A DNA stretch of 64,000 bases. It comes from Hericium rajendrae (taxonomy: Eukaryota > Basidiomycota > Agaricomycetes > Russulales > Hericiaceae). Below the pieces are notes generated by a model that did not search any database, was not told the origin of the DNA, and saw nothing but the letters and a program-made list of their open reading frames with translations. A program made the position numbers and the translations under genes. Of the stretch, positions 1 to 64,000 are shown in pieces. Positions within the stretch are counted from its first letter, which is position 1. Each line of letters starts with the position of its first letter. The DNA lies in the NCBI GenBank assembly GCA_033439255.1, contig CM065879.1, positions 4,036,501 to 4,100,500 of the forward strand, read 5' to 3'.

Positions 1-974
1 AGCGCCTGCAGCCATGCAGCTGCAATAAATCCATTCGTGCGTGGGGTATCGGGTGCGATCAGATACGGCTTCGCGGCTGGCGTCCGCAACCAGCGCTGGA
101 CGCAATGTACGTAGTAAAACACGCAGCGCGTCCGCAGAGGGGATACTGCCGATGCGGTTCTGGATCTGAGAAGAGGAACGCAATCGGCGGGGCCATCGAC
201 GGCTAGGCGGCATCGCCTCAGGTGAGCTCCTTTTGTGCAAGGCGAGGTGGGTCTCCGAGGATGGGTGCTGTTTGAGGAGGAGAACATCGGCGCCGCGGAC
301 GTTTGAGATTGACGAAAGATTGACTGCCGACGGTAGACTAAGATTATTCTCCAGGGAGGTGTGGCGAAGCGTCTGTGGTGCCCCATGGGCTGCTGTTCTC
401 GATCAATGCTCTGAGTCTAGAAGGTCGCGCTTCTTCACGAACTACGTCTAATGCGACTCGGTCGTATTGTCGTCAATACGTGTACACTTCTCGGAACTGC
501 CCAAAGGTTGGCTTCTGGTCCGGATCAGTTTGACAGTATGCCATGAGGCACGAACGGTGGATAGGTAGCGAAACGCAGGGGCACTTCGCAGGTAGAGAGA
601 TCATTATAGACGCGATCCTGCGACTTCGGAAATTGAAAGGAAACGTTGTTCCAAGACAACTTCTCGAAGACACTCGTTGCGACAGCATAGTTTAGACACG
701 TGTCGAGGAGATAAGTAGCTCTATTTGAAGAGGTTCAAACAGGCCCTGCAACTAAAATACTTATGCCGTTGTACTCAATGGAGGGTGTTTGTTCTTTGTG
801 GCACAGGTCGCGGAGTTGGCCGGGTACTCCGGCCCGGGCAACATAGCCATCGCTGCAAGTTAGCAGCAGGACTGAGACTGCAACCACCACCTCCGTACCG
901 CCTCCACTCAGCGTTTGATCCCATCTGCATCCGTATCGTCTGACCCCCCGATATCAGCAAGAGCAAGGCACAAC
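1..974. other. No gene recognised upstream of the E2 gene
   Basis: Only short reading frames without recognisable family features are present. The last 200 bases are probably the promoter and 5' leader of the ubiquitin-conjugating enzyme gene that starts at 975. Confidence 0.4.
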
Positions 975-2108
975 ATGAACTCACGCGGCACAGGCAGTTC
1001 CACCGCGCTGCGGCGGCTGATGACTGAGTACAAGCAGCTGACGTCCGGCGGTGCGTTTCTCTGGATCCACGCAGGCAGTGCTCGCTGACGGACGGCACGC
1101 GCGCAGGCTCGCCCGATGGCATGTTCACAGCCGGTAAGCACGGATCCGCGCCGCCCGCGCGCCCGCTCACGCACGCAGGCCCGGTCTCCGAATCCGACTT
1201 TTTCACCTGGGAGGCCCTCATCTGCGGGCCCAAGGACACGCCGTTCGTGAGTGCTCGCTCTCGCGCGTATCCGCGCGCGCCCGTGCTCACCATGTCGTGC
1301 ACCCAGGAAGGCGGCGTCTTCGCCGCGAAGCTCACATTCGTGCGTGACTTGTCTCGTCTTGGTCTTGTCCAGTCCAGCACGCTGACGCCCGCGCGCGGCA
1401 GCCATCCGATTACCCCTTATCTCCGTTCAAAATGAAGTTCGAGCCCCCGCTGTTCCACCCCAACAGTGCGTCATGTCTGTCCTGTCCTGTCCTGTCCTGT
1501 TGTCCTCGATCAGCCTGCGCGCGCCGCATCACCTTCTTCATTCCGGCGCGCGAGGCCTACGCCCGGTGGTTCTCTTCTCTTCTTGACTGGACGCACACCC
1601 ACCCATGCCGTGAGCCGCCGGCATCCAGCCGGTCCCGGCGCGTTGAGCCTTCCGTCTTCCCTTTCGCCCTTCCCTTTCCGTTTGGCTCGCTGACGCATTT
1701 GGACTTGGTACTGACGCTGGCGGTGGCGTGCGCAGTCTACCCCGACGGGAACGTGTGCATCTCGATCCTGCACACGCCCGGCGACGACCCGACGATGTAC
1801 GAGCAGGCGAGCGAGCGCTGGAGCCCCGTGCAGAGCGTCGAGAAGGTCCTCCTCAGCGTCATCTCCATGCTCGCAGGTGCGTCCCCCCTCCTCCCTCCCT
1901 CCCACTTGCTCACATTTGACCGGCAGAGCCGAACCTCGAGAGCGGCGCGAACATCGACTGCTGCAAGCTCTACCGGGACAACAAACCCGTGCGTCCCCTC
2001 CCCTCCCATCCTTCCCATCGTCCAGCAAAATGCTAAATGGAAATACGCCCATACCAGGAATACGAGAGGATCGTGCGGGCATCGATCAAGGAACAGCTCG
2101 GTTTGTAA
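975..2108 (+). CDS. UBC7: Ubiquitin-conjugating enzyme E2, UBC7/UBE2G type
   Basis: This is an E2 of the Ubc7/UBE2G class. It receives ubiquitin from E1 and, in known relatives, serves ER-associated degradation at the cytosolic ER face with a membrane E3. The spliced exons read [20 protein letters not shown], then [90 protein letters not shown] and finally KEQLGL with the stop at 2106-2108. The HPN motif, the catalytic Cys in NVCISIL (near 1755) and the acidic loop insertion ([17 protein letters not shown]) that marks this class are all present. The gene is very intron-rich, with at least six introns for about 170 residues. The intron between HPN and YPDG contains a CCTGT repeat. The start at 975 gives the usual short E2 N-terminus. 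Family assignment is firm and some exon edges are approximate. Confidence 0.93.
1476..1502 (+). repeat. CCTGT pentanucleotide microsatellite in a UBC7 intron
   Basis: Four to five tandem CCTGT units lie just inside the intron that follows the HPN exon of the E2 gene. Confidence 0.8.
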
Positions 2109-2838
2109 GCACGTATTGTAGCTAGTAGCGCCTATGCCATGCCATGCCTGCTCAGTGCTTGGCTTCGGCTTCGGCTGCCAAACTCTCTCCACCCACCTCG
2201 ACGAGGACGGATCTATCATCGAGGTGCGTGCGCGATAGGCAGATTGTCGGCGCGGTTTGGGCCGGTGCGTCTTGCATCTGTCTGGTCGAGCTGTGCGGGC
2301 GTCCAGATGTGTTGTGCGACTCGGAGCAGATCCCAAGCATGCGCCGAATCGAGCGCAGGCAGTACCACATGGCCTCGACATATGCAGTAAATCATATCTC
2401 GTCCCCAGACATCGGCGACATATCATCTTCCCAGCGCTTCACTTCACCTGCATCTTCATCTGCATCTGCATCTGCATCTCATTATGCGCCCGCATCAGCT
2501 CGCGAGCGCGCATCACGCCACCGCCTCGCGAGAGCATGACATCACTCGGGGCCGGGCAGCTCGCCCCCGCCCCCGCCCCCGCGTCGGGACGCCGCACTTA
2601 TCGCTCGCCCGCGCGCTCAGCGTGCAGTGCTCCTGATCCCCAAGCGCGCAGGCACGCAGCGCGTCCAGATGCAAGATCAGGTATCATTAGGCAAGCGGCA
2701 AGCTAGGCAAGAAAAGTACGACTACTGTACGCGGGCTGACTATGCGGTATACGGCGCGGCATCCTACAATGAATTCATAACTTAAATTATTGGTTTGGCT
2801 TTCGGTCCCAGTTCCAGTTCCAGTTCCAGTTCGCGGTG
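2109..2838. other. Convergent intergenic region with two microsatellites
   Basis: This is the space between the stops of the E2 gene (+) and the lactone oxidase gene (-). It contains a (CATCTG)n tract near 2447-2480 and a (CAGTTC)n tract near 2809-2832. No gene is recognised. Confidence 0.5.
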
Positions 2839-4540
2839 TCATGCGGGGCGCGTCTTGAACACGCGCCCGCCAAAGCGCGCCTCGGCGCGCCCGAAGATGT
2901 GCCGCTCGACGTACTCGTTGCGGAAGAGCCCCTGGGGGTCCACGCGCTCGAGGAGCGCGCGGAACGCGTCGAAGCGCGGGTAGAGCGGGCGCAGCGCCGC
3001 GGGCCGCAGCGCGTGCGCCTTGGCCCAGTGCGGGCGCCCGCCGTGCTGCATCAGGATCGCCTCGAAGCGCGCGAAGAGCGTGCGGTACGGGACGTTGAAC
3101 CCGTAGGGCCTGCGTCTCACGTCAGAGGAGAGGGGAGAGAGGGGAGGAGCGCACTTGTACTGCATGATGCCGATCCAGCAGGTGCGCTGGCCGTAGCTCG
3201 GGCTGAGCCAGACGTCGTCGGCGGCGGAGAAGCGGATCTCGAGCGGGCAGTGCGGGCGGAGGCCCGCGGGGTCTGCGAACTCGGCGTCGAACCAGGCGCG
3301 CAGGTCGCGGAGGCACGCCTGCGCGTTGGCGTACGGCAGCGCCCATTCGGTCGTGTGGTGGCGGTACTGCGGGGCGTCAGCGCGGGCGGAACGGACACGG
3401 AACGGAGGCGCGCACCTTGCAGTCGAGGTTGAAGATGTTGAGCGAGTCGTCGACGGCGACGGTCTTGGTGGAGACGAGCCAGGAGGTGAAGCAGCCGATC
3501 CAAAGATTAAGTGCGGGCCAGAAGCGGCCTACGAATAGCAGGAGTTGTACAATGTGGTATCCAATTAGGGAGTGCCAGAGCCAGCTGGCGACGGGTGCCT
3601 TGGGCTGTGCGCGCGTGAGTATAAGAACGAGACGAAGGAGAGGCTGCTCACCTCGAGAGTCTTGTCCATGGCGCTGACGCGGAGGTCGCCGGCCTGGGGC
3701 CACCACCAGAGGCGGACGAACTCTGCGGAGGCGGCGACGTCGTCGAGGCGGTCGACGACGGCGTCAAACTTGAAGGTCTCTTGGACTTCGCGGAGGCGGA
3801 AGGCGGGCGCAGCCTGGAGGGTGATGTCGAGGATGAGGCCGGTGGCGCCAAGGCCGCAGAGGGTGGCGAGGAAGAGGTCGGGGTCGTCGGTGCGGGAGCA
3901 GCGGCGGCGGGAGCCGTCTGCGAGGAGGAGGGTGATGGCCTGGACGTGGGTGCTGAGGACGCGGTGGTCGACGCCGGTGCCGTGGGTGGCGGTGGTGACC
4001 ATGCCGGCGAGGGTCTGCTCTGAGATGGAGCCGACGTTGATCATGGCAAGGCCGGCGTCATCGAGGGCGGCGGCGAGGGCGGCGAGGATGATGCCGCCCT
4101 GTGCGGTGACGCAGCGCTTCTCGGGATTGAGCTGAGATTGGAGATGAGCAAGCGTGCCTGGAGATCTCCCGGGCATCGATGGTCGGAGGAGCAAACAGTG
4201 CCAAATAAGATAACACTCTTCCGAGCATCCGGCGTACCTCGATGATGCTGTCCATCCTGCCCATCCGCACCATGTATCCCGTCGTGCACGCCAGGTCCGA
4301 CGGCGAGTGTCCGACGCCCACCGCGCGCACGGTCTTGCCCTCGCGCCGGGCGAGCTCGAGGATGAGCTCGCACTCGTACTCGGACGTGGGCTCAAACACG
4401 GAGAGCGGCCGGCATCGGAATGTCTCGCCCCAGTTCTCGAAGAGCGCGGCCCTGGACGCGGCGGGGACGGTCGCGGGCTGGAGGAGGGTGTAGAGCTGGG
4501 CGGTGGGGATGTCGCGCAGGGGGGGCTGGAGGCGGGCCAT
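2839..4540 (-). CDS. ALO1: D-arabinono-1,4-lactone oxidase
   Basis: This is an FAD-dependent sugar-lactone oxidase of the VAO/ALO family. It performs the last step of D-erythroascorbate synthesis in fungi, usually at the mitochondrial outer membrane. The N-terminal exon (from 4540) reads MARLQPPLRDIPTAQLYTLL and continues to VRAVGVGHSPSDLACTTGY, the FAD-binding segment whose His carries the flavin in relatives. The next exon holds TLAGMVTTATHGTGVDHRVL and GATGLILDITLQAAPAF. The C-terminal exon ends HGGRPHWAKAH...RFGGRVFKTRPA. HWAKAH is the signature of the ALO C-terminal domain. Several short introns interrupt the gene. It converges on the E2 gene. I see no broken motif. Confidence 0.9.
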
Positions 4541-5492
4541 GAGCAAGGGAGGGAGAAGTGGGCAGCCGGGGCGGGCGGGGGAGGGCTTTATAAGAAAAAA
4601 GCGGATGTGATGGTGCTGACATGACGCGGAGATCGATATGTATTGGCGTCTCTGCTTCGACTCTGCAGGTCGCAGCTTGGCCAGGTCTGTAGCTGGTCTG
4701 CTCGTCGTAAGTTCGGTCCTCTGCACACTCGGCTATCCCCGCGGCATGTCCCGGTCAGCAACTGCCCCCGGCCCATCCGCACCGCGAGCCACGACGCCCA
4801 CAACCAGGGCACATCCGTCGTCCCGGATAAGCACACGGCCGGACCTGCGCCTCCTCGACCCTGGCCAGTGTCCGCTCGAGAACAAAATACACCCACCTCG
4901 CATCACATCAGATAGCGCACGCCATCCGCTTGCAAAACCAAGGCCACTCGATCGACGTGCGCGAGCGGGCTGCGTGGCGTGGCGTGCGGCACCCCCCGCC
5001 GCAGCCCAAAATGAAATTCGGGCTGCTGACGATTCCCGTGCTAGCGCGGAGCGGCCGGACGTCACCGCCAATACGATTGCGAGCGGTGTGCGGGAGCAGA
5101 TAGAGGAGCACGTCAGCGTCTACGGAGGCAACGAAAGAGACATGGTGGATGTGGCGGTCGGGCGATCCCATGCCACATGCGCCACCGCAACGCTACGCCT
5201 CCGCCCCCGGGCGTTCCCGGTACCCGGTCATCGACAGACAGACGCACGCACGTCACTTTTTTCCGTCTCGTGCAATTTTAGATCCTACAAGCCCATGGTG
5301 ATACATACCGGCTCGAACGGCCTGCTCCCGTCGTCAACTTGACTGGTTTGATGCACTGATCGCCCGCCGATGCCATCGGTATCGCAATCACGCCCCACTG
5401 CGACCCTTACTCCACGCCAGCACTAGCAGACACAAGCATTGGGTATCCAAATATCCATCCGTAGAATAACATAGATGTGCGAATAAGATGCA
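4541..5492. other. Intergenic region, nothing recognised
   Basis: A 234-codon frame on the + strand covers much of this space, but it is low in complexity, rich in Arg/Pro/Ala and matches no family I know. The region probably holds the ALO1 promoter and the 3' end of the Hsp70-like gene. Confidence 0.4.
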
Positions 5493-8400
5493 CTAAGAGA
5501 GGAAATCGAACACGACGCGGCCCCACTCGTGGCCCTCGTACAGCAGCACCCCGCGGACCTCCGCGCTGTCCAGCTCGAGCCCCAGCTCAAATCTGCGCGA
5601 CCAGCCCAAACGCGAAAAGAACGCCGAGCACGAACGCGAGCCCAAATGCGGCCGCAACAGCAGAGAACGGAAGCGGCATCAGCAGCGCACGGAGCCACGT
5701 GGGCCGGAAGCGGAACGCACCCGTGTAGAACCCGTGCGGCGTCGGCATGTTCGCGTTCTCCTGGAACGATGGCAGCGAGCCAATGTCGACCGTCCATTTG
5801 CACAGCTCCACCGTCTCGCCCTGCGCGGCCTGTCAGTCCCACGCCGCGGCGGAAGAGCGAATACGCGCCTCGTCCGTGTACCGCAGGACCTTCTCGCTGT
5901 CGGACGTGTAGAGCGTCGCCTCGAAGGTGCGGTCTGTCCCTGCACGCATCAGCACCCGCATTCATTCATAGACGCCGCGGGACGCGCCACGCACCCTGGC
6001 TCGTCTGGGAAAACTTGCTGCGATTCGCGCGGGCCCGTCAGCGAGGACACCAGAACCAACGACAGACATGCCGGCACGCACCAGAACTTCGTGCGCAGCT
6101 TCTGTCTGCAGCGAACCATGATGTCAGCGCGCCGCCGCCCCGGCGGCCCAACTCAATGACAGAACGAACGGGAGGCACGCACCCCTTCCTCAGGATCGCG
6201 CCCTTCTGCACCAGGTACTGCAGCCTGCGAGCGCGCGCCCGGAACGGAATCAGCTCCTGCGCGAAGCAAGGGTGCCGGCACGCACCGGTTCTGGCAGATC
6301 GGCACGCCGGCGTTGTTCTCTGAGATGTATGCCGGCCGCTTCATAAAGTCCTCAGGCTCCGCCGGGAGCTTCACCTGCGCACGTGTCAGCGGGACAGGGC
6401 ATGGCGGGGCCGGAGCGCGCACCTTCATGATGTACGAGCGCGGCGCGACGACGGAGGACACGAGCGTGCGCCGCGCGAGGCCGTACTGCGCGGCGCCGCG
6501 CGCGGTGGCGGTGTCCGCGTCCGACGGGCGGGCGATGACCTTGATGCGCGCGCCGAATTGCTCCTTCGGTTCGGGGGTGGAGGTCAGGTAAGGCCAGCGG
6601 CAGCAGCGCGGGGTGGCGTACCTCGACGCGCTTGAAGAGGTACTCGGAGCCGGAGAAGCCGCCGACGAGCAGCAGCGCGTCGATGCGCTGGTCGCTCTTG
6701 GCCATCTGGCCCTCGATGAGCTCGAGCACCTGCGAGACGACGGGGTCGAACACCTCGCGGCGCAGCAGGTTGCCCGGGATGCAGAGCTCGCCGTTCATGA
6801 GTCCGACGCTCGGGTCGTCCTGGTCGTCCGTGTTGAAGCAGTTGAAGTTGAACATCTCGTCTGCGCCGCGTCACACGCCGTCCTTCCATAGAAAGCGCAA
6901 TACACCCACCGTCGTCACGCTCGCCCTGGTAGGCAAGCTTGTCCGTCTCGCTGAACGCCTGCAGACCGTAAATACAACACCAACCCACGTGGAAGGGCGC
7001 GAACTCACGTGCATGAAGTACGCGAGGCTCGCGGCGTTCAGATGCGCGGGGTGCTCCGCGAGCAGCGTGCGCACGAGCTCGCGGAAGCGCAGGTCGAGGA
7101 ACAGCGAGCCGCAGTTCGCGCCCGAGCGCGCGCTCATCTCCGCGATCTCCAGATTCGCCATCTGGCCGATGATCTTGTACACCGCAAGGTCCTATCGCAC
7201 CCGCTAAGCCGCTCAAGGCCACCGCGAAGCACAGAAGGGGCAAGTAAAGTACGTACGACGGTGCCGCCACCGGCGTCACAGATCATGAACGTCTGGCTGG
7301 GCTTCAACTTGTGGAGGTCCGTCAGGTGCGCACAGTGCACCGCGGCGGCCTCGGGCTCGCTAAGGCGCGGCGCCGGCCGTCAGCCAGCGAATGGGGAAGC
7401 GGGGCTGGAGCGCCTGGGGCGGGGCGGGGCAGGACGTACGTGATTATGCGTAACCGGTCGCGCCAGGCGTGGTCGCCCGCGCGGGTCGAGTGCACGAGGC
7501 CCGCGTTTATGGCGGCTTCGCGCATCAGATCGCAGCCCTTGGCGTCCCAGGCCGCGGGGACCGTCAGCCACACGTCCGCGGAATCTGCACAGGGCGCGCG
7601 GCGACGTCAGTTCCATACGCAGGTGCAGAGAAGCGAAGATGGCAGAGAATCGAGCGGGCGCGAAAAGGCAATACCAATACGCACCGAGATCGGCGACGGC
7701 GCCGATGTCGCGTGTGATTTGCTCCTTGGCGTATTCCCAGAGGCAGAAGAGGAAGTCGACGATGAGATCTAGCGGCCGCTTGCCCGGCTGTGCGCGGAGC
7801 TGCATCAGATGGCATCCGAGCATACAGGTACGGAAGGATGCGCACAGGCACGGGTGGCAGCCGTGGATCAATGGAGGCTTCGTCGCGCAGCGCGTGCGGC
7901 TCCAGGAAGAGCTTGAACCTGCGGGGAACGGGATCAGCGCGCACGTCCCCCGAGCTCAAGTGGGATCCGCACCATTCGCATTTGTAGCAGCCCGGCATCG
8001 GGCTTGCGTTTTTCGCCTCGAGGCCCCACGCCATGACACGCCCTCGTCGTCATACAGAAGGCACGTCGGGACCTTGCGGAACGTCTCGAGCGACCCTGGC
8101 CAGTGCAGGATCTGCTGCACCTTCCCGGCCGCTATCCTTGACGAGCCGAATGCCTAGACGCGATGTGTGAGTGTGCGCGCGCGTGGGAAACGGCGGCAGA
8201 GGAGATGCTCATGGACGTACCACGCCAGAGAACGTCGTACCTGGCCGTGCAGGCGCGGTGTGAGCAGGCGGCGCGGGCAGCTGACACGTCAGAGGCACGC
8301 ACCAAAGTCGATGGCGACGCTCATCTTGCCCTCGTCCGCCGGCGGCGCGTAGCTCTGTCCCGGTGTCGGCACCGGCGACACATGGTGCGGGCCATACTGC

Positions 8401-8700
8401 TGCGGGAGCAGCCCCGGGCCCGGTACGTCGGGTGGGGCCGCATGGGCTCCTGGTAGCCCGCGGTGAGGCCATTGTACGCGTGTTGGAGGGGCGCGGGTGG
8501 CGGCGAGCCGGAGCCGTGCGTGATGAACGACTGCGGCGGCGGCGAGACGTGCGCGGGTGGCGGCGAGGGGATGCCTGCGTGCTGGAAGGAGTGTTTTTCG
8601 GGGAAGTACGCGCCGGGGTGTGCGCCTGGCTGGGTCGTGACGAGCGGGCTAAGAGGTGCTCCGCGCTGTTGCGCACGGCGGACGAGCGCGAGGTGCCGCA
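5493..8700 (-). CDS. Hsp70-family ATPase of the HSPA12-like fungal clade
   Basis: This is an actin-fold ATPase related to Hsp70/HSPA12, common in Agaricomycetes. Clients are unknown. The spliced N-terminus gives MSVAIDFGTTFSGV (phosphate-1 motif), with introns on both sides. Later exons read VWLTVPAAWDAKGCDLMREA, SQTFMICDAGGGTV (phosphate-2), LLVGGFSGSEYLFKRVE (adenosine motif) and SDADTATARGAAQYGLARR. The last intron joins FRFRPT to FELGLELDSAEVRGVLLYEG, and the protein ends VFDFLS with the stop at 5493-5495. Upstream of the ATPase lies a Pro-rich disordered segment (PSPPPAHVSPPPQSF, PQQYGPHHVSPVPTPGQSY). Its two halves are in different frames near 8450, which may be an indel or an unrecognised intron. 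The true start is therefore uncertain and is placed near 8700. At least eight introns are visible. Confidence 0.85.
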
Positions 8701-8962
8701 GCAGGACATGGCGGTGTCGGAGGAAGTGAGTCGTGCTGGTTGTCGTCCTGCAGCGCTGTCTAGCCTTGTCTGGCGCACCGTCGGGCCCAGGGAACGTCAG
8801 CGGCGGGCGGTGCACTGCTCGTCGCCTGCTGGCCACCGTGTCTGACCCTGGCGCCCACGGGCTCGCCGGAGCGCTCGGCGCCCAATCTCCGTTATTGTTC
8901 CCGCCACGCGAGATGTTCCCCACGTTACCAGTATTGGCGCTCCGATGAGGCACAAAGAGCAC

Positions 8963-9180
8963 CGCAAATGTGTAAAGGAATGAGCTGTAGCATTGGAGGG
9001 TTGTAGGGATGTGTATCGTACAGTCACAACGTAGCTCTACATGGCAGCAGTCGCGCCGCGTCGCGTCAATCGGCGTTGGAGTCCGTCATTTAAGCTGGCA
9101 TGGCAACATCCAAATGTTGTCCATCAAGCTCAAATCTTCAGCTTTCCTCCATCACAGTCCCATATCTCCGCCTGACACCG
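8963..9180. other. Intergenic, nothing recognised
   Basis: Short spacer upstream of the Hsp70-like gene, with no feature I can support. Confidence 0.3.
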
Positions 9181-9737
9181 TCAGAGGCGTATAGCAGATA
9201 GCCCCACTAAAATTTCAACCACCCGCGTCGGATCCACCCGACAGATCGCTAACGTTGTGAAAGTCGACTCTGCATCCAGATGGGTATACTCGGCTATATC
9301 AAACAGATTCTTTGGCAGGTCAGAAATGAAATGATGAACAGCGGATCGCTCAGGATTAATGGGGCAAAGGACGTCCGCGGAGATGAGTTCGTGCCCCTCG
9401 GCTGGTGAATCGATAAATTCAATATCTCGGGTCATAGCCACCATCTGCGACACGCTCATGTCGTCGGGTGACGAGAAATGAGGGCATGAGAGTCGAAGGA
9501 CATCTCTGCAGCTCCAAGACTAGAACATACGTCTGGTCCAGGGACTTTGCGCTGCGAACGAACGGCGGCTCCCATGCAGTGCCATCGCGCACAACTGTCT
9601 GCGATGCGAAACAACTGTGCGAGGGAAGATCCGACGAAGACGAAGGCGGCTGGACTAGTGCCAGAAATGTGCACCGGGAAGATAGCGCAGGAAGGGGCCA
9701 GGGATCTTATCGGTCGGATCGTGCCGGCGGCGAGCAC
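9181..9737 (-). CDS. Hypothetical protein (weak)
   Basis: Two overlapping minus-strand frames with non-repetitive, globular-looking composition may be exons of one gene. The downstream one reads MSVSQMVAMTRDIEFIDSPA and ends VEILVGLSAIRL at 9181. The upstream one contains IPVHISGTSPAAFVFVGSSL-like hydrophobic sequence and ends near 9456. No domain is recognised, and the joining intron and the start are unknown. The region could be the 3' end of a diverged basidiomycete gene or non-coding. Confidence 0.25.
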
Positions 9738-10074
9738 CGGTGGCTCGCGCGTGCAGACAATTAGAAATTGCGGGCGTCACGTTGGCTAAAATGCGTCGAA
9801 GGCGCGGCGGTGGCGAAGGCGTCGATGCCATGTTGCGCAGAGAAGATGGCCGGCAATGTCAGGCCCAGCTGGTGACGTGGGATACCGCCCATGTCTGAGA
9901 AACATCGACGGCATACAGCCCCCGTGGAGGGTGCCCTGGTGGTAGAAACCCATATCGATCCCCAGGATCAGCCGCAAGGTCGACGTGGATCCACCGAGAG
10001 ATGGCGGAGACTTGGTGGAATGATACAGCGTGTGAAGATCGCCATTTCTGCTGAATACGGCGAGACGCTACCAT

Positions 10075-11047
10075 GGTAAGTAACCTTCAATTCCTTGGGA
10101 TAAGATCGAAGAGCTGTGAAACTGCAGGCATCGAGTACCGGATACTCACCAGTTGCGCCATTTATAGCGAGGGGGCAGACACGTGTCGGAGTTTCGGTCC
10201 ATTTTTTCAGAGGCTCCTGCGCGGCGAATACAGCTCAGACGCTTCCTGGCACCAGCCGTGGAAGACATGAAAAACATAGACAACCTCCTGAGTGCTTAGC
10301 CACACGTGGGCCTGCAAGCGGGTAAAATGATGCATGCAGAAGATAAGTACTCATCTGGGCGACATCGGCATGAGAACGGGGCGCACTGCCCAAGACGCGC
10401 GCCCTGCGAGGCGGAAAGCATGCGGGGTGATGTCATGTCGGAGCGGGAAAACAGCTGGTGGGAGGGACGTGCCTTCTAGTTGTCTTCCGCCTTGATATTG
10501 CCGACGGCCAGGGGTTAGCCAGGGGTGCAGAAGACAAAAGTCAAATCACGGGGTAAGGTTGAGGACGACCGAGCTGAATGCTGTCCCAAGATGATCAGAT
10601 ACAAGGGTCCGGTCGGGTTCAGTCCGACAGGCGGTCGAACTGTGGTCTCTGCTAGGCACATCATCACGACGAATAGGTCATAAGCTTAAAAGGTAGACCG
10701 ACATTGTGGACTCTCAAGAGAACATGGTCGGGTTTCCCAGCATAACGCCACAAAACACCGACGAATCAATCTGAAAAATCAAATGCAGTGGCAAGACACG
10801 GCAGGAAAATCGGAAAATACCGGGATTTTTACACTGGTTTACCATGTACCGTGGACTAACTGCCGGCATACACCTAGTGGTGCGACGATCTGTAGCAAGG
10901 GCCGGAATTGTTGAGCAAAGAGGAACTCGCGTGGCGAAAGTGGAAGTCGCGCGACGACGGCAGCCACGCTTCTTGGTGGATTCGAACTCCGACGATTTCC
11001 AAGTATGACAAGTAGGATGCAGCGCTTGGCTCCAACGACTCACCGTC
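10075..11047. other. Intergenic, nothing recognised
   Basis: No convincing reading frame on either strand. The 207-codon minus-strand frame at its right end is the shadow of the Cbp6-like gene. Confidence 0.4.
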
Positions 11048-11421
11048 ATGGCCACCAAGCTCGGCCAGCAGCTGCGCCGCCTCGCAACCGAGTGGCCCAA
11101 CGACCCTCTCAGGCCCACGCTCCAGCTGAAAACCCTCCTCGCTTCCCTCGCAGACCACCCTCGGCTCACCCAAAGCGCAGTCCAGGCCGTTCGCGCCTTG
11201 CAGCAGAACGCATTCGCGAAGAAAGTACGTACCCTCGGCCGCCCTGCCGTGCCCCGTTCGCACAGTGCTGACGCGACGCCTCGATGCAGCTCCCCGTGCC
11301 TGACAAGATCCTGAAGCCCGCGTCCATGCCGCAGCACTACGCGCGGCTCGCGGAGGGGTACGAGAAAAGCCTCAAGGGCATCGGTCGCCCGTGGTGGAAG
11401 ATCTTTTTCGGAGTCTGGTAG
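11048..11421 (+). CDS. CBP6: Cbp6/UQCC2-like mitochondrial complex III assembly factor
   Basis: A small two-exon protein of about 103 residues. Exon 1 (11048-11224) starts MATKLGQQLRRLATEWPNDP. The intron 11225-11289 has gt...ag ends. Exon 2 continues LPVPDKILKPASMPQHYARL and ends RPWWKIFFGVW with the stop at 11419-11421. The pattern LRRLATEWPND near the N-terminus followed by DKILKPASxPQHYxRL resembles Cbp6/UQCC2, which binds the mitoribosome exit and newly made cytochrome b during bc1 complex assembly. The resemblance is from memory of the family (yeast Cbp6 has DKLYKPAGNPQYYQRL). Length fits. The gene stands alone between non-coding stretches. Confidence 0.7.
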
Positions 11422-12720
11422 ACGGCGTCCACGCGGAGATTCGCAGTGTATCGTATCGTGGCATCGATCCTCGCATTTCAGACGGAGACCTCGCCTGATG
11501 GGCCGCGCACCGCCAGTGTGGTGCGCACGCCGCCGCAGATAATGATACGCGCGATTGCAGTCCTCGGCGCGCGGTCGGAGTTGGCGGGCAGGGCAAGCGT
11601 GGGGTGCAGCTGCTCAATGCCAACATGCCGCACGTGCGGCATCATCCTTCCGCCCTCCTCCAAAATCTCGATTCAAGCCGCCGATGCGATCCGCTGCGGC
11701 CGCCGGGCGCATGGACGGTCAGTGTGAGTCAGGGCCGATGGGCGCGGCTGAGCACCGCGAGCACAGTCCGAAAATATTGTCTGTTCGCGACAATAATCTC
11801 TTTTCTGAGTGCGTAGCCGCATGCCATGAGGCTGATGAAGACAAGCCGGAAGCAGCCTCTGTCGTAACACCCTCGTTATCTCGTCTTCATCGCGGGCTAA
11901 CGTCTTGCCATTGCTGGGGTCTCCGCGCAAGGTGAGAACATCCTGTGTGAGCCGCAGGATTGCGACACGACAGCGAGGCTTTTGTACGCTCGTTGGGTAT
12001 TGTATTATAAGAACAAGCATCCAGGACGGGCCTTCGCAGTCCTCGGCGGGCCCTTTGGGTGCTTCTGCGCATCGCTGTGGCTATCGCGCACTTCGACGCC
12101 GCACGTTCGCGCGGCCGAAATCAGGAATGATCAAAGATGGGAGCTCGGACCGCAGAGACGCACGCTGCCTGTCCGCCGTATCTATCTCTAGGTCGCATTG
12201 CGTGCGCAACGGGGGTGATGCTCTCATGGACAGTTGAAATGGCTCGAATAGAATACCCGCTGGTCCTCGCTGGACCGCGCCGGACCCGTCGGCTCACGCA
12301 GAAGGCGGTATGAGAATGTCGCTGCGCTCGCAGACGCACCGCGTCTCTTCCATACCAGAATAATTTGCCTTTTCGCGCAGGAGATTGAGGCACGGTGGAC
12401 GTGATCTCCCAATCACTGATCCCGAAGCCTGCAAGCAGATTCTCCGTGCCCGAGGCGATGCGAACTATTCGTATATTCTTAGACAGCGGAAATGAAGGTC
12501 CATGGCATGAGAAGCGGACATACGGGTGTCTCGAATGCGTCTCGAAGCCACCCGGTGTTCTCAGTGCCGCCTCAACAACAATTATCGATCAGCACGTCTC
12601 CATCATTGAGTACTGATCTCACACAGACGGGCTTGCAACACCACATCACCACCAATTTACACCACCCGCTGCATCGCCGATCCACACTCGCCATTTCACG
12701 CCCACACACGCTCGCCCCTT
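11422..12720. other. Intergenic, nothing recognised
   Basis: About 1.3 kb with only short, unsupported frames on both strands, between the Cbp6-like gene and the 3' end of NOC2. Confidence 0.4.
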
Positions 12721-15424
12721 CTATTCCTCTTCCAGAACCTCGTCCTCGCCTTCCCGCGCCTGCGGAGACCAGTCAGCACCGCCCACACTCCCACGCCGCA
12801 AATGAACAAACACCTTTTCGACAAGCCGCCGCCGCGTCTCCCTTGCGCGCCGCTGCGTGCGCGCGTACTTCCCAGCGGCGCGTCCTCCGCGCGCAGCGCG
12901 CGCTCCCACGCCCGCACGGCATCGCCCTGCCCGGGCGCGAACGGCGCGCGCGCGCGCTTCTGCGCGACCCAGCCCGCGCTCTCCTCGACGCGCTCCACCA
13001 GCGCCTTCACCACGCCCGCCTCCTTCCCCGCCCGCGCGCCCGCATTGCGGGACGCCTTGAGCGCCTTGCGCAGCACGACCGTGACGGGCACGACGAGCTC
13101 CGGGAACGCGATGCTGCACTGCACGGCGGGGCTCGACAGCCATTCCGCGAGGAGGAACGCGGCTTCGTCCGCGGCGCCCTCGGTGTAGACGCGCGTGCCG
13201 AGGTACTGCTGCGGCACGCGGATCGTCGTGTCGAAGTCGAGCGGGCGGAGCGTGGACGCTTTGGGCTTCGTGGTGCCGAGGAGCGTCGTGAGGATCGGGA
13301 GGAGGTGCGGCGCGAGGGGGATGTAGGTGTGCGTGTGCTTCGAGAGGTGGATGAGCGAGCGCAGGAGGTGGAAGTGGAAGGGGAAGGAGCGCGCGTTGGA
13401 GATGAGTCTGGTGGGCGTGAGATGGGCGGATGTGGAGTAGTGGAGAGGCTTACTTTATGGCGCCGGTGGCGACCTGGACGAGGGGGTAGACCAGCGGCTG
13501 CAGCGCGCTGTCTTCCCCGCCCCTCTCCGCGGTGGCTTGCGCGTCGCATGCACGTGCGAGCACGAGGCTCCAGAAGTCGATGCTGTGCACGAACTGCCAG
13601 TTGTAAACCTGCTTGAAGGACTCCTGCGAGGTAGATGAGCAAGGTAGGTCGAGATGAAGAGATAAACGAGGGTAACCTTGGTCTTCATTTTCATGCTATT
13701 TCTCAGATGAATAGCCAACTGACGGATATACCCAAAGGCATGCTGGTATGCGGCAGCATGGTCCATACAGAATATTTCTGAAGCGGAGTTTTTCATGAGA
13801 AGTATCGACGGTAGTGTATGTGTGCTTGTAGACTTGCATGACCGGACGAGAGCCAAGTATGTACCCTAATTGCAATATTTTAATAAAATGGTCTGGTCCT
13901 GGATCGAATGCGCTCACCTTGAGCACCATGTCCATGATGGACTCGTCGGTAGCTGACGCCAGCTTGCGGATGGCGAGGAATGCAGCTATCCGAACTGTGT
14001 CATCCGCTGTCGACCACAATTCCAAGCATGCCTGGAATAAAATATAATTTAATGAAAATCGCGACCAAGTGGCGAACGACGAGTTACCCACCTTCAGATA
14101 CTGTTTGACAGCCCTGCGGCTGCCTACTACATACGGTAGGAGCTTCGCGCTTTCCGAGACTGCCAGCTTGAGCATGTCGGATCAGACATCTGCGAAGTTA
14201 TGTGGATGACGTTATGGAAGTACGAAGTATCATCTTCTGAAGCGTCTTCAACTTGTGGTTTGCGCCGGCGCTTTGCTAGAGTAAATATGAGTCCATGTGC
14301 ATGCCCAGGAGTGGGAGATGGTCACTGACAATTTACCATTTGCCAGTGTTTTGTACGGGCAGTGGTGCTCAAGGACGATAGGGGTGTACCGTAACGCTGT
14401 GATGACGAGCTTGTTGTATACTGCGAAAAAGAAAGGTTATAATTGATTGAAGAAAGTGAGCGTCCCAGAGTTCACTGACCTGACGGACTGTCTACAGTCC
14501 AAGCGACAACCTGGTCCTCCTCGTTCATATGTGATGCAGAGCGGAATGCGATGAGCAATTTTCGAAGTGCGCGTAATGATCGGTGCTAGAACATAGATCA
14601 TTTAATGTGACGACGATTAAAAAAGAAACGGTCTCGTATCAATGGTGAAGAGTGTTTAATCACCTCCAGTAACGCTTTCTGCCATTTCTGCAAAACTTGT
14701 TTTGTCAAGATCGGTGTTTTGTCGGTCTCCATGGCATGCTCATCCTCGATTTCCTCCTCTGAATCTTCCTCAATGGCATTGGGATCGAAGTCAAGAAGTT
14801 CGCGATCATTTTCTTGCAAGTATTTGTAGAACTCGGGATCTTTCTCGGCCAATTTGGAGAGCTCTTCCAAATGGTTCACACCTTCATCTGGTCCCGACGT
14901 CAAAATCAGAAACTGAGTTCAAGAGCAATAGTGGTGCACACCTTCAAGGTCGTCCACAGACGCGAACGAGTGGTCGTCGTCGAGGCCCTCCTCATCTTCA
15001 TCTTCGTCTTCTCGTCTTCATCCGACCCATCCGCACCAGAAGCGACATCCTGACGAGCATATAAATACATGCCCACAATTCCGACATGTCATCGGCCGTC
15101 GACTCACCTCGTCGTCCTCATCCATGAAGCCTCCACCAAGGAAGTCGTCCACAGACTTCAATCTAAATGAACTAGTGAAGTCTCTTCAGAGCCTCAAAAC
15201 ATTGAGCACTTACGACTTTGACTTGGACCCCTTCTCCTCAACCTCATCTTGGTCCTCCTCTCCGTCCTCTTCACGAGCATTTGCGCCGCTCTTCTTCCCG
15301 GTCTGTTTCTTGGTTATTTTCTTCTGAATCTGCTGATGTTTACGCCGGGCCTGGATGGTTTCTTGAGCTGCCCGCTTTGGGCGAACTTTCGCGTCGCCTT
15401 TTTCGACCCTTTGGCCATGATGTA
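12721..15424 (-). CDS. NOC2: Nucleolar complex protein 2 (60S ribosome biogenesis)
   Basis: Noc2 binds Noc1 and Noc3 and drives maturation and export of pre-60S particles in the nucleolus and nucleoplasm. The N-terminus [20 protein letters not shown] is basic and Noc2-like. It is followed, in another frame, by [19 protein letters not shown], so one A appears missing from the AAA run at 15359-15361 (+ strand TTT). Acidic linkers follow, then [20 protein letters not shown], a Noc2 hallmark. HEAT-like segments come next: [54 protein letters not shown] and [20 protein letters not shown]. The protein ends with a basic/acidic tail, EDEVLEEE. Roughly ten short introns are present. The gene is divergent from the METTL14-type gene across a short spacer, suggesting a shared promoter region. 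Confidence 0.9.
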
Positions 15425-15529
15425 TGTGGTGGGATGTCGTACGGTGAATGCAGATTCAAGGCGAGGTTGTGTTCTGCAAACTGAAATTTCATTTGAAATT
15501 GGTCTGGCGGCTATTTCCGATGCGGGCGC

Positions 15530-17914
15530 TTGAACAAGGCCGACTGCAGTCAGCGAGGCTTGACCTCATACCATCTTCTCCACTACACTCCGGTCTACGC
15601 TGCTAACAAGTTCCTGAGACATATAGATCGTTTATCTTCTAGACACTCTTTGTTATCAAAGACAACATGGCGACGGTTCACGGAATCCCTGAGTTCCGCC
15701 AATGACCTCCTCTCGCAACACAACGCTCTCATCGCCGGCGTACGGAACTCACAGAGGACGCACAGACGGCAGCTCCGTTCTCTGCCCTCTCCACCACAAC
15801 CGCTCTTGAAGATCCCATTAATCACCACCCCTCGTGCTCCCCCGAGCCATCATCTCCAACATCTCCTTTACTTGCTCCGAAACCAAGGCCTGCGCGGCCA
15901 GACCTACCGCCGGCCAAACGCGCGCGTGTCGCCCGCTACAGCAACTACGTCCCGGAAGAGGAGACGATCAGGAATGACTATTCGCAGCGATATGTCGATG
16001 GCGGGGAATGGCCGCAGAATTGGGTCCTTGGCGCGGAACCAGAACGACGCTTTGAAGAGTTCGTACCTCTGTCTTTAATCATGGCTGTCTGTCATTTTCC
16101 ATAATACGTCTGTGGTTGGTGCATCGTGATACGCTCCGGATGGACTCTCTTGACACTGCATATGTGATCTTACGGACACGGACGCTGGACTCCAATTTTC
16201 ATGTAGACTCCCGTCGTGCCCCGAGCCTCGCTGACACTCGCATTACCCTACTACCGATAGATACCCGAAGCAACAGCGTCTCCTCGCGCTGAAAAAGGCC
16301 TCTGTAGCAGAATACGCGCTCCCGCCGTTCTACCTCCCGCTCGCCGGGCTCTCGAGCCTCGCGCCGTCCAAATTCGACGTCATCCTCCTCGACCCGCCCT
16401 TCTCCTCGTCCTTCTCGTGGGAACACCTCCAGGAGCTGCCCATCCCTCGCTCGCCGCGGACCCGTCGTTCATCTTCATGTGGGTCGGCAGCGGCGCGGGC
16501 GAGGGCCTCGAGCGCGGGCGCGAGGTCCTCGCGAAGTGGGGCTACCGCCGGTGCGAGGACGTCGTCTGGGTGAAGACGAACAAGACCACGAACAAGGGCC
16601 CCGGAGTAAGCACCATCTCTCACCTTATGTATATACCGCACCTCTCAACGACCCCACAGACCGATCCGCCCACGACATCGCTCCTCACGCGCACGAACCA
16701 ACACTGCCTCATCGGCATCCGCGGCACCGTCCGCCGCTCCACCGACAGCTGGTTCGTCCACTGCAACGTCGGTACGCCCCTCCCTCCCTCCCCCCCCCTC
16801 TCCCCACTAACACCCCCACAGACACAGACGTAATCATCTGGGAAGGCGATCCCGTCGGACCCAACGCTGAAGCCGCCCGAGATGTACACGCTCATCGAGA
16901 ACTTCTGCCTCGGCCTGCGGCGCCTCGAGATCTTCGGGCGCGCGCGCGCTGCGCCGCGGGTGGGCGACCGTGCTCGCGGCGGGCGAGGACGCGCGCGGCG
17001 CGGAGGCGCGGCCGTGGGGGCTCGAGGCGTGGGAGGCGGCTGTGCGCGAGGCGGCGCTGCGCGTGCCGGCGCAGAAGGGGCGGGCGGTGGTGCCCATGAC
17101 GGACGGTACGCCGTTTTCTTCCGCACGCGCGTGTACTGCGGTTCTGACGCGTCTACAGAGATCGACACGCTGCGGCCGAAGTCGCCCGTGCGCGGTGGTG
17201 GCGGCGGCGGCGGCGCAAACGCGAATGCGAATGCGGGGATGGGCGGACCGGGGCCGATGCAGATGCAGATGCAGCCGATGGGGATGGGGATGAACATGCC
17301 GATGGGCGCGCGGGGGATGGGGATGGGCATGAAGCCGGGCGCGATGGGCATGGGCGCGTTCAAGCCGCAGAACGCGCAGCTCATGGCGCAGCCGCAGCCG
17401 CAGCCGATGATGGGCATGATGGATGGGATGGGCATGGTTGGGTGGCCGGGAATGGGGAATATGGGCGCGTTTGGCGGGATGGGCAATATGAATATGATGG
17501 GGATGGGGATGCAGGGCGGGATGGGACAAGCTGGGATGGGGCAAGGTGGAATGGGACAGGGTTCGATGGGACAAGGTGGGATTGGACAAGGTGGAATGGG
17601 ACTGGGATGGGGGCGGGATGGGGCAAGGAGGGATGACTCAAGGTGGGATGGGTCAAGGCGGGATGGGGCAGTTTGGCGGGTACGATGGGATGCAGAACGG
17701 GATGCAGATGCAGGGGATGGGGTGGGATGGGGGACAGAGCGGGCAGTACATGGAGGATGGTAGTGGCATGTGGGAGGGCGGAATGGGTGGTGGGATGGGC
17801 AGCGGGATGATGGGCATGGAGCCGGGAATGTCGATGGGCATGAATATGGGCATGCCTGGGATGGGGATGGGCAACCAGGGCCAGTGGAATCCTGGCTTTG
17901 AGGGCGGCTACTGA
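15530..17914 (+). CDS. METTL14: METTL14-type MT-A70 subunit with Met/Gly-rich tail
   Basis: This is an MT-A70 family protein of the METTL14 branch, the RNA-binding partner of the catalytic METTL3 subunit in N6-adenosine methylation of mRNA. A coiled N-terminal stretch ([20 protein letters not shown]) leads to [20 protein letters not shown]. An intron joins RRFEE to [15 protein letters not shown]. The domain then runs [100 protein letters not shown] and FGRAR. The DPPF tetrad position and the dispensable-catalysis type fit METTL14. The C-terminal 200 residues are GMGQGGM-like repeats. Two frame breaks occur: in a CG dinucleotide run at 16939-16949 ([14 protein letters not shown] continues in the next frame) and near a G run at 17609-17613 in the tail. 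The start codon is uncertain because the N-terminal frame also shifts near 15780. Confidence 0.85.
17270..17905 (+). repeat. Degenerate GGGATG/GGNATG coding repeat (Met-Gly tail)
   Basis: Hexamer-like GGGATG/GGCATG units encode alternating Gly-Met with Gln, a low-complexity tail on the methyltransferase. The repeat makes the opposite strand and other frames look open, which explains several false frames here. Confidence 0.8.
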
Positions 17915-18164
17915 TCTCGCGTCTATCAGTTTCTGTTGTACTGGGGTCGCTGAGCCAAGGACAGCTAGGTCGACATTTGTATTCGCTATCTGTACTCTAG
18001 ATTATCTGCACAAGTTCTGAACCATCGTGGACTATCTTCTACATATTTCATTGAAGAACTCACATTCACGACCTGTAGAGCAATAACACACCGGTGCCGT
18101 CCCAAATGCCTGATGAGCAAGTCTATTGTCCTTTCTGCCACAGCAGCCTTTATATCTACGTGCT

Positions 18165-21100
18165 CTACTGATACCACTTTCCCTCAGCCTCTTCCTGTTC
18201 ACCATCGGCTTCGTAATCAAAATCGCCATCGCCAAGGCCGTGACCGTAAGCACCAGCTGCGCCTTGTTGAAGTTCTCGCTCAGCACGTCGAACGTCCCCG
18301 AAGGCGCGACGCGCGTGCCGAACAGATCCAGCCCGTACGCGAACACGAGCGACGTCGACTCGAGCAGCGCGGGCGACGTCAAATGTGGCGCACGCCCAAG
18401 ACGTGGTACTTATGCGAGAGCACGCGGCGCGGGTCGTCCGGCACAATGGGGTCGTACTGGAAGAGCTGTTCTTCCTGTTCCTCGGCGGAGGGCTTGCGTT
18501 TTGGGCGGCGGGGATCGAGCGCTCTGCGCGGGAAGGACTGGATCTGGCCGTTCTCCTTTGCAACTGCGTCGTAAACCATGTCAGAATACACTGACATTGT
18601 TGAATCGAAAACCGTGCCGCTCACCGATGATGTCCTTCGTTGTCACGCCGAACTTGGTCGACGTTACGGAAACAGCCGTCACACCGCCCGGGAATACGTA
18701 CGACTGCTCGTACGCATGCAGGATCCAAGCTGCGATTCGAATACGACGACATATCCGTGCTGAAAAACACCATCAGCAAGCCTGCCTCATCCCGCGCAAA
18801 TAACAAACGCACCTGCTCGTCTTATCGTCCGCGCCCTTGCCCTCATACAGCTCCACCGACACGACCCGGTGCCCCTTCGCCGTCCCCGGGGCGCGCCACT
18901 CCGGGTCCCAATACACATACACGAGCCAGTTCTCCACGAACGCCGCGTGCACGTTGCACGCTTTGCCCGGCTCCGCTGAGACAGCGGCGCTGTACACGAT
19001 GCTGCCCTTCGCGCCGTCGAGCACGTACACGCCGCAGCGCCCGCCGGCCGCGTCCGCGGTGAGCACCGCGAAGACGTGCGGGTTGAGGTACTTGTAGAGC
19101 GTCGTGCGGTTGCCGAGGACCTTGCCGAGCGAGGCGACGGGGTCGGAAGGGCGCGTGACGACCGCGAGGATCTCTTCGTGTGGTGGGAGGGAGGTTGCGA
19201 AGGTCGGGTGCAGCTGTGCGCGGCCCTGCAGGCCTGAGTCGAGCATGGGCTGGTGGCCCGTGAACTGGCGGTGGCCTGGTGGGCCTGTGCGCAGGGGAAG
19301 GTAGAGTGAGGGAGCAAGCGAATCGAAGACCTTGCTGGAGGCGGGGGTGTCGGGGTATAGGTATACCTATAGGTGGTGAGCATCGGGCCTGGGTGGCGCA
19401 AGAGCACGGGAAGCTCAAGGCTTACCTGGCGGAACTCATCGACCAGGACGACTACTTTTTTGTCTTTTTCGAGAAGGTAGGCCCCGAGAAGCGGACCAGA
19501 AATGATGTCTGTGCCGTGCAGGATGTCTCCAGGACGTGATGAACTGTCTATTTCCTTGCCCGTCAACGCTTCGAAGTGGAATATGACCGTATCGACAAGA
19601 CCCTGCATTGGACACCTCATTCGACCTGTAAATCATAAGCGTCGCAAAAATCACGTACATTATCCGCAATCCGCTGCGCAACAAGCACGACCTGCGGTCC
19701 TCCCTCTTCAGGTTCCGCATCTGTTACCGTGCGCGTGACGAAGATCTTCATAGGCACGATACGCCCACCAGTCTGCGCTGCCCAGCCCAGACCCAACACG
19801 CGGCTCCACAATACCTCGCCGCTGCTCGAGTCGAGGCCATATACCTTGCCGAGCTCCGTCGCAGCAACAATGACTTTCCTGAAGCCAAAGGCATCGCGGG
19901 TCAGGGAGTCATTTTCAGTCGAGGGCGTAGCGCGGGAGGTCGCAGAGGCATAGGACCCAGTTGCGAAGCGCTTGACGAAATGAACGAGGTATTGCGGGAA
20001 GTCCTGCAATGCTGATACGTCAGGAGGGATGTAGTGGAGGTGGGCGCTTGACGCACCTTCGCATCCCGCGCCTGTCTCATCCAATCGCTGCAGGAACGTC
20101 TCTGCACCCCGGGCGGCGGCGGCGGTCTTGCGCTCGGGCATTTCCACCATTTCCGCAACGCCGATGCGCGAGAGCCCTTCCTCGCGCGTCCACAGAACAT
20201 GCTCGCCCTGCCACAGCTGGACTGCGCCTGTGCTTGTTGTCAATGCGAGGTACGGGGATTACATCATACGGTTTGGGGAGAGCAGCATAAAGGGCGGCCT
20301 GAGAAAGAAAATGAGCAAATCAAAGGTCGCTGGAAGGGTGGACGTACGTGTTTGATGATGCCATGGACGTTCGTCTGGAACGGAAATGTGAAGCCAGATA
20401 CGAGCCCCTTGCCGTCTGCGAGATGCGGCGCGTAGACATGTACAGACGCTTTCTGTACATCATTATTAGCTCAGGCCCGCGTGTATAATGAAACATATTA
20501 CCTGGAGGGCGTGCGACCAGAAGACGCGGGCAATATATGGATGTCCGTCTGCGTCTAACCCGCCTGAATAGAGTGAAGGAGCATTGTGCTCGGATTTGGC
20601 CTGGAATAAACTATGAGACGTTTGTAGTCGGATGACTGTCTGACCCACTGAGTTTTCAAACTCCCAGACCAGCTTCACACCCTTGTCATCCAGCCTCAAG
20701 ACCCGTCCGGTACCATCCGCCTTCAATGCGACGAAATGACCCTGCGCCGACAGTCCGACATTCACGATACTCGCGTATTCTGCTCCCGTATGCAATGCAG
20801 CCTTTCCACTTAAGGAAGGCGTCAGTATGACTGTGCGCAGATACTCGCCCTCCAGCCATGCGACCTGAGGGCCTTTGGGCGAGGTCAGAGGAAGCAAACT
20901 ACTCGGTCCGCTAGTAATATCGGAGGCTATATCGGCACTGGCGAGAACGATGCCGGTAGTTGAGGAGAGCGTGGTAACGTGAAGGTTATATGACCTGAAG
21001 GATTTGGTCAAACCGAGCGCGTAGATGACGTCTGGTGTCGCGATGATTTGTAAGTAGATTACAGAGGAGCTATGGACGAAGTCGGTGAGCATATCGAGAG

Positions 21101-21787
21101 TAAAACAATACGGGTGCTTACGTCTGATCCGGAGAGGTCCATGTCCATGCAACATTTCCATTGCTGGAGATTCGTCGAATGATATATGCGCTAGTCAACA
21201 CGAAAACGTCCGAGGTATCGTCCGAAGGAAAGGATATTGACGTCCCGACATCAGAGGACTCGAATATGTGCGTGGCGTCTGGTTTATGCAGGCGTTTTTC
21301 GAGGATGAGGTGCCCAGTGGAGGAATCAAATGTGCGGAGGGTGGATCCGCCTGGACCGGAGAGAGTTGCAACAACTGCACCCAATAGAAAGCGTGCGTCA
21401 GTCAAGCACTTGTAGAATGCTGTCCGAGCCACGTACTGTCGTTATGTTGTTTATAGAGTATAACGGGGTCCCTTGCGTCATAAATATATCTCCATGCTGC
21501 CAAAGCTTCAATAAAGCGAGCATAAATACATGAATGATGCAAGACGCACCGACAGAACCGTTTCCAGCATAGACAGCAGCAAGTACATTGCTGCTGGTTG
21601 CGGACAGTAAGAGACCGTCCGCCGATTGTCGTTCTCGAGGTACATGGAAGGATGGGGAAGTTGAGAGGGAGCCAGTGAGGGGCACGCCAATCTGGAGTTT
21701 GTGCCAGTCGACGACGCCGACTTCGGATTCGTGGATGGCATGGACAAGCGGGGCGCACAGGCCTGCAAGGAAGAGCAGCCAGTGCAT
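18165..21787 (-). CDS. EMC1: ER membrane protein complex subunit 1
   Basis: EMC1 is the large lumenal beta-propeller subunit of the ER membrane complex that inserts tail-anchored and multipass proteins. The start at 21787 gives a signal peptide (MHWLLFLAGLCAPLVHAIHE) followed by VGVVDWHKLQIGVP, typical of EMC1. PQQ-like propeller exons follow (GGSTLRTFDSSTGHLILEKR, FSGSGRVLRLDD-like strands, VYGLDSSSGEVLWSRVLGLG). The conserved C-terminal DUF1620 region has FPRRALDPRRPKRKPSAEE, QLFQYDPIVPDDPRRVLSHK, SLVFAYGLDLFGTRVAPSG and FDVLSENFNKAQLVLTVTAL, which begins the single membrane segment. The expected end KRLREKWYQ is reached only in the adjacent frame. One A looks missing in the AAA run at 18178-18180 (+ TTT), giving a stop at 18165-18167. 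Without it the frame runs on to 18032. Confidence 0.9.
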
Positions 21788-22856
21788 GATAAAGATGCGC
21801 CCGTCGCCCTAACTGGCGGGCTCTTGAGCAATTCGGACGGCCTGCAGTTGGGAGAGCGGTCGACAACGTCAGACGCGACACGCGCGCTGCTGGCGGCACA
21901 GCGCGGCACGCGCGTCGGCTGTACGCGGCCGTAAGTAAGCGCCGATGAGCACTTCTAATACATAGTACATCGCCCTCCATCTGTCGCGGTAAGTACGTCC
22001 GGAGAACCTGTTCAATTACAATGAAGTTCAATATACGCTTTACAGTGACGACTTGACGTACTGAGACCGTAGTCGCTGCGTTTCCTCTAGCTTTTTCTCT
22101 CTTCCAAGGGTCTTCATCATCGACTCTAGTCAATAATCAGAGAATTGACCGGTGAACTCATCCTATCCTCCGTACCATCCTGCATTCCTCACGTCCTCAG
22201 TCGTACCAATCTTCTTCAAATGTTTACGGTTTGCTGCTCTGTCAATGTTCCGGCCACAATCAGATGCGAGACGGTTCAACTACGGGTTTAACTAAGTACC
22301 AGACCACTGAGTTCTGGGCCATCTGCGTCGAATGGTATCAATCGTTGCAGGAATCACCGGTCCACTGATTTCCAGGTACGTGCTTAAGGCATCATAGGTC
22401 CGTGAACTTTGACCCATTCACAAGCTGGTGCCCAGATACCTCACGGATTTCGTGTCATTGAAGCTAACACCACCTCGTGTCTCCGGACTGGAATCCTGTA
22501 TCACTGCGACTAGCGATAGCTCACGACTGCAACTCTCACTCGACCATGTACATCTACATGCCAGTTAATGGGGCTTGAGCTGAGTACTCGTGTGCCTGAT
22601 GTAATGTACGTGAACTCCTTGCTCATGTTCCCCATCATCAATTAGCCGCCTGCATCTGCATGGTACACGTTGGCCTCAGGGTTTTCAGAAACACGTAATC
22701 CCGGGTCAGGAGGTACGTGCTACTTCTAGTATCCTTATCTATCCTAACATCGAATAGGTCATCTCATGGTTGATCATACAGTCCTTATATTTGATGGCTC
22801 TCGTGCACGCTACTTCGTCATGGCACCCCAGCATCTGCGCATTGAAACTGTGTGTT
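21788..22856. other. Intergenic region left of the copia insertion
   Basis: No gene or repeat recognised. The part next to 21788 should hold the EMC1 promoter. A 243-codon minus-strand frame here overlaps the EMC1 first exon in another frame and looks spurious. Confidence 0.4.
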
Positions 22857-22861
22857 CCTTG
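22857..22861. repeat. Target-site duplication CCTTG (left) of the copia element
   Basis: The five bases CCTTG lie directly outside the left LTR and recur directly outside the right LTR (28677-28681). Confidence 0.9.
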
Positions 22862-23324
22862 TGAAGAAACACGACTTAGAGAGACGTTAGTCTATACTCA
22901 GTCTGTGATGTGAAAGACTATATTGCAGTATCTTAGAGAGACGTTAGTCTATACTACAAGTAGAGTCAGTAAAGATGAAACTCATAAGTAATGCAAGATA
23001 TGCTCACCTCAGTCTGTGATGTGAAAGACTGAGGTATCTGAGCGAACGAGGGAGCCCTTATATAGTACTTAGGGCTCTGCATATCTACCAATCAGAAATT
23101 GTACAGTAATCGTACAGCATAGCATAATGGATTGCTCATCACATGGGAACAGCATCAGTCAGCTCACTAAGGTATCAGTAAGCATATGTCAGAGCGTATT
23201 ACTAACCTGTACAGTAAGGCTATGTAAATGTTCCATGTGATTCTGCAATCACCAAAGTCCAGATCGTTCCAGATCTTTCCATAATTGTTGTCATCGAGAC
23301 TAGCGTCATCAACCAATTTCAACA
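22862..23324 (-). repeat. Copia LTR, left copy (3' LTR of the element)
   Basis: 463 bases starting TGAAGAAACACG and ending TTTCAACA (TG...CA). Nearly identical to the right copy. Confidence 0.93.
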
Positions 23325-23340
23325 CTCCCACTTGATGGGC
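23325..23340 (-). other. Polypurine tract of the copia element
   Basis: On the minus strand AAGTGGGAG abuts the 3' LTR, the usual place and composition of a copia polypurine tract for plus-strand priming. Confidence 0.75.
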
Positions 23341-26300
23341 TAGTCGAACCATGACTCCCACTAATCCCTACGACGGATCAGACCCATACTCCCACTGAAC
23401 CGAGTAAGCAAATCATGTGGCAAAGACTTAGTCAATGCGTCAGAGATGTTCTCAGCCGATGGGGTTGGTACTATGTGAACGAGTCCCTTCTCTACAGCTT
23501 CCCGGATGAAGTGGTATTTGACCTCCACATGTTTCATGTTTCTCCCGACCATTGGATTGCCCGCAGTAAGAATTGCGGCACGGTTATCACAACGCATGTC
23601 GATGGGAGTGGGGTCCGGTAGTCCGAGCTCTAGGTGCAAGTTATAGTACCACTGCAACTGCTTGGCAGCCTCCGCCATTGCTATGTACTCTGCCTCTGCT
23701 GTGGATTGTGCAGAACTAGTCTGCTTCCTAGACATCCAGGAGATAGCGCCACCACTCAGGTTGAAAACAAACGCTGAGATAGAGTGACGGTCATCCCGAT
23801 TCTCAGCAAAGTCAGAGTCCGTGTAGCATAACAGTTGAACTTCCTCTGCAAAGCCATCATAAACTATGGAGTAGTCGAGGGTTCCCCTAATGTACCTCAA
23901 GACGTACTTGCCCATATTCAGATGCTTCTCAGTGGGATTTGCACTGTACTGTGCCAAGCGAGCGACGGCGTATGCAACATCCGGACGAGTGCCAATGGCA
24001 AAGTACATCATACTGCCAATGAGCGACTGATAATAAGTCTGGAGTGCGTTATCCACTTCCTCAGTGGATGCTATCAACATGCAGCCAGCAGGCAAAGGGG
24101 TGCGGGCAGGGTTCGCCTCATCCATTCCAAACCGTTCAAGGACCTCTTCCAGATATGTCTTCTGGTCGATTGATAATGTCCTCTTGTGCCTATCTCTCGT
24201 GATACGCATGCCAAGGAAGTCTTTCAACTCTCCCAAGTCTGACATCTCATACCGAGTCTTGAGCAAGGTCTTAATACGGTTGATTTCTGGAAGCGAATTG
24301 CCCATGATCGCCATGTCGTCGACATACAAGACCAAAATGGTCACTATATTCCCCTCCTGTCGACGATAGACGTATATACCAGTGTCCGAATAGGTCCTGG
24401 TAAATCATTTCCTTCAAGAGAGCATCGATTTGAACGTTCCAAACTCTGGACGCCTGCTTTAAGCCATAGATAGCTTTTAGCAATCGAGCCACCTTGTCCT
24501 CCATTCCTGGGGTCACAAAACCTTCTGGTTGCTCCATGAAGATCTCTTCATCCAGCTCGCCATGTAAGAATGCCGACTTGACATCCATGCCATGTATTTC
24601 CCAATCTTCCTGCGCAGCTAACGCAAGAAGGAAACGTATAGTTTCGAAGCGGGCGACTGGACTGAAAGTTTCCGTGTAATCTACCCCATGAACCTGTGTA
24701 AACCCTTTGGCTACTAGACGTGCACGATTAACGCCATTGGTCTTGGCCTTGAAAACCCAACGATTCTTTACGATCTTCCTATCTCGAGGTCGATCTACTA
24801 ACTCCCATGTACCGAGCTTATGAAGCTGGTCTATTTCATACTGACACGCTTCACGCCATTTCGCCGAGTCTGATGAAGCCATTGCCTCTGAATAATCACG
24901 GGGATCTCGAGTAACACCCATTTCTAGCAGTGCATTGAGATTAGGAGGGTTAAAGTCCAACTGTCGCGCCATGCCCTGGGTCGGGGGCACGGGACTGGCT
25001 GGACGATTCTCCGTCTCTGGTATGTGCCTACGAAGGTCCAACTGCTGGATCTGAGTGGCAGTTAAGCCACTATACTGATCTCCGAGCCTGGGAGCCCGTT
25101 GACCAGCATTCACCCGCCGTGGACGAGCTGGCGGTGTGACAGGATCAGCTACAGGAGGAGACTGTTCGATTGTAGGTGGTATATGTGCTAGGGCATTTTC
25201 ATCAACCCGTTGATTAGTAGGTCGAGGTGGTGGTGTTTGAGGTGGTTGTGGCTTGCGCGGTGTAGTAGGTGGAGTAGTATTAGGTGTAACCTTAGAATCG
25301 TCTTCCTTCTTAAGGACTGGGGGCTGGGGATCATCATCCTCATCATCTTCAGCTGCGTCAGCTGAAGCGGGTACAGGCCTCCGTGGTGGAGTTAAGTCCT
25401 CATCATTGAATAAATCAGAGAGACTCAGGTTGGGTAAAGGAGGAGTAGGAGCGCTGGGGGGCGCTTTCTGGGTTGGTCGCGAAGGGAAGGAAGTCTCATC
25501 AAATCTTGCTTCGCCAGACAAGACAATGGACCGGGTTGTAGAGTTCCAGAAACGGTAACCTTTAGAACCGTCCTCATAACCCACAAACATCATTTCCTTG
25601 GAGTTAGGCTCCAACTTGTGACGATGCTCCTTCTGAATGTGTACGTAGGCTTTACAACCAAAAACGCGGAAGTACGAGACGTCAGGAATGTGACCAGCAT
25701 CCCAAATCTCCATCGGCGTCTTCCATTTTAGTATGCGAGTGGGAGTGCGGTTGTATATGTGAACTGCTGTATCAACCGCTAGCTGCCAGAAACCGAGAGA
25801 CAAGCCTGCATGGTGTAACATAGACAGGGCTTTCTCCATAAAGGTACGGTTCCAGCGCTCCGCACGTCCGTTCTGCTGAGGCGTATATGGCATAGTTTTA
25901 TGATGCGTGATACCCAATTCTTTGAAGCGCTTATCCAGGATTGTGTTCATATATTCCCCCCCTCGGTCAGAGTGAAAGATCAACAGCTTTTGGCTAGTCT
26001 CCTTCTCAGCTCTGGCCAAATATGACTCGAAAGCCTGAGTGAAATCAGACTTCCGTTTGAGGAACATGACGACTCCTCTACTGCTGAAGTCGTCGAGGAA
26101 CGTAGCAACGTATGAAAATCCTTGGATAGATTGAATGCGCATCGGTCCGACTAGGTCTGAATGAACTTTGCCTAGCAACTGTGTAGCACGCTTCTCTGAA
26201 GTAGGGTATGTCTGGCGAGTGCTCTTGCCAAGCTCACATCCATGACAGGGCGTAGTAGCCACTGTGGATTGGTCAATCACGATGCCTTTCACGACTCCAG

Positions 26301-28201
26301 GAATGAGTCGCTTCAGAGCACCATATGACATATGAGCGAAGCGTGCATGAGCAGTGTCCACCGAAACTGCATCCTTAACTGCCGCGTTAACCGTAGGAGT
26401 AGGCTCAAGTAGCAGCCAGTGAAAACTGTCTAACTTTTTGCCAACCCCATAGGTAATGCCATCGCGTTCTATTGTACACACTCCTGAAGAACCCCGTAGA
26501 AGTACATCAAACTTCTGGTTCAACAGTGTAGGCACCGATATGTATCGGTGTGCGGCTTTAGGTGCATAAAGCACATTGCTAAGCGTAACTGCAACACGCT
26601 TCCCCTCCACATCTGTCCAACCCTTGACCGTGCCAGTACCAAAGTAAGGCATCTTCCTAGCAGTGCTGTCACCGACCGAGATATGGCCGGGACTTTGCAT
26701 AGGTTCATAATGGTCGAAGTCCGAACGAGTATGTGTGATATGATGGGAACAACCGCTATCCAACATCCAGCGGCTCTTATCTGACTCCAGGTACCAGGAA
26801 ACAGCGATAGCATTGGTAGGTGCTGCGACGTCTGAGACCATCGCATTTACAGAGGGTTTACTACTAGTCCCTCCACCATCACCTTTCTTTTTCTGGTCCG
26901 CCTGCTTCTTCCTACAGTCTGACTCAAAGTGCCCCAACTTTTGACAGTAGTGACACTTGCCTTTCTTCTTCGTCTGTGGTTTCTTAGACGAAGAGGCGGT
27001 CTGGTAATTAACCTGAGCGACGACTGCATCTGCCTTCTTTCCAGCCTCCTGAGCAAGGATTCTGGTGATGAAGTCCTGGGATGTAGCTTTGGAGAGGTCG
27101 GCATAGGAATTAAGGGTGACCTCAAAGAAGTTCTTGTAGGAAGGAGGGAGTGCTTTAAGGAGGAAGTAGCCATGCTGGAGATCGTCAATCTTCCAACCGG
27201 CATTCTTGAGGACATCATACTCCTGGTTAAAGGAGTTGATCTGGTCCTGCATTTTCTCCGATTCAGTGAAGCGACGAGAGAGGTAGAGGTCGAAGAGAGT
27301 GAAGGCCTGGCGGTTGTCCGTTTTATTGTAGAGCTTTTTAAGGTCATTCCAAGCCGTCTCAGCATATAGCTTCTCCTTTATCAGGTCACGGACGGCAGGG
27401 ACACAAGCCATCTTCAAATAACCGAGCGCTTGCTCATTATCCTCATTGAAGTCGTCTATAGCGGTCGTCTCCTCGGCAGTTGGAGCTTTGGGATCCTTGG
27501 GTGAAGGACAAGTAACGGTCCTGCCAACGTACTTCCACAGACGCTTGGTCTGGAAGAAGTCAGTCATGGCCGGAGCCCAGGACTGGTAGTTGGAGCCATT
27601 CAAATGAACGAATCCACGGGGGAGTATGTCGGTCATAGTGTGTGTAGGCGAATATCTGGGTTGAGGAGCGGTCAGACCCAGGTTCTTTAAGAAGTTCAAG
27701 GCGACGCCAACCCCATGTGCTGTATCTCTAGCCAGGATCATAAGATCCTGTCCCATCTGTGTCCATGTGCGCTTATAGTACTTGTAAGGTATGAGATGCG
27801 CAGTTGTACAGGTGCTCCTGGGTGGATTGACTACCTCCCTCAGGATTGGGACACCAAAACTATTCCCACTTAAGGGCAATAGCCAACCGTTCACATCCCT
27901 TATAGCATCACGCCGGCTTCCCGACGCTTGCCTACTACAGTAGAGGGTGAAACAAGGACACGAGCCTTGACAGAGCCTCATGTATCGTACGTATAGTAAG
28001 CGCACAGAGGGAGCACAGACAGGTGGACTCACGCCGACTTCTAGCATCGCCATGCTTCCGTCGTCGACGCTTGTGTAACCCCGAAGGGCGAGAGCACGAT
28101 GGCAGTTCATTGAAGAACTCCAAGTGGGGCGCAAGTTGGGAAAGGTGACTCGCCTTGGTAAAACAGCAAAGGTAACTTCTTGTGTAGCAGGTGTTTAGGC
28201 A

Positions 28202-28213
28202 GGGCCCATAACC
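28202..28213 (-). other. Primer-binding site, half initiator tRNA-Met type
   Basis: Directly inside the 5' LTR the minus strand reads GGTTATGGGCCC. This is complementary to the anticodon stem-loop of initiator tRNA-Met (GGGCCCATAACC) rather than to a tRNA 3' end. Copia-type elements are known to prime with a tRNA fragment cut in the anticodon arm. Confidence 0.65.
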
Positions 28214-28676
28214 TGAAGAAACACGACTTAGAGAGACGTTAGTCTATACTCAGTCTGTGATGTGAAAGACTATATTGCAGTACCTTAGAGAGACGTTAGT
28301 CTATACTACAAGTAGAGTCAGTAAAGATGAAACTCATAAGTAATGCAAGATATGCTCACCTCAGTCTGTGATGTGAAAGACTGAGGTATCTGAGCGAACG
28401 AGGGAGCCCTTATATAGTACTTAGGGCTCTGCATATCTACCAATCAGAAATTGTACAGTAATCGTACAGCATAGCATAATGGATTGCTCATCGCATGGGA
28501 ACAGCATCAGTCAGCTCACTAAGGTATCAGTAAGCATATGTCAGAGCGTATTACTAACCTGTACAGTAAGGCTATGTAAATGTTCCATGTGATTCTGCAA
28601 TCACCAAAGTCCAGATCGTTCCAGATCTTTCCATAATTGTTGTCATCGAGACTAGCGTCATCAACCGATTTCAACA
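28214..28676 (-). repeat. Copia LTR, right copy (5' LTR of the element)
   Basis: 463 bases with the same termini as the left copy and about three substitutions between them. Confidence 0.93.
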
Positions 28677-28681
28677 CCTTG
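28677..28681. repeat. Target-site duplication CCTTG (right) of the copia element
   Basis: Matches 22857-22861 exactly. Confidence 0.9.
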
Positions 28682-29386
28682 CACATGTCCTCGACAACAC
28701 ATGCACCTCCGAAACTCCGTGCAGCTCATCGTACACACACATACGGTCCGGCCATTCGTCACTTATGTGCATAGTGGCCCACCTCCCCATGACAATGCAT
28801 GTATGGCCTCCTTATCTCACTTGGCGGTCATGGAGGTCACATGTGTAGCCTCATTAGCCTGTCCGCCAGCCTGAATAGTATGTTTATTCAATCCACTGTG
28901 CATGTAGCCATACACATCACCCACACATTCCCGCTCCACATGCCGCTCCACACACATGCTCTGCATCTGTTGCATGGCTGCCACCATGCCCTCATTGTGT
29001 ACTCTGTCTGGTCTCCCATGTCATGCTGAATATGCTCACTGTACTTGCCATGCCTTAGCCTTAACTTACCTTCACCTAATTCTAGTGCCAATGCTAGAGC
29101 TAGTAGGATAACAATTATACACTGGGCACACTGGGTTGAGTAAGCATCAGCTACTTATCTCTGACTACAATATTCAAGAAAGAGATTGATAATCAACTTT
29201 ATAATAGTCTAGTACAGTGTATATCATAGTCATTTTTTCTAACATCTTAGGCTTGCTTTTCTGAAACATATTTTGTACGCTTCACAATCTTGTTTTGCCA
29301 TCCATTAGGTACTATTACTTCAGGGTACAATTGAAGACTGTACAAATAATTAGTCACATGACCAATGGCTATCTGAGATGCATTGC
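28682..29386. other. Region between the copia element and the AT-rich gene
   Basis: Short CA-rich repetitive words (CCGCTCCACATG and CACACATG) occur near 28900-28970. From about 29150 the composition turns sharply AT-rich. No gene recognised. Confidence 0.4.
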
Positions 29387-32130
29387 CTACCTCTTACAAG
29401 TCTCTGCTGGATCATTTGTACCTTCAATCTCATATTCATATAGGATGAACTTTTGATCCAATAAATCAACATCAAGTAACACTTTAAGTTTCTCAATGTT
29501 ATCGAAGATTTTAGTATAATTTGATTTCCACTGTAGATTGAATATGTGGCAGTATCTAGTTGCTTGTAACATAGTCTGCAGAATGTCATGCCATTTATTA
29601 ATATCATATTTGATAGTTGATTCTTCAATATCTTTTGTCAGTGGGTCAAACAAATTTTGCCAGATCATGCTCCAAGGTAATTCTATATTAACTTGAGAAA
29701 TTCTATCATATCCTTCTGTTATATACTGTAAATGAGTACAAATGAGTCTAGTGCTATAAAGAAGAACATGAGGCTGTGACAAATAATCAAGTAACATTTT
29801 GTTTGAGTGAAGTGAATAATTTTTGAATTCATATTCAAACAACTTTATTGCAATCCTTACATAACGTTCATCATACTTATTTTGAACAATCTGCATTCCA
29901 TCAAGTAGAATGAAATGATTTACAATTATACATCTTTCATCTATCAATGTTTCAAGGAGATCTATAAATCCATCTACAATTATATTATCTGAACTTGTGT
30001 CTTTTAAATATTTTAGTATTACTGTTGTAAGAGAAACATTCCACTTTTGCCACAACTTATTCTGTAATATTTGTACAAGCTGAAATGATAGTTCTGATTC
30101 TATTATAATTTTTTTCAGTGGTTCCTCATATAAGAATGTTGCTTGAATATAGTTTAACATAAAAGTATATATTTCATCATATATACTATTGATTACATTT
30201 GTAATAACAAAGGTTATTTCTGTTGGTACTTGTTTTACTAATATATCTATGTCAAAGTCACTACAAAAAATATGAATATACTCAAATATAGTAGTTACAA
30301 TCTCTCTTTTCTTTTTTATGTAGTCTTTATATTGCAAGCTCCGTTGCTGATGTATCATATCTTCATAATTATATTCTTGGTTAAAAGACTCAAGAATATG
30401 CTTCCAGACATCTAACAACATTAATTGACATGTAGTCTTATCTAGTTTTATCTCTTTAATAATCAAGCTTTTACAAGCTTCACAAGCTTCATGGTTTGGT
30501 AATATTTTAGGATTTTTCCACTCATAAAGCTTTTCATAATCAATGTGATAGACTCCATATAGAGCACAAATGATTAAACAAATATCTAGATTCTGAAAAT
30601 TAATTCTGTTAATTTTGTATATATCATACAACATATTCAACAGCAACAATGTAAACATGCATTTTTCATCATCAGACATTATTGTAAAAGAGTGTGCAAT
30701 TGACTTGAGCTGTAAATGATGTACAAAAACAAAGTTTTCAATATCATTCACATTATTCAAGATAGGTGTCAAAAGTTTAAATGTTTCAGTCAATTTTGCT
30801 ATAGTAGGAGTATCACAGTGTTTAATTTCACTTATTGTTTGTATATAGAATGCTAAAATTGTCAATTGACTTAGATTAGCTTTGCTACTAAGATGAGCTA
30901 TAGCATCTAATTTATTTGCTTGTCTATAAAGCATTATATTTTTTGAAGATCTCACAAAGTAATTATGGTGTTTATTATCCAGTATTTTGGGATCTAAACT
31001 TAAGAGAAATGTTCTCAAGCACCATTCAAGCTTTTGTAAAATTTTATAATCATTCATTTTTGAAATATGCATAGAGAAGATATATGGAAGTATATTTTCA
31101 AGCAGTTTATATTTAACCTTTCCTTTCCAATTGAACAAATCAATATTCTTTGAATCTGAAAGAGTTTGAAAAATGATACTAGTAACAGTAGGATTTGAGG
31201 ATGTCTCATATAACCATTGTATAGACTGTTCATCTAATATCTCATTTATATTTTGAATAGATTGGAGCTCTTGCTCTTGCAAATTGAAATGTGACAATTT
31301 TTGCAAGTCAGCTATATCTTTGATTCTTATCTTCTTTAGGATCATCAAGCCACCTTCTGTTACTTTAAGATACAATAGCCCAATATGATATGTCAATGAA
31401 GTTTTATAAGGGCATTTTGAATATATCAATGGCAGCACATTTGCAATAAGATAAGCTCCAAAAGTGAGAGCAACAATGCCAATTGTAATCCATGAGATGA
31501 CAACATTCAGAGATTAAAAAAAAACAATAAGACCAGCAAAGAAGACCAGCAAGGACATATGCATTAGCACAGGAAGCCATCCAATGATTCCTCGCACATG
31601 CCAAGTCTGAAGGCCATGAAAGCGAAACTGACGAATATGAGCACGAGCACGAGCTGAGCCCACAGAGACAGCTGAGACATAATGTTGCAGCCACTGCTTC
31701 ACAAGCACAGAGAACAAGGCAGTGGCCAGACTGAGACAAAGACTAGTGAACCAAAGCCCATTGACCCATAGATCAGATGATGCAGCAGCAAATGGTGAAG
31801 TAGCATTCATAAATGATTGAGGAATAGCAGCAATGGACTGGTTCTGAGAACCTGCTCTCTGGAGGCTGACAAGCTCTGTCAAGAGGGATGCAGTAACCTC
31901 AGAATAGTCAAGCTGGAGAGCCTGAGCTGTTTGAACAACAAAAGTAGTCAGCACAGCAGAAAAAAGACCAGCCTGTTGAGCAACAGGTTGACATTTAGAT
32001 ATGACTCAGAGAAAACATAGAGGCTGAACATACAAAGACAAGGAGAACATCAATGGTGTCCTTCCAGCCATCAATCATGTCAGCATCAAATGCTTCTGCC
32101 TCATCAAGATAAACACGCCAGATTCTAGCA
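29387..32130 (-). CDS. DUF6535-domain membrane protein, AT-rich, with internal stop
   Basis: This is a basidiomycete-specific DUF6535 protein of unknown function. The first recognised exon (to about 32051) reads MDSNARIWRVYLDEAEAFDA, then GWKDTIDVLLVF. A 60-base intron joins it to AGLFSAVLTTFVVQTAQALQ. Then come the membrane segments LWVNGLWFTSLCLSLATALF and WLPVLMHMSLLVFFAGLIVF. A TAA at 31514-31516 follows the second phenylalanine, and the same frame continues SLNVVISWITIGIVALTFGA and 683 further codons. These contain QSIQWLYETSSNPTVTSIIF, typical of the long C-terminal region of the family. Upstream and downstream are in the same frame, so a single indel cannot explain the stop; it would need a substitution. 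Codon use is strongly A/T-ending, unlike every neighbour. It may be a recent pseudogene or a transferred gene. Any exon before 32130 is unresolved. Confidence 0.75.
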
Positions 32131-32199
32131 TTAGAATCCATTTCTTTGTTCATTTCATCATCTGGATACTTTTGCTCATAATCATTTGTGTAATAACGT

Positions 32200-33479
32200 C
32201 CTTGGTCAGGGTTTCAGCTACTATCCAATATGTGAATAATACTACACGAACCTTGCCATTGTCCCCCATGCCTAGGAGGAGGCTGCCTTATTCCAAACAG
32301 CCGCTTTGCATCCGCATTCCTTTCATCTGCTGCACCATCGGGATCGCGCTCCCATATACCGGATACGGACTCCTTTGGTCCTGCATGACCCTCTTCCAGG
32401 GCAGCCAGATCATCCTCATGTACAACGGGACGATGACCATCAAGGTCTGCAGATCGGGGAGCTGAAGGTGGGGTGTCTGCCTCCTGGGAGCGATGAGACA
32501 GATGGCCTGCCGAATGATTGCTATGCGGGCCATATTCTGACAGACAAAGATAAGTACTTGAACCCTCTCCTCAAAGGCAGTGCGTACGTCCTGTGACTAT
32601 ATCGTGCTGAGTATCCGTCGCCACAAGGTCGTCTGGGTTGTCAGCCTGACGATGCCCCGCTTCTGAAACCGACGCAATGTTTGACCCCGTGATGTGGCAC
32701 TCTACATTCGAGCCAGAGCGCGAGCCGACGCTTGCACGGTCAGACTCGTAGCTGCCATTGGCACGTCGCCATTCTTTCACTATACCAGTCAACCTCACCC
32801 CGGATATATCATGAGAAGATGGACATACGTGGTATGGGAGGTTCGGAAGAACTCATTGTTGCCGTTGTTCAGAGGATAGCGATATTGCAGAAGTTCACTG
32901 GTAGCTTGCAAGGATGCAGCGTGCAGCAGTGGTGGGAGGTGAGAGGAGGGGGGAGAAGGGAGCGACAGCCTCGCATCTGCCGCGAGGCTGCTGTCAATCT
33001 GGCCTCATGGACGGAATTGTATTCCGCTCCATCATGTGAAAGGTCAGCTATTTTTGCATCCGACCACCACTCGCGTCGGGCCGCAGGCGTTCGATTCTGT
33101 CTTCCTGAGGACAGATCTACGTTAGTGTGTAGCAAGCTTGTACAACCTTACTGGACCAACTTCGTCTTGTGTCAATGCCTCGGGACAGTGGAAGAAAAGC
33201 GCAGTGAGTTATGGCTCGCGGCGCAATCAATACACGGAGTACACTCATACTCCCCAATGTGTTCCGGTTGCAACGAATTCCCTGCAAGGCAAATGCCGCA
33301 ACCTATTTTCAGCCCAAGACACTGCTCACCAACCTTCACGAGTCGCAGGTGAGATACTGAACTTAATTACTGACCCACCCGATGCTAAGACATGTCTTTC
33401 TAAATATGCCTTCACTCCACTGTTCTCGGCCGTGAAACACGCTCCCGAGATTACAATTACAAGTACGCTCCATTGTTTC
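32200..33479. other. Intergenic, nothing recognised
   Basis: Several frames of about 90-200 codons overlap here on both strands, but none has a recognisable motif. The composition returns to the window average. Confidence 0.4.
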
Positions 33480-34145
33480 CTGGTACGTCGCGCCGTCTGC
33501 AGGGCCCGGTGCATTCGTATCGCCTTCATCAGCGCCCGCGTCAATGCAGGTGACAACAAGGACGCATCTAAAGATCAATAATCCTGCCCTGCAGTCAGCT
33601 TCATCATCACTCATGCTTCTGACGAAGATACTCACAAGCAAAACACCTTCCTGCCGTATTCCACGCCCCCACACGTCGCGTGCAAAACCGCGTCCAAACA
33701 TTACTTGATGCTGACGTCCGTCGCAGATCCCGAGATATGGTGCTCAGCGTCGCGCTCGCGCTATGGAATTCCCCGTCGTCGGACCAGTCGACGATCAGGC
33801 TCTTCACGGCAGACGGCGTATTGAACGTGTCAAACTAGATCTGTCGTGCGCCTAGTGCCCGTCGACGCCGACGACGCCGATGAGTGGAAGAGGAAGGAGA
33901 ACGTGATGTGGGGCACATTCGTCCACTCGCTGACGTCGTATTCAAGCAGCAAGTACTCTGCCGCGGTCAACACAACATAGGCCACGTCTCGACCACCGTC
34001 GACAGCATGGATGTGCCGCAGACGGTTCACTTGTCCACATCGCCGCGGCCTGTGTGCGCTCATTCAGCACCATGCGAAGCTACAGACGATATTGGTACGC
34101 ACCGTCCGTGATGATCTGCTTCGCGTAGATTGCCCTCCTGATTAG
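33480..34145 (-). pseudogene. Decayed copy of the neighbouring GH16 gene
   Basis: Scattered segments match the intact GH16 gene at 35812-36884 in the same order and strand. IYAKQIITDGAYQ (near 34085-34125) corresponds to IYAKQTVTVGACQ, SLIVDWSDDGEFHSASATLS corresponds to TIVNWPDDGQFHSASATLS, and TNAPGPADGATYQ (near 33490) corresponds to SGTPGPADGATYQVRN. The segments lie in different frames with stops between them, and the ESDIAE active-site stretch is lost. The N-terminal signal-peptide exon is absent, replaced by the DUF6534 fragment on the other strand. This is an old tandem duplicate. Confidence 0.7.
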
Positions 34146-34193
34146 TGGATAGCAGAATTCGGCGCGGCCGTGCTGTGCCGTTAGTTTTCCCTC

Positions 34194-34941
34194 ATGTGGA
34201 GCTTGGAATTCACTGCTCATGTGACATTCGTAGTGGGTGGTATTGCAAGTGCTATCGCCATCGGCTACGTGCCACAATTCCTGCGCTTCATTGTTTACCA
34301 GCCGACCGTCATTGTCTGGCTCGTGTCCTCCGCGGTATGCGATGTGCTCATCACATGCATCCTCGTCTTCCATCTTGTAGGTCTTCCACGACAAACAGAA
34401 TGTCTTTTGGATGACTGATTTGCATCTAATATGATAGCGACGATACAAGTCTGAGCTCTCTCATATGGATGATATTGTCGATAGACTTATTAGATGTGAA
34501 GATATATTCTGTATAAATCATCTCCATAGTGCAACTGATTTGTCTCGCAACAGTAACGATTCAGACGGGTCTGCTCACATCCGTCGTGGCCATCATCGAT
34601 GTTGTTCTTTACCTCGGAGATGTAAGTGATTGTTGCTCATTTCACCTTCGTATGCTGACCGCTATCCTCCTGACGAAACCCTCTCTGTAAGTCTTCAAGT
34701 GCTGAACTCCATTCACGGGCACATCATTGACTCGATACGTCCCTTTACCAGACACCTTGCATTCAACATGCCCCTCTGCAAGCTCTATATAAACTCTTTG
34801 ATGTCTAGTCTGAACGCACGCAGCGGGTGGGCGTTCGACTCCAAATCAGACGCAGTGCATTCCATCGGCCAAAGCAACACAAAACGAGTTGGTCGCCCGC
34901 CTACTTCTTTTCCTGAATTTGCTGACCCGGACCCCATCTGA
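34194..34941 (+). pseudogene. C-terminal fragment of a DUF6534 membrane protein
   Basis: Exons read FTAHVTFVVGGIASAIAIGY, then FIVYQPTVIVWLVSSAVCDV, LITCILVFHL, QTGLLTSVVAIIDVVLYLGD and PLCKLYINSLMSSLNARSGW. This succession of membrane helices followed by a K/GLYSNSLLxxLNxR-type motif is the DUF6534 region of basidiomycete seven-helix proteins. The first three or four helices are missing because the decayed GH16 copy abuts upstream, so this is probably a truncated remnant. It could still be transcribed. Confidence 0.6.
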
Positions 34942-35491
34942 AGCGACTGGACGTCGTCGCCCTGCCGACAGGCTCTGTCCGTCCAGAGGTATGACCTCTA
35001 CTAGCTGTTGAGCTCTATTTTGTTTTCTGAAAGACTTCCGTTGCCAGGTATTCGTCAATGTTGAACAGCATGAGATGGTCGACATACCAGATAACGGTGA
35101 CAAGCGAGAGCGGTTGCCAGAGGATACTGTCAATTACCCTGAAGATACGAAGATCGTCCAGGCAGTCTGAGAATAGATGCACATGGTTTGCATAAGGCGA
35201 GGCATCGGCTAGTCTCTGGCGATACCAAACTATAGTCTTCACTCGTTCTACATGCTTTGCGACATGGACAACTACAGCTTTGTATACCTATTCTGTACTT
35301 TGGAGGAATATATTTATCATGACCTTTGTCCACTTACTTACGTGCCTTGGACGCGGTGGAATACTGACATGTTGGAACCGAAGGCAAGGCCAACCTATCC
35401 GCCCGAAGCCTGCTTTCTGAGATCTGACACCCTGACGACCTGACCTAGCAAACCCATCCGATTTCCATATGCCATTTCCAGACATCCCTGC
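34942..35491. other. Intergenic, nothing recognised
   Basis: Short frames only. No domain or repeat seen. Confidence 0.3.
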
Positions 35492-35770
35492 TCACCTCAC
35501 ATCCGCGAACTGCTTCAGCACGCTCACGTCCCCGGGCTGCGGCAGGCGCCACTTCGCGTTGGTCCCCTTCCCATTGGTCAAGCACGTCCCCGCGTTATCG
35601 AGCTCGTTCAGCCGGCGCAGCAGCTCCTCATACCCGCTGATCTCGACGACAAAGTCCTCGTCATGCACTCTTTCCGTCTCGGGCGGGTCCGGTGGTGTGA
35701 CACTGAATTTGAGCTTACATGAAGGTAAGAGATATTTTGCGAATGAGGGCCAGTATAAGATGCGCTCCAC
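35492..35770 (-). CDS. Small hypothetical protein (weak)
   Basis: A 92-codon frame (MERILYWPSFAKYLL...) ends GDVSVLKQFADVR and contains DFVVEISGYEELLRRLNELD. Composition is protein-like, but no family is recognised. It lies 41 bases downstream of the GH16 stop on the same strand, so it could also be the last exon of another model. Confidence 0.3.
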   Translation of the reverse strand: MERILYWPSFAKYLLPSCKLKFSVTPPDPPETERVHDEDFVVEISGYEELLRRLNELDNAGTCLTNGKGTNAKWRLPQPGDVSVLKQFADVR

Positions 35771-35811
35771 AGCTCTCTCCCTATTGAAACCACATGCCCA
35801 AGATCACGAGT

Positions 35812-36884
35812 TCAAGCACGCTTCGTTACCTCGACGTTCCGTACTTGATACGTCGCGCCGTCTGCAGGGCCCGGCGTGCCCGAGCTACCTTCCATCTGCA
35901 TCTCCCTTGTCAGCAACCACGTCAAATGACAGACAACAAGAAGCAGCCCGCACCTGCAGATCAATAATCCTTCCCTACAATCAGCATCTTCGTCACCCAT
36001 ACTTATATCAAAAGAGACTCACAACCACAGCGCCTTCCCAACATACCCAGCGCCCACATGCGTCGCCTGCAACGCCCCATCCAGATAATACTCAATACTC
36101 ACATCCGTCGCCGACCCCGGAATGGTGCTCAGCGTCGCGCTCGCACTATGGAACTGTCCGTCATCGGGCCAGTTGACGATCGTGCTCTTCACGGCAGACG
36201 ATGTGTTGAACGTGTTGAACCAGATCTGCTGCGTCCCTAGATCACTGACGCTAATGAGTCGAAAAAAGATGGAGGATGCGATACAGGACGCGCCTTTCCA
36301 CTCGGCGATGTCGCTCTCGGGCGGCCAGCCTTCTACCGCGGTCAGCCAGAACGCAGGCCACGTCCCGAGCGCCGTCGGCGGCTTGAACTCGCCGCTGACC
36401 GTCCATTCTCCGCATCACCGCCGCCTATACGCGCCCTCTCAGTATCATGCGAAGCTGCAGATGACTCTGGCACGCACCGACGGTGACCGTCTGCTTCGCG
36501 TAGATCGTCCCGCTGATGTAGTGGATCGCAGGGTTCGGCGCGGCCGTGCTCGGCGGCTGCGGCGTTGTGGTTGGCGTCGCCTTGAGCGTCAGCACGCCGT
36601 CCGCGACGCTGATGTGGTCATGGTCGCTGCTGTTGCCTTGCATGCGCGCCGCTGCGAAGACAGGTGATTATGTGCTTGCTTTGGGAGAATGGGAGGAAGG
36701 GCGTACAGCCGTTGTGGTCCGAGCCCCACGGGTACAGGTAGGCCCAGTACTGCTCGAGAGAAGTGTAGCTCTCGAAGGAGCTTTGGGGGATGACGGTCGT
36801 TTGGGATTGGCGTTTCGGATGCGGTGTGCTCGACGTGCCAGAGAGGAGAACCAAAGAGAAAAGAGCTGCTAGAAAGATCTTCAT
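35812..36884 (-). CDS. Secreted GH16-fold glucanase-like enzyme
   Basis: A glycoside hydrolase family 16-like enzyme, expected to cut beta-1,3(4)-glucans or related cell-wall glycans outside the cell. The start at 36884 gives a signal peptide (MKIFLAALFSLVLLSGTSST). Next come SFESYTSLEQYWAYLYPWGS, SVADGVLTLKATPTT, AIHYISGTIYAKQTVTVG, GEFKPPTALGTWPAFWLTAV and the catalytic stretch WPPESDIAEWKG. Its E-S-D-I-A-E matches the GH16 ExDxxE pattern. FNTFNTSSAVKSTIVNWPDD, FHSASATLSTI, TDVSIEYYLDGALQATHVGA and the end PGPADGATYQVRNVEVTKRA complete the beta-sandwich. About four introns are present. A decayed duplicate lies 1.7 kb downstream. The substrate cannot be told from sequence. Confidence 0.8.
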
Positions 36885-37382
36885 GGTGATGGACAGCGCA
36901 TACATCGGAGGTTCACGCTGCTAGCAGATGCGGTGGTGTATATATGCTCTCACTTCGAGTAGCGTGCGCGCAACGGACGCTTCGAAGATGAAGATGTCCG
37001 GAGTACGATACCTTGTGCCCAGATCCCATGCGCATGCACCTCACCGTGACCATCGATGATGACGATCCCACGGCTACTGTTAGCATAAAACCCAAATGAT
37101 AGAAATTGTCCGAAGAACCTGAGGCCCAGTGACGACAATGACAGGCACTAGTTGATACATCCGGACGGATACTTCGCTACAGAAGCGGGCCCCGCCCCGA
37201 GCTGCCCATAACTCCAAAGATCCTCCGGCCTCCGCGAGCGATGGTCGCTCGCGGGCCGTGGCCGGTCATCTGCTCCGGTCCCTATGCACCGTCTGAGCGC
37301 ACCAGGAACGCACGACCTTTTCACCTAGAAATATTCATATGGCGCCTAGATCTGCTGAGCTCCAGCGCGACGAATGAGTGCG
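36885..37382. other. Intergenic with a perfect 9-base-arm hairpin
   Basis: The GH16 promoter side is on the left. At 37233-37253 the arms CGCGAGCGA and TCGCTCGCG flank a three-base loop. It could be a terminator-like or regulatory hairpin. No T-run follows, so its role is unknown. Confidence 0.4.
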
Positions 37383-38520
37383 CTATGAGCGCACGAACGC
37401 ACTGCGCGGCCGCGTGAGCTGCAGCGAGAACCCCTCCGCCATTGCTATCGCACTCGGCTTCGCAGCACGCACGGTGACCTCGCGCACCCGATAGCTCGCG
37501 ACGCACGCAGCGCGGCACGCCTCGTGCACGAACTTCTCCAGCGTCTTGAACGACGACAGTTCCATTTCCTACACACAACACCACGTCTCATTCTCCCATG
37601 CAGCCCCAGCAAACGACAAACGCACCTGAACAACGCGATCCACAATCGCCGCATAATCCACCTCGCCCTCGCCGCGCGGCACCGCCACCTCCATATTCTC
37701 CACAAACCAAATATCCATGTCCACGCGCTGCTTGCGCCCGCGCTCCTCCGGGTTCCCGCCGAGCACGACGCCGAGCGCGAGTCCGCCCGCATGCACGCTG
37801 ACGCTCTCGCGCGCGCGCTCCTCCGCGCAGTCCGGCGGGAACGCCCACGGCGGCGGCACGGGGAGCGCGGGCGGTGCCGCGGGCGCGGCGGTGAGCACGT
37901 CCCACACGAGCCCGCGCGTCGCGCGGAGGCACGCCTTGGGCGCGCGCAGCTCGATGCGCACTTCGGCGGCGGCCTCGCCTGCGTGCGCGTGTGCGAGGCG
38001 CGTCGCGTGCCGCGCGAGCGCGAGCGCGGAGGGGAAGATGTGGCCCCGTGCGGGCGCACGCGGTGTGGGGCCGAGCTGGCCGGGCTGCGGGGATGTCGAA
38101 GCGGGCTTGGGAGACGGGTTTTTGGGCGACGGGTTTTTGGGCGTGGGTGTGGGCGGATCGGACGGAGGTGAGTCGTCCATGGGCACGTCGGCGTCAACGG
38201 CCGCTGAGGGTGCGGCAGCGGTCTTCTTTTCCTCGGCCGGGATGAGGAACTGGTCGACGTCGACGTCGCGTCCGCGCTCGATGGCTGCATCGCCAAGGTC
38301 ATAGAGGTCGTTCGCGAGTTCCCAGTAGAAGACGGAGAGCCGGATCTCGTCCGTCGTTGCCGCAAGAGCGAGCGAGAGGGGATGCAAGTGTAAGTGCACT
38401 GTAAGGAGGAGCGGCTGTGGCTTTAGCCGGCCCCAGACGTCGGGCCCGATGGTCGTGGTGAGGGAAAGCTCGTCGACGGTGATGATATCGGTGGAGGGCG
38501 GGCGTATCGGGGCATGGCTG
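37383..38520 (-). CDS. Protein with two dihydroneopterin-aldolase (FolB) folds
   Basis: Two FolB-like halves resemble the N-terminal part of fungal trifunctional Fol1. Half one reads STDIITVDELSLTTTIGPDV, WGRLKPQPLLLTVHLHL and later FYWELANDLYDLGDAAIERG. Half two has MDIWFVENMEVAVPRGEGEV, DYAAIVDRVVQ, an intron, then EMELSSFKTLEKFVHEACRA, VREVTVRAAKPSAIAMAEGF and QLTRPRSAFVRS (stop 37383). VDYAAI and the VRVxKPxA stretch are FolB hallmarks. Between them is a Pro-rich linker with PKNPSPKNPSPK. No HPPK or DHPS domain follows, so either folate enzymes are split in this fungus or this is a FolB-like paralogue. No ATG is found in frame at the 5' end, so the start is approximate. Confidence 0.7.
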
Positions 38521-38639
38521 ATGGAGGTAGAGTAGACGCCTGTCGATCTAGATTGAGGTATAAATCAGGAGGACTCAAAGTAATCCACTGCAGATTCTGT
38601 AAAGCAGCACTACGACTATTTCAATTTTCAGTTCTCGAG

Positions 38640-38724
38640 TTTGGGATGTACTGTAGCAGATTCAGAGGATGGGTTGAAGGATCATGGAAAGCCCTCTCTC
38701 GAGATGTGAAGGACTACCTTGAAG
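38640..38724 (+). pseudogene. Left part of a host reading frame split by element A
   Basis: The frame ends WVEGSWKALSRDVKDYLE exactly at the target duplication. The matching right part begins at 58196. Its family is not recognised. The 5' end is unresolved and may involve small introns. Confidence 0.55.
38716..38724. repeat. Target-site duplication ACCTTGAAG (left) of element A
   Basis: A 9-base direct repeat matching 58196-58204, immediately outside the CAGGCTCC termini of the inverted repeats. Confidence 0.92.
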
Positions 38725-39042
38725 CAGGCTCCTACCCACCGTCATGGGGAGGGCAGCGGGCGGTCTCCTAATAGCGGGGGACCAGAACATATGCGAAAAC
38801 ATACGAATTGAGGAAATAACATACATGACTCAGCACTAATTACGATTGATCCGAGAAACTACCGAAACTCTTCAACCCGCTGCCCTCCCCAGGACGGCTG
38901 GCACAAAACATTGGTAAACAAACGCCACAGCGGCCGTCCGGAGGCGCATGCCACCAAATGTGGTAATGCTCGAAGAAAACATCCGAAAAAATCAGCAGTG
39001 TGACAAGACGCGTCGCGTCGTCGAGTGAACGCGTCGCGCGTC
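38725..39042 (+). repeat. Left terminal inverted repeat of element A
   Basis: Inverted match to 57905-58195. The inner 150-odd bases (from about 38890) are identical in both copies. The outer part has substitutions and small indels. It contains a 22-base inverted pair (38739-38760 and 38877-38898). Confidence 0.92.
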
Positions 39043-39068
39043 ACGCTCTGTCCTTGTGCCCGTTCGAT

Positions 39069-41829
39069 ATGCCTCTGAGCAGGGTGCAGATAGACACAGC
39101 ACTTAATTTCCTCCACCAGAATTCCATACTGCTATCCGAACTCATACGAACACTACTGGCCGAGTGTCGCTACTCCGACAGTGCTGTCGTTGCAGATCTC
39201 GCTTCCCAATGGCAAGACCTCCTCTCGGCTTCACTCCTGCATTCCAAACTCTCCGGCACCACCATGCAATGGACTCTCAACACGGCATGTGCACGTTATC
39301 AGTCATCGCTCTCGGCCCTTGTGCACAAGGACAATGGCTGGCATTTCAGTGCTCTTCGCGCGCGAGCTGATCAGCTTCGTGAGTTTCGAATGGAAGCCAT
39401 GGCCAGAGATATGGAGAGCTTGTCTCCGGATCTCTGGCATCTGCTCGATTTTATGCTGGTACCTGGAGTAGGGATGGAGTTATGTGGAGAAGAGGAAGAA
39501 GAGTTAGATGGGTGCAACTCGGAGAATGAGTGCTGGGCAGCATTTGAGGAGGCACACGACGCGGCGGCGGCAAAGACACGCTCCCGCCAACAGGCGCGTG
39601 TCGATGAAAAAATGAAAATTATTCGTAACGTAGGAACTCTTCTGTGTGAAACCCGACTACGCTAGGTTCTGATCCATGGCAATTTCAGAAAAAAGTTGTC
39701 GTCCTCAGCATACTTATGCAAAGTGTGAACCAACAGTGTAACATGCTGCAAGCAGCTTTTGGCGTGTTCTTACATTCATGCAATACTCCCGAGAAAGTTG
39801 TCAAATCTGTCGCCCGAATGGGTATCTCGATTTCACTCTCTTCAATTCATAATTCTATCAAGTCGCTCTCTAACGAAAGCCGCAATGCCCTTCGCAAGCT
39901 CGGACAAAGTCTCCTGGTAGCATATGTATATGATAACTTCGACATTGACCAGAAGCCTTCCGTACCGACTGCTGAGAAGTCCACCGATACCCTACTGCAC
40001 CTCACATCAGGGGACCTTATGCGTCTTCGCCACGTAACAACAAGTGATCTCAATTGTGCAGATCAGCTATGGGAATCATCGAGATTCAACCGCCACTCAA
40101 AGACTCGACATGAGGTGAAAACGATCTATGACATTCAAGGGATACATCTAGAATCGGGACTGGATTCTGCAGGCCTAACACGCCGCGGACGGTTTAATGC
40201 ATGGAAGTTCCGGGAGGACCTCTTTCGATACGGGCCTGCATACTTCCGTCAGTTCACACTCATGCATCGGGAACCTGAGAGTGTTGACAAGATACCTTTG
40301 ACAAAACTGGACCACATGCCCGCGCGCGCCATGGACATCAATGAGTCGACCGTATCTGGAAATATCGACGCTATATCCGCCTTACTAATGCAAGGTGGTG
40401 TTGGTGGGGATCTGGACTGGAACATGGATGATAGTGACAAGGATGACTACGCGGAGGACTGCGACGCACTTCGCGACATTGGAAACCACGTCATATTGAT
40501 CCACGGTGACTTGAGCACCTACGAGCGAGTGCGCTCTGCAATGGATCGCCGATCCCTGGAGGCAACACCATATCAGCGTCTTCAGTTTGTGGTCTTCGTC
40601 ATGGGCTTGTTCCACTTGAAGATGGCCTGTGCGGATGCAATTTGGAGGGTCTTCATACATCCAAAGGAGGGACGCGTGGACAAGAACTCACTATTCGCTT
40701 TTGCGGGAGTCATGCGTCCTCACGAGACCGGCCAGATAGCCTCAAAGCCCGAGTTTCGCCAGATGCACGAAATCATAATGCATACTGGAATAGCCTTTCG
40801 TCTGGATGCATGGCGCGCAGAAGTCCAGAAGCGGTTCCCAGGCTGCAAGAACTTGGAGGACTTTGCTGCGCGAAAACCATCAATAGAAGAAATCGAAGAG
40901 ATTTCGGCAGCACTTGCCAAAGAACACGTCGTTGGCGACGGCCTGGACATTTTTGGAATGCGACAAGCACCATTAGTAGAACGTGACCAACAATATGAGA
41001 ATGGCCTGCTGCTTCATCAGTATCTGTTGCTTTACGAGGAGCTCACTTACTCGATGAATATGGGTGATATCGGTCGGCTCGAGACATTGTTTCCGCCATG
41101 GATTTGTCTGTTTAAGACGACAGGCAAGCATAAGTATGCAGCCTCCATGATGGAGTTCATCACTAACCTTTGGTTTGTGTACCCTGAGGGTCTGCGGTGT
41201 GTATCGTATAGCATTTCCACGCGCCCAAGCATCTGACCTTATTCCGATCGCGTGCGCGCAGACGAGCAATACGATACAACATCTTGGTGAATCCAACAGG
41301 AAAACCCGGGAAATTTCGAGGAACAGATTGGGTCGTTGAACTCCTCAATCTATTTATCAAAGTCCGTCAGTCAAATTTAAACAGACAATGATGTCGGAGC
41401 TCACATTTTATCCAGGTTACATATGGTGGATCAGGCTCAAATAGGACAAAGGAGCGTATACTTACCGAGTCCCCAAATGTTGGCGTATATCGCGACACGC
41501 ATACAAACTTCGAAGATAATCTTTCCCTACCAGGTCTCACCACTAGACAGGCCGATCCGGACTTGGAAAAGACATTCGAGAAGCTAATGGTATACATGGA
41601 AGAGAAAAAACCGAATGAAATGCATCCTGGCCGGAAAAGCGCACATGTCGTCCAGAACATGATAAGCAAAGGTCAAAGCATACTGGAAGAACAGATGCTA
41701 AAAGAAGGAGCAGGAGCAGTCGGAGGTCTAGGCGTGGAGGTCAACAGCAATGATGACGAGGTCGACTACTTTGCGGCCCTAGATGATTTTGAAGATTCAG
41801 TTATTACCGAATTTGACCTCCAAATTTAA
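39069..41829 (+). CDS. DUF6589-domain protein, candidate transposase of element A
   Basis: A protein of roughly 850 residues of the basidiomycete DUF6589 family. The start at 39069 (MPLSRVQIDTALNFLHQNSI) follows the left TIR by 26 bases. Conserved blocks are FLHSCNTPEKVVKSVARMGI, LVAYVYDNFDIDQKPSVPTA, NHVILIHGDLSTYERVRSAM, RLQFVVFVMGLFHLKMACAD, HETGQIASKPEFRQMHEIIM, LLYEELTYSMNMGDIGRLET and GKHKYAASMMEFITNLWFVY. After introns come NILVNPTGKPGKFRGTDWVV, YRDTHTNFEDNLSLPG and the acidic end DDFEDSVITEFDLQI. The spaced acidic residues in YDNFD, HGDLS and YEEL would suit an RNase H-like DDE centre; this is inference. An intron lies near 39665-39690, another after 41195 and another near 41370-41410. 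The gene converges on the helicase with 21 bases between stops. No obvious lesion is seen. Confidence 0.8.
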
Positions 41830-41850
41830 GAGACGTACTACCATGGATCA

Positions 41851-44800
41851 TTAATGCTGTTGTGGAGGTCGCAATTTGGTATAGAAGCGCGCGGTAGGCA
41901 CTGGTGTCATGGCGAGATGCTCCGATACTGTCGAGAGGCTACCCACACGTGGTAACATAAAGCCCGTCACATGCGCCGCAGGGTCCTGAGATGAAGGAAA
42001 GTCGTTCGGAGGGGAAATGCCCCGCCCAGCAGCATGATGAGAAAGTGCTGATCCTGGCGTGACAGGAATTGTCGATCCTGGCATGGCAGGCAGTTGCGTC
42101 CTGAAGCCCTGCTGGGCATGCCGCGTCGAAAGGGGCATCGCTGGAAGTGTGGTTGGCGTCGCCATGGATGGCATTGCTGCCGGTGTAAAAGGTGCATCTC
42201 GCAATGTTCGCGCGGGCAAGTCAACGACTTCAGACCGCGATGGTTCGCTTGCTGGTGGAGATGATATGGCAGCGGACTGAGTAGGAGGTGAAGGGGTGCG
42301 AGGTAGTGTGTGGTGTCGCAGCGGTGATGGGACTGATGCAACACCGGGGCGAGCAACACCAGGGTGAGGTGGCTGATTTTGATCCACTGGTCGCGCCGCT
42401 CGCCCTTGCCGTTTTCTCGTCGAATTCGGGGTCTTTTTGGGCGAATAAAGCGGACAAAGCTGGTTAGAAGCTGGAAGGAAAATCAGCGCGATGATTATTG
42501 AGAATTATGGGCTCTCAAACTCACATATGTGCCCAGTCGCGCCGCATTTGCCACACGTCCGTTTCTGCTTTGATTTCTGCACCGGGCGGTGAGCATCCTT
42601 GGATCCCTCGTCATGGACGTCTGTTGCGCCGTTCCGTACACGTTCGCCGCCATTCTCTGCGCCTTCGGCACTGCCGCGTGTTTGCGAAGATACTGTCGCC
42701 AGAGCGGGACGACTCTCGATCGAGTCCGTCGCACCCCGCGCAGCCGTCGTTCCAGATACATCATCGGTATCCGTCCCAACACTATGTTTTTGAATCATCT
42801 CGACGATTTGCGCACCGTATTTTCTGACAGCGACCCATTTGACCTCGTGTCGTAGGTGCTCTGTCGTTTCGATGCGGCCCGCATGCGCGCACGCGACAAT
42901 CCGCTCGAGCACCTCGTCGGACATGATTGCTGCGGGCCCGAGATTATTTGCCATGGCCGCACCGTAACGATCGAGCATCTCTTGCTTGCGGAATTCGTGT
43001 AAATCCCGTTGGAGATCGCCATCGCGCCGGTCCATCTTGAAGTCACGTTTGAATCGGCGTGCGCCCTTAGGCGGAGGAACGGGGGCTCGCTTCGGAGGCG
43101 CGATGGGAGCGGGGATGACGATGTCGGCGAATGCAGTAGGTGTGCAGAGTTCGCAGCAAATCTGCGGGATCGATGGGGAAGGGAGAGCGCAGCGTGTACA
43201 ACCAGTCGGTGAGCAGTCCTCATGGGAAGAACCTTATTATGTACGAGCATGTCACTGACCATTCATCATTCCATCAGAAATAGAAGACGATGTACATACC
43301 CAACTTGTCATTACCAAAATAGACCATCAACGGTGCGCGGAAACATTTCCATGGTCGACTCGCTGCGTTGACCATGTCGTCGAGGGCGGGCTCCAGCTCG
43401 TCTGAGTCTGTCGTATTCAAGGCCTTTCCCGACGGCTTTTGGCTACGCTGGTTATACAGATAACGACGCTCCGCACACCGCGCGATTCCCGATGCACGCG
43501 TCGCGTTCGGCTCTGGCACTTGCTCTGGCAGGATCGTGCTTCCATTACTGTCAGCCTCGTCGATAGCGTGCGAGGCGTGCAGGCGTAAGGGTAGACCTTT
43601 AGCTAAGTGTACCGGCAGCTGCTGCCCGACACAATCAATGTTCCTCAGTAATGGCCAGTCATCACTTACCGTCCGTTTAGCTAAGTGCACCTCTATGTGC
43701 ATTTAGCTAAATGCACCAGTTATCTATTGATCAAATCATTTAGATCAAATTTCACATACTCGAATTGGCGACGACAAGGCAAAGAGGCAGACGGACCAAA
43801 AACATTCAATTGCATACGAAAACAAAGCTATTATGTATACATCAATTTTGCACGATAGAGCTAACGATGCCGCCTTATGATAAGAGATAAGACAACAGAC
43901 AGCGGGGCCATTGTGCGTAGCCTGACGAGACGGGATGACCAGAGGAGGGACAACGACTATTGGGGGGAGGAGAGATGATATAGGATACGCAGGGGAAGCA
44001 ACTGAGCTGTACACAGATCTAATTGAAGCCTATGCAAAGTTCAGTCAGTATTTATAAAGCGAGAAGATGCCACACACCTTAAAATGCCTCATAATCCTCA
44101 CCGCCTGTGCCCAGCTCAAGCTCGATCGTCGTAACCGGTGCTCCCCCATCATCATCGCCCTCCGTTACATATGCACTCCCATCGAGCACTGGCCGAGCCT
44201 TGACTCTAACTGCAGCCCAGCGGTTGCTAAACTGCGTCGCAAGGTCACGGTACATGCCAGCTTGCTCTGCCGCATAGGCATGAACACCCTCCTTCAACGC
44301 CTGGTCTTGATCCTTGTTGCGGTCGATAGAGGCGTCACGTCGAGCAGATCGATCTTCCCACAAGGAGGTCTCCGTCGCAAAGGTCTCGAGGACGCGTCGC
44401 ATCTCTTCTTCCACGTGCTCGACTTCCTCGTGCCATCGAGCAGCACGGACCTTGGCCTTGGCCCACTCAACGCGAAGTGCTGGAAAAGGCTTTCAGCAAG
44501 AACAAAGTAAAAAGAGCAGCACGACCCACCATCCTGAAGAGCAGGGTCATTCTCATCTGCTGCTGTAGGGACCGCATGCCAGATCCAGGAGATGGTGGAC
44601 TTCTTGCCTTGACTCTGGCTTGGCCTGCTGGCCTTGCCTCGCCCTTGCCTAGCAGGCATCTGGCTGCTGCGAGCACGTCCGCGTCCCTGCCTAGCCACAT
44701 CCTGCAAGGGAGCAGTGCCTTCGCCATCACCCTCTTCTTCCGGCAGCTCCACGATGTCGAGCAGGTCTTCGCGTAGCGTGCGCACGTCCGCGTCCTTGAG

Positions 44801-47800
44801 TTCGCGAAGGTAACCTGTCCAGCTGCCACCTCCCGTCAAACGCATCAACGCGCGGTGCGCATGCTGGTACCGAAGCTTCAGCAGCTTCACTCGTTCATCA
44901 ATCCGGGTCTGTGTCTGTCGGGCCCGTGTGTGTGGACCCTGGCCCACTACGTTGTAGACCTTAAAGTTGTTGAAGTAAGACCGCATTTGAAGGTGACGCC
45001 GCAGGTCATCGAGGGCGTCCTCCGCCTCTGCAGTGCGAAGTCGGGCCTCCACATCTGCCAGCGCAACAGAACAGGCAGCCAGCCGAGCTTCTGCATTGTC
45101 GAGATCCGACGGCATTCGCAGTTCGACTTCTTCAGCTGGCACTTTGTCAAGCGCCGGTCCGTCAGCGTCGTTGCTGTCGTCGCTGCGACTATCCTGTAGG
45201 CCAGGCATGTGTATTGCCTGCTTTCGCCGGAAGCGACGAACTCGGCGCATAAAGGCTCGCCGGCGATCCTCGAAGTCAGAGATCTGCAGGGTGGTAGGGG
45301 ACTTCGCCAACTTTAGATCGTGTCGAAGCGAACGCCTGGGGGTTCGAATTGAGCTACTGGCCTGGAAGACGTCACCAAAGGACACATACTGTGCTTGTTC
45401 CAGCTCGAGGCCGAGCAGCAGGAACGAGGATGCGCTGGCGTCGCTCTCCTCGTCCATGGCCTGACCCAACGCAGCGTGCTCCTCCTCCTTCAATTCTTGC
45501 CGTATCTCTTCCATGCTCTTCTCTAACACAAATGAATCAGCAATTTCCTCCACGAAGGAAGAGGCAGACTTACTTGCTCGAGGAGCTGTAAATGGGCTAG
45601 GATTATTCTCCTTATCCTCATCCCAAGCAGCGAACATAGCATCCCACTGCTCCACCTGCTCCGGGCGCTTTCTGCGGAGACCTTCATCCATCTCCCTATA
45701 GGCACGGTGGAAAGTGATCGCATTCGGAATGGCTTGCAGCATCTTTCGAAGAAGGGAGGAACCTATGCATAAGAGTCAGTTAAGCCGCTATAGCATTCAA
45801 TCGGAAGCAACACACCCATGCCAACTACGCGTCTCCAGTTTGCGAAGCCACAGAAATCGTCAAGAGTGTCCCTCCGCGAGCCGGGCCCCATCTCCTTCGT
45901 GCTGGCTGCCGCACCGTTTAGCCAAGCCCAATTTCGCTCAGGGCCCTCCAGCTCCGATCGCCCCATCCCAACTGTTCTGCGAGAGGAAAATACGCTGTGA
46001 CAAAACTGCTTGTGTGCTTGAAGGTGAAACTCGGGCACCAGGAAGATGACTTCGGCGTTGCTGAGTGACTCCTGCATAGCGTCAGGGAAATCGGCGACGC
46101 GTAACCAAAACTTCTTCTTCCATTGACACGCAAGGTCGTATGATGAGACAATAGTCTTGACGATCGCTTCCAGCAGGGTCGAGAGGAAGATATAATCCAT
46201 GTTCAGATATCTGGAATGAAATCAGGCACTAGAAGCAGCACAGGCACCCCAACGACGTACCTTTCCCCTTTCTGCAGATCACCGAGCCCGTTTGCCCTCC
46301 AGAACTGGTGGCGGCCGCACGTCACAGCGCCGACTCCAGTGGATGCCAGACCCTTTGTTTGCTTTAGGTTGGCTGTAGCCAAGGCAGCAAAGGACACGCA
46401 GGTACTGATCTGCCATGAACATAGTTAGTTAGATAAGAACGAGAACATCGTGGAAGAGGGCGCACATCCTCCTCGCTGGTATGCTCCACAACGTATTGGC
46501 TGTAACTTTTGCACTCTACGAAGTATGCAAAGCCGCTACCCAGCGGCGGGTCCAGCTCCTCACTGGTGCGTAACCGACTCTTCAATCGGAAATTCGCATC
46601 CATAGCTAGAACCAACCAATAGAGAAACCTAGAGGGTATCAGCCAAAAACCACAAGAAACATCGACGGCACACGTACGCTTTTTCAGGAGGGGCATCCAT
46701 CCAATTCGATGGGAGGTTGACCCCCGGCCGAGGGCAAGCAGGACATTTGACAGCAAGCTCCCCTTGCTTTGTGCCTGCGATGCCAGTAGGATCCAAACCA
46801 CGGCCTCCGCGCTTGAGCAGCTTGGTAAATCGCCACTCCCGGATCATCAACATGAACATAGGCAATCGATCCTGGCAAAGGACAGAAAGCGCACGTTACA
46901 AGGCTGACTACAAGAACGAATCTATAACAGAGACTCACTGGGAGTTTCTGAAGGCCGGCGCCGTTGGTTTGCAACTCCAGGGCCTTGTAACAGTCGTAGG
47001 CGGACAGCTTGCCTTGAAGGTTCAGCGCGTGAAAATGTCGTAGGAGCGCCATTGTGGCGCAGGTCTGCGGTTGAAGCGGCGTAGCGGGCCACCACGAGGC
47101 GCGAAGGAGTTGAGTCCGATGGGGCAGGCTGCCTGAACAGCCACAAAAATCCATAGCAACGAGGTGTATGCCGTTCGTATGGAGAACGACAAACTCGTCC
47201 CGGCCTCGGACGCGCGCGTGGCAGAGCCCAACCGCATCGTGGCCCACCTGCACGCGGAGGCCGAGGCTACGTAGAGAGGTTGTTTCAAACCGAAGGCCGG
47301 TCCATCGCTGAAGAGAGGAACAGATCAGGAGCGGGTAAGGCGTGGCTGTAAGCGGCTCACCTCAACAGCATGGAGCGGCATTGGACGGTGCGCTGCCTTC
47401 AAGCAGCCCACACAAACTAGCCCTCCGCAATGACAATCCTTGCACCGAAACTCCGCCTTCTCAGCCCCGCAAGAACGGCAAGCACCATCCGGCCCTCCTG
47501 TATCCGCTGCATCGCCCGGCAGCCCTCGCCCATCAAGCCGCATGATCTCGTCCAGGTACTCGGACGCGTGCTTGCGCCACGTAAATAAAGGACGATCCTA
47601 TAAGACAGTAGGGTAAGCCGTCCTGCCCAACCATACAAGCAAAGAGTGAACTCACCGAGTTGCTATATCGCTTCGCTGGCAGGACCTGTACCCCCTCCAG
47701 CCCGACTTCCTGGACGGCCACAGCAGGCTCCACCTCTTGAAAAAAACCTTCTTCGACCCCCTCGTCGTCCTCCGGCGCGGCGGTCTCACCCTGCGTGGCG

Positions 47801-50800
47801 GTTGCAAGAAGCGTCGGCGCGACCGTGGATCTGTGAGCGTGGACGCGGCGGTTTTTGCTGATGGTGAAGACCTCTGACACAACTTCAGGTGCGCCATGGT
47901 CATATAGCTCGTAGGTACGTTTTTTTGCCTTCGTCATTGGAGAAAAGGCAGAGGAGTGGAAGAAGGGGACAAGCTAGAGGGTAGGAGTGAGTAAAGAGCA
48001 GAGACGACAGCTTAGCCGCGCCAGCAGAGCCTCGGCACGCGCATGACCGGCGAAATCCCGATCAAAAAAGCTTGGCGCGTGCTTCTTCCTTCTAAACCCT
48101 AGTCCTGGTCCAAAAAATTAGTTTAGTCATTAGAAGGCTATTATTAATACATTAACGCCCTCCAGCTACTATTATGAAGTTGAGGCAGAGGAGTGGCACA
48201 GCAACCATTAAGACCCGCCTTCAAACGAGCTGAGACGATCTGCAACTAAGCCTGACAACTTGGAAAACAACGATAGCGCCCATCTCCACCGCTCTTGAGG
48301 GGTACCGTCCATAGCCACGCGCTCCGAGCGAGACATCGTTGTGGAACCCCGGAAGCCGTGCAGGGTGTAGCTTAAGAGCTCGCCTGGACAGTATTGCGTA
48401 AAGGAAAAGCGGACCTCTCCCTCAGCAATGGGGGTGTTGCCGTGCCGGACAGAGGCAGAAGGAATAGCGACCGCGGAGCCAGAGGGCACGTTGATGATGA
48501 GGCCAAACTCCCACAGAATGAGCTGCCCCCCCTTGGTGTGGTCGAAACGTCCGAACGGCATAATGATACACCACCCGTGAGGCACGTTTGTGCAGTCCAG
48601 GTGGTCGTTGCAGACGGTAGCAGGGCCAAGGTTAAAGGTGCAGGTAGGGAAGATGCTATTGGGGAAGGGACGCTTGAGGCTCTGGAAGCGGTTCAAGAGA
48701 ACATCGAGCGTAGTCTCGTAGTAACTATAGACTTTCGGAGCATACAGAGCAAAGATGCCTGTCAGGCCACTGTAAGCAGGCCTCGTAGTGGATGAAAGGA
48801 AAGACTCACTACTGCCGAAACCAGCCACGCGCTGCAAAGCCGGGTTGGCGGTGAGCCGGTTGATGATCCTTTGCATAGGACCGCTATGACGAAGGTTTAC
48901 CGGCGCCTGCGTAGCAAACCTTGTCAACAGCCTGAGGGAAGATTGAGAAAAACAGCACGCACCTGTGGCCCGCCTCCGTAGTAAACGCCGGTGTTCAGCG
49001 CAACAAAGCGCCCCCTCCTCCCGTCAATGAGCCCCCTGGTCGAATACTTGCGACTCTCCATCTCTCCCTCCTCGAGGGCCGCCGTTGCTTCTTTCTGGAC
49101 CAGATCCCACCCGACATCTTGAGGGCGACCAGGGAGGAACCCGACAATGCGGCCCACGGGATCGCAAAGCGCATGCGGGGTACTAAATTGACAACAGGTC
49201 AATCCACCGCAGTAGGGTCGGGCTGGAAAAGGCCTCACCTGCCGTCCCAAGCCATGACTCTAAAGCCAATAGATAACAGCTCCTGCACCGTCCAAGGCTT
49301 CATGCGTAGCGGCTGGGCCCGAACGCCAACGAAAGCCCAGTTCGCCCTCCGCAGCCGTGCTGCGTCGAAGCAGACGGGGAGGACCGCAGCCTTGCCGACG
49401 CGCCTCGACAGCGACGAACGAATTTTCGCCGGCTTGCTGGCCTCGCTGGCGCCCTCGTGCTCCCTCCCCTTCTTCCGTAGCTTTCTCTTCGACTTTGCTT
49501 TGGCTCGATGGGTCCTCAAAGCGGAGGAAATGGTCTTCGAGGCTTGGGGTTTGTTCGATGCCGACGGCGGGCTTGGGCGTGCTGCGGGTCGAGGCCATTC
49601 GCTGCCGACCGCTGGAACCGTCGACGCCCGAGGGCTGAGAGCAGAGGGGGATGCGGCGATAGCGGCAGGGGAGGGTGATCGTGAAGGAGAGGAGTCCACG
49701 TCTGTGAGGGGGGATGGGCTACGGGAGGAGTCGAACTGCCGCATCAGCTGGTCGAGGGGCGTGGAGAATACGCGCGCTGTCATCTGGGACGCCATGCTTG
49801 GAGACGAACCCAGGCCGACCCCACCCTGGTCCCCATGCCCTCTGTCTTCCTCCTCAATAGCTTGAAGAAGCCCTGGGCCGATGTCGAAGACCTGATCAAC
49901 CAAACGAAAAGGGACGGCGCGTAGTTGCTGGTAGAAAGGAGTGTAATGTCGGCCAGAACGGGTGCGGCCGACAGCACCGGAAGGGCCCGCGGTTTCCATG
50001 GAAGCCAAGAGTGGGCTGGAACGGATCGATTTTTGAGGAGCGAACGACGCGACGCGACTAACAACGAAGCTCACCCTCGCACGCGAAAAACGCGTCGACA
50101 AAACTCCAATGGCTTCTGCAGCACACGCTCCTGAGTGAAAACGCGTGCAAAGCGCGTCAGATAGTGTGAACGAACGGTGGAGAGGAAGGGGAACCCACGC
50201 CATTGCGCGCGTCCAGCTGCTGGGCCTGGGCGAGGCCCAACTGGAAGGATACGCGCAAGGACGGGGCAGGCAACCAGAGAAGTACTCACCACAACCAGGA
50301 CAGTCGGTACGGGACTACAAACAGAGGGTAGGGAGTGCGACAGAGTCACAGAGGAGAGGAGCGCTGGCAGTGGGAGGAAGGACGCGGCTTCCAAATCGGG
50401 ACGAGGTAAAGGCTTTGCAATTCAAGCTCCGACAGCGCGGAGTGTCGATAGCCGTGGCTTCACAGCCAGAACTCAGCATACAGGGAAATTGGAGCTAATT
50501 GAATAGCCGAAGTTTAGACAGAATAACAAAACAAGGGTAGGCAGAGCAAAGACAGCACGACATGAACAAAGCAACTACGTAGTATACAGACAGATCGATA
50601 TAGTTCACGATAGAAAAATGCTACCGGAGGCCAGATCTACACTGCTACTTCCGAACACAAACCCTTCCCCGGCTCATAGCAGTTGAAATGGCCTTGCGGC
50701 CCACCCTCACGTTCGCATACTTCGAAAAGTTGTTCAACGACACACGGTTGACCTGCTTCTCCGCCTCATCCAACGAAGCATATAGGCCCGGCACTTTGCC

Positions 50801-53800
50801 CTGGAAAACGACGTAGACTGGGCCGGAGTGACCGTCGTGCAAATCATGGTACGGCTCCGAAGGCACACCAGCTGATTCACCATGGTCAGCGTGGACGTCG
50901 CTCGACATACCCTTAGACGGGCGAGAGTACGTTGCGAGGAGCGGGTGACAATCGGGTGAGTTATCATCGCAGAAGTGAAGGAAACCCCCTTTCGCGGCCG
51001 TGCGATAGGCTTCCCAAGCGTGGTCAGGCGTGTCGAAGCCGGTAAACATTTTGTGGGCGCAACCCTGTACTTGCTCCTCCGCGCGGCGCCTTGCCGTTGC
51101 CATTAGCAGGCAATGAACCCTAGTCTAAACAACGCACCTCTTATAGTATACACCGGGGCAGTACCCATGCAACACCACCCAGGCAGTCAGCCACTCGTCC
51201 CCTTCATCCTCTTCCGAACTTGCAGCTGTAGCTTCAGCATTGGCAGCGCTACGGTGCGTATGCGCCTTCGCCGAGGCAGGCGCGGTGCGACGTTTATGGC
51301 CCCTGCCCCTGAATGCGTAGACAAACCCCTGCGGGACTCCTTGGCTGACGGGACCAGCTTCCCACCTATCACACAAAAATGACTACTGAACATTCCAACG
51401 TGTACGTTACAGCTGCTCACCAATGTCTGAAAATGCCTGTGCGTCGCCCAGACACAACATGGTAACTATGCATATTCATCGCCTGGTCGCCTACGTCTTG
51501 ATCAGCGATGCGAGGCGTCGACCTGAGATAGCGATGCATTTTTACTTACTATCACCGTCCACGGAACTCACTTCGGACCCAACACCACCATCGTTCGGCG
51601 ACGCGGCCGCCGGTGTTTCGAAAGAGGGTAGCGACCATCGGTGACGAAGAGGGATGTCTAATACGACGTCAAAGGACGTCGTACGCACAAGGATCGGAAA
51701 TGATAGCTACACGCGGCACCCGACGGCGAAAGCTCAACCTCCCCCATGATCCTGACCAAATCCGGGTCCGTTCCATACGACGACGCGGGCGACATGGGGA
51801 CGGCGGACAGAGCGGTCGCATAGCCACTTCGGCTACTGAGCGACGCGCTATCGCTTACGGCCGACGACGACGACATCCCGCGGGGAGAAGAAGAGGGAGA
51901 GAATATGGAGGAAAGGGAGATGGTCTTGCCTGACTCTATCGAGGGGGTTTATATAGGCCTAGGAAGTGTCAGCCACATTTCGTGAAGCGAGAGAAATCGA
52001 ACGTGAGCTGAGGTTGAAGGCGAGAGGAGGACTCCTTCGCAGTTGCAATCATCGTACGCGAGGATGGAAGTGGAACGCGGTTCAGTTTGAAATATCACGT
52101 GCGCATCGTTGCGGTTCAGCCGACTGTCGGAGTAAGCCGGAGGGACGGGAGGATTTTCTGCTAGAACCGAACCATCGCTCTATCCGGTACTCCCTTTCCG
52201 CTGGAATTTTCGACGTCCCGTTTCTGATTGACGCCGCTGACGATTCCAATGCCCAAGGCGTCCAAAAAGGGGAAGACTCGTGCAGCTCGACGTGCCAGTC
52301 AAGGCAAGCCTCGCGGCCGTGTCGGTTACATCGTGGACGAGAAGGTCAAGTTTTGCGAGCAACTCCGATCTACGTGGCAGGGTGCTGTCAAGGCTGGCAC
52401 AGTGGGGGCCTTTTACGACAAAACCACGAACGACATCATCCTCAAGTTTGATTCTCTTCCGGAGCCGACGAACTCGACGCCTCATCATCCGTCTGGAGAA
52501 GATGATGACGAATCCGGCGAGGAGGACCACGAGGAGGGTCCGATCGCCGGACCATCAACAGCAGCGTCGACCATTTCTGCTCGGGAGGAGGAGCGTGAGG
52601 CGAAGCGAAAGAGCAAGCATCGTGTCACGGTTCGGAACGTACGCCTCTTTCGCGCGTTTTCTTTCTGCGTTGTGGCTGATGGTTTCGCAGGCGTTGTCAA
52701 CATGGTTTCGAAACAATGGCAATGGCACCAGCACCAGCACAGGGAAAGTGGCCGGGGCGAAGGATCTCACCAAGGAGTTCGACGCTATTACCGAGATGGC
52801 GCCAACGAAGCCTCGTCGTCACCACGAGGATCAGTTCTTCTCCACGAAACACTACGAATCGATGGTCAAGGCGCAATTCGACTCCCATTTCCAGGTCGTC
52901 TCAGCCGTCTGGAAAGCCTCGCAATCAAATTCTAACCCAGGAGACACCACTTCATTGCCGACGCCCACCCAGATCTCTCTTCTTGCCGATGTGATCTTCG
53001 AAAACGACGCGCTCTTCACTCAGGTTTATCAAGACTGGTTAGATGATTATCGCGTTCGAGGCGTTCGGTTGTCTGATGTCAAGATACGCGCGGCGTACAC
53101 GCGTGCAGTGTACCGCGCTCAACCGGCCGAGTTCCAGCGCGGGCTGAGGGAGGAAAGAGATGAAGCCTACGACAAGGAGATGGAGGCATATCATGCGCAG
53201 TTGGAGGCGGCCGGGGCGGAGAAAACCCCTGACTATTACGCAAAGTACGCCCCTCTCTCCTTCCGGAATCGTCGCGTTTTAATGCGTTATGTTGTTCTGT
53301 AGCATGCTCTCGAAGGCGCCCTACTACCTCCACCCTCTTGCTCAGCACCTCGAGAAGCTGTTGGGCATGTGCGTCTCAATCCTCGTGACGGGTCCTGACG
53401 GAGCGAATAAGGGCGCTATGGTAATGAAGAGGTACGTCTGCACCCCGCTTTTGTCACAAGACGTTGAGCTTACGTCGCGTCTTAGCGTTCACGTTGGTAC
53501 CACAAGCGACGCGAGGAGTTTAACCTGGCGAGAGGCTGATCCAGAAGGGTTCAAGGCCATGGAGGCGTCGTTCTGTAGATTCGGAAGGCGATCCTTTAGT
53601 ATGCATTATTCCTCTGTCCCTCTACGATTTCCATTGCTGACCATATTCATATACAGCCAAGGAGCAACGTGCTGCACGCATTATTCCGACCGCGTCGGAT
53701 GTGCACGCCGCAGCAGGCAACGACTCTGAGCAGCAGGCTTCACCCGCTTCGCCGTCAAACTACAACGCGCCGTTGTTCGACGGTGAGAACCCTACGCCGG

Positions 53801-56800
53801 AGCCTTCCGTGAGGGATCCATGGTCGTTGCCGCCTTCTTCACCCACTCTCGAGCAGCGCCCGGAGCAGTCTGGCCCTCAACCTTCCCCGTCGAGTCCCCT
53901 TCGCCCGCTTCCTTCTACGAGTTCGGTCCACAGGCCGGGCGATACGAACGCATCGGGCAGCAGACGCCCGACAGAGCCTGACGGATCAATTCGCAGACCG
54001 CCTCTCTTCCTTCCGGGAACAAGCTCTCCATCCGCACCATCGGCAAGCCGTTCTACCCGTAAAGCGCCTCAGAGATTCGTGGCAACGCCCATTACTCCCG
54101 GAGGCGCATTGTTCTCAGGGTCCCAGCACATCCCACTGCCTCCTCGCACCGTCTCGCAGCCCATTACCCGCCCTAAACCATCCAATCTGGCCACATCGAG
54201 ACGCATCCATTCGACGCCTAACGCCATCGGCCGCCGTGCATCCAGCCGCGATGTCCAGATCGACCCCGCACTCACCGACGTGTACCGCACGTCCGCCCCC
54301 GGTTATCGTCCGCACGAAGAATCGCCGCGCCTCCGCACGCCACCGCCGTCGCCGCACATGTCGGACCAAACGCCGCTGGTTGCTCGGCAGTTTTCCCCCT
54401 TGGGCTCGCTCAGTGGTGACCCGCGATCCCGCCGGCTTCCGTACGTTAGGAAGCCATTCTACTGGGATGGAAATGAGATGTCTAGGGAGCTTGATGAATT
54501 GGCCTGGAATCTGTTGGAGGATAAGCGGCAGAGGGAATGGGATGGTGTAGACGATGGCATGGATGATCCCCCACGCGCCTCAGCAACACGCATCACTAAG
54601 CCCCGGGCAGATCGCGAGCCCGACGCCTTGACGTCAGACAACCCGTTTGCGGGCAGGTACTCTGCCGCTAAGACCCCTGCTCAGACCCGGCATTTGCAAG
54701 CATTGCCGCCGCCCACATCCCCACGTAGCCCTCTTTTCACGCAACGCTTTCACGACGTATCGTCCTCCCCGGTGCCCGCGCCTTCGTCACGACGGAAGCT
54801 CCCGTCCGCACAACCGCCTCCATCCGATTCGTGGCCTCCGAGGCAGCCCCCGCCGAACGCCCACCAAATGATGATTGAAGCAGGGCGTCGTACTCGGCCG
54901 GCACATCCTGCATCACAGCCTCCGACTACCAGCATCTCCAGTATGCCCCAGACTTCAGGCTTACACGCTGACTTCCGAGCGTGGCCTGAGAAAATGCAAG
55001 AAGTCTATGGCCTCTTGACGCGTGGCAAGGACTGGGGTGCAGAGTGGGGTGCATGTGTGAATGAGTGGGTCGACGTGCAGCGTATGGATGAGTTTCAGGT
55101 GAGTGTGCTGTGGTTTATGGTCGTTCTGCCTTACTGACTCTCTATGAAGGTTGCTGCAAAGTCTACCAACAAAGTTGGCGAGTTCTCATCTAAGGCGCGG
55201 CCGAGCCTCATTGGCATCTGGATCTCCCACAAGAGGCTTCCCAAAGACCGAGAAATCACGGATGTCGTCGACTATTCAGCGAAATGGTGGACGTGGTGGG
55301 GGGTATGCCAGCCCGAGGAGCGCGGTACAGATGAGAATGGCAGGCCAGGCCCTCTGTCAGAGGGTCTGGACTGGACGTGTATGGATGTCACTACGAGCTG
55401 TGGGCTCGTTCTCATTATGGTGAGCCTCTCGTTCTGGGGCGCTCAGGTCTTCAAGCCCGGAGGTGTGACTGCGCGTCAAAGAAGGGACTGGAGCGACGCA
55501 GTGTCCCAAGTATCCACGGCGCTTGCTGCGGTCAGGCGTTGGAAGGCTTCTGAAGCAGGAGAGTCTGGAAAGCGAGTGAGGTACGCGTCCTTCTTTTTTT
55601 TTCCCCCTTCTATACCTGTTAAACACAATGTTCTTAGCGCTACGCAACCTTCCACGTCGTCGAGGCCCGCAAAGCGTCGAAAGACTTAGCGGGCTATCTT
55701 TCCCCCTACGCCACCTTCTATTATGCTCTGTTTCACGGCGTTATAGGCCTCTACGCTGCAAGTTATGCTTCAATCTCGCAGCACTCCTATGTAATTTTTT
55801 TTTACGGTGGTGCATGTTGCCTTGCAGCAGCATGGGCTTCGCATTGACGTACCATTTCTTTCTCTGCACCTCTTTGATCCAGTTTTTGCTCACATTGTTA
55901 TCATACTCATATTCACCGCAGCATATTTTTATCGCATCATCCATACTGTAGCATTTCTGTCTCTCGCACGACATCCCTGTTTTATATCCCTGCTCTCGAA
56001 TATACTGACTCCTACGCTTTAGATCAACATGCCAAGAATATCCTCCCTTCCTCGTACGACTCAACTCGCATGGGTTAATGTCACCCTCACTATCAGGGTG
56101 TTTCGATTTATGACCATCACGATACCTTACTCCCCTCTGGCGATATTGCCTTTTTGCCCTGTTAGCCCTCCATGCAGCCTCCCTTCATGCATCGTCTTAC
56201 TCAGAGATCTCGTATTGCTAATTTCAGCTCTCTGCTGCACGCTTTTCGGTGATCTATGATCAAGTGTGAAGAAGGCAATATGATGCGAAAGGTATGTTTT
56301 TCACATGATAGTGATGATTGCAGCTTGTGCGATCAGGGAGATTAGATGTGTTGCGGAATTCAGATAAAGTGAGTGGTGCATTTAGCTAAATGTGCAAAGC
56401 TGACGTTTAGCTAAATCTTAGGGTAAGTGGCCACTGGCCATTACTGGGAAACATTGATTGTGTCGGGCAGCAGGTACTGTACAGTTAGTTAAATGACTAC
56501 CTTTACTGGTGGAGGCGTGGACAGAGAGCGCTCGACGATTGGCGCTTGAGGTGCCAACGACGGCCACCTTCTGAGCCCTTTCAAGTTCCTCCTCTGCCTT
56601 GCGCTTCGCCGCCGCCGCCGCTTTCTCTGCGCGCTTCGTCTTTGCCTCGGCTTTCCTTTGCTTCTCCTCATCAAAAAATCTAGGCTCCAGGAGAAAAATG
56701 GCCTTTGCGGTCAAGCTCTGATCTCGCGCGCCCCGCCCGAAGCGCTGCCAGAGTGTAGACATCGAGCACGACGCGCGCCATTGAACGACGATTTTGATGT

Positions 56801-57881
56801 CCGGTAAGTCCACTCCCTGTGACAACTTAAGCATCAGCTGTCAGGATGAGAATACGATGAACGTTACTCACCATGCCAAAGGAGTCCGTACAGCAAAGAC
56901 CCCAGGTATCACCCGACATCAGGTTCTTTACCTCGTCCTCGCGATAGTCCCCAGTCATGTCCGCATTAAACCATCGGACTTTCTCCCGGTATTCCTCTGG
57001 CAAACGTGACCGCAGGTAATCCACTGCCGCCATAGAATCTGGTATGTTGTCGAAGAACACTACAAACTTTGGTGGAGGTGGCTGACCTGGCGTCCAGTTC
57101 TCCGGGATCAAAAAGGAAAGGTCTTCATAGCTTGACAGTGAGTGCCGTATCTTGCGCACCGTGATATGTATGTTTGGACGGTCATTTGAGCGCTGTATGA
57201 GCTCGCACTGATCGCGTCGGATTTGTAGGATTGTCATCACGTCGTCGAGCACGGGTGGAGGGAGAGTTGCCGACGCGAGGAAAAAAGGTATGTTACGTGG
57301 AATTAAATAGCGAAGGCGGCTTGCCTCTTTGTACTGTCCGCGAAATTCTGACCACGTTTTCACGCAATGTGCTTCATCCCAGATAAAGCTAAGCAGGCGC
57401 GCAACAAATGGCTTGTTCTTCCAGAGAGCCTCAAATTGACCACCATTCATCAAGAGTATCTCCGGGTTCACAACGATCGCCTGATAGCGTCCGTCGCCGA
57501 TGTCCTGCAAGAGATTGAGATATACTAATTCTTTGGCACTGACATTAGACACACCTTGAAATTTTGAGTTGTTGCTGTGTCCCTGGTAATGGAGATAGCC
57601 TCGATGCCGACACGGGCGAGCTGGTCCACATTTTGCTTCCCTAAAATATTCAAGGGGGTAACCACAATCTGGATATGCTTCTTGCGGAAGAGCAATGGCA
57701 TCCAGAATGTTAATGTCTTGCCAGAACCTGTCCCCGAGATGCAAATGACATCCTTGTCATTCTTGAGGACAGCTTGAGCTGCTTTCAATTGCCAGAGACA
57801 CGGACGGCGCCCGAAAACCCTCTGCGTCTCGTCGCGGATCTGCGAGAGCGTCGGGATGTCTGTATGCGAGCTGGTTGCCAT
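41851..57881 (-). CDS. RecQ-like superfamily 2 helicase of element A, split by element B
   Basis: A DNA helicase whose gene is interrupted by element B (43602-56498). The start at 57881 gives MATSSHTDIPTLSQIRDETQ. Then motif I ISGTGSGKTLTFWMPLL, Ia IQIVVTPLNILGKQNV, motif II FIWDEAHC, III FFLASATLPPP, then KFVVFFDNIPDSMAAVDYL, WFNADMTGDYREDEVKNL, LCCTDSFGM, GVDLPDIKIVVQWRA and motif VI STLWQRFGRGARD. A basic coiled coil precedes the break at HASTSKG. Beyond element B the same frame resumes GLPLRLHASHAIDEAD and continues WKCFRAPLMVYFGNDKLG, CSPTGCTRCALPSPSIPQIC, a CCHC knuckle CGKCGATGHIC and a Pro-rich tail (stop 41851). Exons are 57881-56499 and 43601-41851 with internal introns. The insertion separates the ATPase from the Cys-rich tail, so normal function is doubtful. 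Confidence 0.85.
43595..43601. repeat. Target-site duplication ACCTTTA (left) of element B
   Basis: Seven bases repeated at 56499-56505. Removing element B with one copy restores the helicase frame exactly, supporting this as the duplication. Confidence 0.75.
43602..43717 (+). repeat. Left inverted repeat of element B with TTTAGCTAA motifs
   Basis: Inverted match to 56375-56498. Copies of TTTAGCTAARTGNACC occur near 43598, 43676 and 43701. The core TTTAGCTAAA is close to palindromic and may be bound by the transposase. Confidence 0.8.
43718..44078. other. Non-coding spacer of element B
   Basis: AT-leaning sequence between the left TIR and the KDZ stop. Nothing recognised. Confidence 0.4.
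44079..47937 (-). CDS. KDZ (Kyakuja-Dileera-Zisupton) transposase with CxC2 cluster
   Basis: A DDE-type transposase of the KDZ class. The start at 47937 gives MTKAKKRTYELYDHGAPEVV. After an intron, RKHASEYLDEIMRLDG leads to the CxC2 zinc cluster (CRSCG, FRCKDC, GLVCVGCLKAAHRPMPLH), then WTGLRFETTSLRSLGL. DFCGCSG...RTQLLRASWWPAT is typical. KCPACPRPGVNLP and FLYWLVLAMDANFRLKSR (first catalytic Asp) follow. GVGAVTCGRHQFWRANGLGD, YIFLSTL, IVSSYDLACQWKKKFW (second Asp), FVPEFHLQAH-like and ELEGPERNWAWLNGAA (Glu) complete the fold. The last 480 codons are a coiled, acidic region (AFMRRVRRFRRKQAIHMPGL) ending GTGGEDYEAF. About nine introns. All catalytic positions are present, so it looks intact. 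Confidence 0.9.
48208..49999 (-). CDS. TET/JBP-family 2-oxoglutarate/Fe(II) dioxygenase
   Basis: Predicted to oxidise 5-methylcytosine in DNA (or a related base), as shown for mushroom TET proteins. The start at 49999 (METAGPSGAVGRTRSGRHYT) is chosen over an upstream ATG because METAG begins the non-basic part. A disordered Ser/Pro- and Lys/Arg-rich region follows (KAKSKRKLRKKGREHEG). The catalytic part starts PWTVQELLSIGFRVMAWDGR, then ALCDPVGRIVGFLPGRPQDV and FVALNTGVYYGGGPQ. After short introns it continues QRIINRLTANPALQRVAGFG and YAPKVYSYYETTLDVLL. The iron ligands are in CNDHLDCTN (H-x-D, 48595-48603) and SVRHGNTPI (distal His near 48442), with RFSFTQY supplying the 2-oxoglutarate Arg. 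GWCIIMPFGRFDHTKGGQLI and LWEFGLIINVPSGSAV match the double-stranded beta-helix. Neighbours are the KDZ gene (270 bases away, same strand) and the viroplasmin gene. Confidence 0.85.
50645..51876 (-). CDS. Tandem viroplasmin / RNase H1 N-terminal-domain protein
   Basis: Two copies of the Cauli_VI (viroplasmin, RNase H1-N) fold, which in RNase H1 binds RNA-DNA hybrids or dsRNA. The likely first exon starts at 51876 (MSSSSAVSDSASLSSRSGYA). A middle exon reads GFVYAFRGRGHKRRTAPASA and an acidic linker, then WVVLHGYCPGVYY. An intron joins it to VQGCAHKMFTGFDTPDHAWE and AYRTAAKGG, completing copy one. Copy two is GPVYVVFQGKVPGLYASLDE and AEKQVNRVSLNNFSKYANVR. No RNase H catalytic domain follows (stop 50645). 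Such stand-alone proteins recur near KDZ elements in mushrooms as far as I recall. They may shield element nucleic acid; this is inference. Confidence 0.7.
52249..55689 (+). CDS. Large protein of a KDZ-associated basidiomycete family, function unknown
   Basis: It starts at 52249 (MPKASKKGKTRAARRASQGK), a basic stretch, then VDEKVKFCEQLRSTWQGAVK and AGTVGAFYDKTTNDIILKFD. An intron after HRVTVRN joins TWFRNNGNGTSTS and later FFSTKHYESMVKAQFDSHFQ. Then comes a coiled segment (FQRGLREERDEAYDKEMEAY), KAPYYLHPLAQHLEKLLGMC, VSILVTGPDGANKGAMVMK and SVHVGTTSDARSLTWREADP. A 350-residue Ser/Pro-rich region follows. The C-terminal module WPEKMQEVYGLLTRGKDWGA, VVDYSAKWWTWWGVCQP and LDWTCMDVTTSCGLVLIM is tryptophan-rich. 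The basic end SSRPAKRRKT looks like a nuclear signal. The same three-part plan occurs in many unnamed mushroom proteins. I do not know a function. Five or six introns are inferred. Confidence 0.65.
55690..56374. other. Non-coding, T-rich spacer of element B
   Basis: Pyrimidine-rich sequence with a run of nine T at about 55796 and many ATTT words. No gene recognised. It may hold the 3' UTR of the + strand gene. Confidence 0.4.
56375..56498 (-). repeat. Right inverted repeat of element B
   Basis: Inverted counterpart of 43602-43717, about 80 per cent alike by eye, with TTTAGCTAA words near 56380 and 56409 and a diverged one at 56485. Confidence 0.8.
56499..56505. repeat. Target-site duplication ACCTTTA (right) of element B
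   Basis: Matches 43595-43601. Confidence 0.75.
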
Positions 57882-57904
57882 GGAATAGTGTGTCTCCCTG
57901 CTGA

Positions 57905-58195
57905 GACGCGCGACGCGTTCACTCGACGACGCGACGCGTCTTGTCACACTGCTGATTTTTTCGGATGTTTTCTTCGAGCATTACCACATTTGGTGGCATG
58001 CGCCTCCGGACGGCCGCTGTGGCGTTTGTTTACCAATGTTTTGTGCCAGCCGTCCTGGAGAGGGCAGCGGGATTGAAGTTTCGGTAATTTCTCGGATCAA
58101 TCGTGTAATTAGTGCTGAGTCATGTATTTTATTTCGTATGTTTTGCTATTCAGAGACCGCCCGCTGCCCTCTCCATGACGGTGGGTAGGAGCCTG
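57905..58195 (-). repeat. Right terminal inverted repeat of element A
   Basis: Inverted counterpart of 38725-39042. It ends GGAGCCTG at 58195 and contains the inverted pair 58050-58071 and 58160-58181. Confidence 0.92.
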
Positions 58196-58204
58196 ACCTT
58201 GAAG
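58196..58204. repeat. Target-site duplication ACCTTGAAG (right) of element A
   Basis: Matches 38716-38724. Confidence 0.92.
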
Positions 58205-58320
58205 AGGCAACAAGCGTTATACAGCAACTCTTTCAGGAAGCGCCGTGGTTCGTCAACATCTGGACATCGAGGATGCCGCTAACGTCCCCCAGGGTGTCGA
58301 ATGTGAAACGACGATCGTGA
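58196..58320 (+). pseudogene. Right part of the host frame split by element A
   Basis: Directly after the target site the frame continues EATSVIQQLFQEAPWFVNIW, then TSRMPLTSPRVSNVKRRS, stop at 58318-58320. It is in phase with DVKDYLE at 38724 when one duplication copy is removed. No family recognised. Confidence 0.55.
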
Positions 58321-58622
58321 TGCAGGAGGAAAGAAGGTTGAATAAATGCCTACGCACTCTACCTTCTGAAGACTGTATTTGGACGTGAAATGTGGACTAA
58401 GTACATGTGCGCGCATCCAACGGCACATTCCAAACTAAGCTTGTCTTGCAAGACGATCCAACGCATTGACATGGGAAGGCTCCCGAGATATTTGTCTGGC
58501 ATAGCAAGGACCTATACATGCGGAGAAATAATCGCTTGTCGCAGAACGAAAACAGTGTCCACACACAGAAACCGGTTCCAACGCAGATCAGGATACAAAG
58601 TCCAAAGAATCGATACAGTCAG

Positions 58623-59190
58623 TCATACATCCTCAGCATCCTTCCGCTCCGCCGCAGCTACCTCAGCATACCTAGGAGGCTGTTCATTCTCCATGTATCC
58701 AGGTAACATCGATGTATCCTGCCCGTTCCACTGGTATGGAATGGACTGTCGTCCTTCTCCATCTGGGTCATGTATGGTCGTGACCCGTTCAGGGCCTTCT
58801 TTGGGAACACTGGGTGCTGCGACAAGCACGGTCGCGGAGCGCGCTCGGAGGTGGCGGCGGCGTATGAACCTGGGATGATCTATGAATACACCATACGGAC
58901 AGATAATGGCGGACGACACACTTCCAAACAACGAGCGAACCAATTAACAATACGGCCAGGGCCGCAAACGCATATGCCAGGATCATCTACGCGGAGAATT
59001 TGGCCACCCCATCTCGACATCAGGGCCCCATACGACGCACCTTCAGATCGTGATCATTGCCCTCCGGCGCCGATGCATTCAATGTGTGCGTCGGCAGCGG
59101 CGACGGTATCCCCGTGAGCGTCGGGATTGTGGGCTCCGTCCCAAGGTCGGGATTTGGCTGGACCGCATCACCGCCAGTTGGAGTCGACAT
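58623..59190 (-). CDS. Small single-pass membrane protein
   Basis: The first recognised exon from 59190 (MSTPTGGDAVQPNPDLGTEP) is Ser/Thr/Pro-rich. An intron with gt...ag ends joins it to MILAYAFAALAVLLIGSLVV, a clear membrane helix. A second intron joins WK to FIRRRHLRARSATVLVAAPS, a basic cytosolic start. The tail DPDGEGRQSIPYQWNGQD and NEQPPRYAEVAAAERKDAED ends at 58623. The layout (short Ser/Thr/Pro ectodomain, helix, basic stretch, PPxY-like PPRY) is common in fungal plasma-membrane proteins of unknown role. An upstream exon with a signal peptide may exist. Confidence 0.5.
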
Positions 59191-59554
59191 GGTGGTCGAA
59201 GTGCAGGGCTACAGCTTCCGTCGTGAAGCCTAAATGTGCCGGTGAAGTCACTGCCACTGCGCCGGTTGTCTCACGACGGCAAAGAAGAGACGTGCGGACC
59301 CTATTCGCGCGGGAAGAGGAAGTGCAAAACCCGCTGGATCAGAATGCGGCATCGTCAGCGTGACGATGGTGATCATGAGGAAGCTATGTTTAGTTCGTAG
59401 GCATTTGCGAATGGCGGAGGCAAAACGCGGAGATAAGATAAGATTGCCGGTGTCGCATCAGGAAGGAGGCTCACACGATGCATTTCGCGCGTGCCGGCGT
59501 CTGCGACGTCGACGAGTGGTCACTCTCAGGTTTCACAGCGACGACGAGCAGGGA

Positions 59555-60010
59555 CAGATAAGGCGCGATGTTCCTTCACTTATTGCACGGTCAGGGCGGT
59601 CGGCGTGGAAAGGTTCGTAACATCGTGGCATATCCTCTTGCGGAGGAAATTGACGCATGGAACCAGGACCGTACTTCGTCGCGTTTCCTAACCTGCGCGA
59701 GGCCCTGCAGAATAACGTACCCATCAGGACCCAGGCGCGCTCATGTACTATCCTGCCCAACTTCGTCGGGTGAGTATGAGTATAGGTCTTTTCGCGGCGA
59801 TGCTGACTTGGGCAAACGTGTAGGAATCCGCTTCATGGTGCACAACGGGAAGGACTACGTCCCGTGACGGTGTCCCAGGATATGGTGGGCCACAAGCTGG
59901 GCGAGTTTGCGCATACGAAGAAGCGATATACGTACAAGTGAGTACTTTCATTTAGATTTGTTGGTGGTCTGGTGCTGACGCATGGTTGCAGGCAGACGAA
60001 GAACCGGTAG
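59555..60010 (+). CDS. RSM19: Mitochondrial ribosomal small-subunit protein uS19m
   Basis: The bacterial S19 homologue of the mitoribosome head. Exons read [47 protein letters not shown], then [38 protein letters not shown] and QTKNR (stop 60008-60010). RSAWKGP, RSxxILPxFVG and [24 protein letters not shown] are the S19 signatures. A G appears missing at 59863-59865, because the frame stops after DYVP while [11 protein letters not shown] follows in the next frame. The first exon likewise lacks an in-frame ATG close to SLIARS. In an essential single-copy gene this suggests a consensus error. Confidence 0.88.
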
Positions 60011-60522
60011 ACTCGTGTTCGGCCTTCATATAGATTTGTTGTTATCATATCTTCGTCGTACTGGCGTATTATTCTGCTTTCAATCATCTCCTGCTCCATC
60101 TGTCGTCGATCATAACCGGCAAGGTCATGCAATTTCTCCAATTTCCCGACGAAAGTGGTGACGGGAAGTGCCCTCGGAGAGAACTGTCAAGGGTAACTCG
60201 ATTTCAGATACGAAATGCATGGAATTGCAACCCAGCAGCAGTTCGCAGACAAGCTTCAATCAAAACTAAAGCGCCGTAGTTTCCGTTACTGACTTCTCAC
60301 GAAAGACAGCTACCCTGAAAAGCCCCATCCCGAGTTCACGTTGAATGCACAAGTGCGTGTCTCTTGCGGGCGGCGCGACTACATACTGACATTGACAAAA
60401 GTTGGACCCGCCTCTATAAGCAGTTTTTCTCCCCATACATCTTTGTGGCAAAAGAGAAGGCCGGCCTCGATTCTACGTCGTAAGCACATGCGAACGTGAG
60501 GCGTGAATAATTCTACCTATGA
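60011..60522. other. Intergenic, nothing recognised
   Basis: Spacer between the stops of uS19m (+) and the F-box gene (-). No feature seen. Confidence 0.4.
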
Positions 60523-62122
60523 TCAACCTTGACCCTCATCCATATACTGCAGAACAGCCATGTCGTTGACGGAGATATGATTGACAAGCAGTCGCGGAAA
60601 TATATCTTGCAAGTACGCAATTGCGGCGCGATCCACCTTCCGGCTGAAGACGTTCACCGTCATCGGCTCTGCTCGCCGCAGGTTTACCGGCTCCCAGTCC
60701 CGCTTCGGGAGCCGATCAGTGATGCCGTCACAAGGCGCTACGACGACCTCAATGTAGTTCAGCTGTGGACAGTGTTTCGCGAGGGGATATAGGCCGCCCA
60801 GGGTGAGCTGTGTATCTTGCGCCTCTGCCGAGTGCGGTTGCAGCCCTAGAGTATCGAGCCTAGGCCATGCACGCGCCATGTCTTCCAGGATGCGGTTGTC
60901 CCAGGCGTGGCCGCAGCACGTGAGGAGAAAGTAGTCCATGTTCCGGAACTCGAGCAGCGGGAGGAGCATACGGTTGTCGACCGCGCGTGAGGGCTGCGCG
61001 GACTGTTCGCATCGATCTTCTGTGTACAGCTGGAAATGCGATAACGTGTCATGAGAAACAGCTTTTGAGACTGCCTGGATGAATCCTGCAATGCTAGATC
61101 CTGTAGCGCATCCTTCAAAACCGACATCGAGGCGCTTTATCCCATGTTCTCCGCTAAGGGATTCGAAAATCAAGATATAGCTCTCCAGCTCTCCCATTTC
61201 GAATTCTAATTCCTCCAGCGCAGCGAAATGCAACCCGGTTGAAGTGGAGTTCGCGTATTCAGAGGCGTGGTGCGCGTGTAATCGAGTTTGAGAGTGCGGA
61301 GCTTGGGCATGTCTGCCAGTATGGCGATCAGATCCGCAGAAATCGTGGCGCGAATGACTACGGATGTGAGATGTCGGAAGGCAGAGACGAGAAACGCGGT
61401 CGTCCTAGTATCGCCACTGTGGTCGTCGGAAATTACGGCGTGATGCAGGCGGGGGGAGCGCAGAACCAAGTGAGAGACACTGGAGAAGATGAAGTCATCA
61501 TTGCCTTTTCCCCATGGCCATGAAGAAAGCATGAGATATTGAAGCACTGGGCTTGCGAAAAGGGTGATATACAGAAATTTCCTAGTGTCGACACAAATCC
61601 AGGTGAGACGGAGAAGATTAGGCATCATCGGCCTCCCAGAGTCAGAGAAACTGACGCTTAGTCGACGGTACAGAAGGGGTGTGATATGGTTTGGGTAGAC
61701 ACACAAGACTCGGATACGATGGGCGTAGAAGTCGAACCGTCGGGTATCCAAAACTTCAATCGGTTTAACTGTATTCTTCAAAGTAGAACGTCACATTGTT
61801 AGAAAGATTGAAATCGGCCATCCAACATGACGGGACATACGATCTCCGACTCTGGGCGCAAACTTTTGGACGATAATGGCAGACATTTCATCAAAGGGAT
61901 TATCGATCCCATGGCATACCACAGAGCATCCAGGCCAGGGTTTAGGAACGTCCTACAGGTAAGGGCAAATGCCAATGTGTCGCGCCTCATTATCGCGTCC
62001 CCGACGTATGAGTCATTGCTCAGAAGAGAGCTGTCGTCGCCGGACAGCATGTCAGTTGGACAGCGCGGCAGGAAATCGACGATGGCTGAAATAATTTCCA
62101 AAATCTGTAGACACCGATGCAT
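60523..62122 (-). CDS. F-box / leucine-rich-repeat-like protein (basidiomycete type)
   Basis: Probably a substrate adaptor of an SCF ubiquitin ligase. The start at 62122 gives MHRCLQILEIISAIVDFLPR, then RRDTLAFALTCRTFLNPGLD and ALWYAM, the usual F-box of this expanded family. After an intron come FDFYAHRIRVLCVYPNHITP, NLLRLTWICVDTRKFLYITL, VLRSPRLHHAVISDD, RHLTSVVIRATISADLIAIL and MPKLRTLKLDY. LHFAALEELEFEMGELESYI, ARAWPRLDTLGLQPHS and LYPLAKHCPQLNYIEVVVAP follow to the stop at 60523. Between LQPG and LHFAALEEL the frame shifts by one at about 61231-61233, with no room for an intron, consistent with one missing base. The target is unknown. Confidence 0.75.
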
Positions 62123-63539
62123 GTTGCTGTCATAGACGAATGTAAGTCCTGTGCATCTGGAAAGGTCCTCCGGAACAAAGGGATGTTCACTGTTCTGTAC
62201 TCACATCTACGGGCAATTGAGCTGCAGTCGGGGAAACACGTCTTCCTATGGACTCGGATCACCGTGCGGAGCTCGTCAAAGAGGCTTTCGACCTATTTTC
62301 AGTCAGTCCTTGGTAGTTCCGAAGCCAGCGTGCAAGGGATCTGGGTATAAGAGTCCGTTAGAACGTTGAAGACAGTATTCTGGAGTCTTTGATGTGTTTC
62401 GGCTACACGCATACTCCGGCAATGAGCGAGAGCCTAGAGGGCTTGAGCGCCTCGTTGACTCCTGCCTTCCCGAACGGCCCATTGACCATGCCATACCACA
62501 ATCTGCATCGACTTCAAGTGCACCATCATCACTGTCAGCAATGATGCATTGATGTGTGAAGTTGATCGCAGCTCCTTGATTTATCTGTCTTTTATTAGAA
62601 TAACGTCTAGTTGAACCGTGACTTTCCGACGAATTATGCTGAGTCGATCGTCTCCTTCCAGCCTTCGTCAAGGTGATAGCGATCTACTATACACCAAAAG
62701 AACCTCCGCCTCTTGCAAGTGAAGATACGATGCCGCCTCCTAATTCCTCGAAGAGTTCTTCGACAGCATGCTCCGTTGTGTCGTCTCGTCTACCAACGCG
62801 ACGGGTCCTGAGCTTCTAACTCACAGGTGCGCGAAGCGCGCTAGCAGGTTTATACCTGACATTTACAGAACTTGAATCCGAACCAAGAATATTCGTCCCG
62901 CATGCAGAGACACAGCAAAAGATAAGATTCCAAGTCTCAAACTACAGGGCTGCATAAGCGCGTGCACATGCGAAGGCAAGAGATGATTAAACGGTTCACG
63001 TACAAGTGACTAAGTGGCTCAATTGCTTGACTGCTCGTCGTCGAGGATGCGCTGATGTGTGCTTGCAGGTGGCTGTAGATTCATTACTATCACTCCTCTG
63101 TTGTGTCCGCATACCGTTGGCGTATGTTCAGCTCTGTTCGGCTTGAAATCATCATCCTCCTTCTTCCCATCCCGCATTGGCCCTTCGGTATTGACTAGCA
63201 CCACCCGGTGTTAGGCTACACCCTGAGCAAGTATTTGTCAGTGACCGTACGGCGTGCACACAGAAGGCCATCGTTCTCAGACTCCTTCCCCGCCGCTCGT
63301 TCGAGCCAAGGCGCACAATTGCTAGGGGGGAAAAAATATGAGATATCCGAGTTTTCCCGTTCGTGTTCCGTGCTAGTCCGAAATTTTGGTGCTATGGCTC
63401 GAAGAGCGACTGGCACTTTTCACCCTCATGTAATATCTTCTCACGCCTCGTCGGGGCATTCTCAGCGGCGCGCACCACTTTGACGCGTCGGGCGACGAGA
63501 GGACCTCGAGTACTGCTTGCCATTTCACACGACTAAATA
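62123..63539. other. Intergenic; possible remnant of a second F-box gene
   Basis: Near 62430-62520 (-) the words LWYGMVNGPFGKAGVNEALK resemble the end of an F-box motif, but no complete gene can be built. The rest shows nothing I recognise. Confidence 0.3.
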
Positions 63540-63800
63540 ATGTAATGTTTAAAACATAAATTTTGATGATTACATTAGTGCCTGCAAAGCATCTGGGACA
63601 AGATGGTTACTGCATGCACAGAAGCGCAGAGTGATTGCACCGTTGGCCAACCCACTCCGGAGGGGGCGAGGCCGGGGGGGACAAGAAAGGAAATAAAAAT
63701 AAAAACCATACGGGGGATGCCAGAATCGAACCGTTGACCGCGAGGAGAGCCTGACCAGCAGTGCACAGCTGAAGCCACTGAGCCACAGGAGCTTTTTATG
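63540..63800 (-). repeat. tRNA-headed SINE-like repeat
   Basis: On the minus strand from about 63795 the sequence has an A-box-like TGGCTCAGTGG and, about 45 bases on, a B box GGTTCGATTC. The 5' GCTCCTG is not matched by a 3' acceptor strand, so it is not a functional tRNA. A non-tRNA body with T-rich and C-rich tracts follows, ending in A/T-rich sequence near 63540. This is the plan of a pol III SINE. Confidence 0.55.
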
Positions 63801-64000
63801 GGTTATGGCAGCTTATACCCTATCACTATCGTACGCCCTATAGCCGTGGCCGCGTATGGGTAAGTCGAAATAGCCGCCACAGATACTCGTTCACCTGTCT
63901 GCTGGAGCGCTCGCTGCGCACTTGATCTTCGCGCTACATATGCCAAAAGAAATCTATTTTTGTCATAGTACAATCCGAGGGGGGGTAAACCTCTTGCATT
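63801..64000. other. Window end, nothing recognised
   Basis: No gene or repeat supported. Confidence 0.3.

Follow-up and report, generated by a model that had tools for sequence, protein, structure and literature searches.

Which gene product moves an element that carries a RecQ-like helicase gene together with a gene of the DUF6589 family? DUF6589 (PF20231) is a Pfam family of unknown function, and the genome of the basidiomycete Hericium rajendrae alone contains 34 loci. The question is raised by element A, which occupies positions 38725-58195 (19,471 bp) of the window, the whole stretch of 64,000 nucleotides that was analysed. The initial annotation had read A as a two-gene helicase transposon with DUF6589 as its transposase. 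Our analysis leads to a similar view, in which A is likely an AcademH-type two-gene transposon, with DUF6589 as its DDE transposase and the helicase as a partner.

Anatomy of element A

Element A contains a DUF6589 gene and a RecQ-type helicase gene in convergent orientation. It is bounded by imperfect inverted repeats, identified by repeat comparison: 318 bp on the left (38725-39042, plus strand, with the 5' end CAGGCT) and 291 bp on the right (57905-58195, minus strand). An exact 9-base duplication, ACCTTGAAG, flanks the element at 38716-38724 and 58196-58204. Terminal inverted repeats and a target duplication of fixed length are features of DDE transposons, and this arrangement agrees with that described in the initial annotation. 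An empty site was sought elsewhere in the host genome, and the sole matches were A's own two flanks. Both genes start 23 or 26 bases inward of an inverted repeat, so each repeat probably doubles as a promoter, the left one for the DUF6589 gene and the right one for the helicase gene. The inner 167 bp of the repeats (38876-39042 and 57905-58071) are the same at 166 of 167 positions, and the outer parts contain gaps and mismatches.

The helicase gene starts at 57881, on the strand opposite to DUF6589. Its 5' part (56512-57881, minus strand) includes the helicase core, with the motifs GTGSGKT, DEAHC, SATLP and QRFGRGARD. This part matches the DEAD profile, and its best solved relatives are RECQ5, WRN and BLM (best E 4.5e-14). 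Downstream of the core motifs, the gene is interrupted by a second transposon, element B (43580-56511, 12.9 kb), which contains KDZ and CxC2 domains and is flanked by an 8-base duplication, GAGGCGTG, at 43572-43579 and 56512-56519. B was correctly recognized in the initial annotation as nested in A. The frames at 41854-43579 (minus strand), beyond B, carry a CxxC...GHxC motif and are probably the C-terminal, 3' part of the helicase gene. B belongs to the KDZ (Kyakuja-Dileera-Zisupton) elements, which are basidiomycete DNA transposons; the Zisupton duplication is given as 8 bases in the available part of one source (PMC12730594).

Co-occurrence of DUF6589 and helicase genes

The survey proposed in the initial annotation was carried out in the window's own genome (46.8 Mb). 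The DUF6589 search returned at least 68 exon matches, grouped into 34 loci, both counts being lower bounds. With the window helicase as query, 45 matches were retrieved and grouped into 29 loci. Twenty-one of these helicase loci have a DUF6589 gene at a distance of 6 kb or less, with 0.28 pairs expected by chance, and three more, including the window's own, lie at 15-20 kb. RecQ-core helicases have also been reported to be multiplied in fungal genomes as subtelomeric genes (PMC7473861, PMC4522978, in the parts available). Those genes are described there by their location near chromosome ends, whereas here 24 of 29 helicase loci have a DUF6589 gene no more than 20 kb away. The other five helicase loci (C1:642213, C1:5260203, C11:57903, C13:640830 and C15:283979) have no DUF6589 gene within that distance.

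Three more pairs, whose helicases lie at C2:1932670, C11:1913905 and C18:224744, emerged from the sequence next to unpaired DUF6589 genes and from two additional helicase searches. In total, a helicase partner accompanies 27 of the 34 DUF6589 loci (23 convergent, 4 divergent and none in tandem). Similarity to the window pair rises jointly for the two genes (rho 0.69, p 0.001, 19 of the 27 pairs, which are not independent of one another), as expected for genes that travel together. Two inverted DUF6589 copies, at C16:254462-258105 and C16:266076-269719, are 99.7% identical over 3,644 bp, and each has a divergent helicase.

No helicase was detected at the remaining seven DUF6589 loci. One of them appears, by eye, to lie amid retrotransposon-like frames, and for four the sequence examined was the match alone. 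The other two are 8.3-kb copies (C14:398667-406990 and C14:1377983-1386308) that are 99.6% identical, each with a DUF6589 gene. Neither YAGNCT ends (see below) nor a duplication was found at their borders, and inspection by eye revealed no helicase in the frames of the parts inspected.

Ends and target duplications

Flank comparison identified long inverted repeats and exact 9-base duplications at two further loci, C8:743104-749706 and C11:591846-597511. A short common end, YAGNCT, was revealed by three related copies whose similarity breaks off at one and the same position. The next scan, of 54 segments totalling 252,975 bases, sought pairs of YAGNCT ends at a spacing of 2-25 kb with an exact flanking duplication of 6-11 bases. 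Duplications of 9 bases were retrieved at 11 loci, of 8 bases at three and of 10 bases at one; none had 6, 7 or 11 bases. The duplicated sequences vary. All 15 matches bracket a DUF6589-helicase pair, the window's included, so that 15 of the 27 pairs have both ends and a duplication.

Among 1,536 motifs built in this form, YAGNCT ranked first with 15 loci, and the best unrelated motif recovered three; two motifs that overlap YAGNCT recovered 13 of its 15 loci. Outside known ends, 4.8 million pairs gave 209 matches of 8-10 bases, a rate at which about 0.08 matches would be expected by chance among the 1,817 YAGNCT pairs. In an earlier, smaller scan, ends on different contigs or far apart yielded few duplications (0, 1 and 9 in 99,387 for 9, 8 and 7 bases, respectively). 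The motif test is not a fully independent prediction, as YAGNCT was learned from these loci, although seven of the 15 (two from an earlier scan and five from the final one) took no part in its definition. Less weight attaches to the duplication at C2:4690946, which sits in a GGTCGA repeat.

For 12 of the 27 pairs, no ends with a duplication were found in the stretches scanned. Three of these (C9:1261844, C9:215879 and C8:1871318) have clear ends at which a duplication was sought and not found. At the other nine, YAGNCT ends were not found in the stretches scanned, some of which were partial. The gene pair recurs with common ends. Considering the 15 pairs with ends and a duplication, and the three or fewer loci recovered with unrelated motifs, DUF6589 and the helicase almost certainly constitute a two-gene transposon, as the initial annotation had suggested, and one that recurs in this genome. 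Two elements with 9-base duplications are larger, C9:958188-978819 (about 20 kb, with relatives of about 6.3 kb) and C2:4690946-4714511 (about 24 kb), and the additional DNA that they contain may be a nested insertion or cargo.

A relative of A without either gene was detected at C4:662012-662782. It is 771 bp long and has a 167-bp inverted repeat (98%) related to A's own (73-83% over parts); an exact 9-base duplication, GCTGAAGTA, flanks it. Its ends are CAGGTT, one base off YAGNCT. This looks like a non-autonomous element that would have been moved in trans. Non-autonomous Academ elements are reported from a basidiomycete genome in the available part of PMC8290104.

The DUF6589 protein

The PF20231 profile matched the ORF at 39650-41233 with an E-value of 6.7e-73 and 246 bits (cut-off 27). 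A computed gene model, whose splice sites derive from sequence only, has four exons on the plus strand, runs from an ATG at 39069 to a stop at 41829 and encodes 855 aa. Exons 1 (39069-39629) and 4 (41435-41829) come from the gene model. Exon 2 (39689-41196), placed by the PF20231 match, the alignment and the model, encodes D269 (39932-39934), D461 (40508-40510) and H496 (40613-40615). Exon 3 (41262-41365), placed by the exon alignment and the model, encodes E716 (41338-41340). For the third intron, an alternative at 41362-41415 scored one lower.

The alignment comprises 23 rows with 16-54% identity to the protein of the window. D461 and H496 never vary in it (23 of 23), and each of the 18 rows covering position 269 has the aspartate, D269. 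E716, in the downstream exon, is shared by all 32 rows compared there, which represent 29 distinct loci and were picked by similarity to that exon itself. A DDE centre requires three conserved acidic residues, and D269, D461 and E716 provide them. The initial annotation had anticipated such a centre but placed one of its residues in the motif YEEL, which is not conserved: among the 11 rows that reach it, E637 is glutamate in four and E638 in eight. The order of the residues, D...D...H...E, fits a DDE transposase. By exclusion, and from this invariant pattern, DUF6589 is very probably the DDE transposase of such elements; the proposal made for it in the initial annotation is retained, with the third acidic residue corrected.

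Profile searches yielded no sequence match between DUF6589 and known transposase families in Pfam or the PDB. The best E-value for any other Pfam family was 0.0086, such matches being confined to one or two members, and the PDB search retrieved one designed construct (E 0.49) and no solved transposase. Nor does DUF6589 match the KDZ piece of element B (hhalign probability 0.15), and it was rejected as a KDZ transposase. A single-sequence AlphaFold2 model, computed without an alignment, had a pLDDT of 33 and a pTM of 0.22, values too low for an RNase H fold, as expected of a DDE transposase, to be read from it. No relatives were detected in viral contigs (two scans) or prokaryote contigs (one scan) with scans seeded by short peptide patterns. 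The name DUF6589 was absent from the literature searched, and searches on PF20231 returned unrelated subjects only, one match being a chance character string. Within the papers searched, the function proposed here for DUF6589 appears to be new, although the kind of element is already known.

Relationship to known transposon superfamilies

The AcademH lineage of the Academ superfamily is reportedly the subject of a 2020 paper by Kojima (Mobile DNA 11:15). In the part of PMC10045372 available, AcademH is the helicase-bearing Academ lineage, with duplications of 9 or 10 bases, whereas AcademX, of the same superfamily, has a nuclease in place of the helicase and duplications of 3 or 4 bases. Other sources, likewise available in part, mention a RecQ helicase for Academ (PMC3627910) and describe AcademH as low-copy in Basidiomycota, Ascomycota and Mucoromycota (PMC10799480). 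The elements described here share a RecQ-type helicase gene of superfamily 2 and a basidiomycete host with AcademH as presented in these excerpts. Their duplications also agree: that of the window has 9 bases and 12 of the 15 fall within the published range. Three, of 8 bases, lie just outside it, and the 34 DUF6589 loci differ from the low copy number described. The traits given for AcademH in these papers link the elements to Academ, in line with the likeness that the initial annotation had noted. Judged by these published traits (helicase and duplication length), membership of AcademH is probable.

Alternatively, the elements could form a superfamily distinct from Academ, with DUF6589 as its transposase, in which the RecQ helicase and the staggered cut of about 9 bases were gained independently. 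No Pfam or PDB profile ties DUF6589 to another transposase, three duplications have 8 bases, and convergent and divergent layouts both occur, all of which would suit such an origin. Against this, RecQ helicase, 9-10 base duplications and a host among the Basidiomycota are combined here just as in the published excerpts on AcademH, and we consider a separate superfamily unlikely. On that equally unlikely view, the defining traits of the superfamily would be its YAGNCT ends, duplications of 8-10 bases and a RecQ partner gene in convergent or divergent orientation, and genes whose sole annotation is DUF6589 would be transposases that have gone unrecognised. It is far less likely still that the mover is another enzyme (the helicase product, or a transposase of the host or of another element) and DUF6589 an accessory. 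Such a reading could draw on the inferential basis of DUF6589 catalysis and the low pLDDT of its model, but the helicase resembles RecQ enzymes and not nucleases, DUF6589 has the invariant D, D, H, E series, and 15 loci carry it between the same ends and with the same duplication length.

Kolobok elements duplicate TTAA. Their KolobokH lineage, also of fungal DNA transposons, encodes a RecQ helicase and is known from fungi only, according to the available part of PMC9587614. These two traits speak for a KolobokH identity of the pair. In contrast, the duplications detected here have 8-10 bases of varied sequence instead of TTAA, and the two genes are encoded on opposite strands. KolobokH was rejected on duplication length and gene layout, and it is the least credible of the alternatives, with hardly any probability left to it.

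Proposed mechanism and implications

Under the preferred AcademH-type reading, DUF6589 would bind the YAGNCT ends and excise the element, with D269, D461 and E716 as the predicted metal-binding residues. It would then insert the element at a target cut with a 9-base stagger (8-10 bases in related elements). The RecQ-like helicase, as the conserved partner, probably acts by opening or remodelling DNA, either as the element transposes or in the repair that ensues, and the inverted repeats would probably serve as promoters besides being ends.

If DUF6589 is an AcademH-like transposase, its genes would become annotated transposons. The ends, the duplication length and the partner gene provide handles for finding further DUF6589 transposons, and the role of a RecQ helicase in transposition would become directly testable.

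Other sequences of note in the window

Within element B, the frame at 48211-49023 gave a weak, sub-threshold match to TET/JBP (E 0.069), and the frame at 50648-51124 contains a Cauli_VI (RNase H1 N-terminal) domain. To the left of element A, a 300-bp direct repeat (22862-23161 and 28214-28513, 99% identical) surrounds a minus-strand frame of 1307 aa. These repeats look like the LTRs of a young LTR retrotransposon.
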